Origin: Candidatus Poribacteria bacterium
Lineage (GTDB): Bacteria; Poribacteria; WGA-4E; PCPOR2b
Assembly (NCBI GenBank): GCA_022822785.1
Contig: JAJEAL010000008.1
Span: forward strand, 1 to 64,000
Direction of reading: 5' to 3'
Length of the DNA stretch: 64,000 nt
The translations under genes and the position numbers were made by a program. Positions 1-64,000 of the stretch are shown here, one piece after another; position 1 is the first letter of the stretch; each line of letters begins with the position of its first letter. The notes under the pieces are model-generated. The model had not been told where the DNA came from, ran no database searches, and worked only from the letters and a program-made list of their open reading frames with translations.

Positions 1-897
1 GACTGAACAGAGACGGGCCCTGATTGACCCCGACCACCCCCAATTAAGTATCCGTCGTCAGTGTCAGTTGCTTGGTTTTTCTCGGTCAACGCTCTACTAT
101 CAACCGGCTACCGAGTCAGCAGATAATTTGCATCTGATGCGTCTGATAGATAAGCAGTATCTGCAAACGCCGTTCTATGGGAGTCGTCGAATGACACACC
201 ATCTCAAGCGGCGTGGCTACCGTGTGAATCGCAAACGCATCCAGCGACTGATGCGTTTAATGGGTCTTGAGGCGATTTATCCTAAACCCAAACTCTCAAC
301 CACCCACAGCGAGCACCGGATTTACCCGTACCTATTACGGGATTATCAGGTGACCGCTTCCAATCAGGTCTGGTCGGCTGACATTACCTATATCCCGATG
401 GATAAAGGCTTTATGTATCTGGTGGCGATACTCGACTGGTATAGTCGTTACGTCATCGCTTGGAAGTTATCTAATAGGCTATCGGGGCAGTTCTGTCTTG
501 ACGCTTTGCATCACGCATTATCTGGGGCAACCCCTACTATCTTCAATACCGACCAAGGGGTCCAGTTTACTGCCAATGCTTTCACCGATACGGTTGAAGC
601 CGCGGGCAGTGCGATGAGTATGGACGGTGTAGGCAGAGTCATTGACAACATTTACATTGAGCGGTTTTGGCGAAGCGTCAAATATGAAGATGTTTATCCA
701 AAACTCTACCCAACGGCAAAAGCCTTGTTTGATGGATTAACTCATTATATCCGGTTCTATAATCACAAACGACCTCACCAGAGTCTCAATTATGCGACAC
801 CGGCTGAGGTGTATCTGAGCTAAAGAAGTACACAGCAACTCTCAATTATCTTACTTATTTTTCCAATATTTTGGCCTCGACAAGGGGTCCACTTTAC
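1..897 (+). mobile_element. IS3-family insertion sequence, 3' part
   Basis: This is the right-hand part of an IS3-family element whose left end lies outside the window. It holds the orfB transposase frame followed by about 70 bases of non-coding DNA. The junction with the interrupted host gene must lie just before base 899, because conserved TIR-type protein sequence resumes in frame there. The terminal inverted repeat cannot be verified without the left end, so the right boundary is uncertain by about 5 bases. Confidence 0.75.
2..823 (+). CDS. IS3-family transposase OrfB (5' end off window)
   Basis: DDE-type transposase that moves the element by a copy-out mechanism. The frame is open from base 2, encoding a stretch ending in SIRRQCQLLGFSRS that is typical of the OrfB N-terminus. 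The ATG at 68 is therefore internal, and the true start or frameshift site lies upstream of it. Counting from that ATG, the helix-turn-helix-like HTH_21 part covers residues 15-75 and the rve integrase core about 95-245. Catalytic residues are D105 (WSADITYIP), D162 (FNTDQGVQF) and E198 (DNIYIERFW), and 35 residues separate the last two, as expected. The C-terminal HKRPHQSLNYATPAEVY is canonical. It looks intact and possibly active. Confidence 0.93.
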   Translation, partial: TEQRRALIDPDHPQLSIRRQCQLLGFSRSTLYYQPATESADNLHLMRLIDKQYLQTPFYGSRRMTHHLKRRGYRVNRKRIQRLMRLMGLEAIYPKPKLSTTHSEHRIYPYLLRDYQVTASNQVWSADITYIPMDKGFMYLVAILDWYSRYVIAWKLSNRLSGQFCLDALHHALSGATPTIFNTDQGVQFTANAFTDTVEAAGSAMSMDGVGRVIDNIYIERFWRSVKYEDVYPKLYPTAKALFDGLTHYIRFYNHKRPHQSLNYATPAEVYLS

Positions 898-901
898 TTA
901 C

Positions 902-2161
902 GTGGGCAAGGCAAACGCCGGTGAAGGTGGTGTTGGCTACGAGCGGATGATTGTAAACGCGCAGCTTATTCAAGATTTGGGAACGAACAAATTCATTCCT
1001 GTAATTCGTCAGGCATCAGAACAAGAGAAAACGCCAACGTTTTTAGGAACACGAGTTTATATTGATTTTAGGAATGACAGTCAATTTGATTCGGAATTTG
1101 AGAAGTTGATTCACGAACTCCACCGAGTGCCAGTTGTAGAGAAGCCCCCTTTAGGAAAAAATCCGTTTGCTAAACTCCCCTCTGGACAAGAAGCACCGGC
1201 TGTTGAAGGGGCAGCCGCTCAACTGCCTGAGATCCCGGAGCAGGTTGAATCTGCAGACGAGGCTTACTCAGCAGCGGTTAAGCTAATCCGGGCAGAGGAT
1301 GAGTTTGGCTGGCGACAACTCGTCAAACGAATCAGGTCAAATGCCTTTAACTCTTTGGTACAACGACGACAAGAGGGGATGGCTGGAGAACCACCGAAAG
1401 ATAAAGAACTGGCTGTGGATGAAGCAGTTGAGATTATTTCCCCCTTGATTTCTGTTGCTTTAGCCGGGGTTGAATCTGGCAAGGAGCAATTTAGAGATCA
1501 GAAATCCATTCTTGATGATCTGCTCAATATTGCGGGATGGAATCGTACCGGTGGCTGGGGAGACATTCCTCGTGTACTAGGATATGTCTACCACAGTTTG
1601 CATGGGAGTCTTAGCCTTAGTACAAATCAGCTAGACCTCGCCCTGAGTCTTGCGCGAACTAAAATTCCTGACTTATATACAACGGCGCATCGTCACGTTT
1701 GGGAAGAGCATGAGCTTATGGGGTGGCCAAAATTGTTTGGTCCAAATTGTACGAAAGCTTGGAAGTACTTAGCGCAGGCTTGTGATAGATGGGAGTGGTT
1801 GGCTCCCATATTTGGAGATGAATCGGAATACCGGACTTCGCTGGTTGCATATTATATGGCACTGAGTATTCATGAATTAGCGTCAACCATTGATTCAGGT
1901 GAACAGAACACGGTCAAGAATGTCCCTTTGACTTTTATCTCCGAAGGACACGATATAAACCAACGCGCGGTTTCGCTATTGCTTCGTAATCCGGAAGCAC
2001 TCACGGAACTATGGGCCTGCTTAACTGTGACACGAGAACACATGGAAAACTCATGGAGAGATTGGATTCGCTCGTCTGAAGATTGGTTAAGAAGTGTCTA
2101 TAAATTCTCATTGGATATCAGAGTTTATCGTGAGAATTTCTCTAAGGTCTTGCAACCTTAG
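902..2161 (+). pseudogene. TIR/SEFIR-type effector protein, N-terminus removed by the IS
   Basis: The frame begins in the middle of a domain. The first residues, KANAGEGGVGYERMIVNAQL followed by a segment containing NKFIPVIRQ and then TRVYIDF, resemble the second half of prokaryotic TIR_2/SEFIR domains (family recognition from memory, no search run). The codons just upstream (Tyr-Val at 899-904) continue the conserved sequence, so the GTG at 902 is not a real start. The first half of the TIR domain should lie beyond the IS, left of the window. Residues about 105-419 form an unrecognised, mostly helical C-terminal region. Such proteins often act as NADase effectors in anti-phage defence. Here the catalytic half is separated, so function is probably lost. 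Confidence 0.6.
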
Positions 2162-2227
2162 TCAACGGTTGGTCAAAATCCCCTGGACAATCCTTCACGT
2201 TTACCTAAATCTAATCTAAATTGCTAG

Positions 2228-2741
2228 TTGATAAACCCAGTCAGAAACCAATGCAATAGTCTGCCCAAGAGGGCAACCACAAGGGATTGCCCCTACAGGA
2301 ACGAATCAAATGGCATACGATTCGACAGAATTGGGCAACCACGAGGGTTGCCCCTACAGAATCGACCAACCGTAGGGGTAGGTCTTGTGCCTGCCCTATA
2401 CACCAACGACCGCACAAGAGGACAACCACAAGGGTTACCCCTACAAAACCAATCCAACAAGAGGGCAACCACGATTGCCCCTACAGAATCGACTAACCGT
2501 AGGGGCAGGTCTTGTGTCTGCCCTATACACCAACGACCACATAAGAGGGCAAACACAAGGGTTGCCCCTACAAAACCAATCCAACAAGAGGGCTACCACG
2601 ATTGCCCCTACAGAATCGACTAACCGTAGGGGCAGGTCTTGTGCCTGCCCTATACACCAACAACCACATAAGAGGGCAACCACAAGGGTTGCCCCTACAA
2701 AATCAATCGATCACACAACCAAGAGGGTTGCCCCTACAGGA
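2228..2741. repeat. REP-like palindromic repeat cluster with a 127-bp tandem array
   Basis: The 580 bases between the TIR remnant and the next gene contain no credible gene. They hold copies of two short modules: a palindrome of the form GGGCAACCACAAGGGTTGCC followed by CCTACA, and TAGGGGCAGGTCTTGTGCCT followed by GCCC. From about 2359 to 2705 these modules are organised as a tandem array with a 127-bp period. Unit starts are at 2359, 2486 and 2613, and the third copy is partial. Open frames on both strands here are repeat translations such as VGAGLVPA and RATTRVAPT. Confidence 0.9.
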
Positions 2742-3500
2742 ATGAATCAGATGGCATACGATACGAAAATTCATCGCCGCCGGTCGCTGCGTTTAAAGGG
2801 ATATGATTATAGACACGTGGGTGCTTATTTTGTGACCATCGTTACTCAGGGTAGATCGTGTCTGTTTGGTGAAATTGTCGGTCAGGAGATGCAATTGAAT
2901 GAGGCAGGGGAGATGATTCGTACCGTTTGGGAGGCTTTACCCCAGCGGTTTCCGGGGATCGAGATTGAGGGGTTCGTGGTTATGCCGAATCATTTGCATG
3001 GTATCATCGCAATTCACCAACCCGTAGGGGTAGGTCTTGTGCCTGCCCAAGATACCAATAGCCCAGACCATGGGACAACCACGAGTCAATCCACAGAACC
3101 AACGGATGTAGGGGCAGGTCTTGTGCCTGCCCAAGATACCAACGACCACACAACCAAGCGGGCAACCACAAGGGTTGCCCCTACCAACCAAAATCCGGAC
3201 CGTGGGGTGGAAAACATGTCAACCGTACCCAACAGGGCAACCACAAGGGGTGCCCCTACATTGGGGGACGTAATCGGTGCGTACAAATCCTTGAGTACGG
3301 TAGAATATGTGCGGGGTGTGAAGACGATGGAATGGACACCGTTCCACGGGCGATTGTGGCAGCGAAACTATTACGAGCATATTGTGCGGCATGAAGACTC
3401 TTTGAGAGACCTACAGCAGTACATCCTTGACAATCCGGCCCGATGGGCTTTTGACAAAGAAAACCCGCTGGCTGAGAAACCAGAGATTGAGAAACCATGA
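2742..3500 (+). CDS. REP-associated tyrosine (Y1, HUH) transposase
   Basis: Single-stranded-DNA transposase of the IS200-like RAYT family, proteins thought to mobilise REP palindromes. The N-terminus ([20 protein letters not shown]) and the HUH motif in [11 protein letters not shown] (about residue 82) bind metal. The catalytic tyrosine lies in [14 protein letters not shown] near residue 210, followed by the [16 protein letters not shown] signature. About 85 residues (90-175), between the HUH motif and [10 protein letters not shown], are translated from the same palindromic repeats found upstream, kept in frame. Start is ATG 2742 or 2751; earlier in-frame starts lie inside the repeat array. 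The stop overlaps the hsdR start by ATGA. Confidence 0.85.
3010..3268. repeat. REP-like palindromes inside the RAYT coding sequence
   Basis: At least five copies of the two palindromic modules lie within the transposase frame: near 3025-3050, 3108-3135, 3160-3183 and 3233-3262, with a degenerate one near 3070. They encode peptides of the type [12 protein letters not shown] and RATTRVAPT. The frame stays open throughout. Confidence 0.85.
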
Positions 3501-6500
3501 ACGCTATTGCTGAATCCGATATCGAAGAAGCCGCGCTGGATTGGCTCGCTGAGCTAGGTTATACTGTTTTACACGGACCCGACATCGCCCCGGACGCCCC
3601 CGATGCAGAACGTTCCACCTACAGCGAAGTCATCTTAGAACGTCGTTTTCGGGATGCGGTTGCCCGCCTGAATCCACACATACCCACCGACGCACAAGAA
3701 GAAGCGATCCGAAAAGTGCTTTACCCGGATTCCCCCGCATTGATCCAGAACAACCGTGCATTTCACCAGATGCTGATCGACGGGATAGCGGTTGAGGCTC
3801 GGCAGTCGGACGGTACAATGCGCGGCGAGCAGGTGTGGTTAGTCGATTTTGATGCCCCTGAAAACAATGACTGGTTGGCGGTCAATCAGTTCACAGTGGT
3901 AGAGAACAGCGAACGCCGCCCGGATATCGCCCTGTTTATCAACGGGCTGCCCTTAGCTGTGATTGAGCTCAAAAACCCGACCGACGAGAAAGCCACCATT
4001 CTAACCGCATTTCGCCAAATCTGTACCTACAAGCAGGAAATCCCTTCGCTGTTCACCTATAACGAGACGATCGTCATTTCTGACGGGATAGAAGCACGCA
4101 TTGGATCTTTAACCGCAGATCAGGAATGGTTTCTGCCGTGGCGGACAATCGAGGGAGAGGACGAGGCACCGTCAACTGAATTAGAACTAGAGGTGTTGAT
4201 TAAGGGTATCTTTGAGAAGGGCAGATTTTTGAGCTACCTCAAACACTTCGTCGTCTTTGAGGAAACTGAGGGCGGGACGATAGCCAAAAAGATTGCCGGC
4301 TATCATCAATTCCACGCGGTGAACACGGCGGTTGATACGACGGTAGAAGCATCGCGCCCGGAAGGGGACAAGCAGTGCGGCGTTGTGTGGCATACGCAAG
4401 GTTCGGGCAAGAGTTTGACGATGGCTTTTTACGCCGGCAGCATCGCCCAACATCCGCAGATGGCAAACCCAACGGTAGTCGTTATCACCGACCGAAACGA
4501 CCTAGACGAGCAGCTGTTCGGTACATTTTCTCGGTGTAGTCAACTTTTGCGACAAGCACCGGTGCAAACAGGAGACAGAGGACACCTACGCGAACTCCTA
4601 ACGGTTGCCTCTGGTGGGGTGGTCTTTACCACGGTCCAAAAGTTTTTTCCAGAGGGGGATGAAACCCGTTTCCCCTTGCTATCCGATCGGCGGAACATTG
4701 TGGTTATTGCGGACGAGGCGCACCGCAGCCAGTACGACTTTATCAGCGGATTTGCCCGTCACATGCGGGATGCACTCCCCAACGCCTCCTTTATCGGTTT
4801 CACCGGCACGCCGATTGAGGCGACAGACCGCAACACCCGCGCGGTTTTTGGGGATTATATCAGCATCTACGATATACAACGTGCGGTTGAGGACGGTGCC
4901 ACCGTTCCGATCTACTACGAAGGCCGTCTCGCCAGCATTGAATTGGATGAGAATGAAAAGCCCCGCGTTGACCCGGACTTTGAGGAGGCGACTGAAGGGG
5001 AGGAGGTCGCACGCAGAGAGAGACTCAAGACCAAATGGGCGCAGCTTGAGGCATTGGTGGGAACGGAAAAGCGGTTAGGCCTCATCGCCGATGATATTGT
5101 CACACACTTTGAAGAACGGTTAGCAACGATAGATGGAAAGGCAATGGTTGTCTGCATGAGCAGACGTATTTGCATTGACCTTTACAACGCCCTTGTCGCA
5201 CGTCGTCCAGAGTGGCATAACGACGATGACACACAGGGAGAGATTAAGGTTGTGATGACAGGTTCGTCCGATGATGATCCGGCGTGGCAGGGGCATATTC
5301 GCAACAAGGCTCGGCGAGAAAAGATTGCGGCGCGATTCAAAAACCCCAGGGATCCGTTGAAAGTGGTGATTGTCCGCGATATGTGGCTCACCGGATTTGA
5401 CGCGCCCAGTCTTCATACCATGTATGTGGACAAGCCGATGCGTGGACATGGATTGATGCAGGCTATCGCTCGCGTCAATCGGGTGTTCGGCGACAAGCCG
5501 GGCGGTTTGGTTGTAGACTACATTGGGCTCGCCTACCATCTGAAACAGGCATTATCGAACTACACCGAAAACGGTGGAAAAGGGAGTACTGCCGTTGATC
5601 AAGCGGAAGCGGTCGCGGTGATGCAGGAAAAGTACGAGATCTGTTGTGGACTGTTTTACGGTTTCGATTGGTCGGCGTGGATCGATGGGAACGCCATAGG
5701 CCGCCTCAAACTGTTGCCATCGGCTCAAGAACACATCCTGAAACAGCAGGATGGCAAGGCTCGTTTACTAGAAACGGTTACCGCGCTTTCCAAAGCGTTT
5801 GCGCTAGCAGTGCCGCATGAGAAAACGATAGAAATTCGTGACGATGTCGCCTTTTTTCAGGCGGTGAGGGGTGTCTTAGCGAAACCGACGGCTACGGAAG
5901 AAACGCAGTCTGAGGCGACAGAGCAGACGATAAAACAGTTGGTATCCAGAGCGGTCGTCTCCGAAGGGGTGATTGACATTTTCGCAGCCGCGGGGTTGGA
6001 AAACCCCGATGTCTCGATTCTCTCCGACGAATTTCTCCTTGAAGTGCGGGATTTACCACATAAAAATGTGGCGGTTGAACTTTTAGAAAGGCTGCTCAAC
6101 GATGAGATTAGAACCCACTCCCGGAAAAATGTTGTACAAGGCCGCTCGTTTGCGGAGATGTTGGAACGCTCGATTCGGGTCTATCAGAATCGTACGGTTG
6201 CAGCGGCACAAGTAATCGAGGAGCTTATCGCGATTGCGAAAGAGATGCGTCAAGCACAAGACCGGGGTGAGGAACTAGGGCTTTCAGACGATGAGTTGGC
6301 ATTCTATGACGCGCTTGAGGTCAACGATAGTGCGGTTGAGGTGTTAGGGGACGAAACGCTGCGAACCATCGCGATTGAACTGGTCAACACTGTTCGACAG
6401 AATGTGAGCATTGACTGGACGTTACGGGAGAACGTCCGCGCGAAGCTGCGGGTGATGGTGAAGCGTGTTCTTCGCAGATACGGTTATCCGCCCGACAAAC

Positions 6501-6565
6501 AGGAGCAAGCCACCGCAACGGTCTTAGAACAAGCCGAGGCGTTGTGTGTGGATTGGGCGGCGTAA
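3497..6565 (+). CDS. hsdR: Type I restriction enzyme R subunit (HsdR)
   Basis: ATP-dependent translocase and nuclease subunit of a type I restriction complex; it needs HsdM and HsdS partners. At 1022 residues it is full length for the family. The PD-(D/E)XK nuclease is visible at about residues 140-160 ([11 protein letters not shown] then AVIELKNP). Helicase motifs follow: Walker [11 protein letters not shown] near residue 300, DEAH in [13 protein letters not shown] near 405, GFTGTPIE near 434, and [20 protein letters not shown] with IARVNR further on. Its ATG overlaps the stop of the transposase gene. No hsdM or hsdS is adjacent. The only related genes are the broken methyltransferase and hsdS fragment at 56.7-58.3 kb, on the other strand, with no evidence that they belong together. 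Intact but apparently orphan here. Confidence 0.92.
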
Positions 6566-6596
6566 GGCATAAAAATCAATAGTCCTGTATCTACCC

Positions 6597-6828
6597 AAGA
6601 GGGCAACCACGAGGGATTGCCCCTACAAAACCGATCCAAGTAGGGATAGATCTCCGATGAATCGGGACAGGCGGAATTCAAAGCAACTTGTGCCTGCCCA
6701 ATAATCAACGACCGCACAACCAAGAGGGCAACCACAAGGGATTGCCCCTACGGAATTGACCACACAACCAAGAGGGCAACCACAAGGGATTGCCCCTACA
6801 GGGAACCGATCCAATGTGGGGGCAGGGT
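6597..6828. repeat. REP-like palindrome cluster downstream of hsdR
   Basis: Three copies of the GGGCAACCACAAGGGATTGC-type palindrome (near 6600, 6726 and 6774) plus a degraded TTGTGCCTGCCC module near 6690. They fill the convergent gap between hsdR and the minus-strand oxidoreductase. Confidence 0.88.
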
Positions 6829-6830
6829 TC

Positions 6831-8087
6831 TTAATTCTCTCCTTTGTAGCCCATTTCGTCCCAGACCTCGCGGGCATAGGCGATTGCTTCTTCGCTTGGT
6901 GGATTGAATCCGTTGACGCTGGGCGGCGGTTGACCGGGACCGTGGTGTTCGGGCCAGGGGGACCAGCTATCGTCCTCGTACTCCACTCGGACAGATTCCC
7001 GGCGGAAATCGGGAATCTCGTAGGGCGCACCGTTATCTAGACATGAGCGCCACGCTTGGATTCCGACCATCGCCATCTCAAGGCCGCGGTAGACATCGAA
7101 ATAGGGGGTTTCGTCTTTGCGGATGGCGTCGGCGAAATGGTGGTTTGTAAAGAAGTCGCCGCCGCCATGGCCTGCGCGCCGCGCCTCCTCAGCGTGGTGG
7201 GGAAAGTCCGGCGCGTAAATTTTTTCCGCTTCGTCGCCCTCCTGCAGGTCCCACGGTTCGTGCATCACCCGCAGGGATCCATAGCCACCAGTACGTAGGT
7301 TCTCCATCAGTCCGCGTGTACCGTGAATCCGATACCAGACGCCGTGTCCGCGCATCTTCAGCCCCATGATCCGGACGACGGAACCGTTGTCCATACGGCA
7401 GAGGATAATGCCACCGGGGTCACCGCGCTGGACACTCAATTTTTCGGTGTCACTGTCGGAACGGGAGATTGAGAGCGCGTTCACACTGACGGGATGGGTG
7501 TCGGTGATGAACATAACGGGTGCAAGCGCGTGTGAGCAGTAGTAAGTAGACGGAATCCAGTTGCGCCAGTGGTTCATCCCCGGCGATAGCCGATTGTAGC
7601 CCTGTGAGTCGAAGGGGTGGTTATACTCGCCTTCCCCGTACTGCATCTCACCGACCTCACCGTTCTGGTAGAGGCGGCGCATCTCCTGATTATAGGCGAA
7701 ATAGGGATAGTTCTCGGCGAAGAGATAGATCTTGCCGGACCTGTCCACCGCCCGCGCCAATTCGACGCCTTCCGCTGGCGTCCCACACGCGGTTGTTTCG
7801 CTCATCACATGCATCCCGGCGTCGAGCGCTTTGACGGCAAAGGGCGCGTGTTGATGGAAGTAGTTCGCCAAAACGACAGCGTCCATGTCGTGGGCGAGGA
7901 ATTCTTCATAATCGGTGTATGTGGTAACGTTCAATCTTTGCCCCGCCTCACGGAGTTTCTCTTCCCATGTATCACAGAGTGCGACTAACTCCATGCCCAC
8001 AAAGGGAGCCCCTTGTGCAAAGCTCATTCCGCGTCCGACCCCAATGACGCCAACGCGGATCTTCTTTTCATCGGCTTTCTTCGCCAT
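6831..8087 (-). CDS. Gfo/Idh/MocA family oxidoreductase
   Basis: Predicted NAD(P)-dependent sugar or cyclitol dehydrogenase, 418 residues. The N-terminal Rossmann fold starts IRVGVIGVGRGMSFAQG (about residues 10-26) and is followed by ALCDTWEEKL. The usual catalytic EKP motif is replaced by MSETTACGT near residue 95, so the lysine that normally assists hydride transfer is absent. The C-terminal alpha/beta domain contains EGEYNHPF and GMNHWRNW. Start ATG is preceded by AGGAGA. It lies 45 bases downstream of the transglycosylase-like gene on the same strand and could share its transcript. Substrate unknown. Confidence 0.85.
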   Translation of the reverse strand: MAKKADEKKIRVGVIGVGRGMSFAQGAPFVGMELVALCDTWEEKLREAGQRLNVTTYTDYEEFLAHDMDAVVLANYFHQHAPFAVKALDAGMHVMSETTACGTPAEGVELARAVDRSGKIYLFAENYPYFAYNQEMRRLYQNGEVGEMQYGEGEYNHPFDSQGYNRLSPGMNHWRNWIPSTYYCSHALAPVMFITDTHPVSVNALSISRSDSDTEKLSVQRGDPGGIILCRMDNGSVVRIMGLKMRGHGVWYRIHGTRGLMENLRTGGYGSLRVMHEPWDLQEGDEAEKIYAPDFPHHAEEARRAGHGGGDFFTNHHFADAIRKDETPYFDVYRGLEMAMVGIQAWRSCLDNGAPYEIPDFRRESVRVEYEDDSWSPWPEHHGPGQPPPSVNGFNPPSEEAIAYAREVWDEMGYKGEN

Positions 8088-8132
8088 GAGATTGTCTCCT
8101 ATAGGAAAATGGGTAGCTTCTCCTCGCCTCGG

Positions 8133-10031
8133 TCAATTTTGTGGAGCGATTTGGGTGGATAATACGTCGATGAGTGCATCGAGATGGATGTGTCGGAAAA
8201 ACTCCGACAGTCGTTTCTGTCTTGGTTTGACTGGGAGCAAGATAAATTCTGAGCAGTGTTCTTGGACAGCTTCAAACACCTTGCGATAGGCTTGGCTTGT
8301 GGCGTATCCGACAATCAACGTATAGTGGTCGCGGTGCTGATCAAGATAGGCTTTGAACCGATTGGCGCCCAACTGTATCTGCGCGGTATTTCTCGGAGAT
8401 AGCTGGAAATCGTAGCGCACGACGGGATCTTCAGTTTCAAATTCTTCTGGTACTGGACCGTAGAGCCCGGAGAGCGTAATTTTGTGAATGACTTCTTGGT
8501 TCTTTCCGAAGGCATTTTGAAGTTTGGTACTGACGATTGTGTGTGTCCGTGAAAGCGAATACGGCTTTTTTCCGGCACAGGGAATTGTTAGCAGCACCCT
8601 TTTATCCGTCGGCGGTTTGTAATCTGTTGGGATCGAGAATGAATCGGGCGTATAGTCCAGTGAAATTGTCGGTTGTTCTTGCTGAAGGGATGAATCCGTC
8701 TCTTTTGCTGAAAAAAGTTCCAGTTGATCTGGGTTACGCTTGCTCCCCTGTCGGTTTTCGGGGGTGGAGCTGGCGATAACGGTTCTTGCTATCCGCTTGC
8801 CGAACGCTTTATCATGTTCTGTCAACCAGTCCACTGCATTCCGGATGCGTCGTCCACTCGCAGCGTGATGGACTAATTCTTCGAGTGCCGCATCGGCTTC
8901 AATAGCGTCCTTCATACGAGCAAGCAGCGCCGCTTCCAACTCAAAATTATGCAAGGCGATTGCCGCATAACATTCGCTCTTGTATTTTCCGGTCGATGTG
9001 CGTTTATAGCTTGCCTCCTCCATCAAGGTACGGTGCATCTCATCAAGGGACACCTCCCGACAGATACGGCAGGTGCAGGTCAGTTCGTCTAGTTCCATCA
9101 GTTTCCGTTTCGTTCGTGTCAATGGGTCCGCGTAGCTGAGACCGCGCGCTGCTTGAATATAGCTGGTACTGTCGAAGCTATCGACCCCCATATACGCCAG
9201 TATCGGTGTCAGCTCACCGGAGACGCCGAAGGCGTGGATAGGGGTGTGGTAACGTTCTGACTCTGGAATCCCTTTTTGCACGCCGCTAATCCGTTCGAGC
9301 ACTGCTGCATCCTGTTTCCCTCGCAGTGGCACCAAAGAGCCAACGGCAAGCCCAAATGAGGGGAGCACTCCCACAAGCCGGTCGAAAACCTGCTTGACAT
9401 AATTTTCAATATCCGATTGGGATTGACCGTGACAGCAGACATATAAGAAGGGTGGTTGTGCTTTGGCTGCAAGCAGTGTGGCTGCACGATAGGCGTTCTC
9501 CAAGCTGAGGTTCATCCGTTCTTCAGCTTCGGAGCGTTCTAGCCCCGGTGGCAGCGGATAGTCGAGGGATGCGATAATCTCGCCTCCAAAATCTTCCTGA
9601 AGCGCGAAAATATCATCGGCTTCGGTTTCCTTTTCGATTCCAAATTGCTTTAGGTCTAGCCCTGTTTTGTAGAGGAGCTTAAATCCGCCGGAGTCCAGAA
9701 ATAGTGGCGCATTATAGACTCCGTTTACCTCCTTATACCACTCACGCATTGTTTTTTGGCGCCACTTGGTTAAATGTTTTCCTTCAAACGGGAAGTCCAG
9801 AAAGTGCAGGACTTGGGATAACATCGGGACATCGTTCTTCATGAAATCCCGGAGCAGATATTTCCAGAGCCCTCCCCCACGTGGCGTGGAGCCGGTCATA
9901 AATGAAACCACCGGATACAGGCGTGGCGTTGATAGCGGTGATAGGACTTCACCATTTCGCTGCAAATGCAGTTCACCAATTCTGCCGTTTTTTCTTTGAA
10001 CGGTTGTATGGTAGGTTGGGATTGTGGTCAT
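8133..10031 (-). CDS. TGT-like transglycosylase fused to an ArcS-signature domain (DpdA/TgtA-like)
   Basis: 632-residue protein of the tRNA-guanine transglycosylase superfamily, enzymes that swap guanine for a 7-deazaguanine base. Residues 1-400 show the TGT barrel: general-acid D113 in FLDSGGFK, DYPLPPG near 157, FGVSGE near 268, and the nucleophile-position D287 in DSFDSTSY followed by AARG. Zinc ligands C319, C321, C324 and H361 (CTCRIC, then LHNFELEA) are present. Residues about 475-600 form a second domain with PCAGKKPYSLSRTH (484-497), which fits the archaeosine synthase pattern PC-x3-KPY-x2-S-x2-H. Start 10031 is chosen because the longer frame to 10124 runs through a repeat. It may modify DNA (DpdA-like) or tRNA. 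No other deazaguanine genes are nearby. Confidence 0.8.
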   Translation of the reverse strand: MTTIPTYHTTVQRKNGRIGELHLQRNGEVLSPLSTPRLYPVVSFMTGSTPRGGGLWKYLLRDFMKNDVPMLSQVLHFLDFPFEGKHLTKWRQKTMREWYKEVNGVYNAPLFLDSGGFKLLYKTGLDLKQFGIEKETEADDIFALQEDFGGEIIASLDYPLPPGLERSEAEERMNLSLENAYRAATLLAAKAQPPFLYVCCHGQSQSDIENYVKQVFDRLVGVLPSFGLAVGSLVPLRGKQDAAVLERISGVQKGIPESERYHTPIHAFGVSGELTPILAYMGVDSFDSTSYIQAARGLSYADPLTRTKRKLMELDELTCTCRICREVSLDEMHRTLMEEASYKRTSTGKYKSECYAAIALHNFELEAALLARMKDAIEADAALEELVHHAASGRRIRNAVDWLTEHDKAFGKRIARTVIASSTPENRQGSKRNPDQLELFSAKETDSSLQQEQPTISLDYTPDSFSIPTDYKPPTDKRVLLTIPCAGKKPYSLSRTHTIVSTKLQNAFGKNQEVIHKITLSGLYGPVPEEFETEDPVVRYDFQLSPRNTAQIQLGANRFKAYLDQHRDHYTLIVGYATSQAYRKVFEAVQEHCSEFILLPVKPRQKRLSEFFRHIHLDALIDVLSTQIAPQN

Positions 10032-10079
10032 AGTGGGATGCTTTTCCGAGCTTGTTTGGTTAAAACGAATTGAAAACAG

Positions 10080-10265
10080 ATAGAAGTTACGCGGTTGAAC
10101 GTCAAAGTCCTGTAGTTTGGCCATTCATCACTGCATGATACCATTCTCAACGCGCGATAAATCGGGCAATTGCAGTTAGAGGGTAGGTTGATAGTCAGGT
10201 GATTTATCGCCCATTTGGACAAACAATGAATTGCACCACTACAAACTCAAGTGTATAATTCCTAT
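10080..10265. repeat. MITE-like repeat, TTACGC family (family C)
   Basis: Starts with TAGAAGTTACGCGGTTGAAC and ends near CACTACAAACTCAAGTGTAT, an inverted, diverged copy of the same end. The interior has GGGCGATAAAT-type and AATGAATTG modules seen at 18.3, 26.1, 31.0 and 58.4 kb. It covers the upstream region of the transglycosylase gene and probably carries or displaces its promoter. Confidence 0.75.
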
Positions 10266-10267
10266 TT

Positions 10268-10407
10268 ATGGTGAATTCTATAATTACTTGTATATCTTCG
10301 ATACACAGCCACCCCCCTAAATCCCCCGCAAGCGGGGGACTTTGGAAACTTCGCTAGGGTCGGAGTTATTGGTAATGTTTACTTATTTCTCTAATTCACC
10401 ATACTTA
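10268..10407. repeat. TA-flanked MITE (family B) with CCCCTAAATCCCCC cargo
   Basis: Begins TATGGTGAATTCTATAATTA and ends TCTCTAATTCACCATA. The ends form an inverted repeat of about 25 bases flanked by TA, as in IS630/mariner-derived MITEs. The cargo is a palindrome of the CCCCCTAAATCCCCC...GCGGGGGACTT type. The right end supplies the last three codons and stop of the neighbouring minus-strand gene. Confidence 0.78.
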
Positions 10408-10762
10408 AGATTTCTGACAAAGGGACTAGTACCAATTCAGCTGTCTGCCCATCTCCACCACGTTTGGTCCCATTCAGTTTTTTATATTCATTCACTATTT
10501 TTTTTAATCTCTCTGTCTGTATGAAGATAATAACCTCATCGTTGTATTCATCGCCTGACAATACAAAAGCCCACCAGTCAGCGGTGGTTGCCATTAAGCC
10601 ACTTGGTTCATCTTTATAAGATATTTCTACTGCTATGTTTCCTGTCTGCGAAACTAGTCGATCTCGTTTGACCTCAATGGTAAAAGGAGAAGATGAAAGT
10701 AAACTTCTAACCAGCTCTTCTCCAGCTTTGCCAAATTCCAAATCATGTGTAAAGTTAACCAT
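10391..10762 (-). CDS. Small PD-(D/E)XK nuclease-like protein
   Basis: 123-residue protein of unknown role. The pattern GKAGEELVRSLL, then FTIEVKRDRL, then TGNIAVEISY with PSGLMATTADWWAF resembles small phage-associated PD-(D/E)XK nucleases: an N-terminal Glu helix, a D/E-V-K strand and a downstream strand with acidic residues. This is pattern recognition, not a search result. A good ribosome site (AAAGGGG) precedes the ATG. The C-terminal Met-Val-Asn and stop lie in a MITE end, so the native C-terminus may have been replaced. It is separated from its neighbours by repeats. An immunity or DNA-repair role is possible. Confidence 0.55.
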   Translation of the reverse strand: MVNFTHDLEFGKAGEELVRSLLSSSPFTIEVKRDRLVSQTGNIAVEISYKDEPSGLMATTADWWAFVLSGDEYNDEVIIFIQTERLKKIVNEYKKLNGTKRGGDGQTAELVLVPLSEILSMVN

Positions 10763-11041
10763 TATAATCCCCTTTCATTATCTAAATATGGACGGTGGAT
10801 TTGCTCACTTGGGTGAATGGACCTAAACTGAACAAATCACCGTTAAACCCCCTCGGGGCACAGGTTTCCTAACCTGCGATCGGAGTCGGCTAACCAATCC
10901 TGATGTCATCAAGGGCAAATACCATTCCACGATTGGTTTGTAATTGTCAAATAGCAATTTGATAGAAGTTCCGTGGATATTCAACTAGTAGCTTAGGTTA
11001 AAATTCACCAGTTTGCGGTTCCTCGATTCTTTGAGGTTTTC
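10763..11041. other. Intergenic gap
   Basis: 279 bases between the nuclease-like gene and the end of the D-aminoacylase gene. I see a CCCCTCGGGGC hairpin near 10850 and no coding frame or recognised repeat family. Confidence 0.5.
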
Positions 11042-12637
11042 CTACCGTCGTCGCAGGGCCTGTCCGTTACGCACACCGGTCAGCTGTCCATCTTTCAGCG
11101 CGACTTTTCCATTGACGATGACGTGGTGCATACCGACGGCGGTTTGGTTCGGTTCAAAGGTGGTGCCCTGATCCGCGAAGGTCTTTGGATCGAAGATTGC
11201 GACATCCGCCCACGCTCCCTTGCGGAGGACACCTCGGTCGGTTACACCGAGTCGGTTGGCTGGTAGCGATGTGATACGGCGGATAGCCTCTTGTGGACTG
11301 AGCGTTTTTTTCTCACGGACAAAGTGCCGGTAGAACCAGGACGCCCATGTATATGCGCCGTGGAATGATGTCTCCGCTAACGGGCCGTCGGTCGCCAGCG
11401 CGGTAGCGTCGGAACCGACCATGCAGCTGGGGTGCTCAAAGGCGATACGAATATCCTCCTCCCGATAGGTGAACGCGAGAATCATTAGACTGTGGAGGTC
11501 GTCGATCTCAGCGAGCAGGAGGTCGTAGATAGCGTCGAACGGGTGAACACCGGTCAATTCGCTGATTTCGGCGATGCTCTTTCGGGCAAATTCGGGGCAC
11601 GCTTTACTATCAAAGAGGACGATATTGTTCCAATCCCCCCGCGCCAAGGCGGTGATGATGCTCGGATAGGTTTTCAACTCTCGGCGGGTGGCAGCCGATT
11701 GTAATCGCGCAGCAATGGCGGCTTTGTTCCCTTCTAGCGCCCACGGCGGCAAGGCAGCGCTCAGATTGGTAGTTCCGAACAGCCTTGTGTGCATATCGAA
11801 ACCGACATCTAACCCACTATCCTGTGCTTCGTCTACCTGTCTAATCGCGTCCTCGATTACCCATCGTCCATCCTCGGCAAGTCGTGTAACAACGGAGATG
11901 TGGGAGATTTGTAGCGGCAGGTTTGATGCGGCGCCGGTCCGGATTGCCTCCGCGATGGTCTCCTGTGCTTCCCCGTCCCGGTTACGGGTATGGGTGGCAT
12001 AGAATCCGCCGGCATCGGCTGCGACTCGACAGAGTTCGACAATCTCCGCTTCCGTACAGTCCCGCTCGGGACCATATTCGAGACCGGTAGAGAAACCGAA
12101 TGCCCCTTCGTCTAGGCACTGTGCCAGCACGGTTTTCATTTTCCTAAGTTCATCCGGCGTTGAGGGGCGGTCTACCAGTCCGGCGACGGCGAGGCGTAGG
12201 TTGCCGTTGGGGACGAGGGATGCCACGTTGACCGATGGCTTTTCCGATTCGAGCGTGTCGAGGTATTCAGCCATTGTGCGCCAACCGATCTCGTATCCCT
12301 CTTGGTGTCCGTAGATGTTCATCTTTGCCAATTCGGGGTCGCCGATAGGGGCGCATCCGTGACCGCAGTTCCCAACAACCTCGAGGGTCACGCCTTGGGC
12401 GATTGCGCTCATCGCTCGTGGATCGAGGATTATGGTGAAATCGGAATGGCTGTGGATATCGATGAAGCCGGGTGTGACAAAGAGACCGTGGGCATCTAAG
12501 CAGGGTACATCCTCCCGTTTCTCGATCGTCCCAACCTCGAGGATTTTGCTGTCTTTGATGGCGATGTCCCCGCAAAAAGGTGGGGCGCCTGTGCCATCAA
12601 TAACGGTTCCATTGTGAATTAGGAGATCGGGTTGCAT
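11042..12637 (-). CDS. N-acyl-D-amino-acid deacylase (D-aminoacylase)
   Basis: Amidohydrolase-superfamily enzyme of 531 residues that releases D-amino acids from N-acyl forms. Near the N-terminus are DLLIHNGTVIDGTGAPPF and the metal-binding FIDIHSHSDFTIILDPRA (about residue 60). GNCGHGCAPIG and GLEYGPERDCTEAEI are family hallmarks, with further metal or substrate positions in ATHTRNRD and VGSDATALATDG. The C-terminus VAIFDPKTFADQGTTFEP matches the family. It begins 11 bases after the dehydrogenase stop, and its AGGA ribosome site overlaps that stop, so the two genes form an operon. An alternative is a related dihydropyrimidinase-like hydrolase. Confidence 0.93.
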   Translation of the reverse strand: MQPDLLIHNGTVIDGTGAPPFCGDIAIKDSKILEVGTIEKREDVPCLDAHGLFVTPGFIDIHSHSDFTIILDPRAMSAIAQGVTLEVVGNCGHGCAPIGDPELAKMNIYGHQEGYEIGWRTMAEYLDTLESEKPSVNVASLVPNGNLRLAVAGLVDRPSTPDELRKMKTVLAQCLDEGAFGFSTGLEYGPERDCTEAEIVELCRVAADAGGFYATHTRNRDGEAQETIAEAIRTGAASNLPLQISHISVVTRLAEDGRWVIEDAIRQVDEAQDSGLDVGFDMHTRLFGTTNLSAALPPWALEGNKAAIAARLQSAATRRELKTYPSIITALARGDWNNIVLFDSKACPEFARKSIAEISELTGVHPFDAIYDLLLAEIDDLHSLMILAFTYREEDIRIAFEHPSCMVGSDATALATDGPLAETSFHGAYTWASWFYRHFVREKKTLSPQEAIRRITSLPANRLGVTDRGVLRKGAWADVAIFDPKTFADQGTTFEPNQTAVGMHHVIVNGKVALKDGQLTGVRNGQALRRR

Positions 12638-12648
12638 CCGTGTGTTCC

Positions 12649-13407
12649 TTATCTCGCGGTCCAGCCCAGATCTATCGCCCAGTCCACGCCGGTGATTGCA
12701 CCGGCTGCGTCCGAGCAGAGGTAGACAACAAGGGCAGCGACCTCCTCTGGCGTGATGAGTCGCTTAACAGCAGCAGGTTCTAGCATGACCTTCTCGACGA
12801 CCGCTTCTATCGAAATCCCGCGGGTCCGCGCTTGGTCAGCGATTTGGCTCTCAACCAGAGGGGTGCGGACATAGGCTGGGCAGACAGCGTTGACGGTGAT
12901 ACCGTGTTCGCCGCCTTCTAGCGCTGCTGTACGTGTGAAACCGATGAGCCCGTGTTTGGCTGTTATGTAGGCACTCTTAAAAGGCGAAGCGACGCGCCCG
13001 TGAATGGAAGACATATTGACGATACGTCCCCATCCGCGGGCTTTCATGGTCCGCCAGACATATTTGGTCAGCAAGAAGGGCGCGGTGAGCATCACGTGCA
13101 ACATTTCGTCCCACATGTCTTCGGGAAAGGCCTCAATGGGATCGATATGCTGGAACCCTGCGTTATTGATTAGAATGTGCAGTGCACCGTAGTGAGCGAG
13201 TGTCTCGTCCACAAGGCGTTTGCAGTCCGTACGTTGGGACAGATCGGTTTTGACGAAATGAGCACCGATTATGTCAGCGAGCTCTTTTCCTGCCGCCGCA
13301 TTCAGATCGGCAATGACCACCTGATCTCCGCTGTCCGCAAGTGCTTCAGCGATGGCTTTGCCGATGCCGCTCGCCCCTCCGGTGACAATGGCAACCCTTT
13401 CGCTCAT
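12649..13407 (-). CDS. 3-hydroxybutyrate dehydrogenase-like SDR
   Basis: Short-chain dehydrogenase of 252 residues that should interconvert D-3-hydroxybutyrate and acetoacetate with NAD. The cofactor motif is [16 protein letters not shown] (residues 8-23), then NNAGFQH near 88. The catalytic set is MSSIHG, YITAKHG with Tyr and Lys, and [13 protein letters not shown]. The C-terminal run [19 protein letters not shown] and the ending GWTAR are characteristic of the HBDH branch. A GAGGTGAG ribosome site precedes the ATG. It is the first gene of a two-gene unit with the D-aminoacylase. Substrate choice is inferred from family similarity only. Confidence 0.88.
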
Positions 13408-13495
13408 TTTCTCTCACCTCGCTATTGTTGGTTGGCTGTATTACGTTGGCGCAAACTGTCGTCTTTTGTTCCGCTCCCCATCCGAATCTGCATTT

Positions 13496-13800
13496 ACAGC
13501 GCGTGAAACGTGAAACGTAAAACGTGAAAACTATTGTTTCGCTAATGAACGAGTGAGCTGATGAACTATGGTAGATTTTAGAATTATGGTGGATTTTAGA
13601 ATTACTTGGACATTGTGCCCTGTAATTTCGTGGGCACCCACAAGGGGTGCCCCTACAAGCTGCCTACATATTTTGGTAGTTCACCATAATTAGACACTAT
13701 CAATCGGCGCAGTTGAAAACAGCGCCTACCAAACACGGAGAACGAAAGGAGCTATTTATTTTTATGATTCACTATAAAAAGGAACTTTCCAATGCCGGAT
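13496..13800. repeat. Intergenic repeats: AACGTGAAA tandem and two family B MITEs
   Basis: The gap 13408-13802 has no gene. It holds a short tandem of ACGTGAAAC near 13500-13530. A TA-flanked MITE at about 13567-13692 carries a GGGCACCCACAAGGGGTGCC palindrome. A second partial MITE to about 13777 carries the GGCGCAGTTGAAAACAGCGC cargo and ends in TTTTTATGATTCACTATA. The two MITEs abut, and the left end of the first is duplicated. Confidence 0.75.
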
Positions 13801-13802
13801 TG

Positions 13803-15308
13803 TTAGCTGCCAAGCGGCGTGCTCGTCGATGTCGTACTGTTAGGTTTGTGCCACAACATATCAGACCGTTGTCGAATTTCGTGCCAAGGGCCGGTGATCG
13901 CTAACGTAATCCCAGGACTCTGAATATTCACAAAGAGGGTCGTGCCATCTGGTGAGAACGTTGCGCCGGCGAGTTCTGAGAGATTGCCAGCGTTTCGAGC
14001 AAACCGGTAGAGATTTCCTTCGGGTGTTACACCAATTAGGAATTCTTCGTTTGGGCCATCTTCACAAATGATTAAATCCCCCCACGGTGCGACTGTCAAG
14101 TTATCAGCATTTTCCATGAGATTGGTATCGTTTGGTTCAATAAAGAGTTGAAGCGTACCGGGGTGTTGCTCCTCACGGCTTGTGCCTTCATAAGGACTTG
14201 GCACATATTTCCAGATTTGTCCTTTGCGTTTTATACCACCATTTGTGCAGGCGATATAGAATTCTCCCTTGTCGGAGTCCTTACCGTACCATATCCCTTC
14301 GCCTCGAGCAAACGTCGCTGCTCCTTTATCTTCAGTTCCTTGTTTGCGGAGGTCATCATCCGGTGATTCCACATTCTCAATATCGACCCATTCAACGGCA
14401 AGTGATTCTCCTACAAGCACCGGGTTATATGACCATCGGAGTACCTTTTGCGCCCAGTTACGCCAGTTTCGGGTGTCTGCCCCCGTGAGGTCTCTAATTT
14501 TCAATGCCTGAAGTTTACCACCTGCTGCGAGCTCCCCCGTTTTCTCAGGGATAAAGCGATAGATTAACCCATCCGATCTGTCCTCGGTTTGATAGACAAT
14601 CCCACTTTTGGGATCGACAGCGACCGCTTCATGATTGAATCGCCCCATCGCCTTCAGGGGGATTGGGTCAGCTAGTTTTATGTCAGCAGAGACCGGCACC
14701 TCAAAATTGTAGCCGTGGTTCATCTGATACGTTTCCTCTGCTTTTTGGATGGTTTCTTCACAAGTAATCCATGTATTCCAAGGCGTAAGTCCGCCGGCAC
14801 AATTCCGGATTGTTCCCGTCAGACTTAAGAAATGTTTCTCCAATGTCTGGGTTTGCGTGTTATAGACGAGCGTGGTCGTCCCCCCGAGGCACGGCAGCTC
14901 GCCGGATCCGGCATCGTAGAATTTGTCAACGGCAGAGCGTTCAATCTTTTCATTGTTCCATCCAAAGGGACCAGCGGTTTTGGCGGTAGCGGTCAATTCG
15001 TGATTTCGGACGAGGATAGTTTTGCCCTCAGGTCCCGGAAATGCTGCCATGCCATCATGCGCGCCCGGCACCCAAAGGCCATCGTCCATCTGTTCACCTG
15101 CTCTTGAAAAAGCGTGTGCGGTAAATCCTTCGGGTAGGTCAAGGAGTCGGTTTGCCCCCGGCGCGAACTGGAACGGGTCAGGTCTAAAGCCCGGCACCTT
15201 CTGAATCAATGCCCGGCTACATCCCAAAAATCCGAGACTGACAGCTGCAGACACAGTTCCGATCACACCAGTACGTAGAAACTGCCGTCGAGATAATCTG
15301 TTTTTCAT
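13803..15308 (-). CDS. PhoX-like (DUF839) phosphatase, Tat-exported
   Basis: 501-residue secreted protein. The N-terminus NRLSRRQFLRTGVIGTVSAA is a twin-arginine signal with hydrophobic core and a Cys at residue 30 (GFLGCSRAL) that may be lipidated. The mature part shows DUF839/PhoX features: PEGFTAHAFS, DGMAAFPG, LVRNHE near residue 100, CAGGLTPWNTWITCEE near 170, GRFNHEAVAVDP, YQTEDRSDGLIYRF and ENADNLTVAPWGDLIICED. PhoX enzymes are calcium/iron alkaline phosphatases; related proteins may have other substrates. AAGGAAC precedes the ATG. Convergent or parallel partners are separated by repeats, so it is probably monocistronic. Confidence 0.88.
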   Translation of the reverse strand: MKNRLSRRQFLRTGVIGTVSAAVSLGFLGCSRALIQKVPGFRPDPFQFAPGANRLLDLPEGFTAHAFSRAGEQMDDGLWVPGAHDGMAAFPGPEGKTILVRNHELTATAKTAGPFGWNNEKIERSAVDKFYDAGSGELPCLGGTTTLVYNTQTQTLEKHFLSLTGTIRNCAGGLTPWNTWITCEETIQKAEETYQMNHGYNFEVPVSADIKLADPIPLKAMGRFNHEAVAVDPKSGIVYQTEDRSDGLIYRFIPEKTGELAAGGKLQALKIRDLTGADTRNWRNWAQKVLRWSYNPVLVGESLAVEWVDIENVESPDDDLRKQGTEDKGAATFARGEGIWYGKDSDKGEFYIACTNGGIKRKGQIWKYVPSPYEGTSREEQHPGTLQLFIEPNDTNLMENADNLTVAPWGDLIICEDGPNEEFLIGVTPEGNLYRFARNAGNLSELAGATFSPDGTTLFVNIQSPGITLAITGPWHEIRQRSDMLWHKPNSTTSTSTPLGS

Positions 15309-15483
15309 AAAGTTCCTTCATTTCGTTACAGTTGAGCGTGTAAATATTTTGTCAACAGTTTGGGCGGGGCGTTACTGGAAAGTTTCGTGGTCTGAATCGC
15401 GGATTATCGCAGATGACGGATTTCGCGGTTTCTTGTATTTCTATGTATCAAAGGTGTCGGGTTTCCTTGTCGCTCAACCTAAT

Positions 15484-17208
15484 CTACGGCGTTTTTTCTG
15501 TGCGTAGCGTCGTGGTAGCGGCTTCGTCCACCTTTAGGGTGGTTTTGTCGAGGATCACACCATACGCCTCCCGCGCGGCTTCAAGCGACACTTTGCCGTT
15601 CTTGACATCACGCGCTACATCAGCGGGTGAGCGGAGCAGCGGATCACCCCATCCACCGCCGCCGGCTTGGCGATGATAGATTCGCTCTTCTGCTTTCATT
15701 GAGGTGGATATCATGGTCTGCAGCACCTCTTCGTCCCCATCGGTGTGATGGAGCAGATTGATTGAGCCCCTGCCCGGCTTGCCGCCGTAGAGGCCGTAGG
15801 GGAGATGATCTCTGCGATCAGACCGGATAGCGAGATGTGCTTCTCCGGCAAGCAGTCTCCACTCACGTTCAAGCCCGAGCCCACCGCGGAATTTGCCCGC
15901 GCCGCCGCTATCGGTCACGTATCCGTAACGTTCGATATGCACAGGGTATTCACATTCCGCCTGCTCAATCGGGATATTACTGGCAACGTTGGCGGGGTTA
16001 CAGAGTCCGTCGTTTCCGTCACGGTCAGGACGTGCGCCCCACGTTCCCGACATCAGCTCATAGTAGACATACGGCGTCCGATCTTCGCGCTGCCCCCCGA
16101 TGATTACTAGGGAATTGCCCCCTTCGCCGGCGGCTAGCACTCGATCTGGCAGCAGCCCGGCTAATGCCCCGAAGACGGTGTCTGCGAGTCGGAACCCGGT
16201 GATGCCGCGCATGGAGGATGCCGCTGGCATGACCCCGTGCACTACTGTCCCCTCTGGGGCGATGATTTTCAGCGGTTTGAACATCCCCGCCGTGTTCGGA
16301 ATATCCTCACGCATGACTGAGCGGACGCACAAGGCGACCACCGAAGCAGTAAAAGAGAGGGTATTGTTGATGGCGCCGCGGACCTGTGGGTTTGTGCCGG
16401 TAAAATCGGCGGTAAGGGTATCCTCTTGTACGGTCATGGTCACCGTCAAGCAGACAGGTGGTCCCCCTACGCCGTCGCTGTCCATGTAGTCTGTGAAGGT
16501 GTAACTGTCATTGGGCCAGGAAGCGATTTCTGCACGGACAAGCCGCTCGGTATAATCGATAAGTGCGTTCGCACAGTTGGTAAAGGTCTCTAGTCCGTAA
16601 CGTTGGATCAGTGTGTGGATTGCCCGCTCGCCGATATGACAGGCTGCCAGCTGCGCTCGTAGGTCCCCAATAGCCATCTGTGGTACCCGGACATTCGCAC
16701 GGAGCAGCGTGAAGATTGCTTCATCGGGTTCGCCGGCGTGATACAATTTTAGCCACGGGATGCGGAACCCTTCTTGGAAGATTTCGGTGTTATCACAGGC
16801 GGAGCTGCCGGGCAGGCGTCCACCCAAGTCTAAGTGATGGGCGGTGCTGACGGCGAATCCGACCCGTTCATCCTCCCAGAAGATGGGCTTAACGATGAAG
16901 ATATCTGGGATGTGCATCCCGCCATCAAAGGGGTCGTTGAGGATAAACACATCGCCGGGCTGCATGTCGTCGCCGAATTTTTTAAACAACGTCTCCATCG
17001 CAAAAGGGACGGAACCGAGATGGAGGGGGATGGTGATGCCTTGTGCGATCATTTCGCCATCAGCGTTACAGAGGGATGTGGAGTAGTCGAGACAGTCCCG
17101 GACGATGGTTGAATAGGCGGTTCGGTACAGTGCCATTGCCATTTCGTCGGCAGCCGACGCCAAGGCATTCTGCATAATCTCGCGCGTAATGGGGTCAATT
17201 TGAGTCAT
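15484..17208 (-). CDS. hyuB: Hydantoinase B/oxoprolinase-family subunit
   Basis: 574 residues, the usual length for the HyuB subunit of N-methylhydantoinase/acetone-carboxylase-like ATP-dependent hydrolases. Characteristic segments are ITREIMQNALASAADEMA at the N-terminus, NDPFDGGMHIPDIF near residue 93, STAHHLDLGGRLPGS, FTGTNPQVRGAINNT near 270 and the C-terminal GGGGWGDPLLRSP. Start ATG has GGAG upstream. The A subunit, normally beside it, is absent here; the upstream 500 bases hold only repeats. It may therefore pair with a distant HyuA or be an orphan. Bases about 15393-15432, downstream, match a repeat also seen at 56.5 kb. Confidence 0.9.
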   Translation of the reverse strand: MTQIDPITREIMQNALASAADEMAMALYRTAYSTIVRDCLDYSTSLCNADGEMIAQGITIPLHLGSVPFAMETLFKKFGDDMQPGDVFILNDPFDGGMHIPDIFIVKPIFWEDERVGFAVSTAHHLDLGGRLPGSSACDNTEIFQEGFRIPWLKLYHAGEPDEAIFTLLRANVRVPQMAIGDLRAQLAACHIGERAIHTLIQRYGLETFTNCANALIDYTERLVRAEIASWPNDSYTFTDYMDSDGVGGPPVCLTVTMTVQEDTLTADFTGTNPQVRGAINNTLSFTASVVALCVRSVMREDIPNTAGMFKPLKIIAPEGTVVHGVMPAASSMRGITGFRLADTVFGALAGLLPDRVLAAGEGGNSLVIIGGQREDRTPYVYYELMSGTWGARPDRDGNDGLCNPANVASNIPIEQAECEYPVHIERYGYVTDSGGAGKFRGGLGLEREWRLLAGEAHLAIRSDRRDHLPYGLYGGKPGRGSINLLHHTDGDEEVLQTMISTSMKAEERIYHRQAGGGGWGDPLLRSPADVARDVKNGKVSLEAAREAYGVILDKTTLKVDEAATTTLRTEKTP

Positions 17209-17640
17209 TCTTAGGCTCCGTCAAGGAGAGACACAAGAAACGTAGAGCGCAGAAATCTAGGGCTTGCATAGATGAGATAGGCATTCTTTAAGCTGCGGGG
17301 ATCACAGGTTAGGATACTTGGCTGAATCGTGTGCGGGTTCTGTGTTTATAATTACGGTAGGTTCCGGAACGATTTAGATACTGCTAACCCACAGCCAACC
17401 CCCTAAATCCCCCTTATCAGGGGGACTTGATAATTCACTCCTTAAAGCCCCTGTACGGAGATTTGGTAATTCACTCCCTAAATCCCCCTTATCAGGAGGA
17501 CTTGATAACTCACTCCCGATATCCCCCTTATCAGGGGGCTTGATAATTCATCTTCGATATCTCCCTTCCGGGGCCTCTGGAAAGTTCGCAAAGTGTGGAG
17601 TTATTGGGAATGCCCACAGATTTCACTGATTCACCGTCGA
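17209..17640. repeat. CCCTAAATCCCCC repeats upstream of hyuB
   Basis: The stretch 17209-17725 contains no gene except the end of the basic peptide gene. About 17395-17600 has four copies of the module CCCCCTTATCAGGGGGACTT with spacers such as GATAATTCACTCCC. The same module is cargo in MITEs elsewhere. Its self-complementary CCCCCTTATCAGGGGG could form hairpins in RNA. Confidence 0.8.
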
Positions 17641-17725
17641 TTGCGACTATGGTAATATTCACGTGGAGTTGCCTTGTCTTCTGCGCTGATTGCAAATCCA
17701 CTTATTATTTTTTGTATTACGGTTT

Positions 17726-17830
17726 CTAGCGTGCTTGCTTCAGCGCCAATTTCTTCCGCTTGAGACGGCGTTTTTGGCGTTGTCGAATCTGTGTTCGTCG
17801 CCGAACTTGTCCAACTTTGGATCGTGCCAT
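17726..17830 (-). CDS. Highly basic 34-residue peptide, unknown
   Basis: A 34-codon frame starts ATG at 17830 behind an exceptionally good ribosome site, AAAAAGGAGGTGATCCC, complementary to the 16S 3' end. The peptide begins MARSKVGQVRRRTQIRQRQK; 16 of 34 residues are Lys or Arg, and the rest are mainly Gln, Leu and Ala. It ends KQAR then TAG. It could be a small ribosomal-type or nucleic-acid-binding protein (compare bTHX or mS38-like peptides), but I cannot assign it. The middle, RQRQKRRLKRKKLALKQA, resembles the basic tail of the protein encoded at 18427-19470. No partner gene is adjacent. Confidence 0.6.
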   Translation of the reverse strand: MARSKVGQVRRRTQIRQRQKRRLKRKKLALKQAR

Positions 17831-17939
17831 GGGATCACCTCCTTTTTAGCGCATTGTTTTAATCTAACGTGAGTTGCTAGGTTCTGTTGACATTTCATTG
17901 TAACCAGATAATAGAAAGCCATAAATTGGTTCACTGAGG

Positions 17940-18400
17940 TAGAACCCCCAGACAAGAAACCGAGTTTTGAAGAAAAAACTCGGTTTCTGGCAGCTGTTTC
18001 TCGCGATAGCAAAAGCAAAATGTCAAAACGCCCTAGTTATTAGATGGGCAGGTACAAGACTTGTCGCTACAGCGACCAATCAACCCACATGTCGCCCCGC
18101 TGGGGCTAAAGACGGCCGATGGCTTTGGTTTGTTTTCCCGGCGCGCTTATCACGTTTTGCAATCCACGCTTCAGGGACCGACATAGCGTCGCTGGCGCAC
18201 AGAAGCGCGGTCAGGACGCCGGGCTATAGACATCTCGCTCCACCCCGATAAATTCTCGAAAAATCCCCGATGAATCGGGCAACTACAGTAAAGTCTTAGG
18301 TTTGTCGTCGGGCGATTTATCGCCCGTCCGGACGCGCAATGAATTGCGCTACTACAAACTGAACTGCGTAACTCCTACTCAATATGACTGCACAGCCAAG
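17940..18400. repeat. Mixed repeat block: hairpin E, CGCCCCGCTGGGG, family C end
   Basis: The 596-base gap 17831-18426 holds no gene. A perfect hairpin GAAACCGAGTTTTGAAGAAA plus AAACTCGGTTTC is at about 17955-17987 (family E core). Degenerate family D modules (CATGTCGCCCCGCTGGGGCT and ATAGACATCTCGCTCC) run from about 18085 to 18245. A family C end follows, with GGGCGATTTATCGCCC and GCGCAATGAATTGCGCTACT to about 18385. Confidence 0.75.
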
Positions 18401-18426
18401 GTCTCCGACCTACAGGTGTGTGCAGG

Positions 18427-19470
18427 TTACGATTCATCAACGGTTCGCGCCAAATAGAACAGCGTATCGTCACACAACGCCTCAATCTCTTTCATCGCAA
18501 CGTCCAACAGCTCTTTTGAGGCGCATTGCAGCAGTAGCCGGTCTGTGGTAAGCGTGATGTAACGCTGCCCGTCTATATGTGCGAGTTCTACCTGCGAGTC
18601 GGCCTCTTGGACGACGCGATACCCATCCCCGACCTCAATGGCTCTCCGAACCTCCAAACCGTCGCCGTTTTGGTAGAGCGCTTTGGCTCGTAGTGTTTCT
18701 GGTTCGACTTCCGGAATGAGCGGCACGGTTTCGGTCTCGGTCGTTTGATCCGCTTCCGGTTCATGGGTCGCGATGGGCTCCGTTACTGACTGTATCACTT
18801 CCGTCGCATCGTTTGGGGTTTTTGGCGGTCCCGGTGGATCCTCACTTTCTGTTAGAGAGTCAACCTCAAGTACGTCAGAGAACACACTTGTGACAGTATC
18901 AGGGATTGGTTCAGGATCTGCCAATATCTCCTTGAGGGTACGCGCACAGATAGCAGAAATAAGCGGATGAATCACCAACGTTTCTGGATCCGCGTATTCA
19001 AACAGCGATTTTGCGACGAGCGCGACTTCCGCTTTTTCTCCAAGTCCCATCCGTTTGAAACGTGTCTCACATGCGTTGAGTGCCTGCGAAACGGTGTTGA
19101 TAAACTCCGTAGTCATTAGATGGGGCAGGACTTTAAAGCGAAACCCCTCGCTAATGTTTTCTGTATTTTCCTCCGGCGTTGGTTCCTCATCGATTTCATC
19201 TTCGGAGGCAAATAGGTCTGATTCGAGCGCCTCCGCCGTTTTTTGTCGCAACAGGTCAGGATCAAAGGTGATATTTTCAAATTCGGGTTCATCGAGTAGC
19301 AATTTGCTGTCCGCAATTTTGTCCTGTAGCAATTCCTCATCGGACTTCGCTCTTTGTAGCGCCTGATGCTTCTGCACAGCCAGCTGTTTGCGCTTGGACT
19401 TTCGATTTTGTCGCCGTTTTTCGCGTTTACGCGCGACATTGGAGTGTCGATTTTTCCTTTTTTTTGCCAT
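18427..19470 (-). CDS. Hypothetical protein with Lys/Arg-rich N-terminal tail
   Basis: 347 residues of unknown function. ATG 19470 is preferred over the longer frame to 19626 because the protein then opens with a coherent basic tail (MAKKRKNRHSNVARKREKRR and on to about residue 42), reminiscent of nucleic-acid-binding extensions. A helical, charged segment follows to about 90, then an acidic low-complexity part (EDEIDEEPTPEENTEN). A conserved-looking helical domain spans about 105-180 (FRFKVLPHLMTTEFINTVSQ). A Pro/Glu/Thr-rich linker follows, then a C-terminal alpha/beta domain of about 90 residues with IDGQRYITLTTDRLL. No family recognised. Confidence 0.7.
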   Translation of the reverse strand: MAKKRKNRHSNVARKREKRRQNRKSKRKQLAVQKHQALQRAKSDEELLQDKIADSKLLLDEPEFENITFDPDLLRQKTAEALESDLFASEDEIDEEPTPEENTENISEGFRFKVLPHLMTTEFINTVSQALNACETRFKRMGLGEKAEVALVAKSLFEYADPETLVIHPLISAICARTLKEILADPEPIPDTVTSVFSDVLEVDSLTESEDPPGPPKTPNDATEVIQSVTEPIATHEPEADQTTETETVPLIPEVEPETLRAKALYQNGDGLEVRRAIEVGDGYRVVQEADSQVELAHIDGQRYITLTTDRLLLQCASKELLDVAMKEIEALCDDTLFYLARTVDES

Positions 19471-19628
19471 CTTTGACCTGATTTGCGACTGCGTTTGGGG
19501 GAAATCGTTTTGAGAGTCATTCGGATTTAGAAAAGTATACAGAAAGAAGTTGTAATTGTCAACACCGATCAGGGATATAGGGCAGGTAGATAGCAGCAAG
19601 GAGTGGAATTGCTTCCTGCTATCCATCT

Positions 19629-19800
19629 TTGGTGAATTTTAGAATTACTTGGACACTCTATACCGGCGCAGTTGGAAACAGCGCCTACCAAACATGTGGA
19701 TCGAAAGTGTCTACATATTTATATTGTTCACCATTTATGACATGAAACGTGATGCGTGAAACGTGGGTATTGGGTTTCACGCATCACGTTCAATCCACCC
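19629..19800. repeat. Family B MITE with GGCGCAGTT cargo, and GTGAAACGTG tandem
   Basis: The MITE runs about 19629-19739, with ends TGGTGAATTTTAGAATTACT and TATATTGTTCACCA and inner GGACAC/GTGTC. Its cargo is GGCGCAGTTGGAAACAGCGC followed by CTACC. It is followed by a tandem of GTGAAACGTG-like units at about 19743-19790. The remainder of the gap to 19864 is featureless. Confidence 0.8.
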
Positions 19801-19864
19801 TACGAATGAAGTAAAGCAGGTAGTACGTGAAAAAATAGGGGATGCCTACCTCGAATCGACAGGC

Positions 19865-22360
19865 TTAATGGGGAATACCCAACTGATGCATCCGTCGGTG
19901 GATCGCTTCTCTCGCCTCCATGAAGGGACGTTCGAGGAAAGCCTGATGGTCCTCCTCTCCGTGATGGTGAGTCACCGTTCCCGGATGATGGTGGCGGGCA
20001 GTCTTGCGGATGTATGACAGACCGCCCTCAATGAGTGTGAGCATATAGTTCGCGGTTTCCGAATCGAACATCCACCACTCACCGCCAACGGCAAGATAGA
20101 CCGGGGAGGTGTGTGCAATGATTCCGCGTCCCCAGCCGTCGTGATGCGGCACGGCTTGGGCGTAGCCGGGTCCGCCACATCGGGCTGCGATCCACGAGTG
20201 CTGATTAACCGGCAGCTTCGCTTTCAGATGTAGTGTGCGTGCACCGTTATTTTCACCTGTTGAGGCGACTACCTGTCCCGCTTGAACGATTTCCAACGTA
20301 TGAATGGGGAATATGGACTTTGCGGAGGCTTCGACCTCTACGGTGCCGCCGTTGCCCGGCAGGTTGATTGTGCTCCCGATAGGCTGCCCATCGACCGTCA
20401 GGCGAATGATGGGCCCGCCGCTGAGGAACGTGTTTCCGGCGCGGAGGTACTTGCACCAATTATCGTAGTTGAATTCCTGATCATCGGGGATGTGGACATA
20501 GGTGCGATATACGCCGACCGGCACATCGGCGCTCATTTTGTCCGTTCCGCCGACCAACGGGAGTTTGTAGCCGCAGTTGAGATAGCGGTAATACTCGATA
20601 TGACCGTACATCGCTTCAGTCAGATATTCGACCGCATCCACACGGTTGGTGGCAATCAGCGTCGCCGGTTCACAGTTCGGGTTCGGGATGTGAGGCAGAA
20701 CGACGGTGCCGCCCTGTGCGTGGCAGGCATCCGCCCAATGCGAGAGCGTCGTTTCCATGTTTCCACCGAGCTCTGCTTCGCCGGGGCCATCGGAACACCA
20801 CGGGCTGACTTGCTCTTTCAAACCGAGCAGCGTGAGATGCCCAAGCAGATGCTGACGATTCTCTTGTGTGGCGTAGACGATGCTGCGGCCGTCGTCGGAC
20901 ACGGTGGGCCGACCGATAAACTCCTCCGTGTTGGTAAAGAGGTGTCCCCATTGAGAGAGGAGGAGATTGACGACGTTGAGGTCTTCGCCCTGTGCCTCTG
21001 TGTGCGACCCTTGCGTTGAGAGGAAATGGACATGGGTATCGCCGCTGAAATACCGGTCGGCGTTCATGTTGCACCACCGCTTGAGCCGTAGCGTCAGTTC
21101 GCGTTGCCCCGGTTTAATTTCGACCTTTGTGCGCAGCGGCTCATATTCGTAGCCGCGTGCGACATCGACGATGACCTCGCCGCGCGGCAGCCAGCCTTGG
21201 CATGTTCCGTCGGTGTAGGCGTAAGAGATTTGTCCCAACCGTACATCGCCGCCGACATCAACATGCCACGTGCCGTTGTTTGAGTTGACGTGTGCGTGAT
21301 GCCCATGTGGTGCATAAGGCACCCCTTTTGGGGACCGGAAGTGGATTCGGCACGGAATCGGCGCATCGGTTTCGTCATCGACCACTGTGGTATGTACCCA
21401 ATTTCTGCCGGTGTCAACGATTTCGACCTGCACTCGGTCATTCGGTTCGACTTTCCCTTTCTCCTCTAGCTCTCCCCACTTCAGGGCGCCCAATGTTTCG
21501 TCGTGATTCTTGACCGTCACGGTGGCTGATGGGGTTGCTGTTACTTCGACATAAGCGGGACTGCTGTTGTTATTTTGTAACTCGCCCCACCCTTTCCGTT
21601 CGTCGTTGAGAAATTCGTCCGCCGATTTTTCCGGCAGCGGATAGGGGTAGGTCGCCACGCCACGGTCAACGTCTACCTCCATCCGGAAAGGCTTCGCAGC
21701 ATCTTCCTCCTGCGGCAAGGTAATCATCACCTCGCGGATCGCCCGGCGGGGGATAGGGTCTTCATCGAGGTGTCCCAGCGTAACGGCAGCGAGGATAAAC
21801 TTCGGTCCTTCGGGGACGATTTGGACGGATTCGAGCGTTTCCGATGGGTTCGGATTTTCCCAGACCCACAGATAGTAATCCCTCGGTCCCGCTTGTGTAG
21901 CTTCGGTCTGTCGGTTGCCCGCTGCGCTCCAATTCCCCTCGTAACGAGGATGGAGCCCGTCCTGCTGATCTGGCCATGCGAGAAACGGGAGCTGTCCCCA
22001 TCCTGGCGGGACGACGGCAATTTCAAAGCGTTCGCGTATCGGGACAGAGACCGTTTCACCGTTTGCATAGCGGAAGACGTAGTTCGCAATCAGCCGCCCG
22101 ACGGGATCGCCCTCAAAGATTTCCGATTCGAGCAGGCGGTGTACGACGACCACCCGTTTCGAGGTCGCGTTGAGTGGGACATCAATTGGCTCTGTATTGA
22201 CCCCGTTACCGAAACCGAGGAAGCAATTTCCGTCCGAGCCGATTTGGAAAGGCAGACCGTGAAAGGTTTGTTCACCGATTGCGGGGGTGGCGTTCTCGCC
22301 GAGAATTTCTGTATTAGCGTTGCAGAGTGATGAGAGATTTAGCGGTTGATAGTCTGGCAT
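19865..22360 (-). CDS. CehA/McbA-like metallohydrolase (PHP-type) with large N-terminal region
   Basis: 831 residues. ATG 22360 has GGAGA at the right distance; the longer frame adds 14 residues without support. The C-terminal half holds a PHP-like hydrolase: SGDTHVHF (residues about 440-446), then GTVVLPHIPNPN, DAVEYLTEAMYG and PLVGGTDKMSADVPVG supply the expected His/Asp/Glu metal ligands, as in CehA/McbA carbaryl-hydrolase relatives. The N-terminal 430 residues contain beta-rich domains with APHGHHAHVNSNNG and GWLPRGEVIVDVARGYEY. The extreme C-terminus is His-rich (ARHHHPGTVTHHHGEEDH). No signal peptide is seen. Substrate unknown. Confidence 0.82.
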   Translation of the reverse strand: MPDYQPLNLSSLCNANTEILGENATPAIGEQTFHGLPFQIGSDGNCFLGFGNGVNTEPIDVPLNATSKRVVVVHRLLESEIFEGDPVGRLIANYVFRYANGETVSVPIRERFEIAVVPPGWGQLPFLAWPDQQDGLHPRYEGNWSAAGNRQTEATQAGPRDYYLWVWENPNPSETLESVQIVPEGPKFILAAVTLGHLDEDPIPRRAIREVMITLPQEEDAAKPFRMEVDVDRGVATYPYPLPEKSADEFLNDERKGWGELQNNNSSPAYVEVTATPSATVTVKNHDETLGALKWGELEEKGKVEPNDRVQVEIVDTGRNWVHTTVVDDETDAPIPCRIHFRSPKGVPYAPHGHHAHVNSNNGTWHVDVGGDVRLGQISYAYTDGTCQGWLPRGEVIVDVARGYEYEPLRTKVEIKPGQRELTLRLKRWCNMNADRYFSGDTHVHFLSTQGSHTEAQGEDLNVVNLLLSQWGHLFTNTEEFIGRPTVSDDGRSIVYATQENRQHLLGHLTLLGLKEQVSPWCSDGPGEAELGGNMETTLSHWADACHAQGGTVVLPHIPNPNCEPATLIATNRVDAVEYLTEAMYGHIEYYRYLNCGYKLPLVGGTDKMSADVPVGVYRTYVHIPDDQEFNYDNWCKYLRAGNTFLSGGPIIRLTVDGQPIGSTINLPGNGGTVEVEASAKSIFPIHTLEIVQAGQVVASTGENNGARTLHLKAKLPVNQHSWIAARCGGPGYAQAVPHHDGWGRGIIAHTSPVYLAVGGEWWMFDSETANYMLTLIEGGLSYIRKTARHHHPGTVTHHHGEEDHQAFLERPFMEAREAIHRRMHQLGIPH

Positions 22361-22569
22361 TAATTTCTCCTTGCGTTGGGTTGTCCTTGGTTTGTCTATC
22401 AATATATGCCTCCCGACCTACAGGTATGTTGTGTAGATTATTATAGCACAATTCCACGCGGGTGACGGTGGATTTTTCGACCGACTACAGACGAAAAAAG
22501 CCCCATGCACAATGCACAGGGCTGAATAGTTTATGCTTATTTGCTGAACGGATGAGGGCTGGAGGTTGT

Positions 22570-23691
22570 CTAGGCTTGCTTCTTTCCCTGAATCTGGGGC
22601 ATGTAGGCTTCTCTGCCCATCTGCGGCTTTTTGTTATCCATCCGCGAACTTTTTGGGAAGAGTCGAAGGCTGCGATCTTCAAGGGGGAGTCTCACTGGCA
22701 CATGTCCACGTCGGTGTGATTCCCGTAGTGCGATAGCGATTTCTAGCACCTTACGCCCGTTGTCGCCGCTGCCTCTCGGTTCGATATCCTTTTCGAGCGC
22801 ATCAACGATGGACTGTACGGACGCAATGTTTCGGTCCCCTGGCCATCGCCAGCCTTCCTCATCGTAGTCACCGCTCATTCTGCCGTAGACGCGGCCTTCG
22901 GGAAGCACGCCCTCCACTTTATTGAGCGTCGCCCATGTCGGCTGATCAACATCATCGTCCGCTTTCCACAGGCTAAGAAAGCCGTTACTACTTCGGAATA
23001 CGCCCCGCGTGCACGAGACCTCGAACCCATTTCCTCTGGCATCGGTTTCGCGGTGCATGAAGGCTTCAATCCCGTTGGTGAAACGCAGATAACCTGCCAC
23101 ACCTTGGTCATGATCGCTATGCGGATCGTCGGCGACCCAACCGATCACCCACGCGACATCGGCATCGTCGGCGAACAGACGCATCAGACTAAACAACTGA
23201 CAGCCCCCGCCTGACATTTCCGTTCCGCTCCCACCGGTGAAATTGATGTTTTTGGCCTCACCGAGCTCGCCTGATTCAATGATTTTCCGGGCTTGCCAGT
23301 ACTGAGGTAGGTTTCGGTCGAGGTCGCCGGCGCCGAATTTGATACCCCGCGATTGGCAGGCGTGCACCATCCGGTCTGCATCGGCGAGCGTTGCGGCGAT
23401 AGGCTTCTCGCAGAGGATTGCCTTGACCCCCGCTTCCGCGCACCCAATAACGGCCTCCGGGTTCGGTCTGACAGGTAGGATAGGCGCGGCGATGTCAACG
23501 GCTTCTTTGGCAAGCATCTCGCGATAGTCGCTGTATCCTGGGACGCCATAGTATTCGCAGTAGAGTTCCAAGTTCTCAGCATCGGTGTCAGCAAAGGCGA
23601 CGACCTCCGTCAACGGATTGAGCGCATATGCGCGCGCGTGCTGCCCACCTTTCCGTCCACAACCGATAACGCCGACCCGATATTTTGCCAT
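22570..23691 (-). CDS. Gfo/Idh/MocA family oxidoreductase
   Basis: 373 residues starting at ATG 23691 (AGGAAAA upstream); the frame extends upstream only through a repeat-rich region. The Rossmann fold opens YRVGVIGCGRKGGQHARAYA, then AFADTDAENLELY. The canonical ILCEKPIAATLADADRM near residue 95 keeps the catalytic lysine, unlike the paralogue at 6831-8087. The second domain has NINFTGGSGTEMSGGGCQLF and HRETDARGNGFEV. Substrate unknown, probably a sugar or inositol derivative. It lies 180 bases downstream of the CehA-like start on the same strand, without overlap. Confidence 0.87.
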   Translation of the reverse strand: MAKYRVGVIGCGRKGGQHARAYALNPLTEVVAFADTDAENLELYCEYYGVPGYSDYREMLAKEAVDIAAPILPVRPNPEAVIGCAEAGVKAILCEKPIAATLADADRMVHACQSRGIKFGAGDLDRNLPQYWQARKIIESGELGEAKNINFTGGSGTEMSGGGCQLFSLMRLFADDADVAWVIGWVADDPHSDHDQGVAGYLRFTNGIEAFMHRETDARGNGFEVSCTRGVFRSSNGFLSLWKADDDVDQPTWATLNKVEGVLPEGRVYGRMSGDYDEEGWRWPGDRNIASVQSIVDALEKDIEPRGSGDNGRKVLEIAIALRESHRRGHVPVRLPLEDRSLRLFPKSSRMDNKKPQMGREAYMPQIQGKKQA

Positions 23692-23727
23692 TACAGTTTT
23701 CCTTGCGTCACGTAGGCGGCTAACTCT

Positions 23728-23880
23728 ATTAGAACTTACGCAGTTGAACGCTGAAGTTTTGTAGTCCAATGTTTCAGCGCCAATGCGGGGCAAGATGCCC
23801 CACCTACGATGGGTGTGGCTGCTGCCCATGCCCCGATACGCCTGATGAATCAGGCAACTACAGTATGGGGTGCGTAAGTC
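23728..23880. repeat. Family C repeat (TTACGCAGTTGAA ends)
   Basis: Begins AGAACTTACGCAGTTGAACG and ends GGGTGCGTAAGTCCT, giving near-perfect inverted ends. The interior has GCGGGGCAAGATGCCCC and GATGAATCAGGCAACTACAG modules. It separates ftsX from the oxidoreductase. Confidence 0.78.
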
Positions 23881-23925
23881 CTGTCTATATCAAAACTAGT
23901 CGTTTAACATCGCAAACTTAGGTTC

Positions 23926-24774
23926 TTAGACGTTGATATATCTGCGTATCGGTGCGACACTGCCGAGGAGTCCGAGTAGGATGCCTCCGAGTAGAATTAG
24001 CCCCAGTTGGTCCCACGGAATGAATTGGACATTGGTAATCCGCGGCGCGAATAGACGAAACAGCGCGTAGAAGCTAATTATTCCGAACAAGCTTCCGATA
24101 AATCCGAGAAACACGCCTTGGGCGATGAGTGGGATACGGATATACCAGTAGGTTGCTCCAACCAACCGCATGACTCGGATCTCCTCGCGTCGAAAATAAG
24201 CGGTCAACATGATTGAGAAGCAGACGATAATCACCGAAGCTACCCCCATTAGTCCACCTAATCCCCTAAGCACTGCTTCTACCTTGCGAATAAATTCAGA
24301 GCTTGCTTGCTCATACTTGACGTCCTCCACCTGGGAAAAGGTCCACAGTTGATCGGCAAACCGTGATAGCTGTTCCGAGTCCATTAACGTTTCTTCGATA
24401 TAAATTTCGAGTGAGGCGGGGAATGGGTTACTGTCTGAAAACCCCTCGACGAGCGTCTTTCCAAATTCACCGAACATCACTTCCCCTCGTCCGAGCGCTT
24501 CTGCTTTAGAGACATAACTCACGGACGAAGCCCAATCGATCTTCTCAATTTGGCTGCGAAATTCCTGCCCTTCGGATTCGCCAACTGTATCCTTAAGAAA
24601 GACGATAATCGCTGGTTTATCTTTTAGGCTTTCGATTTCACTGTGTAGATGGTTGCCAATCAGGATGAGTGCGCTTGCGATTGTGACTGTTAGGGTAATA
24701 ATTACAACACTGAGGAGACTAACAAAACCGCCATGCCGAATATTGGAAAATGATTCTTCAAATAGATACCACAT
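23926..24774 (-). CDS. ftsX: Cell-division ABC-type permease FtsX
   Basis: 282 residues with FtsX topology: an N-terminal membrane segment after FEESFSNIRHGGFVSLLSVV (about residues 20-42), an extracytoplasmic loop with KPAIIVFLKDTVGE and FPASLEIYIEE, and three C-terminal membrane helices, including GLGGLMGVASVIIVCFSIML and LGLILLGGILLGLLGSVAPI. GATYWYIRIPLIAQGVFLGF is the cytoplasmic coupling region that normally contacts the ATPase FtsE. FtsE is not adjacent; the upstream gene, 58 bases away, is a MoxR ATPase instead. FtsEX controls septal peptidoglycan hydrolases. Confidence 0.93.
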   Translation of the reverse strand: MWYLFEESFSNIRHGGFVSLLSVVIITLTVTIASALILIGNHLHSEIESLKDKPAIIVFLKDTVGESEGQEFRSQIEKIDWASSVSYVSKAEALGRGEVMFGEFGKTLVEGFSDSNPFPASLEIYIEETLMDSEQLSRFADQLWTFSQVEDVKYEQASSEFIRKVEAVLRGLGGLMGVASVIIVCFSIMLTAYFRREEIRVMRLVGATYWYIRIPLIAQGVFLGFIGSLFGIISFYALFRLFAPRITNVQFIPWDQLGLILLGGILLGLLGSVAPIRRYINV

Positions 24775-24832
24775 AGTTAAGTGTCAAATGTAAGAGGTTA
24801 AGCGTAAAAGAACAGCACCAAAAGTTAAGGGA

Positions 24833-25807
24833 TTATAAATTATGTAGAACGTTCTGAATAATATCATCGGTCTGGATACCCTCGCCTTCGCCTTCAAAAT
24901 TTAAGATGATACGGTGGCGTAAAGCTGGTAGCGCAACAGATTGTACATCTTCAAACGCGACATTGTAACGTCCATCGAGCAGCGCCTTCACCTTAGCGGT
25001 TAATGTTATGGCTTGCAGCCCCCGGATACTCGCGCCCAATTCGACGAACTCCTTCGTCATGTCTGGACTGTTAGGGGTATCCGGATGGGTGGCCCGGATG
25101 AGCCGGATGATATAACTCTCCACATGCTCAGCGACGAGCACCCGCCGAACGAGCTGTCGCATCGACTGAATTGTGTCCGCATCGCTAATCTCCGCGACAG
25201 CAGTCTCCGTTTCCGAAGTTGTTCTTCGCAGGATTTCACCGAGCGCCTCCTCGCTTGGGAAGGCAATCTGGAGTTTGAACAGGAATCGGTCCAGTTGTGC
25301 CTCTGGCAAGCGGTAAGTCCCGTCCATCTCAATAGGATTCTGGGTTGCAAGCACACAGAAGGGCTCTTCGAGTTTATGACTCGTCCGCGCCACGCTCACG
25401 GTACGTTCCTGCATCGCCTCTAGCAGGGCAGATTGAGTGCGCGGTGTCGCCCGGTTAATCTCGTCGGCGAGGATAATCTGTGCAAAGATGGGTCCCGGCT
25501 GAAACTCAAACTGTTTTCGCCCGTGGGCATCTTCAACGAGAAGCATTGTCCCTGTGATATCCGATGGCATCATGTCTGGCGTAAATTGAATTCGGTTGAA
25601 CGACAGATTGAGCACTTCGCTCAAGGTATGCACCAGCTGTGTTTTGCCCAAGCCGGGGACCCCTTCAAGGAGCACATGCCCATTGGCAAAGAGACAGAGC
25701 AGTATGCCTTCGATTATCGTATCCTGCCCGACGATGCGTTTATGGATCTCTGCCTCGACTCGGTTGAAATTTTCCTTGAACTGCTGCACTTGGGTTTCTA
25801 GAGGCAT
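24833..25807 (-). CDS. MoxR-family AAA+ ATPase
   Basis: 324 residues, a chaperone-like AAA+ ATPase. Walker A is LEGVPGLGKTQLVHTL near residue 48, Walker B IILADEINRATPRTQ near 110, sensor 1 FCVLATQNPIEMDGTYRLP near 150, and the MoxR-specific EAQLDRFLFKLQIAFPS follows. MoxR genes usually precede DUF58 and von Willebrand genes in a cluster; here the next gene is ftsX, so those partners are missing locally. It is the first gene after a repeat block. Substrate unknown. Confidence 0.93.
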   Translation of the reverse strand: MPLETQVQQFKENFNRVEAEIHKRIVGQDTIIEGILLCLFANGHVLLEGVPGLGKTQLVHTLSEVLNLSFNRIQFTPDMMPSDITGTMLLVEDAHGRKQFEFQPGPIFAQIILADEINRATPRTQSALLEAMQERTVSVARTSHKLEEPFCVLATQNPIEMDGTYRLPEAQLDRFLFKLQIAFPSEEALGEILRRTTSETETAVAEISDADTIQSMRQLVRRVLVAEHVESYIIRLIRATHPDTPNSPDMTKEFVELGASIRGLQAITLTAKVKALLDGRYNVAFEDVQSVALPALRHRIILNFEGEGEGIQTDDIIQNVLHNL

Positions 25808-25890
25808 GGCTGAGGCCTAAGTATACAGATGGAGACGATTTATTTCCGCGATTATTATCCACGATTCGAGAAGCACTGTAAAGTGGATGT

Positions 25891-26297
25891 ATTATGGTGA
25901 ATTCTATAATTACTTATACACTTTCGATACACAACCACCCCCCTAAATCCCCAACCCCGCTGTCCAGAGGGCACCCGCCCCTTGACCCCCCCGGCGAAGG
26001 GGAACTTGTCAGGGGGACTTCATGAGGCGTCGATAAGGGGCGCTATTGATGAACGTCTACATATTTATTAGGACTTACGCGGTTGAACGTTCAAAACCAA
26101 CCCCCCTGCCCCCCTTATCAAGGGGGTAGGTCGGCGCTTTATCGCCGCAGTATACAATTTCCAACGCCCGATGAATCGGGCAACTACAATACCCGATGAA
26201 TCGGGAAATTACAATAGAGGTGCCATCAAGAGTGCGTAGGGGACAACGATCGTTGTTCCTCACTGAAGTGCGTAACTCCTATTTATATTGTTCACTA
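25891..26297. repeat. Nested MITEs: family C inserted in the right end of family B
   Basis: The family B element opens TATGGTGAATTCTATAATTA near 25892 and carries CCCCCTAAATCCCC cargo. Its right arm, ACGTCTACATATTTAT, is interrupted at about 26070 by a family C element (TAGGACTTACGCGGTTGAAC ... AGTGCGTAACTCCTA). The arm then resumes with TTTATATTGTTCACTATA at 26281-26297, with TTTAT duplicated on both sides. The family C element contains GATGAATCGGGCAACTACA twice and a palindrome ACAACGATCGTTGT. The rest of the gap 25808-26304 holds no gene. Confidence 0.8.
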
Positions 26298-26304
26298 TAA
26301 ATTA

Positions 26305-27162
26305 CTACCAACGCAACGGTGTTTCAACGAACTGATTGTAACAATCTTCAATGTTGGCTTCAGTCGCACAGCCTTCGTGGATGAGAATCCGAAACCGTTG
26401 CGTCAGACGTTCACCCTGTGCGAGTCCGTAATCCTCCAGCAAAGTGAAGTTGGTCAGAAACGTGCCGTAATTCCGGGTAAAAAATGCGGATGGCGGATTC
26501 GATGGATGGTTCATCAAGGTAACACCGACGGTTTTGCCGGCGACAGCTCCGCTGTAGTCGGTCCAATCGGCGGTCTGGTGCATCGCTTGTTCCTCGTTCC
26601 GTTGCCCATTGGCGTTGAGGATGGTTCCCCCATCTTCCACATCCATCGTATCGGCGACGCGCACCCCGATAAACGCGTGGTTATCCTGTGCAAACCGCAG
26701 ATTCGTTTGGCTCGCAATCAACGTACTTGTCAAGTCAATGATATGGGCATTTTCACCAAGCATGATCGTGAAGTTGCGTTCCTCATCGAGCAGACGGACT
26801 CCCGCCTTTGTTATCCAACCGTTATGTGTGATGACGTGCATCCCGTTTTCGTCGATTTCGGTCTGACACTTTTCCAACACAATATCCCCGAGGTTCGATC
26901 GGGTTGGATTGTTGTCGTGGAAGAAGTTAATTCCATTCACGTCCGCATGCCCGATGAAAATCGATTTGTGATGATTGTACCGGTAGGCACAGGTGGCTGT
27001 TACTTCGCGCCCGCTGGGCGAGTAGACCGGATAGAAATCGGGACGAGATTTGTACATATCGCCGTATTGCGTACAGCCTTTATTGTAGGCGAGGCAAAAT
27101 GTATCGCCGTAATAGAATTTGAAGCGTAGTTCTTCTTCGATGATTCGCGGAACGGTAGCCAT
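26305..27162 (-). CDS. DUF6807 / PmoA-like family protein
   Basis: 285 residues. The family is recognised from FKFYYGDTFCLAYNKGCTQY, RPDFYPVYSPSGREVT, the HHKSIFIGHADVNGINFF segment (about residues 65-82) and the C-terminal VGVTLMNHPSNPP with AFFTRNYG. Despite the PmoA label in databases, these soluble beta-rich proteins are not methane monooxygenase subunits; they occur with carbohydrate-catabolic genes in Planctomycetes- and Poribacteria-like genomes. No signal peptide. Function unknown, perhaps carbohydrate binding or epimerisation. It lies between a repeat block and dnaE on the same strand. Confidence 0.8.
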   Translation of the reverse strand: MATVPRIIEEELRFKFYYGDTFCLAYNKGCTQYGDMYKSRPDFYPVYSPSGREVTATCAYRYNHHKSIFIGHADVNGINFFHDNNPTRSNLGDIVLEKCQTEIDENGMHVITHNGWITKAGVRLLDEERNFTIMLGENAHIIDLTSTLIASQTNLRFAQDNHAFIGVRVADTMDVEDGGTILNANGQRNEEQAMHQTADWTDYSGAVAGKTVGVTLMNHPSNPPSAFFTRNYGTFLTNFTLLEDYGLAQGERLTQRFRILIHEGCATEANIEDCYNQFVETPLRW

Positions 27163-27254
27163 TGGATAGCTCTATTAAGCGCTAAGCGCATGAAACGTGA
27201 TTCGTGAAACGTAAAGATGAGGATTTTTGCATTCGTGCTGTGTTGCACAATCTA

Positions 27255-30200
27255 TCAGACATAGCTCATTGTAGACGAAGGTTTCTCCCCAACACGGGTG
27301 GTGCGATTGCTCGGCTTAACGGACTTGCTGCCGAAGAGTTTTTCAATTTCCGACACCGTTTGAGACGGATACGAGATATTGTATCGTGGCCCGCATTGTG
27401 CGATGACCTCACCATATTTAGGCATCAGTAGACGCAGGATGAGATCGTGGTCGCCTGTCGCGCGTCCGCAGATATTTCGGAGGGCATCCAGTTTTTCTTG
27501 ATTCGTGGCATCGGTTTCAGAGATAGTGACTTCGACCGCCGATGTTAATCGGTCGACGACCGCATCAATGGGCAAAATCTCTTCTGCTAGAATCTGATGG
27601 GTGTCCTCTTCGATTTCGTCATCGCCGCTGCCATTTCGCCGTCGATTTTCGCCGACGTTACCCCGAATCCACACGACTGCGTCTTCCTCTATGGCCTCGC
27701 GTGATTCCTTGTAGGCTTCTGGGAAGACGACCACATCGGTAGTGCCCTCCAAATCCTCGACAACGAGAATCGCCATGGGATCTCCCTTTTTTGTCTTTGT
27801 GAGACGGACTGAGGTGAGTTGACCGGCGGCATATACCTCGGTTCCGTTAGGCGGTTCCCCGAGCGTATGGGAGGTGACGGTAGTATAGTAGTCCATAATG
27901 TCCTCATACTGCTCTAGTGGGTGTCCGGACAGATAGAAACCGAGTTGTTCCTTCTCATTCTTGAGTATATCGGCTTTTGACCATTCTGGCACATCAACCA
28001 GGGTGCTCTGTGTCATGGGCAGCTCTTCAACCGCACCGAAAAGGTCCATTTGCCCTTTCTCCCGGTCTTGCTGCGCGCTTTGAGCGACCTTCATCGTTTG
28101 CTCAAGACCAGCCAGCAGCTGTGCCCGATGTCCATCTAGGTCATCAAACGCGCCTGCCATAATCAGACTTTCAATCGCGCGTTTATTGATTACCTTGGTA
28201 TCTACCCGTTCACAGAAATCCTGTAGCGATTTAAACGAACCGCCCTGTTCTCGCGCTTCAACAATCGCCTCCATAGCGGCTTCGCTGACGTTCTTGACCG
28301 CGGCGAATCCGAACCGGATGTTGTCTCCAACGACGGTAAAATCTTTGCTACTGCTGCTAATATCGGGCGGCAGGACTTGGATAGGCGTTTCGAGGTATGC
28401 GGACAGTTCGCTGCATTCAGCCATATATTTTCGAATCTTGTCGCTGTCACCCGATTCGCCGGTCATCATTGACGCCATGAACTCACGTGGATAGTGTGTC
28501 TTGAGGTAAGCGGTCTGATAGGAGAGAATGGCGTAAGCAACGGTGTGCGATCGGTTAAAAGCGTATCGTCCGAAGGGTTCAAGGTAATCGAACACTTTTT
28601 CGGCATCTTGGGCTTTAATGTTATTGTTGACAGCGCCTTCGATGAATTTTTCGCGTTGCATCTTGAGGACGTCCATTTTTTTCTTGCCCATCGCATCGCG
28701 GAGCACGTCCGCTTCGCCGAGCGTAAAGTTAGCCATGTCTCGTGCGATTTGCATCACCTGTTCCTGATAGATACAGACGCCGTAGGTGTTCTTCAACGCA
28801 TCTTCGAGGGTTGGGTGGAGATATTCGACCTTTTCAACTTTAAGTTTTCTACGGATGAAGCTGTCCATCATCCCGCTGTCAAGGGGGCCGGGACGATAGA
28901 GGGCGGGAATAGGTATGAAATCTTCAAAGTTATTCGGTTTAATCTGCATGATGACCCGGCGCATCCCGGGCGAGGTTTCGAGTTGAAAGAGTCCGCCAAC
29001 GAGTCCGTGACTGATAAGCCCATACGTCTTTTCGTCATCAAAGGGAATTTCCTCAAGTGAGATTTCCCTGCCGTGGTTTTCCTTAATTCGTGCAAGACAA
29101 TCGTACACCTCGCTCAAGGTTCGGAGTCCGAGGAAATCGAATTTGACCATGCCAACATCTTCAAGCATCTTGAGGTCGAATTGTGTTGCGATGCGGTCAT
29201 GCTTATCCTTGAAGAGCGGTACATAGTCGGTCAGGGGACCGTTTGAGAGTACGACCCCGCAGGCATGGATAGAGACGTGCCGCTTCATCCCTTCGATTGA
29301 CTGGGCAATTTCCATCATCTCGGTATTTTCTGATGCCTCGGCGACCTCACGAAACTGTGGGACATCGTTCAACGATTCATCAAGCGTGACACCGGGAATG
29401 GTAGGAATCAGTTGCGTCACGCGCCGAACATCCGGCACAGGCACATCGAGCGCTCTGCCCACATCGGTGACAGCGGCTTTCGCGCCGAAGGTGCTGAATG
29501 TTGCGACCTGTCCAACGCATTCTGCGCCATATTTCTCGGTCAGGTAGTCGATGACAATTTTGCGATGTTCATCTCCGAAGTCGATGTCAATATCGGGCAT
29601 ACTGATCCGGTCGAGGTTGAGGAACCGCTCGAACATGCAGTCATATTTCATTGGCTCGAATGTGGTAACGCCGAGTGCGAAAAGTGCCAAGCTGCCGCCC
29701 GCGGAGCCACGTGCGTTGAGCGGGAAGCCCTGCTCGCGGGCAAAATTGACATAATCCCACACGATTAGCAGGTAACCGGCGTAACCTGTTTTCTGGACAA
29801 TGTCGAGTTCATAGTCGAGTCGTTCCTTCATCTCGGTTGAGAGGTCGCCGTATTTTTCACGGAGCGCGTCGTAGCATAGTTTTTTGAGGTATGAGTCAGC
29901 CGTGTAGCCGTCGGGGACTTCGTATTGCGGCATGATATGCTCGCCGTAATCGAGTTTGAGTTGGCACCGATTCGCGATTTCAACGGTATTGGTAATCGCT
30001 TCGGGCGGGAATCCGGCTAGGGCTTGGTGCATCTCATCAACGTTTTTGAAGTAGAACTGATTCAGGAACCGCATGCGGTCTGCTTCGCTGACTGACCGTT
30101 TCATCTGAATACAGAGCAGCACATCGTGCATTTTGTGGTCGGTACTGTTAAGGTAGTGGCAATCATTGGTTCCGACGAGCGGTAGGTTGTGTTCTTTGGC

Positions 30201-30782
30201 AAGTTCAACCATTATTGGGTAGGCGCTCTCTTCTTCGGGGATGCCGTGATTTTGGACTTCAACGTACAGGTTATCTTTGCCCATGATATCTTGGAGCAGC
30301 CGGAAGTTTTTGACCGCTCCCTCACGCTGATCGGCGGCCAGCAGCGCGGGCACATAACCTTGGATGCAGCCTGTCAAGGCGATAATCCCTTCGTGATGCT
30401 CACGCAAGATTTCCATATCAATGCGGGGTCTTGAGTAGAAGCCTTCTAGGTAAGCGATCGACCCAAGTTTCATGAGATTTTTATATCCGGTCGCATCCTC
30501 CGCGAGCAGTGTCAGGTGGTACGGACTGCCTTGATTTTTGTCACGGTTGTGTCGGCTGCCGGGGGCGACGTACGCTTCACAACCGATAATGGGGTTGACG
30601 CCTTTGTCCTTTGCTTTTTTATAAAAATCCCACGCGCCGAACATGTTGCCGTGGTCCGTCAATGCGACACCGGGTGCACTGTTTTTGTAAGCCCACTCGA
30701 TCATGTCAGAGATTCGACAAGCCCCGTCCAGTAGACTATATTCGCTATGGTTATGAAGATGAACGAACCCAGATTTTGCCAT
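27255..30782 (-). CDS. dnaE: DNA polymerase III alpha subunit
   Basis: Replicative polymerase subunit, 1175 residues from ATG 30782 (AAAGGA upstream), a normal DnaE1 length. The PHP domain opens FVHLHNHSEYSLLDGACRIS, followed by YLEGFYSRPRIDME. The polymerase active site is SMPDIDIDFGDEHR near residue 400, and palm/fingers motifs include IHACGVVLSNGPLTDYVPL and FNRSHTVAYAILSYQTAYLK. The tandem helix-hairpin-helix region and the OB-fold (VYAAGQLTSVRLTKTKKGD) follow, and the C-terminal SETDATNQEKLDALRNICG region is present. The 28 codons before this start are derived from a family B MITE (FPNRTGLACLINSKIYYN) and are rejected. Confidence 0.97.
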   Translation of the reverse strand: MAKSGFVHLHNHSEYSLLDGACRISDMIEWAYKNSAPGVALTDHGNMFGAWDFYKKAKDKGVNPIIGCEAYVAPGSRHNRDKNQGSPYHLTLLAEDATGYKNLMKLGSIAYLEGFYSRPRIDMEILREHHEGIIALTGCIQGYVPALLAADQREGAVKNFRLLQDIMGKDNLYVEVQNHGIPEEESAYPIMVELAKEHNLPLVGTNDCHYLNSTDHKMHDVLLCIQMKRSVSEADRMRFLNQFYFKNVDEMHQALAGFPPEAITNTVEIANRCQLKLDYGEHIMPQYEVPDGYTADSYLKKLCYDALREKYGDLSTEMKERLDYELDIVQKTGYAGYLLIVWDYVNFAREQGFPLNARGSAGGSLALFALGVTTFEPMKYDCMFERFLNLDRISMPDIDIDFGDEHRKIVIDYLTEKYGAECVGQVATFSTFGAKAAVTDVGRALDVPVPDVRRVTQLIPTIPGVTLDESLNDVPQFREVAEASENTEMMEIAQSIEGMKRHVSIHACGVVLSNGPLTDYVPLFKDKHDRIATQFDLKMLEDVGMVKFDFLGLRTLSEVYDCLARIKENHGREISLEEIPFDDEKTYGLISHGLVGGLFQLETSPGMRRVIMQIKPNNFEDFIPIPALYRPGPLDSGMMDSFIRRKLKVEKVEYLHPTLEDALKNTYGVCIYQEQVMQIARDMANFTLGEADVLRDAMGKKKMDVLKMQREKFIEGAVNNNIKAQDAEKVFDYLEPFGRYAFNRSHTVAYAILSYQTAYLKTHYPREFMASMMTGESGDSDKIRKYMAECSELSAYLETPIQVLPPDISSSSKDFTVVGDNIRFGFAAVKNVSEAAMEAIVEAREQGGSFKSLQDFCERVDTKVINKRAIESLIMAGAFDDLDGHRAQLLAGLEQTMKVAQSAQQDREKGQMDLFGAVEELPMTQSTLVDVPEWSKADILKNEKEQLGFYLSGHPLEQYEDIMDYYTTVTSHTLGEPPNGTEVYAAGQLTSVRLTKTKKGDPMAILVVEDLEGTTDVVVFPEAYKESREAIEEDAVVWIRGNVGENRRRNGSGDDEIEEDTHQILAEEILPIDAVVDRLTSAVEVTISETDATNQEKLDALRNICGRATGDHDLILRLLMPKYGEVIAQCGPRYNISYPSQTVSEIEKLFGSKSVKPSNRTTRVGEKPSSTMSYV

Positions 30783-30808
30783 GTTATGTATTCCTTTCCA
30801 GCTCATGT

Positions 30809-31213
30809 TATAGTAGATTTTAGAATTAATGAGACACGCCAAACCGGTGCGGTTAGGAAACCGCACCTACCGGGGGACTTTCCAGCTTACCTAAAAATAA
30901 AGTGTAAAATGTTAAGGGTGTGAAACGTGACACGTTCAAACAGTATAATTTACTAATAGACTTACGCACTTGGATGCTCAAAGTCCGATGAATCTCCGAT
31001 TTATCAGGACAGGCGGGCAACCACAAGGGGTGCCGTTTATAGTCGGGCGGCGCCTGTCGGGACGCGCAATAAATTGCGCTACTACAAACTGAACTGCGTA
31101 ACTCCTAACTATGGTAGATTTTAGAATTACTTAGACACGCCAAACCGGTGCGGTTGGAAACCGCACCTACCGAGGGACAAAAGTGTCCACTGATTTCTCT
31201 AATTCACCATAAA
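30809..31213. repeat. MITE cluster upstream of dnaE: B, C, B
   Basis: The 451-base gap contains three elements and no gene. A family B left half at about 30809-30885 carries the GGTGCGGTTAGGAAACCGCA cargo. A family C element at about 30957-31108 has an inner GCGCAATAAATTGCGC. A complete family B copy at about 31111-31213 has ends TATGGTAGATTTTAGAATTA and CTCTAATTCACCATA, with TA on both sides. The dnaE promoter must lie in or between them. Confidence 0.8.
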
Positions 31214-31233
31214 TAAACTTCTGCTGTCTCGTG

Positions 31234-32163
31234 TTAATGATTATGGTCATCATGGCCATGTGCATTGTGCTGATGTCCGTCGTGGTGATGTATGTCATGG
31301 TGGCTGTGGGTCACATCTCGGCTCAAGAGAAACACAGCTAACAGACCAACAAGGAAAGCCATTGCTCCGATAACCTTATCTCGCGGTGACAGCGTTTCCC
31401 TTACCGAAAGGGCTTGCTGCACCTCCTCTTCGTCGGGATGGGGGTGTTCTGCCTCGGAATGTGGCGCGTGGGCATGTGACGCATGACTGCCCTGAAAAAT
31501 TTCAATTACCACATTCAGCAGCGTACCGGCAGCAAAGGCGGTCAGGTATTCGATAAAGTGACCAAATCCCCCGGTCAAAATTCGTTCCCCAATGACGGCA
31601 CCAATGACCGGCGCAATTGAGAGCGGAAGTAGGCGTCCGACAGTTGTGATAAATGCCAATCGTAAGCTGAACCGCAACCGAGATCCGAAGGGGAGCCGAC
31701 GTCCGATGGTTACAATGAGTGCATTATCGCTGAGAAATACGAGTGTCAGTACAAAGGCAATCGGCAGACGATGTATCAAAATCACAACAGCAAGCCCGGG
31801 GCCGAACGCCTCGGTTTTGCTTGCAACAGCGAGATTAAATCCATCAGTCAGTGCGTGGATGGATAATCCGATTACCGTCAAGTCTGCGGTCCACCGCTGT
31901 ATCGGCAGCCGTGGATTGTGGTGAACGAACCGTTCAATCAGAAAGATGGGCAGAAAACCGGCTGCCATGATGATGATGCTCATCCATCCAAGATTCGCAT
32001 AAAGGTGAGGTATAAGAAAAAAACCGATAAACCCAACAACGGTACTGGCGGTAAATCCTGTGAGTAGTGCGAAAACGATTGTATCTGAACGTAACGTATA
32101 AAAGGCGATTATTGCACCGATGAAAACTGACAGAACCGCTATTGTGAGATAGGTGATAAGCAT
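31234..32163 (-). CDS. ZIP-family metal transporter
   Basis: 309-residue membrane protein with about eight hydrophobic segments, the first at residues 1-25. The ZIP metal site is recognisable: GLSIHALTDGFNLA in the fourth/fifth helices and VILIHRLPIAFVLTL, corresponding to the HxxxD/N and HKxPE motifs, with Glu replaced by Ile-Ala. A His-rich loop (HASHAHAPHSEAEHPHPDEE) lies near residue 235, and the tail is also very His-rich (THSHHDIHHHDGHQHNAHGH). Both are typical zinc-sensing or zinc-binding stretches. Likely moves Zn2+ or another divalent metal; direction cannot be told. Confidence 0.8.
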   Translation of the reverse strand: MLITYLTIAVLSVFIGAIIAFYTLRSDTIVFALLTGFTASTVVGFIGFFLIPHLYANLGWMSIIIMAAGFLPIFLIERFVHHNPRLPIQRWTADLTVIGLSIHALTDGFNLAVASKTEAFGPGLAVVILIHRLPIAFVLTLVFLSDNALIVTIGRRLPFGSRLRFSLRLAFITTVGRLLPLSIAPVIGAVIGERILTGGFGHFIEYLTAFAAGTLLNVVIEIFQGSHASHAHAPHSEAEHPHPDEEEVQQALSVRETLSPRDKVIGAMAFLVGLLAVFLLSRDVTHSHHDIHHHDGHQHNAHGHDDHNH

Positions 32164-32320
32164 CGAGTGTTAGGGTCAGTGCCCCATTCCTTTATATGTA
32201 AGCCCTGCTTATTTCTTTATTGTAACTCAACGACTATGTTTTTGTCACTGAAAATCCGAGAGCAATAAGTCAAACAGTTTATCCTAAAAACCGACAACTT
32301 GAGAGCGGAAGAGCGGTACG

Positions 32321-33691
32321 CTATGCCCCCGCTTTCATGGGATTCCGTCGTCTGCGCTGCGAAACGCCCTTTTCGAGCGTATCCTTGGTGACCACTTCGT
32401 ACAAAATCGCATATTTCCCCTCACGTTTACGGAGAATGCGCCCTAGCCGTTGCATGTATTCCCGGTTACTTCCGCTGCCGCCGAGGATGATCCCGACATT
32501 TGCTTCCGGGACATTGATTCCCTCGTTAAGCACCTTCGATGTGACGATGGCGGGATATTCGCCGGCGTTGAAACGTTCGAGGATACGTTTACGCTCTTTG
32601 GTTTTGGTCTGATGCGTAATTGCCGGCAGCAGATGGCGCATGGAGATACGATAGGCAAAACGGTTGCTGCTGGTGAAGATTAACACTCGATCCTTGCGGT
32701 GCTGCTTCAGTAGGGATTCAAGGAGGTCTAATTTGGCTTCGGCTTCAAGGGCAACGGTTTTAGATTTGTTCAACGCGAGCATCGCCCGGCGCGCGGCTTT
32801 TTCTCGGGTGCTCAGTCGGACAAATTTACCCCACCCGTCTCCAAACAGTTTGAGATTTCGGTCGCGCAGAAAGTCGAGGTAGATTGCTCGCTCACGCGTA
32901 TATTCCTCCCGTTCCGGTTCAGTCAGTTGGACGTATAAGCGAACGGTTTCATACTCTGAGAGGTACTCGCCCTTGAGTTGGTCAATTGACTTTCGGTAGA
33001 CCACCCCACCGATTAGTCGTCGGAGCCGCTCTTCCATTTTGTCCGCCCGTTCATACGTGGCGGTTAAGCCGAGTCGTCGCGAAGCAATACTGAGTTCGGG
33101 GATGTGACTATAACTCGGAGAGGGGAGATGGTGCACCTCATCAAAAATCAGGAACCCGAAACGGTTCCCGTATTCGTTGCTATAGCGATAGGCGCTGTCG
33201 TAAGTGGTAACGGTAATTTCTTGGATCTCGTGGTATCCGCCGCCCAAGATACCGATTTCGATGTCGAACGCGTTGGTCAGTAGGTCATACCATTGGTTGA
33301 GCAGGTCGATGGTCGGCACAATGATGAGTGTGCTGCGCCCAACATATTCGATGGCTTTGAGGGCAAGGAGCGTTTTGCCTGCGCCTGTCGGTAAAACAAC
33401 GGTCCCGAGGCAATCGGCATCGATCCACGCCTGTAATCCCTCCCGTTGATAGTCGTGGAGGTCGAAATCGAGTTTGAGCGTTGGCGTGATGGTTCTGTAT
33501 TTCGGGACGGTTGTCCTGTATTGGACACCGTTTTCGCGCAGCTGCTCCACGGCGATTGGGTAGTGGAGCGCGAGGGCACGCCATTTCTCGACCCGTGCAT
33601 CCCACTCAAAGTGTGGGGGCGGTGCCTCTGTGTTTTCGGCGATAATGGTGCCGTCGTCGTAGCGGAAATAGATTTTCTTTTTTTGGCTCAT
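32321..33691 (-). CDS. XPB-like superfamily 2 DNA helicase
   Basis: 456 residues resembling archaeal and bacterial XPB (Rad25) helicases. Order of features: FDLHDYQREGLQAWIDA (Q-motif region), Walker A LPTGAGKTLLAL near residue 105, VPTIDLLNQWYDLL, LIFDEVHHLPSPSY (DEVH box) near 180, GLTATYERADKMEERL, a Thumb-like insertion with LYVQLTEPEREEYTRER, then LIFTSSNRFAYRI and the motif VI region QRLGRILRKREGKYAILYEV. The nuclease Bax1 (DUF790), the usual partner of such helicases, is not adjacent. Its ATG overlaps the stop of the upstream CPBP protease (ATGA), implying translational coupling. Confidence 0.88.
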   Translation of the reverse strand: MSQKKKIYFRYDDGTIIAENTEAPPPHFEWDARVEKWRALALHYPIAVEQLRENGVQYRTTVPKYRTITPTLKLDFDLHDYQREGLQAWIDADCLGTVVLPTGAGKTLLALKAIEYVGRSTLIIVPTIDLLNQWYDLLTNAFDIEIGILGGGYHEIQEITVTTYDSAYRYSNEYGNRFGFLIFDEVHHLPSPSYSHIPELSIASRRLGLTATYERADKMEERLRRLIGGVVYRKSIDQLKGEYLSEYETVRLYVQLTEPEREEYTRERAIYLDFLRDRNLKLFGDGWGKFVRLSTREKAARRAMLALNKSKTVALEAEAKLDLLESLLKQHRKDRVLIFTSSNRFAYRISMRHLLPAITHQTKTKERKRILERFNAGEYPAIVTSKVLNEGINVPEANVGIILGGSGSNREYMQRLGRILRKREGKYAILYEVVTKDTLEKGVSQRRRRNPMKAGA

Positions 33692-34545
33692 AACTGGTGA
33701 GATTCATCTATAGCGGCATCATGAAGAATCGTATCGCCCGGTTTGCGGAACTGATAGATTAAGAGCGACAGTCCCAATACTACAAACGCAACACCGACAC
33801 AGTCCAACCAGAGGGGTTGGAATCTAATTTTGTCGAATTCACTTGTGAACCCCGGTATCTCCAATCCGAAAAACGCTATCAAGGTTAACGGGAACGCATT
33901 AGCCACTGCATGACCAAAAAAGCACGAGAGCATTGAACGGGTCTCTATGAACCACCAGGCAAACAGCACCCCTAATATAGTCGCCCCGATAAACTGCCAG
34001 GGGTTGAGGTGAAGTAGTCCGAAAAACAGGGCGGAGACTAGGATAGCTTTTCGTGGGCTATAATGGCTCAGGAAGCCACGCAGTATCAACCCTCGGACGA
34101 GCAGCTCTTCGGTTAAAGGGGCAACTACTACGAGAGATATAATTGAACCCCAAAGACTAGTTTCGGCACTCACAAGATCCTTAAGGTAGTCGGTGAACCA
34201 TTCAGGCGGGGGCAGGACGGTTCGTTGCACGTTGTTTATTTCGGAGATGAGGATAGAGCTACCGATAACTGTGATAGCCATCGGAAGAAGCAGGGACGGC
34301 CGGAAGGGTACGAGCGGACCTATTTCACTGAGTGTGGTGTTTGCTCGTTTAAGCCCGCTCCTCAGAACTAGCCCGAAGGCAATCAGGTTAATCAACGCGA
34401 GGACAGCGGGGTGATCAGCGGGTGGGAATCCGATAACCCCTTCAAGAATCCCGGAGAGGATACCCAGCACAAGCATCAGGAAGCAGAGCGATATTAGGAT
34501 CCAGACAGATTGGCGGATATTTGGGTAAGGGTAACCTTCTGTCAT
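33688..34545 (-). CDS. CPBP-family intramembrane metalloprotease
   Basis: 285-residue membrane protein of the Abi/CAAX-protease-like family. The signature motifs are complete: APLTEELLVRGLILRGFL (EExxxR, about residue 150), SALFFGLLHLNPWQF (FxxxH) and SCFFGHAVANAFPL (HxxxN/A). Six or more hydrophobic helices surround them, the first at SVWILISLCFLMLVLGILSG. Family members process prenylated or bacteriocin-related peptides, or serve immunity; the substrate here is unknown. It starts 39 bases after the cupin gene and overlaps the helicase gene by four bases, so a cupin-protease-helicase operon is likely. Confidence 0.88.
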   Translation of the reverse strand: MTEGYPYPNIRQSVWILISLCFLMLVLGILSGILEGVIGFPPADHPAVLALINLIAFGLVLRSGLKRANTTLSEIGPLVPFRPSLLLPMAITVIGSSILISEINNVQRTVLPPPEWFTDYLKDLVSAETSLWGSIISLVVVAPLTEELLVRGLILRGFLSHYSPRKAILVSALFFGLLHLNPWQFIGATILGVLFAWWFIETRSMLSCFFGHAVANAFPLTLIAFFGLEIPGFTSEFDKIRFQPLWLDCVGVAFVVLGLSLLIYQFRKPGDTILHDAAIDESHQL

Positions 34546-34584
34546 GTCAACCGCCGGTCTGCGACGCGTGTGTCTCTTTTGGCA

Positions 34585-35013
34585 TCAGGCATCGGGATTC
34601 GTGTCTTGTGTCTCACTAAAGACCTCCATCCCGGCGGATCCATCGGCGACCTTCCGAATTTGGGTCTCGAAGCCGGGGGGCGAAAGCGCCCACGTAATCC
34701 AGAGCGGCGTATCACCTGTGTTGACAAAGCGGTGTTCGACCTTCGGTGGCAGGTAAATCACCGTTCCCGGTTTCAGGTCTGCCATTTCGTCAGCGACATA
34801 TCCGACACCCTGTCCGCCAAAAACGAAGATAATCTCCTCTGCGTCGGCGTGGGAGTGCCACGGAATTTCGCTGTGGGGATCAATCTCCTCTAAGCCCATC
34901 GAAAAATGTTGTGTATCCACTGTTTTGGGTTCAATACAGGTGTACAGCGTGCGTGGGGCATCTCCCTCAATCCGAACGACTTCTGCATCTTCTTTGTGGA
35001 AAAAGTATCCCAT
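34585..35013 (-). CDS. Cupin-domain protein
   Basis: 142 residues from ATG 35013, which has AAGGAGAA directly upstream; the 13 extra codons of the longer frame are rejected. A single cupin domain is visible: motif 1 is PWHSHADAEEIIFVFGGQG (His-x-His...Glu) and motif 2 is PPKVEHRFVNTGDTPL (His), giving a metal site of three His and one Glu. LKPGTVIYLPP joins them. Could be a small-molecule isomerase, dioxygenase or sugar-binding regulator. First gene of a probable operon with the CPBP protease and XPB-like helicase. Confidence 0.85.
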   Translation of the reverse strand: MGYFFHKEDAEVVRIEGDAPRTLYTCIEPKTVDTQHFSMGLEEIDPHSEIPWHSHADAEEIIFVFGGQGVGYVADEMADLKPGTVIYLPPKVEHRFVNTGDTPLWITWALSPPGFETQIRKVADGSAGMEVFSETQDTNPDA

Positions 35014-35055
35014 CGTATTCTCCTTTTCATGTGTCCAGTGTTGATATTTCACGCA

Positions 35056-36360
35056 TCACGTTTTCTGCGGTCTCTTCTTCGCCGCGGGGAACAAGATATT
35101 ATTCAGGATGAGTCGATAGCCGGGGGAATGTTTATGGAGGTCTAAGTTGGTCGGGACTCGCCCCTCACCGACTAGGTGGCGATAGTCCTCTGGATCATGC
35201 CCACCGAGAAAGGTGAAGGTTCCCTTTCCCAATTTACCGTGGATATACTTGGCGTAACGGCTCCCTTCGATGTCGCCCATGATTGTGATGGTTTCACGGA
35301 TGGTATTCTTGTTGAACGATGTGGTTTGTCCGAGGAATCCACGCACCTGATTCACATGATTTTGGGTGAGCATAGTGGGGATGGGGTCATGCTTTGCGGC
35401 AAACTCGAACAGGACGAAATCCTCCAACCCCAGAAGCGGGTTGAGTTCTGGCTTGGGATTATCGATATTGGAAAATTCGTACCGATTGGGGTTGGGATAG
35501 AGGACAAAATTCTCAAAAGCAAAGGTCTTATTGAAATCGAGTTGGGATTGATAGCCCGGATCCAGTGGGGACCCATCGAGTTCTGGAGCAACGATGTCCA
35601 CACTTCCGCCGTTTGTTGAGAGGGCGATATCCAAGGTTTCAGGCGCGGAACACATAGCAAAGAGGAAGCCGCCTTTGACGATGTAATCTTGGATCATCTG
35701 GGTGATGTATGCCTTATGCTGTGGGACGCTATCAAATCCCGCTTGGGTGGCGGCTCCCTCAAACAGATGCTTGCGTTGTTGATACCAGACCTGTCCTTTA
35801 TACGCGCCGTGGAATTTTCCGTGCTGTCCGGTAAAGTCTTCGTGATGCAGATGTAGCCAGTCATATTGATGGGTAAAGAGTAGGCCGGCTTCGACCTCTT
35901 CATCCCAGATGGTTTCGTAAGGGATTTCCGCGTATTTCAGGGCGATTTTCACGGCATCGTCCCACGGGTCACGGTAAGGGGAATCCTCGGATGGGGCATA
36001 TACGGCGATTTTGGGCGCTTTTTCCAGCAAGATTTCGTCCATATTGCTGTTATCCATTTCGACTTGGATGGCACCGTATTCGGCATTTGAGATTGGCTGG
36101 ACGCTGACGCCCATGGTTTGCGCTTTAAGTTGGACATCCGGTGAATCGTTCAAGAGAAAAGAGCCGCCCCGATAGTTTAGCAGCCATTTCGCTTCATATT
36201 CGCGGGGTACTTCGAGGGTCCAGTAGGTTAACCCGTAAGCTTTGAGATGGTTAGTCTGTGTCGTATCCATGGGCACAAGTAACCACTGTGGATAGACGTT
36301 GCCGGAGGCGATTAAAAAAAGAAGCAAACAGAGTGAGAACAGTTTGCTTGTTGCATTCAT
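35056..36360 (-). CDS. Exported protein of the family often mislabelled asparagine synthetase B
   Basis: 434 residues. The first about 25 residues (SKLFSLCLLLFLIASGNVYP) form a signal peptide. The mature start, LLVPMDTTQTNHLKAYGLTY then EVPREYEAKWLLNYRGGSFL, matches a secreted family found in Bacteroidetes and relatives under the name asparagine synthetase B; it lacks AsnB catalytic domains. The central part (KIAVYAPSEDSPYRDPWDDA, DWLHLHHEDFTGQHGKF, GGFLFAMCSAPETLDIA) looks like a class-I amidotransferase-like or glycosidase-like fold with a GHDPEDYRH segment near the C-terminus. Function unknown. It lies upstream of the cupin gene by 42 bases. Confidence 0.7.
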   Translation of the reverse strand: MNATSKLFSLCLLLFLIASGNVYPQWLLVPMDTTQTNHLKAYGLTYWTLEVPREYEAKWLLNYRGGSFLLNDSPDVQLKAQTMGVSVQPISNAEYGAIQVEMDNSNMDEILLEKAPKIAVYAPSEDSPYRDPWDDAVKIALKYAEIPYETIWDEEVEAGLLFTHQYDWLHLHHEDFTGQHGKFHGAYKGQVWYQQRKHLFEGAATQAGFDSVPQHKAYITQMIQDYIVKGGFLFAMCSAPETLDIALSTNGGSVDIVAPELDGSPLDPGYQSQLDFNKTFAFENFVLYPNPNRYEFSNIDNPKPELNPLLGLEDFVLFEFAAKHDPIPTMLTQNHVNQVRGFLGQTTSFNKNTIRETITIMGDIEGSRYAKYIHGKLGKGTFTFLGGHDPEDYRHLVGEGRVPTNLDLHKHSPGYRLILNNILFPAAKKRPQKT

Positions 36361-36382
36361 CGGTTTTCCTTTTGTTTGAGAG

Positions 36383-36823
36383 CTATGATCCCAGAAACAC
36401 TTTGACGATCAAAGCAATGAGTGCTAGATATATCGGCGTCATCAACCCAATAATCCACCTTAACTGGGTATTGAGCTGCCCTTCGACACTTGAAATCCGT
36501 CCTTCAATTGCTTCAAAACGCTTCCCTATCTGCTCGAAGCGATGGCTGACAGATTGGTTAAGGTCGTCAATGCGTTTATCTATCTGTTCAAAGCGATAAT
36601 TGAAAAGTTGAATCAGGTCATCAAAACGTTGATCCACTTGTTCAAAGCGTTGATCCACTTGTTCAAAGCGCTGATTGATAGCTTGAATCAAGTTATCAAA
36701 GCGTTTGTCCATCTGCTCGAATGCACCGCGCAGATACGCATTATCTCTGGCATTCCGTTCGACCATTTCGACCGTTTGTTGAATGGTTTCTCGGAGTTCA
36801 GGGGTCTCAGGATTACTATTCAT
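36383..36823 (-). CDS. Coiled-coil protein with C-terminal membrane anchor
   Basis: 146 residues. Residues about 30-110 are a continuous heptad coiled coil built from units such as RFEQVDQ, RFDDLIQ, RFEQIDK and RISSVEG. A hydrophobic C-terminal helix (IIGLMTPIYLALIALIVKVF) anchors it in the membrane. The DNA coding for two of the units, near 36620-36680, is an almost perfect 21-bp tandem repeat, so the length may vary between strains. Such proteins resemble DUF1640/hemolysin-XhlA-like or tail-anchored spacer proteins; no specific role can be given. It sits just upstream of the exported protein gene. Confidence 0.75.
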   Translation of the reverse strand: MNSNPETPELRETIQQTVEMVERNARDNAYLRGAFEQMDKRFDNLIQAINQRFEQVDQRFEQVDQRFDDLIQLFNYRFEQIDKRIDDLNQSVSHRFEQIGKRFEAIEGRISSVEGQLNTQLRWIIGLMTPIYLALIALIVKVFLGS

Positions 36824-36994
36824 GGCTGCCTCCCATTTTCTTTCTTCAACTGTTTAGCGGGTATGAGAGTTTAGCATAGGTTGGCTTGAATCTCAAGGAA
36901 AAATTTTATGGTTGGGCGGCCTACACAATAAGGAGATAGAGCCGCATTTGGGGGCAGAGGTGACGGCATACGGAGTATGCCTACTACTATAATC

Positions 36995-38167
36995 TTAGGG
37001 GATTTGGTTGGCGGCGTAATGGAGGATATTTTCGATCAGTTTCTTGTTTACGCGAACGGTGTACTCATTATCGTTGCGCAGGCTTGTGATGATGGAGAGC
37101 CCTTTCCCGTGTTTACGGGCACCAACAACGAGGTCCTTACCGTCGTTGGTCGTGGCGAATACTTGAAAGCTGCTATCCCATCCCGTCCAAGCGTCATCGA
37201 TATAGAGTTGCCCGGATTGCACCGCATTCGGCTCGGTGAACAGGTTTTGTCCTTGTTTCGTGACAACAAACTCTTGCGTCGGTCTCCGCTCAACGCCTTG
37301 CAAACTTCCCCCCAGCCAACCGATTTCAACCGGATTGTCCCTGCCCGCGTCCTGTCCACTCATGATAACAACTCCACCATTTTCGACGAATTCGCTGATT
37401 TTCTGCTCGGTCGCTTTATCGAGCAGGTAGCCGTTATAAGCAACCTCTCGATGTCCGATCCACAAAATATCGACCTGATCCAGGTCAGCAAGGGTACGGT
37501 CTTGGGTTGATTCATAAGCCATGGTTTTTTCTCCAACGCTGCGGACAGCTCGGATAGCATTGTATTCATAGCTAGCGGTGTTGGTCGGCACGGGAACAGG
37601 ACTATTGGCTGGCATAACGGTGGTATTTCCTGTCAAAGCCAAGACCTTCAGGGCATCTTCTGGGGCACCGACCCATCTTTCCCCCGCGATGATTGATCGG
37701 ATGACCTCTCGGAACTCCATGGTTGTGCCGTTGAATGTCCGCTCCATATAGGGGCACAGATGGGTAAACACCCACCATCCCTCAGGGTCGCCGGTGCGGT
37801 TTCTATACCAGGTGCCATCAAAATATCCGAGTCCTTCGACGACATAGGTCTGTTGATAAAACACGATGAGGGGCATGCCGACTTTGAGGAGCCCCATCAT
37901 CTTTCGTGGGGAGCTGCCTCGAACATACCAGCCGGTGGCGACGTTGAGTTTGATTTGGTCAAGTTTTTCGCCCTTGAGATCTTCTTCGACCTCAATGATG
38001 GCGTTCATTCGTTTGGTATCAAGGCTTTTGATTTTCCCGAACGCGATGTTGGTGCTGCCGTCAAGGATTTCTTGGATGGTGAACTCACGATAGATGAACC
38101 CTTGTGTATCCGGGGAGAGTAGCGAAGCGATGAGCAGCACGCTTAAGATGAGTAGGCACCGGTGCAT
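36995..38167 (-). CDS. Exported protein with amidotransferase-like C-terminal domain
   Basis: 390 residues; signal peptide at residues 1-23 (MHRCLLILSVLLIASLLSPD). The N-terminal part (about 25-150) carries REFTIQEILDGSTNIAFGKI and WWVFTHLCPYMERTF, a pattern of secreted beta-sandwich proteins. The C-terminal part has DLDQVDILWIGHREVAYNGY, KISEFVENGGVVIMSGQDAG and KHGKGLSIITSLRNDNEY, resembling ThuA/DUF4159-type amidotransferase-like folds used for binding rather than catalysis. Function unknown. It is separated by 171 bases from the coiled-coil gene. Confidence 0.65.
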   Translation of the reverse strand: MHRCLLILSVLLIASLLSPDTQGFIYREFTIQEILDGSTNIAFGKIKSLDTKRMNAIIEVEEDLKGEKLDQIKLNVATGWYVRGSSPRKMMGLLKVGMPLIVFYQQTYVVEGLGYFDGTWYRNRTGDPEGWWVFTHLCPYMERTFNGTTMEFREVIRSIIAGERWVGAPEDALKVLALTGNTTVMPANSPVPVPTNTASYEYNAIRAVRSVGEKTMAYESTQDRTLADLDQVDILWIGHREVAYNGYLLDKATEQKISEFVENGGVVIMSGQDAGRDNPVEIGWLGGSLQGVERRPTQEFVVTKQGQNLFTEPNAVQSGQLYIDDAWTGWDSSFQVFATTNDGKDLVVGARKHGKGLSIITSLRNDNEYTVRVNKKLIENILHYAANQIP

Positions 38168-38473
38168 GTCGTGAACTCCTTTTATTTGTGGTGTCTGTTA
38201 ATTGGTTCATTGAGCTGTCTTTGCGTTATCATGTTTGCTATGCACATTGCGCTCCTCTGGAGCGCGGGCATCGGCCCCATCGGCATACTATAGACATATC
38301 GCTCCTCATGAAGATTAATAAATAAATTGGGTAATCTTCATGCGATGTCCGGTGCGGGTGAAAACCGCACCTACCGGGGCTAGGGGAAAATATAGAATTA
38401 CCCGATTATTTTCTGAAACCTCATCTAGAGCGAAAAGCAGAACACATCAACTTTATTGGTTCATCGAATGGTT
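38168..38473. repeat. GCGCTCCTCTGGAGCGC (family D) repeats and a partial family B cargo
   Basis: 306 bases with no gene. Two family D modules are visible: CACATTGCGCTCCTCTGGAG at about 38243-38266 and ATAGACATATCGCTCCTC at about 38290-38307. A lone GGTGCGGGTGAAAACCGCAC cargo module follows at about 38350-38375. Confidence 0.7.
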
Positions 38474-39310
38474 TCAGCGTTTTCCTTGTGGCGTTTTTGG
38501 CGGGGGTAGCCGCTTTTTGATTTGGTGGAAACGTTGTGAATCTTTCTTCAGATTCGTTTTTCGGGGCAGTTTCGCTATCTGTGCACGGACAGCGGCAATC
38601 CGCTGAGCTGTCGGCGGATGTGTAGAGAAAAGCTGTTGGAGTTTCGATGGTCTCCCTTTCTGGAGGTTGAGGAGTTTCTCAAAGAAGGTCGCCATGCCTT
38701 CGGGGTCGATACCGGCATCGAACAGCTCTTGCACAGCGTATATATCTGCCTCTCTCTCAGCGTCACGGCTATACTTCATCAGGACTCCATTGGCAGTCAA
38801 GCCGGCGACCATCTGTTTGATTGTGCTTTCGTCCTCTCCCAAAGCGAGCTGTACCACAGCGGCAATCCCTAGTTGTCGGGTCATCTGCTTGACACTGTGT
38901 TTGCCGACCACATGCCCGATTTCATGACCGATTACACCGGCTAACTCAGCTTCGTTTTGTGCTGCACGGATGAGCCCGATATTGACATAGAGGTAGCCGC
39001 CTGGTATTGCGAAAGCGTTGACAGCTTCGGTATCGACGACCTTAAAATGGTATGTGATGTTCTTTCGTTGCGAATGGCTTGCGAGGTGTTGTCCGAGTTG
39101 GTCGATGTACGCGGTCACAACCGGATCTGCGTAAATCTTCAGATCCTTTTCGATCTCGCCGGAGAACTGTTTTCCGAGCTGAACTTCCTGTGCGTCCGTG
39201 AATATGTTAATGTCACTGATTCTTCCGGCACAGCCGAGAAAGCCGCTGTTAATTATCAGCACCAACGCGATTTGTAGCGTCAGCTGCGTGATTCGATAAG
39301 CGTTTTTCAT
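38474..39310 (-). CDS. M48-family metalloprotease, probable lipoprotein
   Basis: 278 residues. Signal peptide with lipobox-like NSGFLGCAG puts Cys at about residue 27. The M48 zinc motif is GVIGHEIGHVVGKHS near residue 128, with the third ligand in SRDAEREADIYAVQ near 185; the preceding NAFAIPGGYLYVN and the later STHPPTAQRIAAV are hallmarks of the BepA/YfgC- or LoiP-like group. These periplasmic proteases take part in outer-membrane protein quality control. The C-terminal tail is Lys-rich. Single gene between repeat blocks. Confidence 0.9.
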   Translation of the reverse strand: MKNAYRITQLTLQIALVLIINSGFLGCAGRISDINIFTDAQEVQLGKQFSGEIEKDLKIYADPVVTAYIDQLGQHLASHSQRKNITYHFKVVDTEAVNAFAIPGGYLYVNIGLIRAAQNEAELAGVIGHEIGHVVGKHSVKQMTRQLGIAAVVQLALGEDESTIKQMVAGLTANGVLMKYSRDAEREADIYAVQELFDAGIDPEGMATFFEKLLNLQKGRPSKLQQLFSTHPPTAQRIAAVRAQIAKLPRKTNLKKDSQRFHQIKKRLPPPKTPQGKR

Positions 39311-40117
39311 ATTATGGTAGATTTTAGAATTATTTAGACACTTTCAATGCACAACCAACCCCCTAAATCCCCAACCCCGCCGCCCAGAGGGCACCCGCCC
39401 CTTGTCAGGGGGAACTTGTCAAGGAAGAACTTGTCAAGGAGGAGCTTGTCAGGGGGACTTCATGAGGCTTCGATAAGGGGCACTATTGGTGAACGTCTAC
39501 ATATTTATGACGATGGTTAAGCGGTTGTACGTTCTGTATGAATATGAGACTGGTGTTGAAGGGGGCGATTCACTTTATGGATAGTGCCAAGTTGCCGTTA
39601 ATCGGGGTCACAAAACATACAGGCATTCAAACTGATGATCGTCATAGATTTTATCACACAATCGTTTTTTTGGGTAGACGATAACTCAAAAAACAGCACA
39701 AAAGCCAAAAACGTGTGCAAGTCCCTATTTATCCGGCCGCACATGAAGGGTTATAATGTAAAAAAGAAAGGAGGGGAAAGGGTGGGGCAGGAAAACCGGG
39801 GTTTATAGGCGTGGGAAGAAATAGATATCGCTGTACCACAATCTGTTAGATTGTGATTGCAACTTGAATGAAGATTATGGTGAACCTTACAATTGCTGAG
39901 ACACTCCAAACCGGTGCGGTTGGAAACCGCACCTACCGGGACTGGGGGAAATATTTGCGGTACGGATATTCGCTCAAATTGTTAGCGTTATTTGGTGAGG
40001 GGATTCTCTTTGAGGTTGTGGAAAAGGCAGCACTTGGGCGGGGTGGGCGGCTGCGAATCTCGATTACAGGCTTGGGGTTCAGGTACGCACCTACTAACTG
40101 AAGACCGACATTCTTTT
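39311..40117. repeat. 800-base repeat-containing gap
   Basis: A family B element at about 39313-39508 has a TATGGTAGATTTTAGAATTA left end, CCCTAAATCC cargo and a right end GTCTACATATTTATGACG. A tandem of AACTTGTCAAGGAGGA-like units lies inside it at 39410-39460. A second partial family B copy at about 39876-39945 carries GGTGCGGTTGGAAACCGCAC. The stretch 39510-39870 is AT-rich, with a possible ribosome-site-like AAAGGAGGGG near 39768, but no frame follows. No gene seen. Confidence 0.7.
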
Positions 40118-40297
40118 TTAGAAGTCATCGTCTTCGACGGGCTCAAACAGGATGCTGCAGCTACTACACCTATATCCGCTTTCGTCATTGGATTCGTCAA
40201 TGAGAAACAGCATACCGCAGCAGATTGGACACGGTTCCTCGACTTCCATTTCCACCCGCTCAAGGATTCCGGTTCTATCTTCAAATTCAACGAGCAT
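40118..40297 (-). CDS. 59-residue zinc-ribbon protein
   Basis: Small frame starting ATG 40297 with AAAGGAATAA upstream. It begins MLVEFEDRTGILERVEMEVE and carries two Cys pairs, EPCPICCGML and YRCSSCSILF, consistent with a rubredoxin-like or zinc-ribbon knuckle. The ending is acidic (EPVEDDDF). It lies 21 bases downstream of the rhodanese gene, so it is the last gene of the SUF-associated run. It might bind Zn or Fe; function unknown. Confidence 0.7.
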   Translation of the reverse strand: MLVEFEDRTGILERVEMEVEEPCPICCGMLFLIDESNDESGYRCSSCSILFEPVEDDDF

Positions 40298-40318
40298 TTT
40301 TTTATTCCTTTCAAACAG

Positions 40319-40684
40319 TTAGTAGCGACTCAGTGTGGGATCGATTTCAATTGCCCACTGATCGATTCCGCCGGTTAAACTTTTGACGTTCTGAAAGCCG
40401 TTCTGGTACAGGTAGTAGGCGGCTTGCATACTCCGCATCCCGTGGTGGCAGTGGAGGACAATTTCACGGTTGGGATCGAGTCCCTCAATATGTTGGGGGA
40501 GGTCATTCATGGGGATGAGTTCCGCGTCCTCAAGACAAACGATTTGATGTTCCGCCGGTTCGCGCACATCGATGAGTTGAATCGGTTCGCCTTGATCGAG
40601 TTTATTTTTGAGTTCCTGAACTGAAATTTCGTGTTTCTGCGGTTGGAAAGGTGGGGGTGTTTCGGAGGTGTTTGCCATTTTCAA
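40319..40684 (-). CDS. Rhodanese-like sulfurtransferase
   Basis: 121 residues with one rhodanese domain: ISVQELKNKLDQGEPIQLID, then VREPAEHQIVCLEDAELIPM and the active-site loop IVLHCHHGMRSMQAAYYLY with catalytic Cys near residue 88, followed by GFQNVKSLTGGIDQWA. The CHHGMRS loop is the cyanobacterial/GlpE-like type. It would move sulfane sulfur, fitting the iron-sulfur assembly genes immediately upstream. The gap to the DUF971 gene is 20 bases. Confidence 0.92.
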   Translation of the reverse strand: MKMANTSETPPPFQPQKHEISVQELKNKLDQGEPIQLIDVREPAEHQIVCLEDAELIPMNDLPQHIEGLDPNREIVLHCHHGMRSMQAAYYLYQNGFQNVKSLTGGIDQWAIEIDPTLSRY

Positions 40685-40704
40685 TATTTATACCTCAACT
40701 TCGA

Positions 40705-41052
40705 TTAATTACACTGTGGGCAGGGGCAGATATCCCTGAGTGTTTCGAAAGAGTAGATGCCGGTCGCATGACCGTCGCTCCACGCGAATTGGATAGCGTA
40801 ACGACCAACAAGCTCAAGGTTAACGGGTCGGGTATTGGGTGGAACGGAGATTTGGTCGGGATCGCCGAGTCCGTTGGGACCGAATAGGGAATGGACATCC
40901 TGCCCTCTGTGCCGTATGGTTGAGCACTCGGCACATGGACATAATCGCCTGAGATATGGATAGGTGTACTCGCTTTGATGCCCATCCTTCCAGACGATTT
41001 GGAGTCCGTCGTCGCCTAATCTCTTAATTGTTTTTGGCTGTTGCTGTCTCAT
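40705..41052 (-). CDS. DUF971 protein associated with Fe-S assembly
   Basis: 115 residues from ATG 41052; the longer frame runs through the spacer with its GTCGATTTTGGAAAATCGAC palindrome (about 41089-41110) and is rejected. The DUF971/GBBH-like N-terminal pattern occurs twice: LQIVWKDGHQSEYTYPYLRR with LCPCAEC, and IQFAWSDGHATGIYSFETLR with ICPCPQC. Each half has a CPCxxC pair, so a shared metal or cluster site is possible. DUF971 proteins neighbour SUF and Mrp genes and are proposed scaffold or carrier factors. Part of the SUF run. Confidence 0.85.
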   Translation of the reverse strand: MRQQQPKTIKRLGDDGLQIVWKDGHQSEYTYPYLRRLCPCAECSTIRHRGQDVHSLFGPNGLGDPDQISVPPNTRPVNLELVGRYAIQFAWSDGHATGIYSFETLRDICPCPQCN

Positions 41053-41143
41053 AAAATAGAATGACCAAAGGGATTCAGTTCCTCCGAATAAACGTCGATT
41101 TTGGAAAATCGACCTACAATCGGGCAACCGCTAGCTGCTAATG

Positions 41144-41443
41144 TTAAAAGATGCCGAGTTCGTCTTTCGCCTCTTCGGTCATCATTTCTGGTGTCCAGCG
41201 CGGCGTCCACACGACATTGATGTTGACTTCTTCGACGCCTTCAAGTTGTTGGGTGACGTGCTGCGTTCCGTTGATAAGTTGTCCACCGGCGGGGCAGCCC
41301 GGACTGGTCAGGGTCATTGTGATATTAACGGTCTCGTCGTCAATATCAACGCCGTAAATCAGTCCCATATCAACAATGTTGATACCAACTTCTGGATCAA
41401 TAATCTCTTTGACTGCATTGAATACAGCATCTTCTGTTACCAT
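41144..41443 (-). CDS. MIP18/SufT-like Fe-S assembly protein
   Basis: 99 residues of the DUF59 (MIP18) family: VFNAVKEIIDPEVGINIVDM then GLIYGVDIDD, followed by the conserved LTSPGCPAGGQL loop holding the key Cys near residue 50, and VVWTPRWTPEMMTEEAKDEL at the C-terminus. SufT proteins help mature Fe-S enzymes. It stands within the SUF run, with 91 bases of spacer before DUF971 and a repeat block upstream. Confidence 0.93.
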   Translation of the reverse strand: MVTEDAVFNAVKEIIDPEVGINIVDMGLIYGVDIDDETVNITMTLTSPGCPAGGQLINGTQHVTQQLEGVEEVNINVVWTPRWTPEMMTEEAKDELGIF

Positions 41444-41797
41444 TCGTGTCCTCCATTTACAACCGAGAGTAAAACGTGAAACGTGAAAACATTTTGTTCA
41501 TTATAGTGGACTTTAGAATTAATGAGACACGCCAAACCGGTGCGGTCCGATAAATCCCCAATACATCGGGACAGGCGGGAGTCCGTACCGGGGCCAGGGT
41601 TGGAAACCGCAAATTGGTAGGCACTGTTTCTAACTGTGCCGATGCGGTTAGAAACCGCACCTACCGGGGAGCTAACGAAAGTGCGGTTAGAAACCGCACC
41701 TACAGATGAACACTGTGCCGAGAGCAGGCAGGCGGGATTTCGCTACACCCGATTTGAACGATAGGGAAACGATCTCCTACCAACTAACGCCGCAGGT
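41444..41797. repeat. Family B cargo repeats inside the SUF locus
   Basis: 354 bases without a gene. A family B left end (ATAGTGGACTTTAGAATTAA at about 41502) is followed by at least four cargo modules: GGTGCGGTCC with ATACATCGGGACAGGCGGGA, CTGTTTCTAACTGTGCCGAT, and two copies of GTGCGGTTAGAAACCGCACC near 41650-41700. This interrupts the run between the Rieske and MIP18 genes. Confidence 0.8.
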
Positions 41798-42112
41798 TTA
41801 GTAGTCCGCGCGGACGAAAATTGTATCGCCCTCAACCTTGACTTCGTAGCATTCGACCGGCTCGGTCGCTGGCATACACAGGACTGCACCGGTGCGGACG
41901 TTGAAGCGAGCACCGTGTCGTGGACATTCGATTTCGTCGCCGTCGAGGTCACCTTCAGCGAGGGGTCCTCCATCGTGGGTGCAGACATCTTCGATGGCAA
42001 AAAACTCGCCATCCACGTTGAATAGTGCAACAGGTATATCGTCTACCTCAACCAGTTTTTTTTCTCCTGGCGACAGTTCACTCACCTTTGCAACCTCAAA
42101 AAATTCGCTCAT
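41798..42112 (-). CDS. Rieske-type [2Fe-2S] ferredoxin
   Basis: 104 residues, NirD/biphenyl-dioxygenase-ferredoxin-like. Cluster ligands: EDVCTHDGGPLAEG (Cys-x-His) near residue 45 and IECPRHGARFNVRTG (Cys-x2-His) near 63, followed by PATEPVECYEVKVEGDTIFV. Electron carrier likely serving SUF chemistry or an associated oxygenase. The start overlaps the sufU stop by ATGA, so translation is coupled. Confidence 0.95.
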   Translation of the reverse strand: MSEFFEVAKVSELSPGEKKLVEVDDIPVALFNVDGEFFAIEDVCTHDGGPLAEGDLDGDEIECPRHGARFNVRTGAVLCMPATEPVECYEVKVEGDTIFVRADY

Positions 42113-42507
42113 TCGGTCTCCTCATCCTCGTCTCCGGGCCACCCTTTGAGCCCGTACGCTCCTGCTTTGAGCACTTTGAGCGCGAGCAATCCACATTTCA
42201 GACGGACAGGACCTAAAGGGATACCGAGCATATCCAAAATATCATCTTTGCTCAATTTCTTGATATCCTCCAAATGTTGCCCTTTAATCTCTTCGGTCAA
42301 CATCGAAGCGGCTGCTTGGCTGATGGTGCACCCGTGACCAGAGAACCGGAGGTCGGTGATAATGCCGTCCTCAACCTTAAGGTCCATACGAATCCGGTCT
42401 CCACACAGGGGATTGTCCTCCTCATAAGAGATGTCCGGCCCTTCAAGGGTTCCGTAGTTGCTTGGGTTTTCGTAATGATCGAGAATGTCTTCTTCGTAAA
42501 TGTTCAT
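42109..42507 (-). CDS. sufU: Fe-S assembly sulfurtransferase SufU
   Basis: 132 residues of the SufU branch of the IscU family. It accepts sulfur from SufS. Zinc-site residues: NPLCGDRIRM (Cys and Asp) near residue 35, SGHGCTISQAAASM near 60 and RLKCGLLALKVL near 103, with the SufU-specific insertion KLSKDDILDMLG between. It overlaps sufS by four bases at its start and the Rieske gene at its end. Its presence places this SUF system with the Firmicutes/Actinobacteria-like SufBCDSU type. Confidence 0.95.
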   Translation of the reverse strand: MNIYEEDILDHYENPSNYGTLEGPDISYEEDNPLCGDRIRMDLKVEDGIITDLRFSGHGCTISQAAASMLTEEIKGQHLEDIKKLSKDDILDMLGIPLGPVRLKCGLLALKVLKAGAYGLKGWPGDEDEETE

Positions 42508-43769
42508 CTTCGTCTCCGCGTTAGCATACGCTGGGCTTTCAGTAATCCTTCATACAGACAATCAATTTCGTCAAGTTTGTTATACAGATAGAAGCTGGCA
42601 CGGGCGGTGGCGATGACGCCAAACTTCTCCATGAGCGGTTGGGCGCAGTGATGTCCGGCTCGGACGGCGACCCCAACTGTATCTAAGACGCCTGCGAGGT
42701 CGTGCGGGTGAGCGCCCGCTAGGTTAAAGGTAATCGCCCCTGTCTTTTGTCGGGGTTTGGGTCCATAGATGGTGATATCCTCAATTTCGCTGAGTTTCTG
42801 GTGTGCATATTCGAGCAGCTCACCTTCATGCACGAAGATTGCTTCCAGCCCGACTTTGCTGAGATAGTCCGCTGCAGCCGCAAGCCCGATGGCTTCTGCG
42901 ATAGCTGGCGTTCCTGCTTCAAATTTAGCGGGGACATCGGCGTAGGTCGAGCTTTCGCGTTGAACAGCGCGGATCATTGACCCGCCGCCCAGAAATGGCG
43001 GCATCTCCTCTAAAAGGTCTGACTTGCCGTAGAGGACACCGATACCGGTGGGACCGCACATTTTATGCCCGGAGAACGCGAGGAAATCGCAATCTAGCGC
43101 TTGGACATCCACATTGAAATGCGGTACGCTTTGCGCGCCATCGATCAGCACTTTTGCGCCGACAGCGTGGGCAGCGGCGGTCAGTTCTTGGATGGGATTG
43201 ATAGTACCGAGGACGTTGGAGACGTGCGTCATTGCAACAATCTTGGTGCGCTCTGTCAACAGCTTTTCCAAGTCATCAAGCTGCAACACCCCTTCGTCGG
43301 TGACTTCAATAAACCGTAGCTTTGCGCCGGTGCGTTGGGACAGCAGCTGCCACGGCAGGAGGTTGCTATGGTGTTCCATCACCGTGAGCAGGATTTCATC
43401 GCCCTCGCGGAGATTGGCGCTTCCCCAACTATAGGCAACGAGATTGATGGACTCGGTGGTGTTCCGTGTAAAGATAATCTGGCTAGAACGGCGGGCGTTG
43501 ATGAACCGTCCGATCCGTTGTCGCGCCTCCTCATACTTGGCGGTCGCTTCCTCAGAGATACGGTAAATGCCCCGATGTATATTTGAGTTGTAGATCCGGT
43601 AATACGCATCCATCGCGTCCACTACGGGATCCGGTGTTTGAGAGGTCGCAGCACTATCCAGATAGATTAGTGGCAGATCGCTTTCCTGTTGTAAGATGGA
43701 AAAATCGTTTCGGATAGCTTCGACATCAAGCGTATGGAGTGCGCTATTTGTAGGTTGAGCGGACATCAA
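42504..43769 (-). CDS. sufS: Cysteine desulfurase SufS
   Basis: 421-residue class V PLP enzyme that takes sulfur from cysteine. The N-terminal IYLDSAATSQTPDPVVDAM, TRNTTESINLVAYSW, VMEHHSNLLPWQ, the PLP lysine in FLAFSGHKMCGPTGIGVLYG near residue 230, and the active-site cysteine in RAGHHCAQPLMEKFG near 370 are all present. The last residues (LTRRRR) are basic. It overlaps sufU by ATGA. A hairpin MITE of family E separates it from the glutaredoxin gene upstream. Confidence 0.96.
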   Translation of the reverse strand: MMSAQPTNSALHTLDVEAIRNDFSILQQESDLPLIYLDSAATSQTPDPVVDAMDAYYRIYNSNIHRGIYRISEEATAKYEEARQRIGRFINARRSSQIIFTRNTTESINLVAYSWGSANLREGDEILLTVMEHHSNLLPWQLLSQRTGAKLRFIEVTDEGVLQLDDLEKLLTERTKIVAMTHVSNVLGTINPIQELTAAAHAVGAKVLIDGAQSVPHFNVDVQALDCDFLAFSGHKMCGPTGIGVLYGKSDLLEEMPPFLGGGSMIRAVQRESSTYADVPAKFEAGTPAIAEAIGLAAAADYLSKVGLEAIFVHEGELLEYAHQKLSEIEDITIYGPKPRQKTGAITFNLAGAHPHDLAGVLDTVGVAVRAGHHCAQPLMEKFGVIATARASFYLYNKLDEIDCLYEGLLKAQRMLTRRRR

Positions 43770-43830
43770 GGCTCCAATTCAGATTGGGATTTAAGGATTA
43801 ACAAGCTTATATCGTTGAATCCTAATATTC

Positions 43831-43918
43831 GTTCATGTCAAGAAGGTGGAACAGAAACCGAGTTTTTAAGAAAAAACTCGGTTTCTCTCCGTGGTTTGCA
43901 CCTTCTTCTCACATGAGC
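43831..43918. repeat. Hairpin MITE, family E
   Basis: 88-base element with inverted ends GTTCATGTCAAGAAGGTG and CACCTTCTTCTCACATGAGC around the hairpin AGAAACCGAGTTTTTAAGAA plus AAAACTCGGTTTCT. Same family as the elements at 53376-53466 and 57465-57556. No clear target duplication in this copy. Confidence 0.82.
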
Positions 43919-43941
43919 CCCACGTTTTAAGTATGGGTAAC

Positions 43942-44316
43942 TTATTTTGAGAAAAGGTTGCTTGCCCAGTTGGTCAGTTTTCCACCTGAGAACGAGACAT
44001 CGACTGTTTCGCCGTGATCTTCACATGCCGCGTCTGTCGGCACGCCGGCATCGGCCTCGCTTTGCTGGACATAGCCTTTTGAGATAAGGTATGCTTCGAC
44101 TTCGTCGCCGCTGACATCGGCGATAATTTCGCCGTTGATTTCGATTGTCGGCTGAAGTGGTTGCCCACTCTTTTCGACCATTTCACGATAGTTATCTGCG
44201 TTGTTAATAATGTCGCGATCGTCGTATTCCAAGCCGTACTTTTGGAAGATTGCGCGGACACCATTGCTCCACCCGCAAACAGGTTTCATATAAGCGGTAA
44301 TTTTTGGCTGACTCAT
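43942..44316 (-). CDS. Glutaredoxin-like protein
   Basis: 124 residues. The thioredoxin fold has a monothiol-type KPVCGWSNGVRAIFQKYG with active-site Cys near residue 14, DRDIINNADNYREMVEKSG, and the cis-proline LQPTIEINGE; then SGDEVEAYLISKGY. The C-terminal 40 residues (ADAGVPTDAACEDHGETVDV) are an extra tail. Monothiol glutaredoxins carry Fe-S clusters, consistent with its place between sufD and sufS. Confidence 0.9.
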   Translation of the reverse strand: MSQPKITAYMKPVCGWSNGVRAIFQKYGLEYDDRDIINNADNYREMVEKSGQPLQPTIEINGEIIADVSGDEVEAYLISKGYVQQSEADAGVPTDAACEDHGETVDVSFSGGKLTNWASNLFSK

Positions 44317-44406
44317 TATTGGGTTCCTTTCAGTAATGTAGGTTGGAAGCTATCTCCGAAAGGTTCGGAGGATTAGATATAGCGGACTATACACCGCTGT
44401 TAATGG

Positions 44407-45810
44407 TTACATCGCCAATTTGCGATCGATTGAGTGTAGCAGCTGTGTCCGAACCGACTCCAACGAAATCCGTTGCATCACCGGTTCAAAAAAGCCGTCA
44501 ACAATCAATCGTTCCGCGGTATCGTAAGATAAGCCGCGGCTCATGAGGTAAAATATCTGATCTTTATCGATAGGACCTGCCGTCGCCCCGTGTGTGCAAC
44601 GGATACCTTCACTGGCTAAGATTTCGAGTCCGGGCAGGGGGTCTGCGCGGGCATGGTCACTTAGCATCAAGTTATCGTTCTTTTGATAGGCGTCGGTATG
44701 TTGACCGCCGGGGTGGACATGAATCATGCCCGCCCACACGCTCCGCGACCGGTCCTTGAGGACGGTGCGATAGAGGAGATCGCTCGTTGTGTTGGGCGCT
44801 TGATGGTCTTGATAGGTGTGAATATCAAGGTGTTGCCGGGCGTGCGTAAAGGTGAGTCCGAGCATCTCAGCATGGCTTCCCGGCTCCTCTAACACCGATA
44901 ATTGATTGAGTTTGCTCACGCGACTACCGAGTGCGCTAGAGACCCACCGCACCTGTGCATCCCTTCCAATTAGTGCCCGTTGTGTCGAAAAATTCCAGAC
45001 TCGGAGATTCCATCTTTGGACGCCGACGTAGTTGACATGTGCGTTATCTGCGACAAAGATTTCGACGGCGCCGCAGTGCAATCCGGGGGTATCGGCATCA
45101 GTGGAGAGTTGTTCCTCCAAGATAGTGACTTGGCTGCCCGGATCGGCGATAATCAGTGTGTGGGACAGGTCTGCGCGTCCTGTTTCGGACAACGCGACAA
45201 ACACCCGCAGCGGGATTTCGAGGACAACATCCTTGGGCACATGTAACAGATAGCCGCCTTGCCAGAACGCGCCGTGGAGTGCATCGAACTTATTCCAATC
45301 GACCGTAACCGCCTTGGTCATAAAATAGGATTCGACTAGCTCTGGACGTTCCTTCAACGCGGTATTCATATCCGCGAAATAGACATCCTTCCGTTCAAGT
45401 TCATCTGACAACGCAAAGTTACGGACGACCCCATCTTGCTGCACGATCTGCCCCGGCATCGGTTCTCCATTAAACAGCGCCAAGAGATCTGTCAGTGTAC
45501 TGGACAGTGGGGCACTTTCGGCAGATTCGGAAGGCGACAACGAAATCGGGTGGTACCGATCTAGTTTGAAGGGACGTAGGTCTGTGCGACGCCAATAGTC
45601 CTGTACGTGCATATCCGTCGTCCGCTTCCACGTATCCTCATTGGGTGTCCTCGGGATAGGTAACCGATCGTAAATATCGTAGGCTGCCAATCGGCGATCG
45701 CGCATCCAACGGGGTTCGTCTTGCGTTTTGGATATATGTTCTACAAATTCTCGTGAAAAATCCCCCGCTTGAACTTCATAGGCGGGATTGTGACCTAACT
45801 CTGAACTCAA
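44407..45810 (-). CDS. sufD: Fe-S assembly protein SufD
   Basis: 467 residues if started at TTG 45810, which has GGAG seven bases upstream. The frame continues to 45966, but the extra 52 codons are translated repeats (family D). SufD partners with SufB and SufC in the scaffold. Visible features: DEPRWMRDRRLAAYDIYDRL at the N-terminus, GYLLHVPKDVVLEIPLRVFV, the beta-helix region, and the conserved C-terminal CTHGATAGPIDKDQIFYLMS near residue 405. It is larger than SufD of E. coli but similar to SufBD paralogues. Start choice is uncertain; the product is clear. Confidence 0.9.
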   Translation of the reverse strand: MSSELGHNPAYEVQAGDFSREFVEHISKTQDEPRWMRDRRLAAYDIYDRLPIPRTPNEDTWKRTTDMHVQDYWRRTDLRPFKLDRYHPISLSPSESAESAPLSSTLTDLLALFNGEPMPGQIVQQDGVVRNFALSDELERKDVYFADMNTALKERPELVESYFMTKAVTVDWNKFDALHGAFWQGGYLLHVPKDVVLEIPLRVFVALSETGRADLSHTLIIADPGSQVTILEEQLSTDADTPGLHCGAVEIFVADNAHVNYVGVQRWNLRVWNFSTQRALIGRDAQVRWVSSALGSRVSKLNQLSVLEEPGSHAEMLGLTFTHARQHLDIHTYQDHQAPNTTSDLLYRTVLKDRSRSVWAGMIHVHPGGQHTDAYQKNDNLMLSDHARADPLPGLEILASEGIRCTHGATAGPIDKDQIFYLMSRGLSYDTAERLIVDGFFEPVMQRISLESVRTQLLHSIDRKLAM

Positions 45811-46008
45811 TTCGTTCTCCGTTCCAATGCTATACACATGTCGCCCCGCTGGGGCTTTGGACTGTAGTGATTTGTTCTTGCTATACACATTGCGCTCCTC
45901 TGAGCGCGGGCGTTGGACGTATTGTTCCTCTATAGACATATTGCTCCTCTGGAGCACAAGACACACATATCGCCCCTCTGGAGCCTAACGGAGCAAAGCC
46001 GATAAGAA
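45811..46008. repeat. Family D repeats at the sufD 5' end
   Basis: Modules ACACATGTCGCCCCGCTGGG (about 45834-45855), CACATTGCGCTCCTCTGAGC (45887-45908), ATAGACATATTGCTCCTCTG (45932-45955) and CACACATATCGCCCCTCTGG (45962-45983). They extend the sufD frame upstream. Confidence 0.8.
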
Positions 46009-46290
46009 TCAGAATGGTAGGGAACAACGATCGTTGTTCCCTACAACTCGCTTACCTTCAAACTGCTCGATAATTTCTTCTGGCAACGGATCATCAAAGT
46101 CATCAGGAACTCGAAATTCACCTGCACATAAGCCAAAAGGGCGCAGTTCCCGCGTATGATTTGTCTCAATCGGTTTGATTGCCGCTATAGGCTTGTCAAC
46201 TTGCACAATGACAAGCGTTTCGCCGGCTTGAACGCGCTGAAAATAGCCCAAGAAATCACGTTGAATTTCGTCAAGGGTGACTGTTGCCAT
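46009..46290 (-). CDS. Orphan Phd/YefM-type antitoxin
   Basis: 93 residues. The N-terminal Phd DNA-binding domain reads TVTLDEIQRDFLGYFQRVQA, GETLVIVQVDKPIAAIKPIE, and the toxin-binding segment RPFGLCAGEFRVPDDFDDPL with EEIIEQFEGKR. The last residues (VVGNNDRCSLPF) come from the repeat palindrome centred at 46030. A PIN-type toxin gene would be expected immediately downstream but is missing, replaced by repeats. The gene sits between sufB and sufD on the same strand, so it is co-transcribed at best and may be a leftover. Confidence 0.75.
   Translation of the reverse strand: MATVTLDEIQRDFLGYFQRVQAGETLVIVQVDKPIAAIKPIETNHTRELRPFGLCAGEFRVPDDFDDPLPEEIIEQFEGKRVVGNNDRCSLPF
46020..46041. repeat. 22-bp perfect palindrome
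   Basis: A perfect palindrome with core ACAACGATCGTTGT. A diverged second copy lies near 26240-26260 inside the nested MITE. Here it overlaps the last codons of the antitoxin gene. Confidence 0.8.
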
Positions 46291-46332
46291 GTCATTTCCT
46301 CAAAATTGAGTGAGCCCTCTAGTTGTCTCTCT

Positions 46333-47754
46333 TTATCCCACTGAACCTTCCATCTGAAGCTGGATCAGGCGGTTCATTTCGACCGCGTACTCCATGGGGA
46401 GTTCTTTTACGAGCGGTTCAATGAATCCGTTGACGATCATGGTGGAGGCTTCCTCTTCGGAGAGGCCGCGGCTCATGAGATAGAAGAGCTGTTCCTCGCC
46501 GATTTTGCTGACGCGCGCTTCGTGTCCGACGTTCACATCGTCCGCATCGATTTGGATAACCGGATAGGTGTCGGACCGCGAATCTTCATCAAGGATTAGG
46601 GCATCACATTCGACGTTGGACTTGCACCCTTTCGCACCGTTGAGCACTTTAAGCTCGCCGCGGTAGCTGGAACGTCCGCCATCCTTGCTAATCGACTTGG
46701 AGGTGATACGCGAGCTGGTGTTCGGCGCACAGTGGATGACCTTACCGCCGGCGTCCTGATGTTGCCCTTTGGTTGCGAACGCGATTGAGAGGATTTCTCC
46801 GTGCGCGCCCGGCTCCATCATGTAGATGCTTGGATATTTCATCGTGAGTTTCGATCCCAAGTTACCGTCGATCCATTCCATGTGTGCATCTTCGTAAGCG
46901 GTCGCTCGCTTGGTTACGAGATTATATACGTTATTCGCCCAGTTTTGGATGGTGGTGTAACGCACCCGCGATCCCTTCTTACAGATAATCTCAACGACGG
47001 CGCTGTGGAGTGACTCACTGGAAAAAGTGGGGGCAGTGCAGCCTTCGACGTAATGGACTTCTGCGCCTTCGTCAGCGATAATCAACGTCCGCTCAAATTG
47101 CCCCATGTTTTCGCTGTTGATGCGGAAATACGCCTGCAGCGGGTAATCGACTTTCACACCGGGCGGGACATAGATGAAAGAGCCGCCGGACCAGACCGCA
47201 GAGTTGAGCGCGGCAAGTTTGTTGTCCGCAGACGGGATGACCGTGCCGAAATACTCTTTGACCAGGTCCGGATATTCACGGATGGCGGTATCGGTATCGA
47301 CAAAGATAACGCCAATCTTCTCCAACTCTTCTTCGATGTTATGATAGACGACCTCTGAATCGTATTGGGCACCGACGCCGGCGAGGAATTTTCGTTCCGC
47401 TTCCGGGATGCCGAGTCGATCAAAGGTTTTCTTGATGTCGTCGGGAACATCGTCCCAGCTGCGTTCGACCCGATCAGAGGCTTTGACATAGTAGTAGATG
47501 TCGTCGTAGTCAAGGTCAGAGAGGTCGCCGCCCCATTTCAGATCCGGTTTCTGCTTGAAGATTTCATAAGCTTTGAGCCGGTATTGGCGCATCCAATCTG
47601 GCTCTTCTTTGACATCACACATCTCGTTGATGACCTCAGTGTCCAAACCCTTTCGCGATTTGAAGACCGGCTTAACATCATCGTGGAATCCGTATTTGTA
47701 TTCGCTGCTTACGCCGATGTCTACTGTCTCGTTCGGTTTTTCTTGTTCTGCCAT
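46333..47754 (-). CDS. sufB: Fe-S assembly scaffold protein SufB
   Basis: 473 residues, full length. Family hallmarks: [20 protein letters not shown] near residue 50, [34 protein letters not shown] near 190, [20 protein letters not shown] near 235 and the C-terminal [20 protein letters not shown]. SufB with SufC and SufD builds the nascent cluster. It starts 44 bases after sufC. Downstream are the orphan antitoxin and repeats, then sufD. Confidence 0.97.
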
Positions 47755-47798
47755 TTTTCGTATCTCCTTTTCGATTTCGGTGGATCTGTTTTGTTGTG

Positions 47799-48629
47799 TT
47801 ATGCTCTTAGAGAGGGCAATGCCTCTTCAGGTTCATCTTCAACAACGGTCTCCGTTAGCCCGTGCGCCTCACGAATTGGATCGTATCCCTTATCTTCCAA
47901 CAGTTCAGCGAGTTCCCAGCCTCCGGATTCGACCACTTTTCCGTCGAGCAGAATGTGTATGAACTGCGGACGGATGTAGTTGAGTAGCCGCGGGTAGTGA
48001 GTGATAATCAGTACACCGAGGTTTGGGCCGATTAACTGATTGACACTTTCACCAACGATACGGACGGCGTCGATATCGAGCCCTGAATCGGTCTCGTCAA
48101 GGATAGCAATCTTGGGTTCAAGCATCGCTAACTGCAAGACTTCGGCTCGCTTCTTCTCGCCGCCAGAAAATCCGTCGTTGAGGTAGCGTCTTGCAAAGGA
48201 TTCATCAACGCCGAGCTGTCTCATCTTTGCCCGCAACTCGCGTCGAAACTCGCGCATCGGGATGAGTTCGGTGGTCTCGGATCCATTTGAATCTTCGGAT
48301 CGCACGGCACTGACTGCCATGCGGAGGAAGTTCGCCATAGTCACACCGGGGATAGCGGTCGGGTATTGAAACGCGAGGAAAAGCCCTAACTTTGCGCGTT
48401 CGTCCGGTTCCAGTTCAAGGAGGTCCACTCCGCCTATGGTAATTTCTCCGGAATCGATAGTATAAAACGGATTCCCCATCAGTGCGTTGGCGAGGGTGCT
48501 TTTGCCGGATCCATTTGGTCCCATAAGTGCGTGGATTTCGCCTTGTTTGACGTTCAGGTTTAAGCCTTTGATGATGGGTTGGTCTTCCACGCTGACATGT
48601 AAATCTTTGATGACTAGTTCGGTACTCAT
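47799..48629 (-). CDS. sufC: Fe-S assembly ATPase SufC
   Basis: 276-residue ABC ATPase. Walker A is [15 protein letters not shown] near residue 36, Q-loop [13 protein letters not shown], signature [17 protein letters not shown] near 155, Walker [17 protein letters not shown] and the switch His in [13 protein letters not shown]. It has a normal C-terminus plus a short acidic tail. First gene of the SUF run; the promoter should lie in the 48630-48968 gap, which is filled with repeats. Confidence 0.97.
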
Positions 48630-48968
48630 TAATTCTTGTTCGACTCCTTCTGTATATTAGTGCAGTTGTTAGATAGTGTTGATTGCCATTCACATTGCGC
48701 TCCTCTGGAGCGCGGTCTTAGAAGTTTCGGTATACTATAGACATGTTGCTCCTCTGGAGCAAGGAGTGCCATCTGCCCACCCGATAGGATTTATAGTAGA
48801 TTTTAGAATTAATGAGACACGCCAAACCGGTGCGGTTGGAAACCGCACCTACCGGGGGGGCGGAAGCGCCCACCGGGGGGGGCGAAAGTGTCCATTTATT
48901 TTTAGAATCTACCATAGTTACAACGCAAGTCACTCGAGAGGTGAATCTCGACCTACAGGATAGTGTGA
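48630..48968. repeat. Family D and complete family B MITE upstream of sufC
   Basis: Family D modules at about 48690-48715 and 48733-48763 (CTCCTCTGGAG). A complete family B element lies at about 48794-48917: left end ATAGTAGATTTTAGAATTAA, GGTGCGGTTGGAAACCGCAC cargo, right end TTTTTAGAATCTACCATA, TA on both sides. This interval must also contain the sufC promoter; no clear one is seen. Confidence 0.8.
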
Positions 48969-49967
48969 TTAACCGCCAATCATAGACATGTTTCGTTTCG
49001 GTTTGACGAAGTTGACAGCGTTAATTTGGTGTCCCGCTTCTTTCTGCTTTACGGCTTCAATAATAAGATTTTCAATGGTCTGGTCAGGGGCACCGGCGCG
49101 CATCGGTGTCAACAGGTCGGTTTCTGTGATGGAAAAGAGGCATGTCCGCAATTGGCCGTCGGCGGTGAGACGGATTCGATTGCACTGTTCACAAAACGGC
49201 TCGGTCACAGACGAGATAAACCCGACATCGCCTTTGCCGTCTTCAAACTGATAAAGTTTTGCGGGGTCATGTTTCGCGTCGCCGTTCATTTCCGCGGGAT
49301 TCAGGGGGTAGACGGCGTCAATTTTATTGATAATTTCCTTACCCGGAATGAACATATTGCGTCCCCAGATGTCATCGGCATCTAAGGGCATAAATTCGAT
49401 GAACCGGAGTTGATAAGCGTTGTCGCGGGCAAATTTGGCGAGGTCAACGATTTCGTCGTCGGTGAACCCTTTCATCGCCACCGCGTTCACTTTAATCGGA
49501 TCAAACCCACAGCGTTGGGCCTCTTTGAGTCCAGCCAACACCCTTGAAAGTACCTTGCGGCGTGTCATCTGTTCAAATTTCGCCTCGTCCAAGGTGTCAA
49601 GACTGACATTGATACGGCGCAGCCCGGCATCGTAGAGGTCTTTTGCCTGTGTGATTAACCCGATACCGTTAGTGGTCAAGCTGATGTCCTTCAATCCCTC
49701 GATTTCGTAGAGTCGTTTGATGAGTTCTGGCACCCCGCGCCGAACGAGCGGTTCCCCACCTGTCAACCGTATCTTATTGATTCCCACATTGACGAAGACA
49801 CGAGCGAGGTGAACAATTTCGTCAAAGGTCATGATCGCGTCATCTTCCATGAACTGCATGTCTTCCGGCATACAGTAGATGCATCGGAAGTTGCATTGAT
49901 CGGTCACGGAGATGCGCAGGTTGGTATGCTTTCGATTGAAGCTGTCAATGAGTCGTGTGTTCATCAT
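48969..49967 (-). CDS. moaA: GTP 3',8-cyclase MoaA
   Basis: Radical SAM enzyme for the first step of molybdopterin synthesis, 332 residues. The N-terminal cluster is TDQCNFRCIYCMPEDM (Cx3Cx2C, about residue 25), then GGEPLVRRGVPELI and VSLDTLDEAKFEQM. The second cluster is SSVTEPFCEQCNRIRLTADG with LRTCLFS, and the C-terminal MSMIGG ends in the catalytic Gly-Gly. It carries two Fe-S clusters, which suits its place next to the SUF genes, though 340 bases of repeats separate them. No other moa gene is nearby. Confidence 0.97.
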   Translation of the reverse strand: MMNTRLIDSFNRKHTNLRISVTDQCNFRCIYCMPEDMQFMEDDAIMTFDEIVHLARVFVNVGINKIRLTGGEPLVRRGVPELIKRLYEIEGLKDISLTTNGIGLITQAKDLYDAGLRRINVSLDTLDEAKFEQMTRRKVLSRVLAGLKEAQRCGFDPIKVNAVAMKGFTDDEIVDLAKFARDNAYQLRFIEFMPLDADDIWGRNMFIPGKEIINKIDAVYPLNPAEMNGDAKHDPAKLYQFEDGKGDVGFISSVTEPFCEQCNRIRLTADGQLRTCLFSITETDLLTPMRAGAPDQTIENLIIEAVKQKEAGHQINAVNFVKPKRNMSMIGG

Positions 49968-50174
49968 TTTATGGGTGGCTGCACAAGGCTAATTGGTTGG
50001 GTTTAATCTTCGTTCCGGGAGTTAATAATAACATAAGGGATTCTGTTTTGCAAATGTTTTTATATGTTTTTTATGTAAAATACCATAAAAAAGTTAAAAC
50101 GTGAAATATGAGGAGGGTAACGAGTGAGATGTCAGATTGTTTTACACCTTATGTTTCAGTTAAACCGAGCCAAT

Positions 50175-50729
50175 TTAGCTGTCGATGTCTTTTATCATTT
50201 CGATGAGGTCTGCATATACGAGGTTGCCATCGTCACCTCTCATGCTGTACCATTCAGGCACACGCCCGACTTCTCGGTATCCGATTTTCCGATAGAGGCT
50301 AATGGCGGCCTCGTTCAGATGCCAGACATGCAGGTAAATCCGTTTCAGACCGAACTTTCTGCCTTCCGCTTCCAAGAGCAGCATCATTTCTTCTCCCAAC
50401 CCGCGTCGGCGACATCTGCCGATAATTTTTATCCCGAGCGTTCCCATCCGGTGTGCGGTGTCGAGTTGTAGGCTGCCCTCTCCGACGATCCCCCCATCTA
50501 TTTCGATTAAGAGATGAGAGCGTTTCCCGGTTTCCAGATCGACAAGGATCCCGCTCAGTCTTTCGCAGCCTTTGGCGAAGCTGGTCTCTGCATGGTATGC
50601 CATCACCCGTTCCTGATGGAGGATGTTGCACATATCGACGTAAGCGGGGACATCTTGCCATCGCGGATAGCGGAAGGTAACGGTTTCGCCGTTGTTTTGG
50701 ATTGTTTTAATGATTTGACCTTCTTTCAT
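50175..50729 (-). CDS. GNAT-family N-acetyltransferase
   Basis: 184 residues. The N-terminal beta-alpha part (GETVTFRYPRWQDVPAYVDM) is followed by the acetyl-CoA loop GIKIIGRCRRRGLGEEMMLL (R-x2-G-x-G) near residue 115 and the C-terminal RIYLHVWHLNEAAISLYRKI then GYREVGRVPEWY, as in RimI/PhnO-like enzymes. Substrate unknown. Single gene; the upstream neighbour starts at 50870. Confidence 0.9.
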   Translation of the reverse strand: MKEGQIIKTIQNNGETVTFRYPRWQDVPAYVDMCNILHQERVMAYHAETSFAKGCERLSGILVDLETGKRSHLLIEIDGGIVGEGSLQLDTAHRMGTLGIKIIGRCRRRGLGEEMMLLLEAEGRKFGLKRIYLHVWHLNEAAISLYRKIGYREVGRVPEWYSMRGDDGNLVYADLIEMIKDIDS

Positions 50730-50869
50730 GAGAACGGCTCCATCAGATTCTGATTATATGGAATAGAGATTTAAGTAAAATAGGGCGGCCACAAGTACAG
50801 AGGGTAACCACGAGGGGTCTTCGGGATCGTTCGGTTTCTCGTAAGCGTTGTTTAGCCATCGTGCCCTCT

Positions 50870-51799
50870 TTATCCGCCGGCTTCGACCTGTTCGATAAGC
50901 GGTTTGATCTTGGCGAAGTTGATTCGCATTGCGTCTGCGCCAGAACCGTTTGGCGGCAGAAAATGGGTGGCGACAGCGAAGACTACATCGCAGCGGTGGT
51001 CACGCAGATTTCGCAGGACTGTCGGGTAGTCAACATCACCTTCGCCAAGTGGGCAGTATTCAAAATTGAGTTTTAGCCCATCAAGGACTTGCAAATCTTT
51101 GACGTGGAGGGAATGGAGGTAGGGACGGACGTTAATAAAGCCCGCAGTCGCTGAATCCGATTCGCCGGCGGTATGGTTATCGGACGGGTGCCACATAATT
51201 TTCAGCCGTTTGGAGCCGACCCGTTCAATCAGTTCACGGCAGTGGCGGGTCGTGTTGGTATAGTGCCACGGGAGATTGCCAAGCGCAACATCGATATCGT
51301 GCTGCTCCGCCTGCTCCGCCACGAGTGAGAAGGCTTTGACCAGTTTTTCCATATCAACGTCGGCGATGACACCGCCGCGCGTCAACCAGCGCATGGGCCA
51401 GGTCGGCTTGCCAGCGGCGTATTCGCCGGGCCAGGCGAAGGTGTACGATAGCACCGAATCCACGCCGAGCCGGTTGGCGACCCCTATCGTCTGGATCAAA
51501 CGGTTGAAGTCAACTTGAAATTCTGGATGGTCTTGTAGTGTGTCCAATTCCAAGTCTTCTAGATGTAGCTTGCTAAAGGAACCCCCGGCACCGATCATGA
51601 ATAACTCGACCCCGTGTCGGGCTGCCTGTTCGCCCATCTCGTCGACGGCAGCATCGGTGATTTCGCCGTCGATCGCCCAGTCTAGGAACCCGAACCAGCC
51701 GTAGTTTGCGCCGAGTTCTTCAGCGAGGGCGAGCGCTTCGAGGTAAGGTAAACCTGTCATCTGAAGGTCTATTCCGATTTTGAAGCGATAATCGGTCAT
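50870..51799 (-). CDS. Sugar phosphate isomerase/epimerase-like TIM barrel protein
   Basis: 309 residues from ATG 51799 (AGGAGA upstream). The xylose-isomerase-like AP_endonuc_2 fold is seen in FKIGIDLQMTGLPYLEALAL, GVELFMIGAGGSFSKLHLED, DIDVALGNLPWHY, LKIMWHPSDNHTAGES (metal ligand region) and LHSLHVKDLQVLDGLKLNFE, ending CPLGEGDVDYPTVLRNLRDH. It could epimerise or isomerise a sugar; the VKDLQ and GEGDVDY metal-site pattern is typical. It stands between the GNAT gene and repeats. Confidence 0.85.
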   Translation of the reverse strand: MTDYRFKIGIDLQMTGLPYLEALALAEELGANYGWFGFLDWAIDGEITDAAVDEMGEQAARHGVELFMIGAGGSFSKLHLEDLELDTLQDHPEFQVDFNRLIQTIGVANRLGVDSVLSYTFAWPGEYAAGKPTWPMRWLTRGGVIADVDMEKLVKAFSLVAEQAEQHDIDVALGNLPWHYTNTTRHCRELIERVGSKRLKIMWHPSDNHTAGESDSATAGFINVRPYLHSLHVKDLQVLDGLKLNFEYCPLGEGDVDYPTVLRNLRDHRCDVVFAVATHFLPPNGSGADAMRINFAKIKPLIEQVEAGG

Positions 51800-52247
51800 C
51801 GGTTGTTGTCTCCTATGACTTAATATTAAAAGAAATTGCAAAACGTGGAAACCGCTTGTTTATTGGTTCACTAGTTCATTGGCCCGGTTGAGTTTGGAAG
51901 TCCAATCTCGGGGTTCATAAAAAAGAAGGTGTAAAACGTGTCGATCAGGAAACAGGATAACCGATTTTGGGTTATTGGGCAAGGGTTTTCGTTTGGATTG
52001 ATAGGGTCACTAATGGTAGATTTTGGAATTACTTATACACCTCCGATGCACAGCCAACCCCCTAAATCCCCCTTGTCAGGGGGACTTACACAGCTTCTCT
52101 AAAAACGGAGTGCACATGTCGCCCCGCCTGGGCTACCGATCGGGAAAATCCCAATCTCCGGAGATGGATGCGGGTCACGGCATACGGTGTCTCGATAAAT
52201 CCCCGATTCCATCGGGACAAGCGGGATTCAAGGCAACATGCTTACTA
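51800..52247. repeat. Repeat gap: family B left end with CCCTAAATCC cargo
   Basis: 448 bases without a gene. A family B left end (ATGGTAGATTTTGGAATTAC near 52014) and a CCCCCTAAATCCCCCTTGTC module at about 52057-52088 precede a CACATGTCGCCCCGCCTGGG module at 52112 and TCCCCGATTCCATCGGGACA near 52200. Confidence 0.7.
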
Positions 52248-53081
52248 CTATACCGGGAAGAAGAAATCTTCTGCGGTTTTTCGGAGGATCTGCTCTTTAT
52301 CTGCGTCAGAGAGGAAATCGAGTCTGTCCCGGATGAGGGCGATGCTGTCCTCGTAGGTGTGGTCAACAACTTGGAAGGGGCAGTCGCTTGCCCACATTAG
52401 TCGTTCAGCGCCAAATGCGTCATAGACGTGACGGATGAGCGGTTTCAGGTCGTCATAGGGGGGTACTTTTTCGCCGAGTGCGTAGAAGGCGGAGACCTTC
52501 ACCATCACGTTGGTGTGTTTCGCCATCGCGCAGAGTTGGTCGATATGGGGGTCACGGATTCGCTGATCCTCGCCGATTCGAGCGAGATGATCGATGATGA
52601 CGGGAGTATCTGGAAATTGGTCACACTTCACACTGAGTGCGGGCAGGGCATCTGGATCGATTAGCGGACAGATGGCGAGGTTGTGCGCTGCGCCGGTGGC
52701 AAACATCCGATCGAATCCGGGGCCGTCCAACCAATTCTCGATCGGTTTATCCGTCGGATAGATACGAAATCCGCGGACGCCTTTTTCGGCAAGTTCGAGC
52801 ATCGTTTCGTCCGGTCGTTCTGCCTCCCAATCCACGATAGCGATGCCGGAAAAAACGCCGGGGTATTCGTCCATCACATCAAGCATATAGGTGTTATCGA
52901 ATTGGTAGTAACTCATCTGGATGAGCACGATCCGATCAACACCCGATGGTTCGGCGTGGGCAAGGAGCTCTTCGGGGTAGAAGGTTCTGGGATTCATATC
53001 GCTTTCCTGAAACGGCGGACTGAGCGGGTAGCGATCAAACTGGTCTGTCCAGACGTGCACATGAGCGTCGATATAGTTCAT
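52248..53081 (-). CDS. Amidohydrolase-family TIM barrel protein
   Basis: 277 residues of the amidohydrolase_2 type (2-pyrone-4,6-dicarboxylate hydrolase-like). MNYIDAHVHVWTDQFDRYPL gives the first two His ligands (residues 7 and 9); IIDHLARIGEDQRIRDPH and RLMWASDCPFQVVDHTY supply the later His and Asp. The short C-terminal FFFPV ends the fold. It may hydrolyse a lactone or decarboxylate a small acid; substrate unknown. Its promoter lies in the divergent repeat-rich interval shared with the FAD oxidase gene. Confidence 0.88.
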   Translation of the reverse strand: MNYIDAHVHVWTDQFDRYPLSPPFQESDMNPRTFYPEELLAHAEPSGVDRIVLIQMSYYQFDNTYMLDVMDEYPGVFSGIAIVDWEAERPDETMLELAEKGVRGFRIYPTDKPIENWLDGPGFDRMFATGAAHNLAICPLIDPDALPALSVKCDQFPDTPVIIDHLARIGEDQRIRDPHIDQLCAMAKHTNVMVKVSAFYALGEKVPPYDDLKPLIRHVYDAFGAERLMWASDCPFQVVDHTYEDSIALIRDRLDFLSDADKEQILRKTAEDFFFPV

Positions 53082-53703
53082 ATTTTTTCTCCTTCGTGGA
53101 ACTGATAAAGTTTATTGGTTCATTACTGTACACATTGCGCTCCTCTGGAGCGCAGGCATTGAACCTATCACCGTTCTATAGACATATCGCTCCGCTGGAG
53201 CGAAAACGGTTCAAGATTCATATCTCCTCAAATGTCGATTTTGGAAAATCGACCTACACCGGTGGTAATATTACACCCATGTCGCCCCGCTGGGGCTTGA
53301 GGATTTGGACATACCGCCCGGCTATAAACATGCCGCCCCGCTGGGGCTAAAGACACATTATCCTATTTTCACGTTGGCTCATGTAAAAAGAAAGTGCACA
53401 GCACGAAGAGAAACCGAGTTTTGAAGAAAAAACTCGGTTTCTTTGCACTAAATCTCAACATGAGCGTTCACGTTTTTCCACGACTTTTCAGCCTATGAAG
53501 GGCAACCACAAGGGTTGCCCCTACAGATAATAAATCATAATCCGTAATGAAAGGATAACTGATTTTGGGCGTGTGGACAAGAGATTTCCGATGCTTACTC
53601 TTAATTTTCGCTTGACATTTTTGAGTCGATACCCTATGTTAGATTTAGGTAAATTGTGAATTGAACAAGAATCAAATACTGTTTCTGAAGAAGGGATTGG
53701 GGT
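53082..53703. repeat. Divergent 622-base interval filled with repeats D, G, E and A
   Basis: Family D copies lie at about 53128-53150, 53176-53200, 53277-53300 and 53330-53352. A palindrome GTCGATTTTGGAAAATCGAC (family G, 53233-53252) also occurs near 41090. A complete family E MITE is at 53376-53466, and a family A palindrome at about 53497-53525. Promoters for both flanking genes should be here; bases 53530-53700 are AT-rich and free of repeats. Confidence 0.8.
53376..53466. repeat. Complete family E MITE with 8-bp target duplication
   Basis: Runs from GGCTCATGTAAAAAGAAAGT to AACATGAGCG, with the AAACCGAGTTTTGAAGAAAA hairpin core inside. It is flanked on each side by TTCACGTT, a perfect 8-bp duplication. 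Confidence 0.85.
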
Positions 53704-55071
53704 GTGGCAGGTATAGGTGCAGAGGTGGTTATTTGTGGTGCGGGGATGGCTGGGATTGCGGCGGCGTATCACTTGGCAGTTCGGAATGGGGTTAAGAACG
53801 TCGTCTTGGTGGATGAGCGGGAGCCGCTGACGCTCACGAGCAACAAAGGAACGGAAGCGTATCGAAATTGGTGGCCGGGGCCCGGGGATACGATGGTGCG
53901 TTTTGTGAACCGTTCCATTGACTTGTTGGAGGAGCTAGCGCGAGAGACGGATAACTGCTTCGACATGAACCGACGCGGCTACGTGTTTTTAACGGCGGAT
54001 GAGCAGCAAATCCCCGTCATGAAGGCTGCCGCTGCCGAGACATCTGCGCTCGGCGCAGGACCGATTCGGGAGCATCCGGGTTCTGCCCTGTACATATCCT
54101 CACCGTCCGAAGGTTTTGAGGGTTTGCCTACCGGCGTGGATCTGCTTCTCTCACCGGATCTCGTCCGGGAACAGTTTCCGGCTGTGACGGAAGATGCAGT
54201 AGCGGCGTTGCATGTCCGTCGCGCAGGGTGGTTAGACGCTCAAAAGTTAGGTAAATGGCTGTTAGCCGAGGCGCAACGCGCCGGCGTGCGTCTCGTTCGC
54301 GATAGGGTGATCGATGTTACCGTCACAGATAATCGGGTTACACAGGTTCAGCTTCAATCCGGGGATCATATCAATACCGGCACCTTCGTCATCGCTGCGG
54401 GCCCGTATCTCAAAGCGGTGGGGGCGATGTTGGGGGTGGAGATTCCCGTATTCAATGAGCTGCACGGCAAAATTGCGCTCCGGGATGAGTTGGGGATTGT
54501 GCCGACGGACACGCCGCTGCTGTTTTGGAGCGATCCGATTGAGTTGCCGTGGACAGACGCAGAACGTGAACAGCTGGCAGCGGACGGTGAAACCCGTTGG
54601 CTGCTCGATGAGTTTCCCGCTGGCGTCCATTTCCGGTCACGGATGGACGGTGATACCCACTTACTTCTTGCCATTTGGACGTATGATATTGAACCCCAAG
54701 CGCCCGTTTGGCCCCCGACATTTGATCCAGATTATCCCGAAATCTTGATACGTGGACTTGCTCGGATGATTCCCGGACTGTCGGCGTATTTCGGTCACGG
54801 GGATCGAGCGTACGCCGATGGTGGGTACTACTGTAAGACCCGTGAGAACCGACCGTTGATTGGTCCGCTGCCGGTTGAGGGCGTGTATGTGATTGGCGGA
54901 CTGTCAGGTTACGGCATTATGTCTTCTCAGGCAGCGGGTGAGTTATTGGCGATCCACGTCACGGGCGGCGAGCTCCCGGATTATGCGCCGGCATTTCTGC
55001 TGTCGCGCTATGAAGACCCAGCTTACCAAGCCTTACTAGAGGACTGGGATGTGACATCGGGTCAACTATAG
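53704..55071 (+). CDS. FAD-dependent oxidoreductase (DAO/sarcosine-oxidase type)
   Basis: 455 residues from GTG 53704, preceded by GAAGAAGGGA. The dinucleotide-binding motif is VVICGAGMAGIAAAYHLA at residues 7-24, followed by LVDEREPLTLTSNKGTEAYR. Toward the end, YYCKTRENRPLIGPLPVEGV and VIGGLSGYGIMSSQAAGELL are typical of the glycine/sarcosine oxidase-like DAO group (amine or N-methyl amino acid oxidation). The gene is followed by the SHMT-like gene on the same strand (213 bases away, repeats between), suggesting linked one-carbon or glycine chemistry. Confidence 0.9.
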   Translation: MAGIGAEVVICGAGMAGIAAAYHLAVRNGVKNVVLVDEREPLTLTSNKGTEAYRNWWPGPGDTMVRFVNRSIDLLEELARETDNCFDMNRRGYVFLTADEQQIPVMKAAAAETSALGAGPIREHPGSALYISSPSEGFEGLPTGVDLLLSPDLVREQFPAVTEDAVAALHVRRAGWLDAQKLGKWLLAEAQRAGVRLVRDRVIDVTVTDNRVTQVQLQSGDHINTGTFVIAAGPYLKAVGAMLGVEIPVFNELHGKIALRDELGIVPTDTPLLFWSDPIELPWTDAEREQLAADGETRWLLDEFPAGVHFRSRMDGDTHLLLAIWTYDIEPQAPVWPPTFDPDYPEILIRGLARMIPGLSAYFGHGDRAYADGGYYCKTRENRPLIGPLPVEGVYVIGGLSGYGIMSSQAAGELLAIHVTGGELPDYAPAFLLSRYEDPAYQALLEDWDVTSGQL

Positions 55072-55284
55072 AATCAATGACGCTAGTTTGCAACTGTTGA
55101 TACATTTTCCGATCAAAAATTGAAAGTAACAGGCGGCGCGAGATTTTTTGATTTTGAACCTCTTAAATCCTAACCCCCCTAGCCCCCCTTGTCAGGGGGG
55201 AAAGATGGATTGGGACTTGTCAGGGAAGGACTTGTCAGGGGCTTATGAACCAGCTGCGTAAGTCCTATCTATAATGAGGTTGCT
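55072..55284. repeat. CCCCCTTGTCAGGGGG repeats and a family C end
   Basis: About 55170-55240 has CCCCCTAGCCCCCCTTGTCA and GGACTTGTCAGGG units. CTGCGTAAGTCCTATCTATA near 55252-55272, just before the next gene, is a family C end. Confidence 0.7.
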
Positions 55285-56544
55285 ATGGATTTCAATGGAA
55301 AAGTTAAAGAGATTCGCTCTCTATTGGCGCAGCACAACAGGTTTCGCGGGGACTGTCTGAATCTGATTGCCTCCGAAAATGTGCCGAGTCCGTTGGTGGA
55401 GGGGCTACTGGTCGAAGATTTGGATCAGCGTTACGGGAATTATATCGGCATCGACCTTCGGGCCCGGCTTTATCAGGGGAATCGGTTTATCGTCGAAATC
55501 GAGGCGCTGGCGCAGGAGTTGGCGAAGCAACTCTTCGGTGCGGCGTATGTCGATCTGCGTCCGCTTTCTGGCAATCTTGCGGGCATCGCCACTACCTTTG
55601 CGTTGGGGCGTCCGGGCGATATTGCGCTTGAGTTACACAACGGGCACCAATATGCGGACAAGCTAGCCTCGTCTCCGCTGCAGGTCTCGCTCGAATCTAT
55701 TGAGATCCCGTGGGACGGGGTTCGGTCCAATATCGATCTCGACCGGACGGTTGCGCTCATTCGGGAGTATCGTCCCAAATTGGTGACGATTGGGTCGGGT
55801 GTGTTTCTTTTTCCGCAGCCGGTGCGCGAACTGAAGGAAGCGATGAACCGATACTGTCCCGATTCGTACCTCATTTATGACGCTGCTCATGTGCTGGGGC
55901 TTATCGCCGGCGGACGGTTTCAGTCCCCGTTGGCGGAAGGCGCGGATGTAGTCATCTCTAGCACGCATAAAACGCTCGCTGGACCGCAGGGTGGGATAAT
56001 TTTGACGAATGACAGATCGCTTGCGGAACAGATTGGTCCCGCGGTTGCCCCGCTGCTTGAGAGCAACCATCATCTCGGTCGCTTGCCGGCGTTGGCGGGG
56101 ACATTCTTAGAGTGGCTGGCTTGTGGTGGAGAACATGCGGACGCAATCATCAGCAACGCAAAGGCGTTGGGGAAGGCGTTACAGGAGCGGGACATTCGTC
56201 TGCTTGGGCAGGAGCTCGGCTTCACAGAATCGCATACGCTAATACCGATTGTTGACGAATTCGGCGAGAGCAAGGCGATGGCGGACCGGCTTGAGGCGTG
56301 CAATATCATCGCCGGTGGGGCGAGCGTTCCGCCGGAGTTGGGATTGCACGGCTTACGGATTGGTGTTCAAGAGGTGACGCGACGCGGTATGACGGCGGTG
56401 GATGTGCCGGAGGTCGCGGATTGTATCGTCAATGCGTTGAAGGGGAAGGATCTCGACGGTGTTAGGGGTCGGGTGATTGCGTTGGCGGGCCGGTTTCATG
56501 GGATGCGGTTTACGCTGTCTGAATCGCGGATTGACGCGGATTAA
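55285..56544 (+). CDS. SHMT-like PLP-dependent enzyme (divergent)
   Basis: 419 residues of the serine hydroxymethyltransferase fold. Recognisable pieces are CLNLIASENVPSPLVEGLL near residue 25, the PLP lysine in VVISSTHKTLAGPQGG near 230, and IYDAAHVLGLIAGG near 195. The region after the active-site Glu is changed (QRYGNYIGIDLRARLYQGNR instead of the usual GYPG/YYGG pattern), so it may be a threonine- or 2-methylserine-aldolase-like relative rather than housekeeping GlyA. The final residues, TLSESRIDAD, coincide with a widespread repeat (GAATCGCGGATTGACGCGGA), which may have replaced the natural C-terminus. Confidence 0.8.
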   Translation: MDFNGKVKEIRSLLAQHNRFRGDCLNLIASENVPSPLVEGLLVEDLDQRYGNYIGIDLRARLYQGNRFIVEIEALAQELAKQLFGAAYVDLRPLSGNLAGIATTFALGRPGDIALELHNGHQYADKLASSPLQVSLESIEIPWDGVRSNIDLDRTVALIREYRPKLVTIGSGVFLFPQPVRELKEAMNRYCPDSYLIYDAAHVLGLIAGGRFQSPLAEGADVVISSTHKTLAGPQGGIILTNDRSLAEQIGPAVAPLLESNHHLGRLPALAGTFLEWLACGGEHADAIISNAKALGKALQERDIRLLGQELGFTESHTLIPIVDEFGESKAMADRLEACNIIAGGASVPPELGLHGLRIGVQEVTRRGMTAVDVPEVADCIVNALKGKDLDGVRGRVIALAGRFHGMRFTLSESRIDAD

Positions 56545-56550
56545 GGGATT

Positions 56551-56577
56551 ACACGGATTTTTCCGAATCCGTGTTTT
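56551..56577 (+). terminator. Possible intrinsic terminator after the SHMT-like gene
   Basis: Inverted repeat ACACGGATT / AATCCGTGT with a short loop, followed by TTTT. It lies 7 bases past the stop, within the repeat tail, between two convergent genes. Confidence 0.5.
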
Positions 56578-56670
56578 CGGTCTGATCGGTTTAATTTGCG
56601 ATTCAGGCAATATTTATAAGTATCTCTCAATTACATTGTCTCTCTTACATCAATTTTGCCGGTGACTGCT

Positions 56671-57153
56671 TCAGAGGTTCGGCATGGGAATTTGTGTATT
56701 CAGAATGTCATCAACAGCTGTGCGCGGCATCTTCACCCCATAGGAGATAGAATTGCAGTATTCAATGAAAGGGCGGGATAACATCAGATAGAAGAGATAT
56801 TTACCTGTACTCTGTAAAGTGGGTCTTATGACTATTATCTCTCCGAGGGAGTAACCCCTATATTCTGCAAAGACGACCTTGTTGAGATAAATACGAAGTT
56901 TATTAAATAACACATCGCTAGATTGAAATTCCACCCCAACTGAATCATAGGGACTGTAAAAACTGAGGACCTTGCCTGTTTCGGATTCGACATTTTCGGG
57001 TGAAATTTTTATAGCATCTGTTTCTGGGATTGATTTCTTGCTTACAACAGTTGCGATATGTTTGATTTTCCCTATTGCCCAATGCCCCGGAATCTTCCCA
57101 AGCCACTCGATGTTGGAATCTTTATAGCTGTTATATCGCTTGTAGATTTTCAT
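56671..57153 (-). pseudogene. Truncated type I specificity subunit (HsdS), first TRD only
   Basis: 160 residues from ATG 57153. It opens YKRYNSYKDSNIEWLGKIPG, the standard HsdS N-terminus, and continues through one target-recognition domain (SPENVESETGKVLSFYSPYD, VVFAEYRGYSLGEIIVIRPT, YLFYLMLSRPFIEYCNSI), ending ILNTQIPMPNL then stop. The helical spacer that should begin around the next residues and the second TRD are missing, so it cannot place a complete type I target. The longer frame to 57195 starts in a repeat and is rejected. Its ATG overlaps the methyltransferase stop (ATGA). Confidence 0.8.
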
Positions 57154-57177
57154 CGGTTTATCTCTACGCAATGCACG

Positions 57178-57236
57178 TCCGGACCAGACGCGCAATGAAT
57201 TGCGCTACTACAAACTGAAGTGCGTAATTCCAACTT
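57178..57236. repeat. Family C fragment inside the methyltransferase 3' end
   Basis: GTCCGGACCAGACGCGCAAT then GAATTGCGCTACTACAAACT and GAAGTGCGTAATTCC. It matches the right arm of family C elsewhere (18.3, 31.1, 58.4 kb) and lies in the reading frame. Confidence 0.8.
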
Positions 57237-57464
57237 CTGATAAATGTCGTAATTTTTGAGTCTTTCAACTGCCGGCTTGAAATATTCATCATTGATTTCG
57301 GCAGCATGGCACTTGCGTTTTAGCTCATGTGCAGATATAGCAGCCGAACATAATCCTCCGAAAGGTTCCCAAATTACATCACCAGCATTACTGCTTGACC
57401 GTATACATAAACTAATGAGTCTCAGCGGTTTTTGATTATTATGTATGCACTTATATTCTTTTTT

Positions 57465-57556
57465 GGCTTATGTCAAAAGAGAGTGCAGAGCGACTTGGAG
57501 AAACCGAGTTTTCAAGAAAAAACTCGGTTTCTTTGCACGATTTCTTTACATGAGCG
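57465..57556. mobile_element. 92-bp family E MITE inside the methyltransferase gene
   Basis: Ends GGCTTATGTCAAAAGAGAGT and its inverted partner TTTCTTTACATGAGCG; hairpin core GAAACCGAGTTTTCAAGAAA plus AAACTCGGTTTC. Flanked by TCTTTTTT on both sides (57457-57464 and 57557-57564). The GG ends and 8-bp duplication fit mobilisation by an ISL3- or IS256/IS1595-like transposase (inference). Confidence 0.9.
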
Positions 57557-58348
57557 TCTTTTTTTAGACGTTCATTTCCTCGAACCGCTGGTTCTCGCCA
57601 AACGTTTGTGGTCCCGTTTTCACAATAAAATTTACTTCTTAATTTCGTCCATCCTCTGCCCGTAATGGGTTTTTGACCATCCAGTGAAAAGTATGGTTGA
57701 CCATCTTTACGTCCGTATCTATTAGCATATTCAACAATCTTTTCAAATGCTTCGGGGGGTGGATAATACCAAAGATGGTCTTTTGTAAAATATTTCCTTG
57801 TTGCTGCATTTCTGACGCCGCACGCCTCATTGGTTTTATAAAGGGGAAGTCCAGTTCGCTCCCATTCATAGCGAAGCCATTGCTGCATATCCATCTGGAT
57901 ACCATCTACTTTGAAAGAGGCCTTCTTGATATACTGAGCACACACTTCAGTTACCACAGGAAATTTTCTGAGCGTTTTACTGTTTGAATTACCAGCGATG
58001 TGTGCTATTCCTTTATCCCATATATGACAATTTCTGTATTCCCAACCGTGCTCTACTAAAGTCGGGTGGACGTTTGCCCAGCCTATTTCCGTATTCCAGA
58101 ACCAGAGCGTCGTTATAGGTGTCGAATACTCACTCCACTTCTCTATGTGTGGTTTATACCATTTGGGCAGACATTCTGCAGTTGGCGGATCGCCGCGGTA
58201 ACCACTTACACCATAAGGGCCGTCGGAAATAATTGCAACAGGAGATTCCCATTTCGAGTATAGATCGAGAGAATCACCAGCATATATAATAACCCCATCT
58301 CTTTCGTAAGATTCCATCATTAATCCTTTACTCACCCAAAATCTCAAT

Positions 58349-58495
58349 TGGATAGGACTTACGCAGTTGAATGCTCAAACCAACCCCCTGTTCCCCTTAT
58401 CAGGAGTAGTTCGGTAGGTTTGTAGTGGGGCGATTTATCGACCGGGGTAACGCGCAATGAATTGCGCTACTACAAACCGAAGTGCACAATCCCTA
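58349..58495. repeat. Family C element
   Basis: TAGGACTTACGCAGTTGAAT at the left and CTACTACAAACCGAAGTGCA at the right, with CCCCTTATCAGG and GGGGCGATTTATCGACC modules between. The rest of the 58321-58720 gap holds no gene. Confidence 0.8.
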
Positions 58496-58720
58496 TTAGA
58501 GAAAGAAAAATTCAAACGAATGGTTTTAGCAATCGCATATCCAACTGCGTCTGTCAGAAATCGTTTACAATCATATCATCCGAAGCGAACTCCGTCAAGC
58601 GTAGAAGACAGGACGAGGTAAAGGGAAACCTGTATGCAAACCCGCTTGAACATAACACGAAGATGAAGTATACTTGGATTGTCGGCCAAATTGAACTGGA
58701 ATAATGGAGGAAATCTTTTT

Positions 58721-59737
58721 ATGGCTTCAACAGACAGTAAGATCCGCATTGGTATCTATGGGTGCGGGTCTTGGGCGAATCGGACTCACATCCCGAACCT
58801 GCTGAAACTGAATGGCGTTGAAATTGTCGCCATCTGCGATAGCAGTCTAGAGTCGCTCACATCAACAGTGGAAGCGTTCGATATTTCCAAAACCTACCGC
58901 GATGGACACGAGATGGTGGAGAATGAAGAGATGGACGCCCTTTACTCGGTCGTCCCGGCGTATGCACGTACCGATGTGGAGGCGACCGCTGCAACAAAAG
59001 GGGTGCATATTTTCAGTGAAAAGCCGCAGGCCTTGACAATGGAGGTCGCCCACAAACTGGACGACGCGATTCGCGGTGCCGGTGTGATGAGCACGGTCTG
59101 TTTTCGGGAACGGTATCGCCCAATTTTCCAAGAAGCGCGCAATCGTCTGGAGGGACAAGAGATTGTCCACGTCCGATTCCAAAGTATCAGCGGACTGCCC
59201 GCCGTTCCAACCGGGGCGCAGCAGGATTCGTGGTGGTCGGATATGGACAAGTCCGGCGGACAGGCGTTGGATTGGGGCGTCCACGCGACCGACTATGCAC
59301 GTTTCATGACGGGCTTGGATGTTGAACGGGCGCAGGCGTTCTACTGTGAGCGACCATCGTACCACAACCCGCTGACCTCCTCTTTCAACTACTGCTTCTC
59401 CAACGGAGCGACGATGACGCTGACCTTCATTTCCGCGGCTCCTAACTTTCGGGCTGAGCCGTGGTTCACCATCTTCTATGAAGGTGGACATCTATCGGTC
59501 TACGGATACGATTCGATTGAGGTAAATGGTGAACCGGTCTATCAGGCGGCGGAATTCGATCCGTGGTTCGAGCAGGACCGGATTTTCATTGAAGCGGTGC
59601 GGACAAACAATCCCAGTCTGCTGCTGAATGACTATCACGACGGGCTTTTCTCGTTAGCCCCGGTGCTTGCCGGTTGGGAGTCCGCCCGTCGAAATGGGGA
59701 ATGTATCCATGTTCCGTCGTTTATGGGGAAGAAGTAA
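58721..59737 (+). CDS. Gfo/Idh/MocA family oxidoreductase
   Basis: 338 residues from ATG 58721, which has ATGGAGGAAA upstream. The Rossmann motif IRIGIYGCGSWANRTHIPNL (residues 7-26) and AICDSSLESLTSTVEAF are followed by HIFSEKPQALTMEVAHKLDD, keeping the catalytic lysine near residue 95, and by the C-terminal domain with QDSWWSDMDKSGGQALDWGV and HATDYARFMTGL. Substrate unknown. Upstream is the decayed restriction locus; downstream is the double metallo-beta-lactamase gene. Confidence 0.88.
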   Translation: MASTDSKIRIGIYGCGSWANRTHIPNLLKLNGVEIVAICDSSLESLTSTVEAFDISKTYRDGHEMVENEEMDALYSVVPAYARTDVEATAATKGVHIFSEKPQALTMEVAHKLDDAIRGAGVMSTVCFRERYRPIFQEARNRLEGQEIVHVRFQSISGLPAVPTGAQQDSWWSDMDKSGGQALDWGVHATDYARFMTGLDVERAQAFYCERPSYHNPLTSSFNYCFSNGATMTLTFISAAPNFRAEPWFTIFYEGGHLSVYGYDSIEVNGEPVYQAAEFDPWFEQDRIFIEAVRTNNPSLLLNDYHDGLFSLAPVLAGWESARRNGECIHVPSFMGKK

Positions 59738-60018
59738 TACCAACCCTGACAAAGCGTAACGTATTGTTGAAACGTGAAGGTCATTGGTTCATTGGTTTAC
59801 TAGTACATCGGTTCATTAATGAACGAGTGAACTAATGGACTAGAGTAGATTTTAGAATTAATGAGACACGCCAAACCGGCGCAGTTGGAAACAGTGCCTA
59901 CCAAACGGGGGACCGGGTTGAGACGGCGCAGTTGGAAACAGCGCCTACCAAACACCGGGAGTGAAACCGCACCGCATCGGCGCAGTTGGAAACAGCGCCT
60001 ACCAAACGGGGGACCGGA
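59738..60018. repeat. Family B left end with repeated GGCGCAGTT cargo
   Basis: Left end TAGATTTTAGAATTAATGAG near 59844, then three cargo units of CGGCGCAGTTGGAAACAG(C/T)G type (about 59877-59900, 59930-59952, 59976-60006). The right MITE end is missing. The last unit abuts the next gene's start. Confidence 0.8.
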
Positions 60019-61821
60019 ATGAGGCAGCCAAGTATGAGAAAGCTGACGGATCATCTCTTTTTTGTTCAGGACACGTGCAGCGTTTATGGGGTAACGGCAA
60101 ACGGTAAAACCTCCCTAATAGACTGTGGAACATCTCCAGCGAGACTTGAGGCCAACGGCGTTCAGGGGGTTGATCAGGTGTTACTGACCCATTTCCATCG
60201 GGACACCTGTTCCGCTGCAGCCCATTGGAAAAGGGGCGGAGCCCAGATTGTCATTCCGTTTGCGGAGAAGCGTTTCTTTGAGGAGAGCGATACCCTCAAG
60301 GCGTCCTACGATATTTACGACAACTATACCTCCTACTATCCGTGTTTCGGTCCTCTGGAGGATATTGCGCCGGAGCGGTACGCTTACGACTATGAGAGCG
60401 TGTCATGGGAGGGGATGCGTTTCGATGTGATTCCGTTGCCCGGTCACACCTTCGGCTCGGTGGGCTATCTTTTCGAGTTGGCTGGCCAACGGGTCCTCGC
60501 CTGTGGAGATCTGATGTCGGGTGCTGGGAAAATTCGGGACTATTTCTGGAGTCAGTGGAACTATATGGACTTCCAGGGGCATATCAATCATCTGGAGAGT
60601 CTGAAGACTGCTGCGGCGCTTGACGTAGATCTGATTTTGCCGGGGCACGGCGAACCGTTTGAACCGACTGAGGAATCGTTTTCTGAGCTACAGGCGGCGT
60701 TGGCGGAATTGTACGAACTCTTTCATGCTCAACCTTACAAACAGTATCGTCCCGAATTTCGTCGGGTAACGGAACATGTCTACGAGATTACGAACTCCGT
60801 TGCAAACACCTATATCGTCCGGGACGATGCGGGACACGCACTTTTTATCGACTGTGGCTACACCTCCAACGCACCTATCAGCGCGAATCCGCACCGCTAT
60901 ATTGATAACCTATCGCCTTATCTGGAAACGGAGTTGGGGATTCACACCGTCGAATGGTTTCTGCCGACCCATTATCACGACGATCACCTTGCTGGCTACC
61001 CGATGTTGCACGCGCGTTATGGGACGCGGGTGGTGTCGTCTCCGGAGCTCAAGGATATTCTAGGGCATCCAGAGAATTACGATATGCCTTGCGCGGTGCC
61101 TCACGGAATGACGGTTGATCACATTGTTGAACGCGGAGAGGCTTTCCGGTGGCGTGGGATTGATTTTTTCGTCGAACAGCATCCGGGACAGACTCTTTAC
61201 CATCACCTCATTTGGTTCACGGTTGATGGAAAGAAATTCCTGAGCGTTGGGGATAATATCTCCGGGATGTCATTCAGGGAACAGCGGGATTTTATTCACT
61301 CATTTATCCCGAAGAACCGGACGCCTGTGTCGAGCTATCGGGATATGCCGCAGCAGATTCTTGATGCGGAGCCGGACTATCTTTTTACGGGTCACGGCGG
61401 TTGCGTCGCTTTTGATCGGGGGAAAGCAGAGCGGTGGGTTGATTGGATGGATAGGTGGACGGATCTCTTTACGCAGATTATTGACCGACCACACCCGAAT
61501 ATGGGGATGGATCCGCATTGGGTGGAGTTCTATCCGTATAAGGTTCGCATTCAGCCTGGAGAGACAGTGACGTTCAACGCGACTATCACGAATCACGAGG
61601 CGGAGGCGCGGACGTGCACCCTTCGGTTCCGTTCGGTGGACGGTGTGCAGCTTTCCCCGACAACGAGAGACCTCCAAGTAGCGGGTAGTGCCACTACTAT
61701 CTGTCAGGTAGAGGCGACTTTCCCGATGCAGTTTACCACCCACGCCCTTCCCATCGTGGCAGATGTTACTTGGGATGGGGCACATCTCGGCGAAATTGCT
61801 GAGGCGGTCGCTTACTGGTAG
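60019..61821 (+). CDS. Tandem metallo-beta-lactamase-fold hydrolase
   Basis: 600 residues if started at ATG 60019 (ATG 60034 is also plausible; the upstream 11 codons are repeat-derived). Two MBL domains follow each other. Domain 1 (about 1-235) has LTHFHRDTCS (H58, H60, D62), with a Thr where the second-metal His usually stands, plus PLPGHTFGSVGY and LPGHGEP. Domain 2 (about 245-490) has a full LPTHYHDDHLAGY motif (H318, H320, D322, H323), EQHPGQTLYHHL, SVGDNIS and FTGHGG. About 100 C-terminal residues form a beta-sandwich (VRIQPGETVTFNATITN). Substrate unknown. An ordinary single-domain hydrolase would be half this size. Confidence 0.88.
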   Translation: MRQPSMRKLTDHLFFVQDTCSVYGVTANGKTSLIDCGTSPARLEANGVQGVDQVLLTHFHRDTCSAAAHWKRGGAQIVIPFAEKRFFEESDTLKASYDIYDNYTSYYPCFGPLEDIAPERYAYDYESVSWEGMRFDVIPLPGHTFGSVGYLFELAGQRVLACGDLMSGAGKIRDYFWSQWNYMDFQGHINHLESLKTAAALDVDLILPGHGEPFEPTEESFSELQAALAELYELFHAQPYKQYRPEFRRVTEHVYEITNSVANTYIVRDDAGHALFIDCGYTSNAPISANPHRYIDNLSPYLETELGIHTVEWFLPTHYHDDHLAGYPMLHARYGTRVVSSPELKDILGHPENYDMPCAVPHGMTVDHIVERGEAFRWRGIDFFVEQHPGQTLYHHLIWFTVDGKKFLSVGDNISGMSFREQRDFIHSFIPKNRTPVSSYRDMPQQILDAEPDYLFTGHGGCVAFDRGKAERWVDWMDRWTDLFTQIIDRPHPNMGMDPHWVEFYPYKVRIQPGETVTFNATITNHEAEARTCTLRFRSVDGVQLSPTTRDLQVAGSATTICQVEATFPMQFTTHALPIVADVTWDGAHLGEIAEAVAYW

Positions 61822-61827
61822 CGGTTC

Positions 61828-63366
61828 TCACGCCCAATCCGACAGGATAACGGCGGCGGCGTTATGTCCCGGTGCGCCGGTGACCTCGCCGCCGGGGTGC
61901 GTGCCTGCACCGCAGAGATAGAGATTGGTAATAGGCGTGCGGTAGTGCGCCCAACCGGGGAACGGACGTTGGGCGAGGAATTGGCTGGCAACGATATCGA
62001 GATGTCGGATATTTCCGTCGGTGAGACCGACCCGCCGTTCCAGGTCGATGGGCGTGAACAGCGACCAGTCTATGATAATATCACGGAGATTCGGCGCGTA
62101 GGCGGAGAGGGTATCGATAAGTGCTTCACCGACCTCCTCTCGCCGTTCATCCCAGGTTCCTTCTCGCAGATGGACGGGGGCGTAAAGCACCCAGATTGAC
62201 ATGACATGGTGTCCCGCCGGTGCCATCGTTGGGTCGTGGACAGACGGGATTTGCACCTCCATCACAGGTGCCCTTGACGGCTCACCCCGTTTGGCATCGT
62301 CCCAACTCTTTTCATAGTATTCGATCGAGGGACAGATCTTGATCTCTGACAGGTAGCGCGGATCGAAATCTCCGTTGAAGTATCGGGTGAAATCGGGGAG
62401 GTCATTGAGGGCGGCGTGAAATTTGAGATAAGCGGCATTTGTTTTCAGCCGCGTCGTGCTTTCCACGAAGTTAGGATTGAGATGTTCACGCGGAACGAGT
62501 TTGAGGAAGGTGCGTTTGGGGTCCGCGTTTGAAACGACGATGCGGCTGCGAATCTCCGTACCGTCTTTAAGTGCAACGCCACAGGCTGTGCCGTCCTCAA
62601 CGATGATGTGGTCGATTGTCGCTCCGGTTTGTAGGGTTGCCCCGCGCGCCTGCGCGGACGCAGCCATCGCCTGTGTGATGCCTCCCATCCCGCCTTTGAC
62701 GATGCCGATATTTTCGGGTTTGGTAAAGTGGTCGCATTTGATATAGGTGTACGTCCACGCACTCCCCGGTGCGGCGATGTCGCCGGCATCCTGCGCTTGG
62801 GCATACACCCCCCGCATCGCCTCCGACTCAAAGAACTCGGTCAGCAGATCTTTCATGCTCACGGTGAGCAGCCGGTCAAGAAACATTTCATCGTCGGTGC
62901 CGCGTAACCGTTCGGCGATTTCGCTGATCGTTGGCGGTGTCGTCAGAAAGTATGGGTAGATAATGCTTGCTGCGCGCTTCCAAAAATCCAACCATTTCGG
63001 AAAGTTTTCTGCATCGCGGCGAGAGAAACGGGCGATCTCTGCTTGGGTGCGTTCCATATCGTCCCAGACGAGCAGCCGTGAGCCGTCGGGATAGGGCTGG
63101 AAGCGTGAGGGATCGAGGTGGTAGACTTCAAAGCCGTACTTGCGTAGCTCTAAGTCTTCGATGACCTTGTTCTGTAACAGGTGGCAGATATAGGAACAGG
63201 CGGAAAATCGGTAGCCGGGGAACAGCTCTTCGGTCACACATGCCCCGCCGAGGAAATCACGGCGCTCCAATAGGAGAACGTCTAGCCCCGCTTCCGCCAA
63301 ATACCCCGCGGTGACTAAGCCGTTATGCCCGCCGCCGATAATTATGACATCGTGGTCTGGTGTCAT
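61828..63366 (-). CDS. PYROXD2/CrtI-like FAD oxidoreductase
   Basis: 512 residues. The FAD motif DVIIIGGGHNGLVTAGYLAE is at residues 5-24, then LLLERRDFLGGACVTEELFP. The middle contains GSAWTYTYIKCDHFTKPENI and VKGGMGGITQAMAASAQARG; the C-terminal LYLCGAGTHPGGEVTGAPGH with NAAAVIL is characteristic of the phytoene-desaturase-related PYROXD2 group. Substrate unknown; in bacteria these often accompany lipid or carotenoid metabolism. Its ATG overlaps the stop of the short upstream antitoxin-like gene (ATGA). It converges on the tandem MBL gene, six bases from its stop. Confidence 0.9.
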   Translation of the reverse strand: MTPDHDVIIIGGGHNGLVTAGYLAEAGLDVLLLERRDFLGGACVTEELFPGYRFSACSYICHLLQNKVIEDLELRKYGFEVYHLDPSRFQPYPDGSRLLVWDDMERTQAEIARFSRRDAENFPKWLDFWKRAASIIYPYFLTTPPTISEIAERLRGTDDEMFLDRLLTVSMKDLLTEFFESEAMRGVYAQAQDAGDIAAPGSAWTYTYIKCDHFTKPENIGIVKGGMGGITQAMAASAQARGATLQTGATIDHIIVEDGTACGVALKDGTEIRSRIVVSNADPKRTFLKLVPREHLNPNFVESTTRLKTNAAYLKFHAALNDLPDFTRYFNGDFDPRYLSEIKICPSIEYYEKSWDDAKRGEPSRAPVMEVQIPSVHDPTMAPAGHHVMSIWVLYAPVHLREGTWDERREEVGEALIDTLSAYAPNLRDIIIDWSLFTPIDLERRVGLTDGNIRHLDIVASQFLAQRPFPGWAHYRTPITNLYLCGAGTHPGGEVTGAPGHNAAAVILSDWA

Positions 63367-63575
63367 TTTCGCTCTCTTTCTGAGTAAGATTTAGCATCAG
63401 TCACTGGTTTAAATTCTTCCAGTTCTTCTGGTGCTACAGGTTGCGCGTCTGGATCTGACAATGCCGCAGCGTGGATCTCCTCCTCTGTCATTGCGTCCAC
63501 TCGTTCCCAGTCAGTTTTTCCCTTTGATGGATTATTCGGGTCAAGCGTAACTCTCGTGATATTTCCTTCGATCAT
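63363..63575 (-). CDS. Truncated BrnA-like antitoxin
   Basis: 70 residues resembling the N-terminal half of BrnA-type antitoxins: KGKTDWERVDAMTEEEIHAA then ALSDPDAQPVAPEELEEF. The normal ribbon-helix-helix C-terminal part (after a VSIRLD-type start) is missing; the protein ends KSYSERERK. No BrnT toxin is adjacent. Its stop overlaps the oxidoreductase ATG, so it may survive as a translational leader for that gene. Family assignment is tentative. Confidence 0.6.
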   Translation of the reverse strand: MIEGNITRVTLDPNNPSKGKTDWERVDAMTEEEIHAAALSDPDAQPVAPEELEEFKPVTDAKSYSERERK

Positions 63576-64000
63576 GATGTCCTGTTCCTTGTGTTGAAGT
63601 CCGTAGGTTGGGTTGAACGGTTAAAACTGAATCTCTATCAAGGACAAAACTTCCACTTTCAACAACAACGTCTTGTAGATAGCCAGAGTGAAACCCAACA
63701 TCTCAATCTGACGACGACCAAGCGTTGGGCAGGCACAAGACCTGCCCCTACAGATTTGTGAACTTTCAACCAGAATCGCCCCGCCAAATCCAATGGTAAT
63801 GCGTGGTATTTTTCATTGATTTCGTTCAACCCAACCTACGAACTCTCAAATGTCAACTATGCACATGTCGCCCCGCTGGGGCTTGGGTGTGTAACGATTC
63901 AATCTTCTATATACATTTCGCCCCGCTGGGGCTTTAATCAGGGAGTTAAGTTATTCCTATTCGGGCAATCCTTCACAATCAACACTTGGGTGTCGAGTAT
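63576..64000. repeat. Right-hand end of the window: repeats A and D
   Basis: 425 bases without a gene. A GGGCAGGCACAAGACCTGCC-type module is at about 63728-63755. Family D modules are at about 63864-63884 and 63911-63934 (CGCCCCGCTGGGGCT). AACCCAACCTACGAACTCTC near 63830 and GTAGGTTGGGTTGAACGG near 63605 are inverted copies of each other bracketing the block. Confidence 0.7.

Follow-up and report, generated by a model that had tools for sequence, protein, structure and literature searches.

The closest described systems are those of ArcS and TgtA, the phage DpdA2 proteins, the Dpd islands and the BREX-related HerA systems. ArcS from Thermococcus adds lysine, and RaSEA is needed for the release of G+; the enzyme of Methanocaldococcus works directly with ammonia, asparagine or glutamine (PMC11298593). 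DNA of Vibrio phage nt-1 contains dPreQ0 plus some dG+ and dADG (PMC6884629), and the DpdA2 of this phage (YP_008125322) is located in a preQ0 gene cluster. DUF6884 is the domain reported for DpdC of the Dpd islands (PMC11888242). Modification of DNA with dG+ is known from phages, and bacterial islands make dPreQ0 and dADG.

We analysed a stretch of 64,000 nucleotides (the window) from Candidatus Poribacteria, a sponge-associated type of bacterium, and focused on a gene that encodes a TGT domain followed by the ArcS core domain DUF5591 (Table 1). A preliminary description of the window had claimed that the two are joined in one 632-residue chain, and the profile searches that it proposed bear this out. 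On the Pfam models the protein scored 57.8 bits for PF01702 (gathering cut-off 26.3) and 58.4 bits for PF17884 (gathering cut-off 26), and it also passed the TGT superfamily profile tgt_general (60.2 bits, cut-off 47.6). The fusion of a TGT with an ArcS core is real. No PUA domain was detected in it by profile searches that considered hits up to E 10. The reading frame is open to position 10124 (8133-10124, 663 residues). Since the homologues start near residue 1 of the 632-residue version, the start at 10031 is likelier, and residue numbers refer to this version.

Table 1. Coordinates of the features discussed (positions in the window unless a contig is named).
Feature	Position	Strand	Basis or remark
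TGT-DUF5591 fusion gene	8133-10031	-	632 aa
TGT base-exchange domain	8868-9716	-	PF01702 match, E about 1.2e-15 to 1.3e-15; fold like TgtA 1iq8
DUF5591 (ArcS core) domain	8247-8627	-	PF17884 match, E 9.8e-16
D113, general acid/base position, DSGGF motif	9693-9695	-	invariant in 35 relatives
D287, nucleophile position, DSFDS motif	9171-9173	-	invariant in 35 relatives
H201-G202, HG in place of the QG of tRNA TGTs	9426-9431	-	motif comparison
Zinc site C319/C321/C324...H361	8949-9077	-	alignments of relatives
ArcS signature PC-x3-KPY-x2-S-x2-H, residues 484-497, PCAGKKPYSLSRTH	8541-8582	-	alignment
123-aa ORF, PHROG 13596	10391-10762	-	upstream of the fusion; in relatives this position is taken by restriction-modification genes
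HsdR-like type I restriction subunit	3497-6565	+	nearly full length
371-aa ORF	2385-3500		weak Y1-transposase match; overlaps the HsdR-like gene by 4 bases
bSEFIR defence-type protein	902-2161	+	PADLOC, E 2.9e-32
rve-type transposase	68-823		near the bSEFIR gene
Second deazaguanine-type cluster, same genome	G000:C67 (L007), 833-5779	-	
Further DUF6884 protein, same genome	G000:C88:114127-114522		148-aa open frame
Fusion relative L032	G048:C1:3513572-3515511		broken into two reading frames

Across 35 fusion relatives, D113, D287, C319, C321 and H361 of the TGT domain and P484, C485, K489, P490, Y491 and S494 of the ArcS signature are invariant, and C324 and H497 are conserved in at least 90%. 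Every position that the preliminary description had assigned to the two Asp residues, the four zinc ligands and the signature proved correct. In alignments the fusion has the catalytic Asp pair and the zinc ligands of TgtA, and its pocket sequence GSLVPL is like the VVPL preQ0 pocket of archaeal TgtA and unlike the bacterial preQ1-type GGLSVGE. His266, invariant in the fusion relatives, is the counterpart of H196 in 9g DpdA but is not diagnostic of DpdA because TgtA carries this His as well. The base-contacting Gln of tRNA TGTs is replaced by His in every fusion. A pattern search located the resulting HG motif in all fusions, in haloarchaeal TGT2 and in phage nt-1 DpdA2, and the QG motif in TgtA and nine of ten Tgt sequences, the tenth of which reads VQG in the alignment.

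Comparison of the fusion with its nearest relative gave dN 0.08 and dS 0.77, with a dN/dS of about 0.1 in both domains and in the whole protein; both domains are under purifying selection. The structure prediction suggested in the preliminary description was carried out with AlphaFold2 and gave a confident model (pLDDT 84, pTM 0.79), and the best PDB matches of the model in Foldseek were archaeal TgtA (1iq8, E 8e-19) and the Zymomonas TGT. For the C-terminal domain alone, the sole significant PDB fold match was AF0587 (2q07, E 1.6e-6). Phage nt-1 DpdA2 was the second-best viral fold match (E 2.7e-9), and viral YaaA and DUF6884 folds were also among the viral matches.

Orthology of the fusion with ArcS, TgtA or DpdA was rejected, as every score fell under the curated cut-off: 96.2 bits against the ArcS equivalog NF040592 (cut-off 440; the true haloarchaeal ArcS of Salinibaculum reaches 844 bits), 84.6 bits against the TgtA equivalog TIGR00432 (cut-off 350) and 23 bits against the DpdA equivalog NF041059 (cut-off 200). 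The profile libraries used hold no curated model of DpdA2, for which the comparison consists of a score of 22.7 bits, the HG motif and the fold match. The relationship to DpdA2 is remote; judged by its scores, the TGT domain lies nearer to tRNA TgtA than to DpdA2.

The fusion is encoded by 18 of the 85 poribacterial genomes, mostly near full length and with a patchy occurrence even inside one genus; this recurrence, together with the low dN/dS, shows that it is not a chance product. The fusion is confined neither to the window nor to bacteria. Besides other Poribacteria, relatives are carried by cyanobacteria, Thermogemmatispora and another Chloroflexi genome (41-45% identity) and by haloarchaea (32-36% identity, some on plasmids). 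The poribacterial fusions are chromosomal in complete assemblies. The gene can be lost, as illustrated by the relative in G048, which is split into two frames. In the tree the fusions form one group beside short haloarchaeal TGT2 and away from TgtA, ArcS and Tgt, with weak support for the fusion group (63/52). No homologue by sequence was found in 50,697 phage records or in two viral-contig scans, on which grounds a phage or viral origin was rejected, and the DUF5591 profile had no match in phage nt-1.

The neighbourhoods of the relatives differ between lineages. In cyanobacteria, seven of eight fusion loci have a gene for DUF262/GmrSD_N and one for a MAE_28990 HEPN protein directly or closely downstream; the eighth is on a contig of <5 kb. 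The remaining flanks are mostly unshared or unrelated. In a published operon this HEPN family is accompanied by a DNA methylase and a ParB nuclease (PMC3710099), so the cyanobacterial fusion stands in the place of the methylase. A DpdJ-like helicase adjoins the fusion in two cyanobacterial loci (L049 and L051), and one of these two helicases has a homologue in Thermogemmatispora. In haloarchaea, 11 of 15 fusion loci have, within about 10 kb, the GHKL ATPase that belongs to a DUF6884-TGT2-GHKL cassette. Restriction or DNA-methylase genes lie upstream of the fusion in six poribacterial loci (raw count): an N6/N4 MTase in L019, an MTase with a MutH-like gene in L020, a type II REase with a D12 MTase in L025, MutH-like and Mrr genes in L027, an Eco57I-type gene with a PLD-helicase in L029, and an Mrr gene in L030 that was assigned by clustering with L027. 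Some poribacterial fusions are surrounded by ordinary metabolic genes. DpdJ-like helicases and DUF6884 were the only Dpd-type genes near some of the relatives, and a full dpdD-K operon was not seen.

Two further observations concern these neighbourhoods. The haloarchaeal cassette (L004, L056-L071) recurs beside the fusion in either orientation, with a DUF6884 gene, a 414-aa TGT2 and a GHKL ATPase of about 520 aa, and is a candidate for an unlisted deazaguanine restriction system. In nine poribacterial loci (L021, L025-L032), some of which differ in their other flanks, the fusion is followed directly or at a short distance by a gene for an iron-containing alcohol dehydrogenase; a functional link to this enzyme, or to the Gfo/Idh/MocA oxidoreductase that adjoins the fusion in Poribacteria, was rejected as unexplained and inconsistent between loci.

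Within the window, profile searches detected no DpdB, DpdC or dpd-type restriction operon adjoining the fusion gene, and there is no certain defence partner. The statement that the gene stands alone without que or dpd genes holds for the window but not for the genome, which has QueC, a canonical Tgt and a second TGT-like gene. The preliminary description placed the gene among several broken restriction and effector genes; the neighbouring HsdR, which is nearly full length, is not evidently broken. By eye, the 123-aa protein encoded upstream contains a possible PD-(D/E)xK-like pattern, GNIAVEISYK; this ORF is at most a putative part of the fusion's system. Elsewhere in the genome, on another contig, the C67 cluster starts with the gene of a TGT-like protein of 359 aa, which overlaps a gene of NurA type; HerA and DUF6884 genes follow. 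A TGT 56% identical to its TGT-like protein is found on a plasmid of Aulosira laxa (L119), where its neighbours are a gene annotated as an exonuclease and a large one that is LmuB/DndD-like.

QueC was found in all 16 fusion carriers tested, the poribacterial genome itself and 15 others. Imported or diet-derived preQ precursors, as had been supposed, are thus unneeded, and import as a requirement was rejected. Every carrier scanned has a separate tRNA enzyme, either a canonical Tgt (the genome itself and ten bacterial carriers) or TgtA (five haloarchaeal carriers), and in Salinibaculum the fusion occurs together with TgtA (618 bits) and with ArcS (844 bits). The tRNA work is therefore covered already. 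The fusion was rejected as the canonical queuosine Tgt, since that gene exists separately in its genome. RaSEA (TIGR01210) was detected in none of 11 bacterial carriers and in all five haloarchaeal carriers; its absence led us to reject RaSEA-dependent archaeosine formation in the bacteria.

Deazaguanine modification of a nucleic acid is the best reading of the fusion. Of the undescribed DNA- or tRNA-modification system envisaged in the preliminary description, this part stands, and the choice narrows towards DNA, with tRNA disfavoured. The evidence leans this way because restriction-type neighbours occur in three lineages, tRNA TGTs are encoded separately (TgtA plus ArcS in haloarchaea), the PUA domain is absent and the change from QG to HG is common to phage DpdA2; gene context and one motif are thus what point to DNA as the target. 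We consider it probable that the fusion is a one-chain, two-step DNA modifier, which would exchange guanine for preQ0, convert the nitrile and so mark and shield self DNA. By analogy with the TGT family, D287 of the DpdA2-like TGT domain would attack C1' of the target deoxyguanosine, guanine would leave and preQ0 would enter. The preQ0 would be supplied by the cell's own FolE/QueD/QueE/QueC route, of which QueC is the enzyme that was searched for and found. The PC-x3-KPY-x2-S-x2-H site of the ArcS core would then add to the nitrile group that the inserted preQ0 carries. The product would be either the amidine dG+ (deoxyarchaeosine) or a preQ0-lysine adduct, with the amide as a less likely outcome; given that RaSEA is lacking in the bacterial carriers, their end product would be dG+ formed directly, preQ0-Lys or, again less likely, the amide. 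A positively charged or bulky base may mark self DNA and block restriction, and in many relatives the adjoining nuclease module presumably attacks unmarked DNA. Since no certain partner is left in the window, the fusion there is probably a solitary protective modification. No recognised DNA-binding domain was predicted in the protein.

The scores of the TGT domain, 84.6 bits against tRNA TgtA (100-110 bits in reverse) and 23 bits against DpdA, would also suit an enzyme that modifies RNA, and the substrates of Thermococcus ArcS include preQ0 nucleosides and fragments of RNA (PMC11298593). The fusion could then be a bacterial one-chain archaeosine-type enzyme whose target for preQ0 or a derivative is tRNA, in the D-loop or elsewhere, or the RNA of phages. 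Such a role is decidedly unlikely, however, for a protein that has no PUA domain, carries HG instead of QG, shares the genome of each scanned carrier with a separate Tgt or TgtA and that of Salinibaculum with a separate ArcS too, and combines restriction-type neighbours with a patchy distribution. The patchy occurrence would also suit a counter-defence or selfish-element enzyme that protects the mobile DNA on which it resides and plays no part in host defence; the plasmid copies and the split reading frame in G048 are consistent with this as well. Chromosomal location in the complete poribacterial assemblies, the conserved nuclease partners in cyanobacteria and the lack of homologues in phage records or viral contigs make this reading very improbable.

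A different question is whether, with DNA as the target, the C-terminal domain might act as a nitrile hydrolase in the manner of DpdC, with the amide (dADG) as its product in place of an amidine or a lysine adduct. DUF6884 proteins score weakly against the DUF5591 profile (E 0.0024), the two profiles can be weakly aligned, and the viral fold matches include YaaA and DUF6884. This was not accepted as homology between DUF5591 and DUF6884. RaSEA, which the lysine route to G+ requires, is missing in 11 of 11 bacterial carriers, in keeping with an amide. Against this, the fusion keeps the full ArcS signature, of which no more than an SCS...K remnant is left in the DUF6884 set, and haloarchaeal carriers hold both types side by side; we regard the amide as unlikely.

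Returning to the two-step modification of DNA, we tentatively propose, with less than even confidence, that chromosomal DNA of haloarchaea, and of bacteria without the help of RaSEA, receives dG+ or a hypermodified preQ0-lysine base from a single polypeptide, and that this polypeptide is the modification half of a family of restriction systems whose nuclease modules are interchangeable (DUF262+HEPN, DpdJ-like, DUF6884+TGT2+GHKL). If true, archaeosine-type marking of DNA would be extended, by an enzyme that performs both steps in a single chain, to the cellular genomes of Poribacteria, cyanobacteria, Chloroflexi and haloarchaea, and DUF262/HEPN restriction operons would gain a modification half other than a methylase. 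The fusion would then also offer a simple one-gene test of ArcS chemistry on DNA.

Like ArcS/TgtA2, the fusion has a TGT-like domain followed by DUF5591 with its signature kept, but the TGT residues that are degenerate in ArcS are intact, the C-terminal PUA is absent whereas haloarchaeal ArcS gives PUA-type matches, and the bacterial carriers lack RaSEA, the partner in the Thermococcus-type route. With TgtA it shares the TGT fold (best PDB fold 1iq8), the catalytic Asp pair, the zinc site and the VPL preQ0 pocket, and differs in having HG instead of QG, no PUA and an additional DUF5591. Phage nt-1 DpdA2 is similar in its HG-x4-D motif, DSGG and fold; in contrast to the fusion it is viral, reaches just 22.7 bits to the TGT profile and has no fused DUF5591. 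The Dpd islands (DpdA-DpdK) likewise combine a TGT with a nitrile-modifying partner (DpdC, DUF6884), and a DpdJ-like helicase adjoins two of the cyanobacterial fusions, but DpdA and DpdC are separate there and a single fusion here. In the BREX-related HerA systems a TGT has been proposed to mark DNA within a defence cluster (PMC12839542); these have other partners and no ArcS domain, and are nearer to the C67 cluster of the same genome, which resembles their TGT-HerA arrangement.
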